Positions 1 through 21,394 of a DNA stretch of 21,394 nucleotides are shown in pieces (the stretch's first letter is position 1; each line of letters opens with the position of its first letter). The stretch lies in IMG/VR virus record IMGVR_UViG_3300006924_000248, positions 1-21,394 of that record; one strand, 5' to 3'. The translations under genes and the position numbers were made by a program. The DNA comes from a virus. A model generated the notes under the pieces. The model had not been told where the DNA came from. It made no database searches and saw nothing but the letters and a program-made list of their open reading frames with translations.

Positions 1-269
1 ATTCTGGAAACAGTAATCATAAGAAACTTTACACAGTAACAAGAGTACAAGATAATTCAACTTACTATAGTGGCGAATCTCAACCTTCAGCCTCTCAATA
101 CCGAATCTATTGTTCCCCAAATATTTTATATGATGTAACAGACAGTTCGATTTTAAAGTTTGAATCACCGGAAATAAGAGTAATTCAATCAGGAGATGTT
201 AGAGAATATAGCCTAGGAACAAATAACTTATATAGTTTTTCACTTAATTTAGAAGAGGCTTTACCATAA
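1..269 (+). CDS. C-terminal end of an unidentified tail protein (5' partial)
   Basis: An open frame enters from the left edge (first whole codon at base 3) and ends at TAA 267-269, giving 88 residues. They are polar and rich in Tyr, Ser and Asn, with alternating hydrophobic residues typical of beta structure, ending ...SLNLEEALP. I do not recognise a family in this fragment. Its stop overlaps the start of the gpJ-like gene by one base (TAATG), so the two are translationally coupled. In lambda-type gene order the gene just before gpJ is a minor tail or tail-assembly protein, so a tail role is likely, but only by position. An AGAAGAGG tract at 251-258 inside it is the likely ribosome site for the next gene. 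Confidence 0.75.
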   Translation, partial: SGNSNHKKLYTVTRVQDNSTYYSGESQPSASQYRIYCSPNILYDVTDSSILKFESPEIRVIQSGDVREYSLGTNNLYSFSLNLEEALP

Positions 270-3200
270 TGGCAACCGAAAGAGATATAAATAGTACAAT
301 TAGATCTATGCTTATAGATAATGAAGCATTTGAATACGCACACCTAATAAAATTTGAAAGACCTCAATTACCTGGTGCTAATAATACATTTTCAACAAAT
401 GCAAATAGATTCGCATATATCACAGATGGAACTAGAGACCTTTCTTTTGATGATGGCTCTACTAATGATGCGGGTTCGGCCAATGGTACACAAATATATA
501 GAGCTAATAAACTTTTAAATATATCAGGGTATAAAGAAAGTATACAAGCAAAAGCTGATACAATGACACTCACCTTAGCTTCTGAAGTATTAGGTACTAC
601 GGTACCTGCTAATTTAACTTTTACAAGTAATACAATTACTACCAATACTGTAGGAGTTGACTTTGTAGAAGAAGGTTTAAAAGAAGGAGATAAAATAAAA
701 TTAGAAGCTAACGATGGAGCTGGGTCAAATCATAATAAACATTTTCTAATTACAGGATTCTCAAATTCAAATCAAAGTATAGCAATAGAAACTTTAGATG
801 ATTCTTTTACTGCAAATAGTACTGGAGAGCTTTATAATGTATCTATTCAATCAGAAGAAATTAAAGGGCCTCTACTCGCTAGAGGTACAGATTTAGCTAA
901 TCCAAGTTTTTTAAATAAAAATGTTGAAGTACATAAAGTATTCCTTGACCCTGAAACAGGTCAAATAAAAGGAAATGCAAGTATATTAATATTTAAAGGA
1001 TTAGTCACCAAAGCTAATATAACAGAAGATCCTACTAGGTCAAGTAGAGTTCAATGGACACTAAGTAGCCACTGGGCAGATTTTAATAAAGTTCAAGGAA
1101 GAATGACATCTGATGAAATACATAGAGCTTTAAATGCTAGTGGTAGTCCTCAGAGAGACGCAGCATTAAAAAAAGAATACGCAGATGATATGGGATTTAT
1201 GCACGCAGATACAAGTGTAAATCTTGTTGCTACCTATAAAGAAAAGTATCAAGAAATGGAAGTAAAAACTTCTAAGCACGGGTTGTTTGGTTTAAAAACT
1301 AAAGTCCAGACAAAGATGGTAGATAAAGTTAGGGATAGAGATGTCGACTTAAAAGTTGATTTAGTGTCTAAATATCTTCCTGTTGTATATGGTGTTCGTA
1401 GACTTCCTGGTATTCCTGTATTTGCAGACACTCCTTCTAATGACCCAGATACACTTTATGTTCTCTACGCTATAGCGGAAGGAGAGGTAGAGGCTATATA
1501 TGATATCTATATTGATGGAGAGCCTTTAGTATGTTTAAATAAAGAAGACCAAGATAGTAGAAGCATTACAGGAAGTAATGCGGATAGTAGTGGAGTTTTA
1601 TGTGCGGGTAGGGCAGATAGAGGAGAAACAATTAGAGGAACTAGTAGTTACTCGTCAAGTTTACAAAATTATGCTACAGGAAAGCAATCGAAATTTAACG
1701 ATACTGAAAGAGCTTTTGATAAAAACTTTTATGACCAGTATGATGTACAAGAAATCGATTATTTAGTAGATTCAGGAAGTTATTATGACTATTATAACTC
1801 AGGTAGTGCTACATCTTATACTGGAAACACTCAAAATACTGTCGGTATAAGAGACGGACAAACATTTCAAATAAGCGTTCCACAACCTATTAAATTATGG
1901 TTTCATGCAGGAAAACACGACCAAACAGCAAACTCAAAACTTATAGATATAGCAACAGGAGCAACAAAATTTAAACGCCAATTAGACTACTTTAATAACT
2001 CAAATGGAGAAGAGTATTGGTCAACAAATCATAGATTACTAGACACAGCATATGTACTAGCAGAAATAACTGTAACAGAAGAAAACTCTGATATACCAGA
2101 ACTGGAATTTGTTGTTAGAGGTAGAATACACGAAGGGTATAACTATGACTTTACGTATAGACATGATGATAAAGCATATTCAAGTGAAAGCTCTGCTAAT
2201 TTTACTTTAGGAGAGTCAGTAACTTTTTATAGAACAAGTGATGATACAGCTTTAAATACCACTACAGTAAGAGATGTATATGAAGAAACGGATCCAAGAA
2301 CAGGATTAGTTTATAGTAAGATTAGATTTGCAGATAGACCTTTTAATTCTACTAATTTTACTTATGTAGATGGAGCACCAGTACATACTGAATTTTATGC
2401 AAAAGATTCAAGTAATAATATGTGGCACATGCTAACTTGGAACCATAACGATATAGATAGTTCAGATGCATATTTACCTAATCAAGGGTCTAATATTTCA
2501 AATATTGCAAGAAACTCTTCTACAGGAAAAATAGAATTGAGTGTTGGAGATACTAATTTAAGTGGAGAGACAAAATTCAAAATAGTAGGTACAGGTAGTG
2601 GACAATTAGAAGATATTGAAAATTCTACCCTTACAGGAACCTACTCGAACCAAGTAGTAACTTTAGATGTCTACGTAGGTACTTTATCTGGAAGCGACAC
2701 TATTTCTAGTGGCAGACTTATTGGAGCTAAACAAGTTAAATTGCCTTCATCTGCTTCTTCTACAGATGATTTCTATAACGAACAATTTATTGAAATAACT
2801 TCAGGTCAAGGTGTCGGAGAGAAAAGAAGAATTACTGATTATAATGGTACTACAAAAGTTGCTACTTTAAAAACCAATTTTATTGACCATCCTAATGGAA
2901 GCAGTGATTATAAAGTATTTGGAAGAGGAAGTGATTTACGTTCAGGTAATAACCCAGCACTACACACATTAGACTACTTAACAAACGCAACTTTTGGAAA
3001 AGGTTTAGAACTAGAAAAAGATATTGCTTTAGATACTTTTACTAATTCAGCAAGAACTTGCGATTCACGTTCAGATGTTACTATAGCAACTACTTCTTCG
3101 CCAACAGTCGGAGATGAGTATATATTAACAGATGATGGAACAAGTTCTGGAAATATACTTGCAAGAGGAAAAATTAAAAGCTCTACATTAAATGGAACAC

Positions 3201-6200
3201 ATTATTCAGTAGTACTAGAAAATGTTATAGGACAATTTCAAAGAATATGGCAAAAATGGATATACTACGAAGTAGGGGATATTATTTACACAAATTCAGG
3301 AGATTTATTCAGAGTTCCTTCTTCAAAAGGTAATGGATATATTGACGTACAGCCTACAAATGGAAGCAGACAAGGTTTAAGTTTTATAAACAATATTACA
3401 TTATATAAAGCAAATTCTTTATCAACTACTCTTACAACCTTTGGCAAAAAGTATATAGAAAACTATAGTTTATATGACTCTGATTTCGTGCAGTATTGGA
3501 GATGGGTTGGTTGGGAACACGATCATCAAAGGTGGTGCACTCGACACCAAATGAATTTAGTAGTTGAAACAAGCACTTCTGTCTTTCAAAATACTACTAA
3601 TATATTAGAGCATTTCAATGGGATTCTTAGTTATTCAAATGGAAACTATGAACTAGAAGTAGAAGCGCAGGAAGATTCTCCTAGCGATAATAGTCCTTAT
3701 CATATAAAATATGAGGATATACTAGGTTCTTTGAAAGTTACTGAAGACCCGAGCAGAAAAAGTTTTAATACTATAAATGCAAGTTTATCAGATCCTGGAA
3801 ACAAATGGTCTAGTACTTCTGTTGCTTTTTATAATTCAAACTTTGTAAAATCAGATAGGAATGTAGTAAAAACAGGAAATTTACAGTTCTCTGGAATAAC
3901 TAACTATTGGAATGCAAGAATAAATGCAGAAAGATTTTTAACAGAATCTCGTTTTCCTTTACAAATATCTTTTACTACAATGCCAAAGGGCGTAATATTA
4001 AAAGCAGGACAAGTATTAAAAATAGACTATGATAGATTTGGATGGAGCAATAAACTTTTCCGTATACAAGACTTATCTATAAATCCAGATTGTTTGGTAA
4101 ATATTTCAGCAGTTGAATATGATGATTCAATGTATCTAATATCAAATACAAGAACATCAGCAGTAAGTAGTACAGAAAATCCAGGAGCTCCTGGTACAGG
4201 CACTCCTACAGCTCCTACAGCTTTATCTGGTTCTACAGATAAGCAAGGAGTTTCAATACTTACGTGGTCAAATGCAAGTAATTTTATTAACTCAAGTGAC
4301 TCTACAGAGATTTGGGCTTCTGACGATAATAACAGATCAAATGCTGAAAAAATAGGTGAAGCAGACAACGAAACTACATTTAACCACGCTTTAGGTGAAG
4401 AAGCAGCAAAGTACTATTGGATTCGACATAAAAGAGTTATTTCAAAAAGAAAGTCAAAACAAAAGACAACAATATTTTCAGCATACCATCCAAGTGGTAC
4501 AACAGCAGGTGTTCCTGCCACAGCTAAATCTCCAGCACAAATAACAGTTAACTTAACAAATCCTAGCATGACCTTGCAACAAACAAACGCAGGTTCTATA
4601 AATTATGCTGCAACTGGAACTGATATTCAGGTTATACTTGGAGAAAATATACTTACAAATGACCAATCGGGCAGTCAAGCAAATAGTAGCTTTAGAGTTG
4701 CAGTTTCTGCTGCAAATATTACAGCAGGTTCAGAAAGTACTGTTAATGATGCAAACGGAAATGCAACAATATTTAGAATAGGAAATCACGGTAATGCAAC
4801 TACAGACACTCCTGTAATCACTTATACGATTACAGTAAAAGACGGAGTAGGCTCAACAACAACTTTAAATCGTTTTCAACATTTTGCAGTTGCACAAGAT
4901 GGAGCACCGGGAGATGACGGCTTTACAATTACAGGTACAAATACAAATCATACTTTTACGGGAAATAGCACAGGAGCTGCAAGTGCTACAGGATTTTCTT
5001 GTGACTTTGTAATCAGAGAAGGCGCAACTACATGGACATATGACGGCTCCTCTCCTTACTCTTCTAATTCTTATAGATACGGTTCTTTAACAGATTCAAA
5101 TGTTTCTTCTAGTGTTGCCTCAGATGGCACTATTACAATTGCTTCAAATTCTGCACTTCTATCTGGAACATCAACAGTAACAGGAAGTATAATCGTACCA
5201 ATTTATGATAATTCAGATAACACTTTACTTACTACTGCAGTAATTAGTTTAAACAAAACTATAGAAGGATTAGATGGGCAAGACGCAAAATCTGTACGAC
5301 TATCTGCAAGTTCTTTAGTATTTACTGAAGCAAAGAATGGAACTTTAAGCCCAAGCTCAATAACTCTTACCGCCAACAGACAAAATGTCTCGAGCAGTTC
5401 CAGTTTTAGTACTAGTCCAAGTGTAACCTTAACAGGTAGTGGAGACACTAGAGCTTTATCTTCTGCAAATTTTGGGTCAAATGACTCAGTAACAATAACA
5501 GTAAGTGCTGACACAGTTTCAGACACAGTGACTCTTGTTAGAGTAGAGGAAGGGTCTGACGCACTTACAATTGTAAATTCAAATCCTGCACATACTGTTC
5601 CTGCTACAAATACAGGAGTTGTTAATTCAGGAAATCTAACAGGAAGTGGCACTACTATAAAAGTATTCGAAGGAGCTACTGCACTAGATTATGACGCCAG
5701 CGGTACAACAGCAGGGCATTGGACAGTATCTGCATCACAGAGCCCTAGTTCAACTCTTTCCACTACAAGCATTTCTGACAGTAGTAATGATGCAGTTGTA
5801 GCTAATTATACTTCAATGGCTACTGGAACAGATAATGTAGTAGTTACTTACACAATAACAGGTAAAAGATTGAATGGAGAAAATTTCTCTTTACAAACCT
5901 CACAAAGTATTGCTAAATCTAAAACAGGTACTGCAGGTGGGGCAGGAGTTCGTGGCGGAAGTATATTTACTTTTGAGGAGTCTACTACAAGTGGAATAAG
6001 CGCTTCAGATGCTTCTGACTTTGCAGGAACTTTAGATACTGGTACAGCTCGAGCAGTAGCAGCAGCAGTAATTGCAGCAGCGTCTGATGGCACAATAAGA
6101 CCAAATGATAGAATAACCGTAACAGATAATAGCGCAGATAAAGCAGGTACAAGAGTATATACAGGAAGTGCAACAACTTCATCTTCTTCTGTAGGAACAA

Positions 6201-6883
6201 GTGACTATAGTTCTTTAGTTGTAGAAACATTCAATGGCTCTGTGATTGTAGACGGAACACTATCTGCATCTAAATTAACAGCAGATACTACATTAACAAA
6301 CAATCTAAATGTTGGAAGCAACATGAAACTTTCTAGTGGAGGTAAATTCTTTTCACAAAATAAGACAAGTTTTACTGATACAGATGCAGGTTTCTATATG
6401 GACACTACAGGTGATTTTCATGCAGGAGACAGCGCAAGTTTTATTAAGTTTGATGCAAGTGCAGGAACAGTTGCAATAAAAGCTGATTCAATTCAATTTA
6501 GTTCTGGTACAAGTGTTTCAACTTTTGATGGAGCATATGGTAGTTTAAGTGGAGCACCTTCTTTATTCGATGGAGCATATGGGAGTTTATCCGGGACGCC
6601 TACTTTTGGAACTTTAACAATTAATGGTACAAGCTTTACTCCTACAGGGAGCAATGTGTCTATTACTCCCAGCGGTTTGGGAATTAGCACAAGTTATATT
6701 GAAGGCGAGCTAGGAGTAAGTAATATTGTAGGATTTGGAAACACAAATATTAGTGGAGGAAGAATAACTTTAACTGGAACAACTATGAACTTCAATACTA
6801 CCAGTAGTTCTACAACAATAAGCACTGGCGGCATAGATATAAATGCTTTTACACAACAAATTATAATTTCGGACGGTTCATAA
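269..6883 (+). CDS. gpJ-like tail tip / host-specificity protein with extra hub-like N-terminus, FN3 and Ig-like repeats
   Basis: This 2204-residue protein probably forms the tail tip that contacts the host. Residues 1 to about 330 resemble a distal-tail/hub domain (FKGLVTKANI..., then GRMTSDEIHR and DDMGF), usually seen in separate minor tail proteins. From about 372 the lambda J-type core begins (VVYGVRRLPGIPVF, then YAIAEGEVEAIYDIYIDGEP), with NPALHTLDYLTNATFGKG in the middle and HFNGILSYSNGNYELEVE near its end. A fibronectin-III-like domain lies at about 1312-1400, followed by Ser/Thr-rich Ig-like repeats separated by short Gly linkers (GAPGDDG, GLDGQDA, GTAGGAGVRGG). Residues about 1988-2085 match the central-fibre motif of J proteins (GSVIVDGTLSASKL...GFYMDTTGDFHAGD). 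Two YGSLSG(A/T)P repeats follow. At roughly twice the length of lambda gpJ it is a fusion or expanded version. The start follows AGAAGAGG and overlaps the upstream stop. J identity is confident; individual domain limits are approximate. Confidence 0.88.
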   Translation: MATERDINSTIRSMLIDNEAFEYAHLIKFERPQLPGANNTFSTNANRFAYITDGTRDLSFDDGSTNDAGSANGTQIYRANKLLNISGYKESIQAKADTMTLTLASEVLGTTVPANLTFTSNTITTNTVGVDFVEEGLKEGDKIKLEANDGAGSNHNKHFLITGFSNSNQSIAIETLDDSFTANSTGELYNVSIQSEEIKGPLLARGTDLANPSFLNKNVEVHKVFLDPETGQIKGNASILIFKGLVTKANITEDPTRSSRVQWTLSSHWADFNKVQGRMTSDEIHRALNASGSPQRDAALKKEYADDMGFMHADTSVNLVATYKEKYQEMEVKTSKHGLFGLKTKVQTKMVDKVRDRDVDLKVDLVSKYLPVVYGVRRLPGIPVFADTPSNDPDTLYVLYAIAEGEVEAIYDIYIDGEPLVCLNKEDQDSRSITGSNADSSGVLCAGRADRGETIRGTSSYSSSLQNYATGKQSKFNDTERAFDKNFYDQYDVQEIDYLVDSGSYYDYYNSGSATSYTGNTQNTVGIRDGQTFQISVPQPIKLWFHAGKHDQTANSKLIDIATGATKFKRQLDYFNNSNGEEYWSTNHRLLDTAYVLAEITVTEENSDIPELEFVVRGRIHEGYNYDFTYRHDDKAYSSESSANFTLGESVTFYRTSDDTALNTTTVRDVYEETDPRTGLVYSKIRFADRPFNSTNFTYVDGAPVHTEFYAKDSSNNMWHMLTWNHNDIDSSDAYLPNQGSNISNIARNSSTGKIELSVGDTNLSGETKFKIVGTGSGQLEDIENSTLTGTYSNQVVTLDVYVGTLSGSDTISSGRLIGAKQVKLPSSASSTDDFYNEQFIEITSGQGVGEKRRITDYNGTTKVATLKTNFIDHPNGSSDYKVFGRGSDLRSGNNPALHTLDYLTNATFGKGLELEKDIALDTFTNSARTCDSRSDVTIATTSSPTVGDEYILTDDGTSSGNILARGKIKSSTLNGTHYSVVLENVIGQFQRIWQKWIYYEVGDIIYTNSGDLFRVPSSKGNGYIDVQPTNGSRQGLSFINNITLYKANSLSTTLTTFGKKYIENYSLYDSDFVQYWRWVGWEHDHQRWCTRHQMNLVVETSTSVFQNTTNILEHFNGILSYSNGNYELEVEAQEDSPSDNSPYHIKYEDILGSLKVTEDPSRKSFNTINASLSDPGNKWSSTSVAFYNSNFVKSDRNVVKTGNLQFSGITNYWNARINAERFLTESRFPLQISFTTMPKGVILKAGQVLKIDYDRFGWSNKLFRIQDLSINPDCLVNISAVEYDDSMYLISNTRTSAVSSTENPGAPGTGTPTAPTALSGSTDKQGVSILTWSNASNFINSSDSTEIWASDDNNRSNAEKIGEADNETTFNHALGEEAAKYYWIRHKRVISKRKSKQKTTIFSAYHPSGTTAGVPATAKSPAQITVNLTNPSMTLQQTNAGSINYAATGTDIQVILGENILTNDQSGSQANSSFRVAVSAANITAGSESTVNDANGNATIFRIGNHGNATTDTPVITYTITVKDGVGSTTTLNRFQHFAVAQDGAPGDDGFTITGTNTNHTFTGNSTGAASATGFSCDFVIREGATTWTYDGSSPYSSNSYRYGSLTDSNVSSSVASDGTITIASNSALLSGTSTVTGSIIVPIYDNSDNTLLTTAVISLNKTIEGLDGQDAKSVRLSASSLVFTEAKNGTLSPSSITLTANRQNVSSSSSFSTSPSVTLTGSGDTRALSSANFGSNDSVTITVSADTVSDTVTLVRVEEGSDALTIVNSNPAHTVPATNTGVVNSGNLTGSGTTIKVFEGATALDYDASGTTAGHWTVSASQSPSSTLSTTSISDSSNDAVVANYTSMATGTDNVVVTYTITGKRLNGENFSLQTSQSIAKSKTGTAGGAGVRGGSIFTFEESTTSGISASDASDFAGTLDTGTARAVAAAVIAAASDGTIRPNDRITVTDNSADKAGTRVYTGSATTSSSSVGTSDYSSLVVETFNGSVIVDGTLSASKLTADTTLTNNLNVGSNMKLSSGGKFFSQNKTSFTDTDAGFYMDTTGDFHAGDSASFIKFDASAGTVAIKADSIQFSSGTSVSTFDGAYGSLSGAPSLFDGAYGSLSGTPTFGTLTINGTSFTPTGSNVSITPSGLGISTSYIEGELGVSNIVGFGNTNISGGRITLTGTTMNFNTTSSSTTISTGGIDINAFTQQIIISDGS
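6524..6607 (+). repeat. Tandem 42-bp in-frame repeat at the C-terminus of the gpJ-like protein
   Basis: Two adjacent 42-base units (6524-6565, 6566-6607) encode FDGAYGSLSGAPSL and FDGAYGSLSGTPTF (residues 2086-2113). The YxSLxGxPT pattern is a common phage fibre motif. The DNA copies differ mostly at third codon positions, so the duplication is not brand new. Confidence 0.85.
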
Positions 6884-7005
6884 TGGCGAGACGAGTATTA
6901 CTAGGAAAAGAAAGTGGGTCTGATTTTGTATTAAAAATTTCAAAGCCAGGAGATGACATAATTGATGATACTATCAATGATAGAGACTTATTATTTAATT
7001 CAGAA
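6883..7005 (+). repeat. M-x-RRVLLGK N-terminal module, copy 1
   Basis: First of three copies of a roughly 41-44 residue N-terminal module: MARRVLLGK, then (I/V)SK.G.D(I/V), then DLL(F)(N/D)S. It is the most diverged in its middle (IIDDTINDRD in place of the NSSGV stretch in copies 2 and 3). The first 27 bases are nearly identical in all copies. Confidence 0.85.
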
Positions 7006-9966
7006 ATATATCGAGCAGGAATTATTCGTTCCAATACTAGTTTTACTTCTTTAGGTTCAGGGTCTTATAAAACTTTTGAAAGTACTACAGATGCAAACGG
7101 CAATCATTATATTCCTGCATATTTAATTTCAGAAAATGGAACACAGTTTGCAACCGCAGTATTTGACTATGGGTATGCATCAGTTACCTCTGGCGAAGAC
7201 TATTATGGTAGAGTAGTGGCAGGCCTTCCTACGGGTGGAGGGGGAGGTCTTTATGAGTTCAGTCTCGCAAGTTCAGGCAGTAATAGAAATAGATTAAAAT
7301 TACAATATATAAATATTGCAGATGCAGATGACCCAAGACCTGGACAAAACACAGGATACCCTTTTATAGAAGATAGAAGTTTATCAACTTCTGATAGTGT
7401 TACTGTAAAAGTAGACATTTTAGGTATTCCTTGTCAGTATGGAAAAATGGTAAATAATACTACTGTTTTTGGAAACTCTTTATTAACAGGAACTGCTTCA
7501 GGAGGAGGAGGAGGTAGTGGAGGCACAGTTTCTGCACCAGCAGATCCCACAGTTACTTTTGTATCAAGAACTTCTACTGTAGACAACTTGACAGTAACTT
7601 CAACAGCAGGTACAGGTAACACAGCAACAATTCAATTTATAGCAACAACTGCAGTAAGTCCTGTACCTAATATAGCAGCTTCCGGTTGGCAAACTTCAGG
7701 CAGTTTTACTCAACCTAGAGGAACTACTAGATGGTATTGGGCTAAACAAGGTAGTTTTGTCTCAGATGTAAATGCTCAAGGCGGGTATGTTTCTCCTGCT
7801 TATGATAATACTCCTACTGCTTTTGATTTAGGAGGACCTCAAACTAATGCAGCTCTTAATACATATTTTCAATCTGCTGAAATTACAGTAGCTGGACTAG
7901 ATAATTCAGATTTTGCACTTGTCTCAGTAACTGGAGCTCAATTAAGTAAGAATCAAGGAGCCTATACAACAAATGGCACTATAGCAGTAAATGGAGATGA
8001 TTTTAGAATAAGAGTGCTATCCAGCTCTTCTAATGGTACCTCTACATCAGGAACTTTAACTATTGGAACAGTGAGTGACACATATCAAGTAAGTACAGGA
8101 CAAGATACAACAGTTGATTCTTATGACTTTACAAATCAAAACAGCTTAGAATTAAGTACTTTAGTATATTCAAATACTGAAACAATAACAGGGATCAGCA
8201 CAGGCGTCAGTGTATCTATTAGCGGAAATAGTGCTGAATTTAGTATAAATGGGGGAAGCTATGGAACTTCGGGAACTATTACAAATAATCAAACTTTAAG
8301 ATTACGAATGAATACGAGCGGAAGTTTTTCAACTAATACATCTACTACTGTAAATGTAGGCGGAGTTACAGATACTTGGACAATTACAACAAGAGGTCAA
8401 ACTCCTGTTACTACTCCAGGTTCTATAACAGCAACGCAAATTACGAATACAACGGCAACTGCACAAACAGTAGATGCAACAGCAGCTCATCAATTTTTAG
8501 GTTCAGGTACTTTACAAGTATCAAACAACAATTCTACTTACTCAGCGAATGGAACAGACTTTAGTCAAAATAGAAATACAACAGTAACTTACTATGCTCG
8601 TTCTTTAGGTGGAGACGGTAATACTAGTAGTACTATTAATGTAGATAAATTTGTACCTCCAGTTGTAACAGTGGGAGGAATAGGTAATTTTGTAGGATAC
8701 CCTGCAGCAGGATTTAATTATACTTATAGCGTATCTGTTCAGAGAGGTCAAGGAAACTATAATACATATAGCAGCTATTGGGGAACTACAACTACAAGTA
8801 TAAGCAATAATTCGGGAGGGTGGTTAAGTACTTCTATTACTAATTCTTCTGCCGGAAATTTTAATTTAACCGCAACAGCAAATACTACAGGAAGCGCACG
8901 AACAGCAACTGTAACATATACTACAAGTACTACTTTTGGTGCGTCACATACAATGACATTTACAGTAAATCAGTTAGCTCTTGACGGAGTTCCAGATCAA
9001 TTTACGTTTACAGATCTTACAAATCAAAGTCTAAGTTCTTTAGCTTATGCTTCTGCTACAATAACAGGAATTGCTACAACAGTAACAGCTTCTTACTCAG
9101 GGGATACTGGAGGATTTAGAATTGGAAATAGTGGCTCCTATACAACAGCGGATAAAACTTTAACAAATAATCAAGTAGTACAAGTACAGTTAAGTACTTC
9201 TGCGAGCCATGGAACAAGTACTAATGCTACAATAACAATAGGAGGAGTTTCAGATACTTTTACAGCAACTACTATAGCTGCAGATACTACTCCAAATTCT
9301 TTTACTTTTATTGACCAACCAGCTGCAGCAGCAAATACTTTAGTGTATACTAATATAATAACAATAGCAGGAATAAATACTTCTGTTACAGCTTCTATAA
9401 GTGGAAATTCTGCTGAAATGCAAGTTAATAGTGGTAGCTATACTTCTTCAAATCAAACAATTTCAGTTGGAGATACAATACGATTGAGAATGACTTCAAG
9501 TGCTACTGCAGGTGCTACAGTAAATACTACTTTAACTGTTGGAGGAACCTCAGATACTTGGTCAGTTACAACTACAACAGCAACCCTTCTTTGGTCAGTA
9601 GGATTAGCTCTTGGAAGTTTTAGTGCTTTTGGATTTCTATCTCAAGGATTTAGTACTTATATAGGAGGAGGTCATGGAACTGCAACTGATACTTCTTGCG
9701 ATTTATATAATGGTCAAACTACATGGGGATTTAGTGACCAAGAAAGCTCTGCACAAAATACGTTTTTTCATGTAAGTGGAGTAACCTCTAACTCTGGTTG
9801 GACGACTTTAAAAATATATAATGGAACAAGCAACTCTGCTACTCTATTAGCAACAAGAACAAGATCTTCTTTAACTTATAGTAATTCAGGAGGTAGTTTT
9901 GCAAGTTGGGATATGGGTTCTGATCTTACAGGCGGAACAGGTAATTTATTTTTGGAGTTCTTTTAA
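6883..9966 (+). CDS. Large tail-tip adhesin-like protein: M-x-RRVLLGK module plus tandem Ig-like and BACON-like repeats
   Basis: This 1027-residue protein begins with the MARRVLLGK...SKPGDDI...DLLFNSE module (residues 1-41) also present on two small proteins downstream, probably a tail-docking element. Two glycine linkers (GGGGG at 118-122; GGGGGSGG at 207-214) bracket a compact segment. Four repeats of about 95-100 residues follow (about 313-410, 414-508, 704-803, 804-900), each built as DF/FTF..., ITGI.T.V, SGNSAE, INGGSY, LRLRM, TVGG.SDTW.V. Between repeats 2 and 3, residues about 600-700 (GGWLSTSITN..., ...RTATVTYTTST..., MTFTVNQ) resemble a BACON domain, a carbohydrate/mucin-associated Ig-like fold. 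The last 125 residues form a different globular-looking domain (WSVGLALGSF...FLEFF). No enzyme motif is seen. A surface adhesin on the tail is the best inference. The start overlaps the gpJ stop (TAATG) without a strong Shine-Dalgarno, implying coupling. Confidence 0.75.
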   Translation: MARRVLLGKESGSDFVLKISKPGDDIIDDTINDRDLLFNSEIYRAGIIRSNTSFTSLGSGSYKTFESTTDANGNHYIPAYLISENGTQFATAVFDYGYASVTSGEDYYGRVVAGLPTGGGGGLYEFSLASSGSNRNRLKLQYINIADADDPRPGQNTGYPFIEDRSLSTSDSVTVKVDILGIPCQYGKMVNNTTVFGNSLLTGTASGGGGGSGGTVSAPADPTVTFVSRTSTVDNLTVTSTAGTGNTATIQFIATTAVSPVPNIAASGWQTSGSFTQPRGTTRWYWAKQGSFVSDVNAQGGYVSPAYDNTPTAFDLGGPQTNAALNTYFQSAEITVAGLDNSDFALVSVTGAQLSKNQGAYTTNGTIAVNGDDFRIRVLSSSSNGTSTSGTLTIGTVSDTYQVSTGQDTTVDSYDFTNQNSLELSTLVYSNTETITGISTGVSVSISGNSAEFSINGGSYGTSGTITNNQTLRLRMNTSGSFSTNTSTTVNVGGVTDTWTITTRGQTPVTTPGSITATQITNTTATAQTVDATAAHQFLGSGTLQVSNNNSTYSANGTDFSQNRNTTVTYYARSLGGDGNTSSTINVDKFVPPVVTVGGIGNFVGYPAAGFNYTYSVSVQRGQGNYNTYSSYWGTTTTSISNNSGGWLSTSITNSSAGNFNLTATANTTGSARTATVTYTTSTTFGASHTMTFTVNQLALDGVPDQFTFTDLTNQSLSSLAYASATITGIATTVTASYSGDTGGFRIGNSGSYTTADKTLTNNQVVQVQLSTSASHGTSTNATITIGGVSDTFTATTIAADTTPNSFTFIDQPAAAANTLVYTNIITIAGINTSVTASISGNSAEMQVNSGSYTSSNQTISVGDTIRLRMTSSATAGATVNTTLTVGGTSDTWSVTTTTATLLWSVGLALGSFSAFGFLSQGFSTYIGGGHGTATDTSCDLYNGQTTWGFSDQESSAQNTFFHVSGVTSNSGWTTLKIYNGTSNSATLLATRTRSSLTYSNSGGSFASWDMGSDLTGGTGNLFLEFF
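7819..9584 (+). repeat. Four imperfect Ig-like repeats of about 95-100 residues
   Basis: Protein repeats start near bases 7819, 8122, 8992 and 9292, with an unrelated spacer plus a BACON-like segment (about 8650-8980) between copies 2 and 3. Shared landmarks are ITGI, SGNSAE, NGGSY, LRLRM and VGG.SDTW. Copies 2 and 4 are the closest (SISGNSAE...GSY...RLRM); copy 1 is the most diverged. DNA identity is clearly lower than protein similarity, so these are old duplications. Confidence 0.75.
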
Positions 9967-10154
9967 TGGAAACTTTTAATAACAATGGACAATTATATGT
10001 AAGAAAAGTATATGATACAGATTTTATCATAGAAATTCCTGCAGTTTTAAATGAGGATGGCTCTTTGAACGAGTCTCAGACCACTACTAATTTAGACACT
10101 ACTTATGAAATTCATAAGGTGAATAAGGAGACATATGAAACTTATACATCATAA
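9966..10154 (+). CDS. Small unknown tail-region protein (62 aa)
   Basis: A 62-residue acidic, polar protein (METFNNNGQLYVRKVYDTDF...). I recognise no family. It starts on the last base of the preceding stop (TAATG) with GGAG at 9954-9957, eight bases upstream, so expression is well supported. Its 3' end overlaps the next gene by 20 bases in a different frame, with the next gene's ribosome site inside it. The first half alternates hydrophobic and polar residues (LYVRKV, FIIEI), suggesting beta strands. The second half is Thr-rich (TTTNLDTTYEIHKV). Position between adhesin genes suggests a small virion or assembly protein; a leader fused to the next protein by frameshift is conceivable but less likely. 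Confidence 0.6.
   Translation: METFNNNGQLYVRKVYDTDFIIEIPAVLNEDGSLNESQTTTNLDTTYEIHKVNKETYETYTS
10125..10130 (+). promoter_or_regulatory. Ribosome binding site AAGGAG for the Hint-like gene
   Basis: AAGGAG lies four bases before the ATG at 10135, inside the upstream reading frame. It fixes the start of the 128-residue protein and argues for independent initiation rather than frameshifting. Confidence 0.7.
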
Positions 10155-10521
10155 TTCTTTAATAAATATTCCTTATTCCTTGCAAAAGTATGTAAAATCT
10201 TTTCAGCAGTGGGACAAAATTCATGCTTTTAATATTGAGTCTGCATTGAGTTACGAAGCATTTCTATCCGTATGTGAATCAAATAAAATTATGGGAAATT
10301 ATTATATTATAAATAGTAGTCTAAAGGCTAATAAAAATTTACAAATTAAGACATTCGAAGAGTGGAAAACAGTAGGCACTCTTAAGATTGGAGATTATAT
10401 TTTTAATGATAATTATAAATATATAAAAGTTGATAGTATAGAACAAGTTTCAGAAAGTGTTGAAGCAGTTGAAATAGAAACAACAGCAAATTATTTTTTA
10501 GAGAGGTATTTAGTAAAATGA
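10135..10521 (+). CDS. Small protein with a degenerate Hint (intein/hedgehog-like) domain
   Basis: A 128-residue protein. From about residue 54 it follows the pattern of Hint domains found in phage tail proteins: YYIINSSLKA (56-65), a block-B-like stretch (65-73), EEW (75-77), LKIGD (83-87), VDSIE (99-103), VEIET (112-116) and NYF..RYLV (119-127). Known Hint/intein proteins carry T-x-x-H in block B and end in His-Asn before the extein. Here the block-B position reads N-K-N-L and the protein stops after LVK, so both catalytic features are missing and splicing or self-cleavage is unlikely. The N-terminal 50 residues (one Cys, C47) are not recognised. It sits between adhesin genes, overlapping the previous gene by 20 bases and the next by ATGA. 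Family assignment is my pattern reading, without a profile search; an unrelated small beta protein remains possible. Confidence 0.5.
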   Translation: MKLIHHNSLINIPYSLQKYVKSFQQWDKIHAFNIESALSYEAFLSVCESNKIMGNYYIINSSLKANKNLQIKTFEEWKTVGTLKIGDYIFNDNYKYIKVDSIEQVSESVEAVEIETTANYFLERYLVK

Positions 10522-10649
10522 GTAGACGAGTATTATTAGGTAAAATTGATAGTAATGACCATGGATTACTTATTTCAAAAGTAGGAGTAGACGTAATAAA
10601 TAGTTCAGGCGTTGTCGCAAATAAAGATTTATTAGTCTTTGACAGTCGT
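10518..10649 (+). repeat. M-x-RRVLLGK N-terminal module, copy 2
   Basis: Second copy of the module, sharing the RRVLLGK start, SK.G.DV.NSSGV centre and LL.FDSR end with copy 3. It is closer to copy 3 than to copy 1. Confidence 0.85.
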
Positions 10650-10979
10650 GAAAAAGGGTATGCCCAGGTTATTGCAAGAGGTAGTACAACTGTAACACGT
10701 ACTGGTTCAAATGCAGGTACATCTACGGTCACTTTTTCAACTGTAGCAATTCCTAATGCTGTAGTAATTACTTATCCTGATGATAATATTACAAATTCTC
10801 CATATTATGAAATAACTTCAGTAAGCACTACAGCAGTACAGTTTACAGTTCCTGCAACATATGCGGATTTTTCATCTATATATGGAGTTAATTTTAGTTA
10901 TTTTCAGAATTTCGGTAGTGGAACAAGTACTCCAACTTCTACAACAATAAACTATATAGTTTTAAGGGGGCATGCATAA
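10518..10979 (+). CDS. Small M-x-RRVLLGK tail protein (153 aa)
   Basis: A 153-residue protein. Residues 1-44 are the shared module (MSRRVLLGK...LLISKVGVDVINSSGV...LLVFDSR). The rest is a Thr/Ser-rich beta-type body (GSTTVTRTGSNAGTSTVTF, then NAVVITYPDDN and YYEITSVSTTAVQFTV) ending in IVLRGHA. This body differs from that of the next gene, so only the N-terminus is shared. The start ATG overlaps the upstream TGA (ATGA) and has GAGAGG at 10501-10506. Proteins with this N-terminus occur in phage tail regions; the module is probably an attachment element and the body a small tip decoration or adhesin. No catalytic motif is seen. Confidence 0.7.
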   Translation: MSRRVLLGKIDSNDHGLLISKVGVDVINSSGVVANKDLLVFDSREKGYAQVIARGSTTVTRTGSNAGTSTVTFSTVAIPNAVVITYPDDNITNSPYYEITSVSTTAVQFTVPATYADFSSIYGVNFSYFQNFGSGTSTPTSTTINYIVLRGHA

Positions 10980-11107
10980 TGGCAAGACGAGTATTATTAG
11001 GAAAAGCGGGAAGTGACCAAGGATTTTTTGTATCTAAATCAGGTACCGATGTTGTAAATAGTTCGGGTGTTTTAACAGGCGGAGAGAATTTACTATTTGA
11101 TAGTAGA
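10979..11107 (+). repeat. M-x-RRVLLGK N-terminal module, copy 3
   Basis: Third copy of the module. The first 27 bases match copy 1 (6883) at nearly every position, and the NSSGV stretch matches copy 2 (10518). Confidence 0.85.
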
Positions 11108-11587
11108 GTAGGGATCGGGAGCTTGCCTCTTAAATTCCATGGAGAAGGGTTACTAGGAGTACCACCTAATGTGGGCAATAGTTCGGGTCAAAGTATTCAA
11201 ATCGAACAGGAATTTGTTAGTAGTACAAAAGCTACAATTACACATAATTTAGGGTATAAACCATATTGCATAGTACAATGGTGTTTTCAATCAGATTTAG
11301 ACTCTAATGGTATTGCAACAAAAATGTACCCAGTAACTCACACAAACTATCAATTAGAAGCAGAACAATCCGACTATGGACAAAGAATAGAAGAGTTTAG
11401 AACTGAAGGAGTTCTAGGGGTGTGGTATGAAGTAACTACTACACAGTTAATAATTTATAATAATATGCAAGGCGAATACGGCTACGAAACCCTAGATAAT
11501 GTAGTGCAGTATACTCAAGGCGTTAGTGGAAGGTCTATAGCATACGCATTTTTAATTTTTGATGTACAAGGAGTAGATACAATATGA
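10979..11587 (+). CDS. M-x-RRVLLGK tail protein with LGY tail-fibre motif (202 aa)
   Basis: A 202-residue protein with the shared module at 1-43 (MARRVLLGKAGSDQGFFVSK...NLLFDSR), then a Gly/Pro linker (GEGLLGVPPNVGNSSG) and a folded-looking domain containing ATITHNLGYKPYCIVQW. The H-x-LGY-x-P strand pattern is common in phage tail-fibre and distal tail proteins. The remainder (WYEVTTTQLIIYNN..., ...AYAFLIFDVQG) alternates strands and polar loops. The start overlaps the preceding stop (TAATG) and follows AAGGGGG at 10964-10970, a strong ribosome site. It is probably a virion tip or collar-like decoration attached by the same docking module as its two paralogues. Function beyond that is not readable. 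Confidence 0.7.
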   Translation: MARRVLLGKAGSDQGFFVSKSGTDVVNSSGVLTGGENLLFDSRVGIGSLPLKFHGEGLLGVPPNVGNSSGQSIQIEQEFVSSTKATITHNLGYKPYCIVQWCFQSDLDSNGIATKMYPVTHTNYQLEAEQSDYGQRIEEFRTEGVLGVWYEVTTTQLIIYNNMQGEYGYETLDNVVQYTQGVSGRSIAYAFLIFDVQGVDTI

Positions 11588-11910
11588 GCAAAATTACAAC
11601 AGCAACAACAGGAGTTGGAACAACAGAAACAACTATTTATACTTGCCCTACAGGCAAAGAAACAACAATATCAAGATTTAGTATAACAGGAACAAAAGAT
11701 GTTACTGATTTAAAACTTAAGTATTACAATTCATCATCCTCATCTATTATAGCTTTAGTTGATAGCGGTGTAGTAAATTCAGGAGATACAGTTAGTTATA
11801 TAAGTAATTCAAATACTCTAACTATGAATCCAACTGACTACCTTAGTGCATTATCAAATGTTGACAATTCATTAGATATAATTGTAACATATGAGGAAAC
11901 AGATGCTTAG
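11584..11910 (+). CDS. Small virion protein of the YTCPTGK beta-sandwich type (108 aa)
   Basis: A 108-residue, Thr/Ser-rich beta protein. Its order of features matches small phage structural proteins I have seen without a formal name: ETTIYTCPTGKETTI near the N-terminus (YT.P.GK then hydrophobic strands), a middle pair of strands (LKLKYYN, IIALVDSG), a GDTVSY turn and a final IIVTYEE. These usually occur next to tail or head decoration genes. The start overlaps the upstream stop as ATGA, with AAGGAG at 11568-11573. It is the last gene of the tightly coupled tail-tip block; a 79-base control region follows. Single cysteine, no membrane segment, no enzyme motif. Confidence 0.65.
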   Translation: MSKITTATTGVGTTETTIYTCPTGKETTISRFSITGTKDVTDLKLKYYNSSSSSIIALVDSGVVNSGDTVSYISNSNTLTMNPTDYLSALSNVDNSLDIIVTYEETDA

Positions 11911-11933
11911 GCTACATAGGTTCAAAAAACAGT

Positions 11934-11944
11934 TCTTGACAAGA
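11934..11944. promoter_or_regulatory. Candidate operator: palindrome TCTTGACAAGA over the -35 box
   Basis: TCTTG-A-CAAGA is a perfect 11-base palindrome with a one-base centre, and contains the -35 hexamer TTGACA. A regulator dimer bound here would occlude the promoter. It is short enough to be chance, since TTGACA with AAGA after it needs only a few extra matches. Confidence 0.35.
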
Positions 11945-11965
11945 GGTTATAAAATTTGGTATAAT
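11936..11965 (+). promoter_or_regulatory. Consensus sigma70-type promoter with extended -10
   Basis: TTGACA at 11936-11941 and TATAAT at 11960-11965 are both perfect consensus, 18 bp apart, with an extended -10 TGG directly before TATAAT (11957-11959). Transcription would start near 11972, leaving a leader of about 18 bases with GGAGG almost at its 5' end. It lies in the only sizeable intergenic gap and points at the fibre block. I inferred the start point from usual spacing, not from data. Confidence 0.8.
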
Positions 11966-11974
11966 TAAGACATT

Positions 11975-11979
11975 GGAGG
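11975..11979 (+). promoter_or_regulatory. Shine-Dalgarno GGAGG for the 111-aa gene
   Basis: GGAGG lies ten bases before ATG 11990. If transcription starts near 11972 this site is only a few bases from the 5' end of the message. Confidence 0.75.
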
Positions 11980-11989
11980 TATAAAAGAT

Positions 11990-12325
11990 ATGTCAGCAGG
12001 AAGCTACAATTTCACATTAGAACAGGGAGCAACATTAGACAGAACTGTTACAGTACAGGAAAGTGGCTCGGCTATGGATTTGACAGGATATACTCCAAGA
12101 ATGCAAGTTAGAAGTACACACGATTCTTCAACTGTATTACTTACTGTAACTTGCAGTATTGCTAACGCTTCAGGAGGTATAATACGTCTACAAGGCAGTG
12201 CAAGTACTACAGCTTCTATTGAAGAAGGAATATACGTATACGACTTAGAAATTGAGTCAAGTACTGGAGTTGTTACTCGTTTATTACAGGGTAATGTAAC
12301 AGTCACTCCAGAAGTAACAAGATAA
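11990..12325 (+). CDS. BppU N-terminal-like phage protein (111 aa)
   Basis: A 111-residue beta protein matching a widespread small phage family related to the N-terminal domain of baseplate upper protein BppU. Landmarks in order are YNFTLEQGATLDRTVTVQ (6-23), MDLTGYTPRMQVRS (29-42), GGIIRL (63-68), EEGIYVYDLEIES (78-90) and VTRLLQGNVTVTPEVTR at the C-terminus. The family is usually found just before or within fibre modules and is thought to act as a connector or baseplate component. It is the first gene after the consensus promoter and has its own strong ribosome site. The full family length appears present. The next gene begins one base after its stop. Confidence 0.75.
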   Translation: MSAGSYNFTLEQGATLDRTVTVQESGSAMDLTGYTPRMQVRSTHDSSTVLLTVTCSIANASGGIIRLQGSASTTASIEEGIYVYDLEIESSTGVVTRLLQGNVTVTPEVTR

Positions 12326-12326
12326 C

Positions 12327-12725
12327 ATGGCTATTACAGTAACGGTTAATGAAGAGCCGACTTTCGTAACAGTAAACGAAACTAATACCAATGTTACAGT
12401 AAATCAAACAGACAACCCTATAACTGTGCAAACAAGTCTAGCACTGGTTACAGGAGTATTAGCCTCTGCATCAGAAATAACAGCAGATGCTCATGGGTCT
12501 TTTGGGGGTGGTACGCTTCAAGCAGCTATTAACCATCTTGCAGACCAATTTTTTAGACAATCAACAACCCCTACTGGGGCTTCATTAGGAGAAGGTGACC
12601 TATGGTATGATACTGATAATGATCAGCTAAAAGTATATAGAGAAACTTCAACTAATAACTTTGAATTCGTACCCCTTGCCGCAGCAACGGATACAATGGA
12701 CAATCTAGACGGAGGACAGTTCTAG
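12327..12725 (+). CDS. Small structural protein with a fibre-type WYDTDNDQLKVY motif (132 aa)
   Basis: A 132-residue protein. Residues 1-40 are a repetitive, charged-polar beta stretch (ITVTVNEEPTFVTVNETNTNVTVNQTDNP when read across, with T-V-N recurring about every eight residues), then a helical-looking segment (GTLQAAINHLADQFF) and finally the common phage motif GEGDLWYDTDNDQLKVYRE, normally seen in tail fibres. It ends in DGGQF, the same style of ending as DGGTFS in the next fibre. The start is one base after the preceding TAA, so coupling is likely; no strong ribosome site is visible. It is likely a short fibre, connector or chaperone-like accessory. The exact role is unknown. Confidence 0.65.
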   Translation: MAITVTVNEEPTFVTVNETNTNVTVNQTDNPITVQTSLALVTGVLASASEITADAHGSFGGGTLQAAINHLADQFFRQSTTPTGASLGEGDLWYDTDNDQLKVYRETSTNNFEFVPLAAATDTMDNLDGGQF

Positions 12726-12745
12726 AAGTCAAATAGGAAAACATT

Positions 12746-14350
12746 ATGGCACAAACAATTAAAATCAAAAGAAGTAGTAGCGCGGCGGCTCCTGGTAGCG
12801 CCTTAGCTGCGGGTGAACTGGCCTATTCCTTTAATTCCAGTAAGTTATTTATAGGTGACGGTTCCGCTAATGATATCATAGGTGGTGAGTTATTTGTAAA
12901 TATGCTCGACCACACAGCGGGTACTTTAACTGCAAGTTCAGCAATCATTGTTGACTCAAATAGTAAGATAGACCAATTAAAAACAGCTAATCTTACAATA
13001 GGGGCAAACTCTATTACTGCAGGTTCAGGTAATGTTCAAATAGTATCAGCAGCAGATTTAGACTTAGATCTAACAGGTGGTTCAATAGACACAAGTAGTC
13101 AAGCTACAGAAATCCTAATTATAGATAACAATGCAAACGCATTTGAAATCAAAGAAGGAGTAACTTCTTACTTAACTTTCGATACTACTAACTCAGCAGA
13201 GAAAATAACACTCGGAGCAAAGCTCGAAGCAGGTTCTGTAGAAATCGAAGGTACAAACTTTGACATTAATGGCGGTACTATTGATGGTACAGTTATTGGC
13301 GGTTCTTCTGCTACAGCAGGTACATTTACTAATTTAACAGGCACAGGCACAATAAACTTTGCAGGTGCTACAGTATCTAATGGTGGTTCAGTAACTACTG
13401 TAGATATTAATGGTGGTACTATTGATGGTGCAGTTATAGGCGGTGCAAGTGCAGCAGCTATAACAGGTACTACAATTACTGCTACAACACTCACAGACGG
13501 TACAGCAAGTATCAGCAGTGGAGATATTACAGGTGTTACTTCATTAGCAGTAGATAATGTTACTGTAAATGGTAATGACATCTCTACAACAAATTCAAAT
13601 GGTAATTTAACATTATCACCAAATGGAAATGGCACAGTAACAGTACCTTCAGGATATAAAGATAGAACTGGATTTGGAGCTACTTCTCTTGTATCAAAAG
13701 AATATGTAGATGCAGTTAAAGTTGGTTTAGACTTTAAAGATTCAGTAAGAGTTGCTACTACAGGTAATATTTCGATTTCAACTGCACCAGCTGCAATTGA
13801 CGGAGTAACTCTTTCTAGTGATGATAGAGTACTTGTAAAAGATCAGTCTACTGGCTCACAAAACGGTATATATGTATTTAACGGTTCTGGTTCAGCAATG
13901 ACAAGAGCTACTGATGCTGATGCTAACGCTGAAGTAACATCAGGTATGTTTACTTTCGTAACAGAGGGTAGTGTAAATGCTGATAGTGGTTTTGTACTAA
14001 CAACAGACGGTAGTATTACAGTCGGCAGTACAGCTCTTGCTTTTGCTCAATTCTCAGGTGCTGGTCAAATAACTGCTGGTGCAGCAATGACCAAAACCGG
14101 TAATACTCTTGATGTAGAAGTAGATGGACAATCATTAGAAGTAAGTTCAGATGCTTTAAGAATCAAAGGTATTACACAAACAGCAACTGGTGACTTAATA
14201 TTTGGTAATACAAATGGAGCTAATTCAGGTTATCAAAGACTAACAATTGGAACATATGATTCTACAAATAGTGTAGGACAAATGTTACAAGTCGGAGCAA
14301 ACAGTACAGTTACTTGGACAAACACAATAGATGGGGGAACATTCTCCTAA
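12746..14350 (+). CDS. Tail fibre protein with MAQTIKIKR N-terminus (534 aa)
   Basis: A 534-residue fibre. Residues 1-40 (MAQTIKIKRSS...GELAYSFNSSKLFIGDG) form an N-terminal module shared with the next gene, probably the attachment end. A Thr/Gly/Ala-rich shaft follows, with two NGGTIDG(T/A)VIGG repeats near 174 and 221, then NGNLTLSPNGNGTVTVPSG. Residues about 310-435 (SKEYVDAVKVGLDFKDSVRVA..., DRVLVKDQ..NGIYVFNG, RATDADANAEVTSG) match a very common fibre domain of prophage and T4-like fibres. The end is YQRLTIGTYDS..., ...DGGTFS. There is no S74 chaperone or enzyme motif. The 5' end (about 12779-12832) is clearly richer in G+C than the rest. AGGA at 12735-12738 is the ribosome site. Likely a trimeric fibre or fibre segment; receptor unknown. 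Confidence 0.8.
   Translation: MAQTIKIKRSSSAAAPGSALAAGELAYSFNSSKLFIGDGSANDIIGGELFVNMLDHTAGTLTASSAIIVDSNSKIDQLKTANLTIGANSITAGSGNVQIVSAADLDLDLTGGSIDTSSQATEILIIDNNANAFEIKEGVTSYLTFDTTNSAEKITLGAKLEAGSVEIEGTNFDINGGTIDGTVIGGSSATAGTFTNLTGTGTINFAGATVSNGGSVTTVDINGGTIDGAVIGGASAAAITGTTITATTLTDGTASISSGDITGVTSLAVDNVTVNGNDISTTNSNGNLTLSPNGNGTVTVPSGYKDRTGFGATSLVSKEYVDAVKVGLDFKDSVRVATTGNISISTAPAAIDGVTLSSDDRVLVKDQSTGSQNGIYVFNGSGSAMTRATDADANAEVTSGMFTFVTEGSVNADSGFVLTTDGSITVGSTALAFAQFSGAGQITAGAAMTKTGNTLDVEVDGQSLEVSSDALRIKGITQTATGDLIFGNTNGANSGYQRLTIGTYDSTNSVGQMLQVGANSTVTWTNTIDGGTFS
13265..13444 (+). repeat. Direct 39-bp repeat within the 534-aa fibre
   Basis: Two 39-base copies at 13265-13303 and 13406-13444 (36 of 39 bases identical by eye, 141 bases apart) encode INGGTIDG(T/A)VIGG. 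This is a known shaft motif of phage fibres, repeated in frame. Confidence 0.85.
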
Positions 14351-14362
14351 GAATTAAGTTCC
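14336..14362 (+). promoter_or_regulatory. RNA hairpin around the stop codon of the 534-aa fibre gene
   Basis: GGAAC-ATTCT (14336-14345) can pair with AGAAT (14350-14354) and GTTCC (14358-14362), with a CCTA loop and a 3-base TAA bulge. The stop codon 14348-14350 falls at the loop. No T-run follows, so it is not a standard intrinsic terminator. It could stabilise the upstream message or tune expression of the next fibre. Confidence 0.45.
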
Positions 14363-14374
14363 GCGTATATACGC
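14363..14374. promoter_or_regulatory. Perfect 12-bp palindrome GCGTATATACGC
   Basis: A perfect self-complementary 12-mer directly abutting the preceding hairpin, in the 46-base gap before the 1320-residue fibre gene. It could be a protein-binding site. Alternatively it adds a second small stem to the RNA. No promoter boxes were found around it. Confidence 0.4.
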
Positions 14375-14396
14375 ATAGAAAAGGAATACCATAAAT

Positions 14397-17300
14397 ATGG
14401 CACAAACGATTAAATTAAAAAGGTCTGCGACTCAGAACGCAGTACCTTCCACATCATCATTAGCATTAGGTGAAATAGCACTTAATACCTACGATGGTAA
14501 GTTATTTATTAAGAAAGATGTAGGCGGAACAGAATCAATAGTTACTATAGGAGCAGTCGGAGCTGGGTCAATCGGACCTACCGAATTAGCTTCAACAGCA
14601 GTAACAGCAGGTTCATACGGGTCTACAAGTGCCATACCAGTAATAACAATAGATGCAGATGGAAGGATAACAAGTGCTTCCACTGCAACAATCTCAGGCT
14701 TATCAGCCAACTCAGTAACATCTACAGAAATTGCGGCAAACGCTGTAGGTATCTCTGAGCTTGACGTTACGGACGGAACAGATGGTCAAGTACTTACAAC
14801 AGACGGAAGTGGTACTCTTACTTTTGAAACTCCAACAGGAGGAGCTGCTTCTGCAAATGCTTTTGCTACTAATATAGCAAGTGGTGATGGTAGTACAGCA
14901 ACTTTTACACTTTCTAGTACGCCAAGTGCAGAATCAAAGATTATAGCATTTATTAATGGTGTATTCCAAAATCAAGACGCTTATACGATCAGTGGTACAG
15001 ACATAACTTTTGATACTGCTCCAATATCTGGAACAAATAATGTAGTTGTATATGTAATAGGAGATGTCTATAGTGGAGAAAGTGTACTTATAAGTAACTT
15101 TGATGGTAATGGTAGTACAACAGCTTTTACACTCTCTAATAATCCTGGAAATGAAAACAATACACAAGTATACATAGATGGTGTATACCAGCAAAAAACA
15201 ACATATAGTGTAAGTGGAACTACTCTAACATTTAACACTGCACCTCCAACTGGTACAGCAAATATAGAAGTTGTAATGTTAACTTCTACAACTGTAAATA
15301 CTCCAGCAGCAGGTTCTGTTGTAACAGCTTCTATGGCTGATGATAGTGTTACAGGTGCTAAGATAGTAAGTAGTGCGGTAACAACAGCGAAGATAGCAGA
15401 TGCAAATGTTACTACAGCAAAGATAGCTGATGCAAATGTTACTACAGCAAAGATAGCAAATGACGCAGTAACTTTAGATAAGATCGCTGACGCAGTATTT
15501 GTAACAGAATCAGAAGGTATATCTTCAAACGACAATGACACTACTTTACCTACTTCAGCGGCAGTAAAAGATTACGTTGATGGAAAAGACTTTGAGACAG
15601 GTTTAGCAGGAGATAGTGGAACAGGTACAGTAAATACAAGTCAAACTCTTACATTTTCAGGAACAACAAACGAAGTAAATACTTCCGTGTCTGGCCAAAC
15701 AGTAACAGTAGGACTACCAAATAGTGTAAACTTAACAAGTAACTTAACTGTAGGTGGTTACATAGCTGGACCTGCTTCTTTTACAATTGACCCTGCAGGA
15801 GTTGGAGATAACACTGGAACAGTTGTTATTGCAGGCAACTTACAAGTAGATGGAACACAAACAATAATTAACTCTACTTCTATGTCAGTAGACGACTTAA
15901 ATTTAACTTTAGCAAGTGGTGCAGCGAATGCGGCCGCAGCGAATGGTGCAGGTCTTACTATCGATGGAGCAAGTGCTACTTTATTGTATGCTTCTTCAGG
16001 AGATAAATTTGTCTTTAATAAGACGGTAGACGCTACAATAGGAACAGCAGCACAGCCTAATATTACAAGTGTTGGAACTTTAACCTCTTTAAATGCCAGT
16101 GGTAGTGTTAAGTTAGATAAAAGTTTTGCTTCAAGTGATTTTTTAGGTGATGCTAATATATACTCATTAAGATTAACAAATGATAACACGACCGCAGGAA
16201 ATGTTGTAGGCTTAAGTTTTGGCCAAGGTGGCTATAATTTTACAAACTTTATTGCAAGTGTAAGGACAGGAACAGGAGCTAATCCCAAAGGTGATTTAGT
16301 ATTTGGTGGCCGACCATCAGATGGTTCTGCATTTGTAGAAAGAATGAGAATACAAGCAAATGGCCATGTTGGTATCGGAACAGATAATCCAGGTTATGCA
16401 TTAACCATATCAAATACAACTTCAGGCAAGCTTAGTCTTGCAGGCGGAACAAATCAAAATGGAATAAGATTCGAGGCTGCAGGGAATGATGGAGTATCAA
16501 GTTCGCTGTATTATCTTGGAGCCGGCTCAGACCTAATGAGTGGTACCGATTATGGTGCCGTATTCTTAGATGTTACAAATAACCGTTCAGTATTATACGA
16601 TGACCAAAGTAATAGTAGATTAGGCTTTTATAATAATAACATGGTTATTGATGCTTCTGGAAACGTTGGAATTAAACGAACAAGTATAGCTCAACCAAGT
16701 GCAGGTGCTACAACACTTGCTATACAAGGAACAGATAATAATAAAGCTGGTGCAATTAGATTATATTCAGCTAATGATTCAGTTGCAGCTTACATATATC
16801 CTGATAGCGTAAATGGTTTATCTATTAATACAAGTACAAGCCATCCTATGGTATTTAGAACTGCAGGTGTAGAAAGACTAAAGATTGGTTCTGATGGTTT
16901 GGCTGAATTTACTTCTACTAGAAATGAATGGGCGATGCGATTAACTTCTGGTTCAAATCGCGGAGGTATAGTATTAGATAAGCCTGGAACATCAACTATA
17001 ATGGGAAGCATGTTAATGCTGGCGTCAGATGAAACATTTAGACTTGGTACGGCCTCTAATTATCATATCAGAATGACTCAAAATGGTAGTACATTCTTTG
17101 GTGATACCGCAAATACTCATTTTTCAAGCAGTGGAAATCTCTACATGGGAACAACTACTAATTTTATAGCATATAACACAATTCCTGGGTCACAATGGAC
17201 TACAATAGCTGAATCAATAAATTATGGTTCACATGGTTATAGTTCTTCTCAAAGATATTGGCATCATCTAAAATCAGCTGGTGGAACACATATCACAGTT

Positions 17301-18359
17301 AATACTGATGGAGCAGTAACTGCTTCTGAAAATGCATTTGATGATTTTGTAGTTTGGCAAGGAACACAGGATTCAGGCGAACCATTGTTCAGAGTTTCAA
17401 ATGCTGGTAGAGTAATTGCTAAACGTAATTATGAAATTGGTAATCATAAAACAAATAAAGAAGAGTTTGGGGTCAGTGCAATAAACACTGTTGATACAGC
17501 AACTTCAGACATTAATACAACTACTACAAATACATATGAAAATAGACCGGGTGTATATTGGTTAAATTATAACAGTAAAAGATTTAGAGCATTTATAAAA
17601 CCAAATTGGTTGCAAAATAGAAACTGGGTATTGGCTGCAAAATTCTTTCACCATTCTGATATGCCGGCAGGCTCAAGTTTATGGACTAATGATGCATCAT
17701 GGAACGCAGGGGATTTTGACTTAAATAACGGTCATTTTTCTAAATATGGAATGCCTTGGAGATATTTTGGATTCACTAGGTTAGCGATGCAAATGGGGGA
17801 CAGAATTGCTCCAATTATGCAATTTAACTCAACACAAACTTTATATGGAGCATTTAGTGGAGGATTAGCTAATAATTCAGGAATTACAGCAGACAGTACA
17901 GATCCTGCAATGACGGGAACTGGAGTAACATACCATAATATGACAAATTATGCAGGTCCTGACTTTACAGATTTAGGCGGCCTAGAAGATAGAATGCAGT
18001 CTTATGGGTTAAATAAATGGATGGGAAGTTCAACAAATTCTACTTCATCAAATAATCAAAGTTCTTTCAATAAAAATGGAACTGTAAAAGGCCATCAATT
18101 AACAGTAGAAGACTCACATCCAAATATTGGAGGTAATGTTGCTCTGGGTCGTGCAGGAGCATGGATTGGCTGTCCACTGGATGAAGGAGGTTCTACCCAG
18201 GGCAATGCAACGGGTAACGGTGGTGCAGATTCTGCCTTTGGCTTTGGTGGGGGTTGTGGTAATAATGCAAGAACTTGGACATCAGGAATTGCTGAATGGG
18301 GTAGAGGCAATGAAGTTGCTAACTATCACCCTGCTTATATTTGGTTAAGCATAGACTAG
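14397..18359 (+). CDS. Long tail fibre with lectin-like C-terminal domain (1320 aa)
   Basis: A 1320-residue fibre. Residues 1-40 are the MAQTIKLKR module (attachment end). Two GVYQ-type domains lie at about 163-223 and 236-297, then a 10-residue repeat shaft (about 322-362, TTAKIADANV), SAAVKDYVDGKDF (about 387), NGAGLTIDGASATLLYAS (about 516-533) and a GHVGIGTDNPG motif at about 655. Residues 1050-1320 differ in character: GVYWLNY..., NWVLAAKFF, SSLWTNDASWN, KYGMPWRYFGFTRL and a Gly-rich end with FGFGGGCGN and HPAYIWLSID. This order resembles fibrinogen-related/intelectin lectin domains and would be the receptor-binding tip. The only two cysteines (C1259, C1287) are in this domain. The ribosome site is AAGGAA at 14381-14386. 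No S74 chaperone domain is seen. Fibre identity is firm, the lectin call tentative. Confidence 0.8.
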   Translation: MAQTIKLKRSATQNAVPSTSSLALGEIALNTYDGKLFIKKDVGGTESIVTIGAVGAGSIGPTELASTAVTAGSYGSTSAIPVITIDADGRITSASTATISGLSANSVTSTEIAANAVGISELDVTDGTDGQVLTTDGSGTLTFETPTGGAASANAFATNIASGDGSTATFTLSSTPSAESKIIAFINGVFQNQDAYTISGTDITFDTAPISGTNNVVVYVIGDVYSGESVLISNFDGNGSTTAFTLSNNPGNENNTQVYIDGVYQQKTTYSVSGTTLTFNTAPPTGTANIEVVMLTSTTVNTPAAGSVVTASMADDSVTGAKIVSSAVTTAKIADANVTTAKIADANVTTAKIANDAVTLDKIADAVFVTESEGISSNDNDTTLPTSAAVKDYVDGKDFETGLAGDSGTGTVNTSQTLTFSGTTNEVNTSVSGQTVTVGLPNSVNLTSNLTVGGYIAGPASFTIDPAGVGDNTGTVVIAGNLQVDGTQTIINSTSMSVDDLNLTLASGAANAAAANGAGLTIDGASATLLYASSGDKFVFNKTVDATIGTAAQPNITSVGTLTSLNASGSVKLDKSFASSDFLGDANIYSLRLTNDNTTAGNVVGLSFGQGGYNFTNFIASVRTGTGANPKGDLVFGGRPSDGSAFVERMRIQANGHVGIGTDNPGYALTISNTTSGKLSLAGGTNQNGIRFEAAGNDGVSSSLYYLGAGSDLMSGTDYGAVFLDVTNNRSVLYDDQSNSRLGFYNNNMVIDASGNVGIKRTSIAQPSAGATTLAIQGTDNNKAGAIRLYSANDSVAAYIYPDSVNGLSINTSTSHPMVFRTAGVERLKIGSDGLAEFTSTRNEWAMRLTSGSNRGGIVLDKPGTSTIMGSMLMLASDETFRLGTASNYHIRMTQNGSTFFGDTANTHFSSSGNLYMGTTTNFIAYNTIPGSQWTTIAESINYGSHGYSSSQRYWHHLKSAGGTHITVNTDGAVTASENAFDDFVVWQGTQDSGEPLFRVSNAGRVIAKRNYEIGNHKTNKEEFGVSAINTVDTATSDINTTTTNTYENRPGVYWLNYNSKRFRAFIKPNWLQNRNWVLAAKFFHHSDMPAGSSLWTNDASWNAGDFDLNNGHFSKYGMPWRYFGFTRLAMQMGDRIAPIMQFNSTQTLYGAFSGGLANNSGITADSTDPAMTGTGVTYHNMTNYAGPDFTDLGGLEDRMQSYGLNKWMGSSTNSTSSNNQSSFNKNGTVKGHQLTVEDSHPNIGGNVALGRAGAWIGCPLDEGGSTQGNATGNGGADSAFGFGGGCGNNARTWTSGIAEWGRGNEVANYHPAYIWLSID
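14883..15285 (+). repeat. GVYQ-type fibre domains, copies 1 and 2
   Basis: Copies at about 14883-15066 and 15102-15285 share GS(T)TATFTLS, then a NG/DGV(F/Y)Q strand, (D/T)(A/T)Y..SGT..TF.TAP.(S/T)GT. Two more copies are in the fibre gene at 18599. Confidence 0.8.
15361..15490 (+). repeat. 30-bp tandem repeats coding a 10-residue fibre shaft
   Basis: Units start at 15361, 15391, 15421, 15451 and 15481 with an exact 30-base period. Units 15391-15420 and 15421-15450 differ only at one or two bases (AGATAGC(A/T)GATGCAAATG...). They encode TTAKIADANV-type decamers, as found in triple-stranded fibre shafts. The outer units are degenerate. Confidence 0.9.
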
Positions 18360-18363
18360 GAGA
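18358..18363 (+). promoter_or_regulatory. Ribosome binding site AGGAGA deciding the start at 18368
   Basis: AGGAGA overlaps the fibre stop codon and lies four bases before ATG 18368. It favours that ATG over the in-frame ATG at 18341, which lies inside the fibre gene and has no such site. Confidence 0.7.
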
Positions 18364-18367
18364 TATT

Positions 18368-18595
18368 ATGATAAATTGGGAAGATGTAAAAACACAATCA
18401 ATAACAAATATAAATGATATTGTTGATAATGCAGGTGTAGTTTTATTAGATGGATTAACAGAAACTAAAAAGGCTGGAGTTGATTTACAAGAGCAATGTA
18501 AAGTTGCTTTAGATAATTATAAGTTAGCATGTACTCAATTATCCATAACAGAAGATTCAAGCGTAATTAATAAAGCAAGTACATATATAGGATAA
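18368..18595 (+). CDS. Small unknown protein between two fibre genes (75 aa)
   Basis: A 75-residue protein (MINWEDVKTQSITNINDIVD...). I do not recognise a family. Unlike its beta-rich neighbours it looks mainly helical (NINDIVDNAGVVLLDGLTETKKAGVDL, two segments; then EQCKVALDNYKLACTQL), with two cysteines nine bases-by-three apart in the second helix (C53... spacing eleven residues to the next). The start at 18368 is chosen over 18341 because of AGGAGA at 18358-18363 and to avoid overlap with the fibre. Its stop is three bases from the next gene. Small genes in this position are often fibre-assembly chaperones or connector proteins, but this is inference from position only. Confidence 0.65.
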   Translation: MINWEDVKTQSITNINDIVDNAGVVLLDGLTETKKAGVDLQEQCKVALDNYKLACTQLSITEDSSVINKASTYIG

Positions 18596-18598
18596 AAA

Positions 18599-21394
18599 AT
18601 GGCAAAAACAACAGTACCAGGATTATACATAGCAGATGGCGCAATAACAGCAGCCAAGCTTAGTAGCACCCTCGATTTATCAGGAGTTACTATTACTGTT
18701 GCAACAGCCAGTACAGGAGATAATGATACTACAGTAGCTTCTACAGCTTTTGTACAGCAAGAAATAGCTGCTCTTGTAGATAGTTCTCCAAGCGCACTCA
18801 ATACACTCAATGAATTAGCTGCAGCGATCGGAGATGACGCAAGTTTTAGCACTACTGTAACAAATAGTATTGCTACTAAACTACCTTTAGCGGGGGGTAC
18901 TCTTACTGGTAATCTAATAATTAATACTACAGGGTCTATACAGATACCAGTAGGTACAACGGCACAAAGACCAACAGCCGCACAAGGACAACTAAGATTT
19001 AATACTACTACAAGTAAGCCAGAAATATACAGTGGCTCAGCTTGGACAGATGTAGGTGGCGGTGTAGAATCCGTAAATAGTGCAACTGGAGTAGTTGTTC
19101 TAACAACAGCAAACATTACAGAGAACACAAACTTATATTACACAGACGCAAGAGCAGACGCCCGTATCGCAGCAGCAGACACCGATGATCTAAGCGAAGG
19201 CTCAACTAATTTATACTTTACTACTGCGAGAGCAAACTCCGCATTTGATGGCAGACTTTCAGGAAGCACTGGAGTTACTGTATCAAATGGAGCAGTTTCT
19301 ATTGGACAAGATGTTGCAACGTCTACAAGTCCTACTTTCCAGAACTTAACACTAAGCGGCACAGATTCAATTAAAGTTCCTTCAGGTACTACAGCACAAA
19401 GAAGTGGCTCACCTGCAAATGGAATGTTAAGATATAATTCTAGCACTAACGAATTTGAAGGATATGCAGACAGTGCCTGGGGTGCAATCGGTGGAGACAC
19501 AACTTCCAGCGTAGACTTATATACAGCAACTGGGAATGGTAGTACTGCTACTTATGACACAGGTAAGAACCCACAGTCAGAAAACAATACATGGGTATTT
19601 GTGGGTGGAGTATACCAACCAAAATCAACATATAGTTTCAGTGGTACACAAATTACACTTTCAGAAAATTTACCAAATGGGGAAGATCTAGAGGTAATCA
19701 CTGGAACGGTTTCAACATACAATCCAACGGATGCTATCTTGGGTCAGTATAACACAACTACATCAAATACCGCGTCCTATGACACAAGTTTGACGACTGA
19801 AAATGAAAATAATGTTTTCGTTTTTGTTGATGGAGTATATCAGCCAAAATCTTCATATACTTATAGCGGAAGTACTTTGACTTTAGATGCAGTTCCTACA
19901 TCAGGAATGGCACTAGAAGTATTGGTTACACGTTCAATGAATGCGGCAACAGTAACAACGGGCTTTCTTGCAGACGATGCTGTAACGACAGTAAAGATAT
20001 TAGATGCCAATGTAACTGCGGGCAAACTTGCTTCGTCTTTAGACTTGACTGGAAAAACAGTAACAGTTGCAACAGCGAGTACAGGAGACAATGATACTTC
20101 TGTAGCTTCGACTGCATTTGTACGACAAGAAATAACGGCTTTAGTCGATAGCGCACCCGCTGCAATGGACACATTAAATGAATTAGCAGCAGCTTTAGGC
20201 GATGACGCTAACTTTAGTACTACTGTAAATGCAAGTATAGCTGCAAAATTACCTTTAGCTGGCGGAACGATGACTGGTGATTTAATATTAGGAGATAATG
20301 TTAAATTAGAAATTGGCTCAGCTTCAGGCGGCGATTTACAGATTTATCATGATGGTACTAACAGCTTTATTAAAGATACAGCTGCTAATTTGGTTTTAAA
20401 TACTGATTCTTTATTAGTATCTAATGCAGCAAATACAGAAAATATAATAGTTGCACAGGGTGATGGTGCTGTTACCTTATATCATAATAATTTAGCTAAA
20501 ATAGCCACAACCTCAACAGGCATAGACGTAACAGGTACAGCCACAATGGATGGGTTGACTGTTGATGGTTATATTCAGTTTACTGATTCAGGCTCAAGTA
20601 ATCGTAATGTTTTATATTTAGATGGTTCAAACAATGTAGTTTTAGCGACTGGAACTACAGCAGGAGCAAGAGGAATAGATTTATATACCAATAATAGCAA
20701 AAGTCTTTCTGTTGCCGAGGGCGGAGACATCTCCTTCTACGAAGACACAGGCTCAACAGCTAAGTTCTTTTGGGATGCAAGTGCTGAACGATTGGGTATT
20801 GGAACTACTAGTCCTAATGGTAAGCTAACTATTTCAAATAGTAGTGCTGAAGGATTTGAATTTAGCCCAGGGGTTACTAATTTTGGTGTTGCAAATACAA
20901 ACTATATTGCTTCATACGATAGAAATGCAAGTACCTATAGAGATATATCTTTTGATGTTGGTGGTACAGCAGGAACCGCTATAAGATTTAAAGCAGGAGG
21001 CTCGGTTGGTATTGGAACTAGTAATCCTGAAAGTAAATTAGCTGTTAAAGGAAGTTCAGGAAACGCAGATTTATTTAGTATAAGTGATATTACAGTGCCG
21101 ACTAGTGGTGTTGAATATGGCACAGCTATGATTAAAACAAACTCTACTGAATATGCTTTAAATATTACAAGTTATAATGCAAATGGTAAAGGTCTAAGAA
21201 TCTACAACAATGGTGGACAAAATGCTTTTCTAATCAGTCAAGCAGGTGGAGATAGGTTTGTTGTAGATGGTTCAGGCAATGTTGGTATCGGAGAGGACGA
21301 CCCGCAAACAAAATTACATGTATTTGGTACTGACCCAGTAGTAAGAATTTCTGACGATAGTACAAGTGGTTTTCCTACTTTAGAACTAAGACAA
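18599..21394 (+). CDS. Giant tail fibre protein, 3' partial (at least 932 aa)
   Basis: An open frame of 932 codons runs from ATG 18599 (AGGA at 18589-18592) to the right edge with no stop. Modules in order: ADGAITAAKLSSTLDLSG with the LNELAAAIGDD...LPLAGGTLTGNL motif (about 12-107); GTTAQRP..GQLRFNTTTSKPE (about 118-155); NLYYTDARADARI and NLYFTTARANSAF (about 180-215); a second GTTAQR unit (about 261-299); two GVYQ domains (about 312-371 and 381-445); a second ADGAIT/LNELAAALGDD unit (about 468-564); DLQIYHDGTNSFIKD (about 578-592); then three GIGT/GIGE..P..KL repeats (about 732, 803, 894). These are standard phage fibre building blocks. Fibres with GNVGIGT repeats often end in an S74 self-cleaving chaperone, which would lie beyond the edge. 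The N-terminus (MAKTTVPGLYIADG) differs from the MAQTIK module. Confidence 0.85.
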   Translation, partial: MAKTTVPGLYIADGAITAAKLSSTLDLSGVTITVATASTGDNDTTVASTAFVQQEIAALVDSSPSALNTLNELAAAIGDDASFSTTVTNSIATKLPLAGGTLTGNLIINTTGSIQIPVGTTAQRPTAAQGQLRFNTTTSKPEIYSGSAWTDVGGGVESVNSATGVVVLTTANITENTNLYYTDARADARIAAADTDDLSEGSTNLYFTTARANSAFDGRLSGSTGVTVSNGAVSIGQDVATSTSPTFQNLTLSGTDSIKVPSGTTAQRSGSPANGMLRYNSSTNEFEGYADSAWGAIGGDTTSSVDLYTATGNGSTATYDTGKNPQSENNTWVFVGGVYQPKSTYSFSGTQITLSENLPNGEDLEVITGTVSTYNPTDAILGQYNTTTSNTASYDTSLTTENENNVFVFVDGVYQPKSSYTYSGSTLTLDAVPTSGMALEVLVTRSMNAATVTTGFLADDAVTTVKILDANVTAGKLASSLDLTGKTVTVATASTGDNDTSVASTAFVRQEITALVDSAPAAMDTLNELAAALGDDANFSTTVNASIAAKLPLAGGTMTGDLILGDNVKLEIGSASGGDLQIYHDGTNSFIKDTAANLVLNTDSLLVSNAANTENIIVAQGDGAVTLYHNNLAKIATTSTGIDVTGTATMDGLTVDGYIQFTDSGSSNRNVLYLDGSNNVVLATGTTAGARGIDLYTNNSKSLSVAEGGDISFYEDTGSTAKFFWDASAERLGIGTTSPNGKLTISNSSAEGFEFSPGVTNFGVANTNYIASYDRNASTYRDISFDVGGTAGTAIRFKAGGSVGIGTSNPESKLAVKGSSGNADLFSISDITVPTSGVEYGTAMIKTNSTEYALNITSYNANGKGLRIYNNGGQNAFLISQAGGDRFVVDGSGNVGIGEDDPQTKLHVFGTDPVVRISDDSTSGFPTLELRQ
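18950..19497 (+). repeat. Two GTTAQR...W...GG fibre motifs
   Basis: Copies at about 18950-19063 and 19379-19497 encode (V/S)GTTAQR, a G(Q/M)LR(F/Y)N(T/S) strand and a final (S)AW..(V/I)GG. This is a recurrent phage fibre unit of about 38-40 residues. Confidence 0.75.
19532..19936 (+). repeat. GVYQ-type fibre domains, copies 3 and 4
   Basis: Copies at about 19532-19713 and 19752-19936 share (E)N(N).(W/V)VFV.GVYQPKS.Y.(F/Y)SG, then a TL strand and a LEV ending. They are closest to each other, and related to copies 1 and 2 in the 1320-residue fibre. Confidence 0.8.

Follow-up and report, generated by a model that had tools for sequence, protein, structure and literature searches.

Introduction

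Hint domains are self-cutting or splicing devices, and at the C-termini of phage tail proteins they are common and little studied. In phage tail gene clusters, some fibres have an assembly protein of their own encoded directly behind them, as is the case for Tfa and gp38. The residues associated with self-processing of Hint domains are Cys1 or Ser1, the Thr at block-B position B7, the His at B10, a penultimate His and a terminal Asn (PMC4031507). S74 domains, located at the C-termini of tail fibres, release themselves by autoproteolysis and help the tail protein from which they derive to fold (PMC7824862). A literature search, conducted largely outside subscription journals, found no paper on dead or free phage-tail Hint domains; tail Hints themselves are known, and the new part, as judged from sequence, would be a free and fully dead variant of them.

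The DNA analyzed here, referred to as the window, is a whole stretch of 21,394 nt, positions 1–21,394 of the IMG/VR virus record IMGVR_UViG_3300006924_000248. Phages related to the window phage are marine. The original prediction, made from the sequence alone, described a stand-alone, catalytically dead Hint-like protein of 128 residues at 10135–10521; the ORF is present there, together with all of the motifs quoted for it.

Genomic context of the Hint gene

The Hint gene is situated in a tail gene cluster on the + strand. A J-type central tail protein of 2204 aa (269–6883, +; PHROG 31 'central tail fiber J', E 1.1e-23) is followed by a large repeat-containing tail fibre of 1027 aa (6883–9966, +; PHROG 4924 short tail fiber, E 5e-16), which precedes the Hint gene. 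Between the fibre and the Hint gene lies a 62-aa ORF without an assigned family (9966–10154, +), which overlaps the start of the Hint gene and has a dN/dS of 0.18 against contig L003; it is conserved, and a 184-aa ORF occupies its place in L038 and L039.

The gene for the free-standing Hint protein, which is without canonical catalytic residues (10135–10521, +; 128 aa, ATG start and TGA stop), is preceded by a Shine-Dalgarno-like AAGGAG read from the sequence four bases before its ATG (10125–10130, +), and similar sites also precede its homologues. Its TGA overlaps the ATG (10518–10520) of a short fibre-type gene located directly 3' of it (MSRRVLLGK..., 153 aa; 10518–10979, +). A second short fibre-type gene (MARRVLLGK..., 202 aa; 10979–11587, +) and a 108-aa ORF separate this gene from a conserved tail-cluster gene that served as a synteny marker (11990–12325, +; PHROG 1084, with a weaker match to 'L-shaped tail fiber protein assembly'). 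No Rfam elements were found near the Hint gene.

Identification of the Hint domain

Scans of the 128-aa protein against Pfam, PHROG and NCBIfam returned no Hint match, and weak library matches (E 0.002 and above, to unrelated families) were treated as chance. When the family profile was searched against PDB sequences, the Tetrahymena BIL2 (6y75, 6tmm) was matched over its full length, with an E-value of only 0.24. A DNA pattern for GG-C-F-x-x-G-T-x-V led to about 80 phage loci, and a canonical profile was composed of 38 non-redundant phage Hint domains, which were not chosen by similarity to the window protein. In a search of 9,421 ORFs this profile matched all homologues of the window protein (E 8e-10 to 5e-6) and, through the L001 copy, the window sequence itself (E 3.3e-8). 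Profile–profile comparison of the family with canonical Hints by hhalign gave 98.2% probability over 125 columns. The homology spans residues 1–128, the N-terminal half with the Cys1 position included; the Hint likeness originally placed at residues 54–127 is thus confirmed, whereas its restriction to that segment is not. The 128-aa protein is almost certainly a complete Hint domain without the canonical catalytic residues, hereafter a dead Hint. Of the two Pfam models run on the related contigs, Hint_2 found nothing and Intein_splicing detected a true Hint in G016; its one other match, a weak one in G021 to an unrelated-looking 160-aa ORF, was dropped.

AlphaFold modeling with 44 aligned sequences gave a pLDDT of 95.8 and a pTM of 0.88; canonical Hint rows were included in this alignment, and the model and the profile evidence are not independent. 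The six family sequences alone gave a pLDDT of 35, and this second model was not used for claims about the fold; confidence in the fold therefore rests partly on the canonical rows. A structure search of the PDB retrieved 43 matches with E under 0.001, all of them inteins, BIL domains or hedgehog proteins, the best reaching a TM of 0.86–0.87. The best structural alignment was with BIL2 6y75 (Z 18.6, rmsd 1.6, 127 of 128 residues), and across inteins, BIL domains and hedgehog Z was 13–18.6 over 117–128 residues. In the model, the fold is the all-beta disk characteristic of Hint domains. Profile search and structure prediction, the two checks proposed together with the original prediction, thus both returned Hint, by match and by fold.

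Among viral models the best match, with a TM of 0.93 along the entire protein, was A0A218MLH4 from BFVD, which is an uncharacterised 132-aa protein from an uncultured virus. It is 26% identical to the window protein and was matched through its predicted model only; on this modeled similarity, the two probably belong to the same family. A weak fold match pointed to Lactobacillus phage P1, in whose first 50 kb the profile detected no Hint.

Catalytic positions

Residue 3 of the model aligns with residue 1 of RecA inteins and with residue 258, the first, of hedgehog 1at0. By structure alignment, the position of the intein nucleophile Cys1 corresponds to the Leu3 codon of the window gene (10141–10143, +) and is Leu or Ile in all homologues; alignment A3 puts Met1 at this place, and neither placement yields a Cys or Ser. 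As originally noted, block-B T-x-x-H is replaced by N-K-N-L and the terminal HN is missing. In alignment A3 the replacing residues are N66-K67-N68-L69 (codons 10330–10341, +), which gives N and L at B7 and B10 in the window pair, and other homologues have E together with V or L. The protein ends in YLVK, and sequence, alignment and structure place Lys128 at the penultimate-His position, directly before the TGA (10516–10521, +), with the terminal Asn absent. All seven distinct sequences of the family end in Lys at or next to the His-Asn position and have no terminal Asn.

Overall, C1, T, H or N was kept in none of the seven distinct sequences. Among canonical domains, C1, T, H(B10), H(G6) and N are each present in 36–37 of 37; C1 and HN were partly used in selecting these domains, whereas the block-B T (36 of 37) and H (37 of 37) were not. 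Only one or two residues precede the domain and none follows it, which leaves nothing in cis to cleave. The missing catalytic residues lead us to predict that the free Hint protein is catalytically dead. The initial reading of a Hint fold kept without catalysis is in agreement with the canonical profile, hhalign, the AlphaFold model and the PDB matches, taken together with the absent catalytic residues.

Homologues and selection

A direct search returned four contigs with homologues of the window Hint protein, distant copies of 20–25% identity were recognized among the ORFs of syntenic loci fetched via neighbouring genes, and further scans added one more contig. The sequences include an identical copy of the window Hint in L001. 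All relatives except Phage NCTB are metagenome viral contigs, mostly fragments; tblastn of the window protein in the phage collection gave chance-level matches only, and no relative emerged when bacterial and archaeal genomes were scanned with a degenerate pattern. A free-standing Hint of this size had been called unusual, and the present survey shows that it is not unique: the gene occurs in nine other IMG/VR contigs, which with the window amount to seven distinct sequences, and a partly dead free Hint is present in Phage NCTB.

The seven distinct sequences form one clade in the tree (100/100 support). In the loci mapped, the gene is preceded by the large fibre, and its end overlaps the start of an RVLLGK-type short fibre, which lies directly downstream of it in the homologous loci read. 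Five pairs of Hint genes gave dN/dS values of 0.31, 0.14, 0.12, 0.18 and 0.06, with Fisher tests at P 0.011 to 2e-15 for four of the five. The frame is open in all copies, and neither the relaxed selection nor the broken frame of an intein pseudogene was seen. Because dN/dS is 0.06–0.31, the copies form one clade and the gene position is shared, the gene is not a decaying pseudogene; the substitution pattern indicates that it is under purifying selection and kept rather than decaying.

Fused tail Hints and probable gene fission

The search for homologues that retain both T-x-x-H and the terminal HN, proposed earlier as a point to check, led to collinear loci in which such a Hint forms the C-terminus of the J-type tail protein. 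In G016 (the contig of L026), which has the same downstream genes as the window, the J protein comprises 2858 aa and its C-terminus reads SGGGGGG-CFISGTKV...TPGH...LVHN; Pfam Intein_splicing detects its Hint at E 3.5e-6, below the curated cut-off. The window J is homologous to this 2858-aa J-Hint protein (E 6e-158), and J-Hint proteins of several loci align to it. The order J-Hint, one gene, PHROG 1084-like gene, MAxT gene and MAQTIKIKR gene in L087, L101, L109 and L142 matches the window by eye. The repeats at 795–895 and 409–508 of the window's large fibre resemble the repeats that immediately precede the Gly linker and the Hint in fused proteins of several loci. In collinear loci, a single ORF encodes J, repeats, Gly linker and an active-looking Hint, and the genes downstream of it are the same as in the window.

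Just before the ATG of the free Hint, the L014 fibre ends in ...GVSDTFRVTTGSSPGGGL and the L015 fibre in ...TGNFGGGGIE. In L014, L015 and L040 alike, the fibre closes with its last repeat plus GGGL or GGGGIE, and the Hint ATG lies within a few bases. The repeat–Gly–Hint string that forms one polypeptide in some phages is therefore found as two genes, with nearly the same breakpoint, in others. Two observations count against a simple division: the window fibre has no Gly-rich end, with about 130 extra residues and the 62-aa ORF before the Hint, and in full J-Hint phages the Hint is carried by J itself, not by a separate fibre. Fibre and Hint are in different frames in L014 and L015, which implies that more than a point (stop) mutation was involved. 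Fusion of fibre and Hint by ribosomal frameshifting was set aside, because the copies are provided with SD-like sites and inspection by eye revealed no conserved slippery site. At about 8120–8141 of L014, the Gly-rich fibre-end codons (GGAGGAGGT) double as the Shine-Dalgarno sequence of the Hint gene, an arrangement that may ease fission at Gly linkers.

It is very likely that the free Hint descends from a fused tail-protein Hint, and it seems fairly probable that gene fission fixed the cleaved state. The suggestion that the protein is a remnant of an intein-like tail protein thus holds with respect to descent, given the collinear fused loci, but not with respect to decay, given the purifying selection.

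The loci can be arranged in a series from fused and apparently active (G016, L101) through fused without HN (G004) and free but half dead (NCTB) to free and fully dead (window). The 399-aa protein of G004 keeps C and TEDH and ends in LLVDSEI, without HN. In G012, the Hint at the end of the J protein is truncated. Proteins with a C-terminal Hint-like domain that has Cys and T-x-D-H and is without the terminal HN are also encoded at L182 (782–2149, -; 456 aa, contig of L013) and L183 (1001–2197, +; 399 aa, contig of L012), both from the same phage group. In L047 (1860–2543, -), L181 (1764–2411, -) and L142 (4658–5308, +), a protein of 216–228 aa that resembles GNAT acetyltransferases by eye directly follows J-Hint, with the tail or its processed end as a possible target of modification.

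Proposed role and alternative explanations

We hypothesize that in the ancestor a J/fibre tail protein consisted of repeats, a Gly linker and, at its C-terminus, the self-cleaving Hint. Gene fission at the linker/Hint junction would have produced a separate gene starting at the old cleavage site and stopping before HN; with the cleaved state hard-wired in this way, Cys1, the block-B Thr and His, and the Asn would have become free to be lost. The dead Hint would then be translated from its own ribosome-binding site inside the fibre gene cluster and may act as a non-catalytic partner of the preceding fibre, either as a trans-acting assembly or folding factor or as a cap, which would bind to the C-terminal region of this fibre. 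Taken as a whole, a fission-derived dead Hint serving as a non-catalytic fibre partner is the best explanation, in which our confidence is about evenly balanced. Conversion of a self-cleaving tail Hint into a separate, purely structural or chaperone protein, with fission replacing autoproteolysis and the binding function kept, falls just short of that balance; if this were the case, fused tail Hints would also bind or aid folding, beyond cutting. The assembly or capping role itself is proposed more tentatively, and the argument for an assembly factor is one of position: the dead Hint comes directly after its fibre, which fits the place of fibre assembly proteins. The S74 domains provide an analogy for such a role.

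A role as a virion adaptor fits almost as well as that of an assembly partner. Here the dead Hint would be a small tail-tip subunit that remains part of the particle as a rigid adaptor, joining, for example, the large fibre to the RVLLGK-type short fibres. The location of the gene between fibre genes and its overlap with the next one in the homologous loci read, the purifying selection, and the compact fold predicted with high confidence are all consistent with such a subunit; however, no sign of an attachment sequence or an oligomerisation region was seen, and we consider it rather unlikely. The overlap may also be read at the level of DNA: the ORF would be a by-product whose protein has no role and which is kept mainly because its 3' end supplies the next fibre gene with a ribosome-binding site and a start. 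In every copy checked, the gene and its successor overlap by ATGA, which agrees with this, as do the C-terminal codons (GAGAGG in the window) at the expected SD place of that gene. Such a by-product is nevertheless improbable, as dN/dS is low across the whole gene, a complete domain survives among homologues only 20–25% identical, and the Hint gene has an SD site of its own.

Two further explanations would link the protein to Hint chemistry. The target of the dead Hint could be a second, active Hint of the same phage, whose autoprocessing it would inhibit, time or join as a partner, and the NCTB free Hint does lie beside two proteins with apparently complete Hints; yet no second Hint was found in the 4.7–48.7 kb contigs with the dead form, which are fragments, and we regard this possibility as very unlikely. 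Still less credible, to the point of being hardly tenable, is that the protein has retained a cleaving or ligating activity based on unusual chemistry, in the manner of class 3 inteins, which do without Cys1. Some inteins tolerate the loss of a single conserved His (PMC7664689), and a Cys is located near block F in five of the seven homologues. Here, however, the block-B His, the terminal Asn and Cys1 are all absent, almost no flanking sequence is available for cleavage, and the F4 column of block F holds Glu, Ile or Ser rather than the Cys of class 3 inteins; a class 3 intein without the F4 Cys and the B10 His was inactive (PMC3196547). The non-catalytic fibre partner is the reading we prefer. 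A domain that has lost every catalytic residue and yet persists as a conserved gene uncouples catalysis from other function, and the dead-Hint lineage may provide a natural test of the purpose of C-terminal phage tail Hints.

Comparison with known systems

Further groups of Hint-related proteins were encountered among the phage loci. Gly-C-F-x-x-G-T proteins in L050, L081, L085, L097, L100, L115, L140, L162 and L165 form a separate class without the terminal HN, ending ...SENRRILINGIEFTDYFE..., with a V-S-G-(S/T)-H-M block where the ORF is complete; they may be truncated or differently working Hints. In the viral contigs L053, L062, L068, L073, L091, L113, L114, L120, L123, L125 and L156, Hint/intein domains follow stretches like ...GADSIRVGIGGG, which resemble an IMPDH/GMP-reductase active-site loop; these domains are probably ordinary inteins in a nucleotide enzyme.

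By fold, the closest solved structures are BIL domains, namely BIL2 of Tetrahymena BUBL1 (6y75/6tmm) and the Clostridium thermocellum BIL (2lwy). These domains cleave or ligate and have host-protein sequence on their flanks, in which the window Hint differs. The fused tail Hints (L026/G016, L057, L087, L101, L102, L109) share with the window Hint the same domain, the tail cluster, a related J part and the repeats, but they keep Cys1, T-x-x-H and HN, whereas the window Hint is a separate gene with none of these. Like a J-type tail Hint, the window Hint is found in the J/fibre cluster with the same downstream genes; unlike one, it is not part of the same polypeptide.

Phage NCTB (LT598654) encodes a free 153-aa 'intein domain protein' (SBV38304.1), which lies between tail fibre genes, as the window Hint does, and is likewise without Cys1 and the block-B His; in contrast to the window Hint, it keeps the block-B Thr (VTGY) and the terminal HN. 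Its neighbours are two tail fibre genes on one side and, on the other, a 506-aa tail protein that also has a Hint fused to it, and the phage also has a 1304-aa protein with a fused Hint. Its grouping with the window clade is weak (91/71, long branches). The Arsp-FB24 Arth_1007 intein pseudogene is, like the window Hint, inactive, nearly free-standing and without the conserved catalytic residues, including the block-B His (PMC3196547); for the window protein, inactivity is a prediction. Arth_1007 is, however, a single inactive intein that was called a pseudogene (PMC3196547), whereas the Hint described here is represented by seven distinct sequences under purifying selection, with a fixed position in the tail operon.
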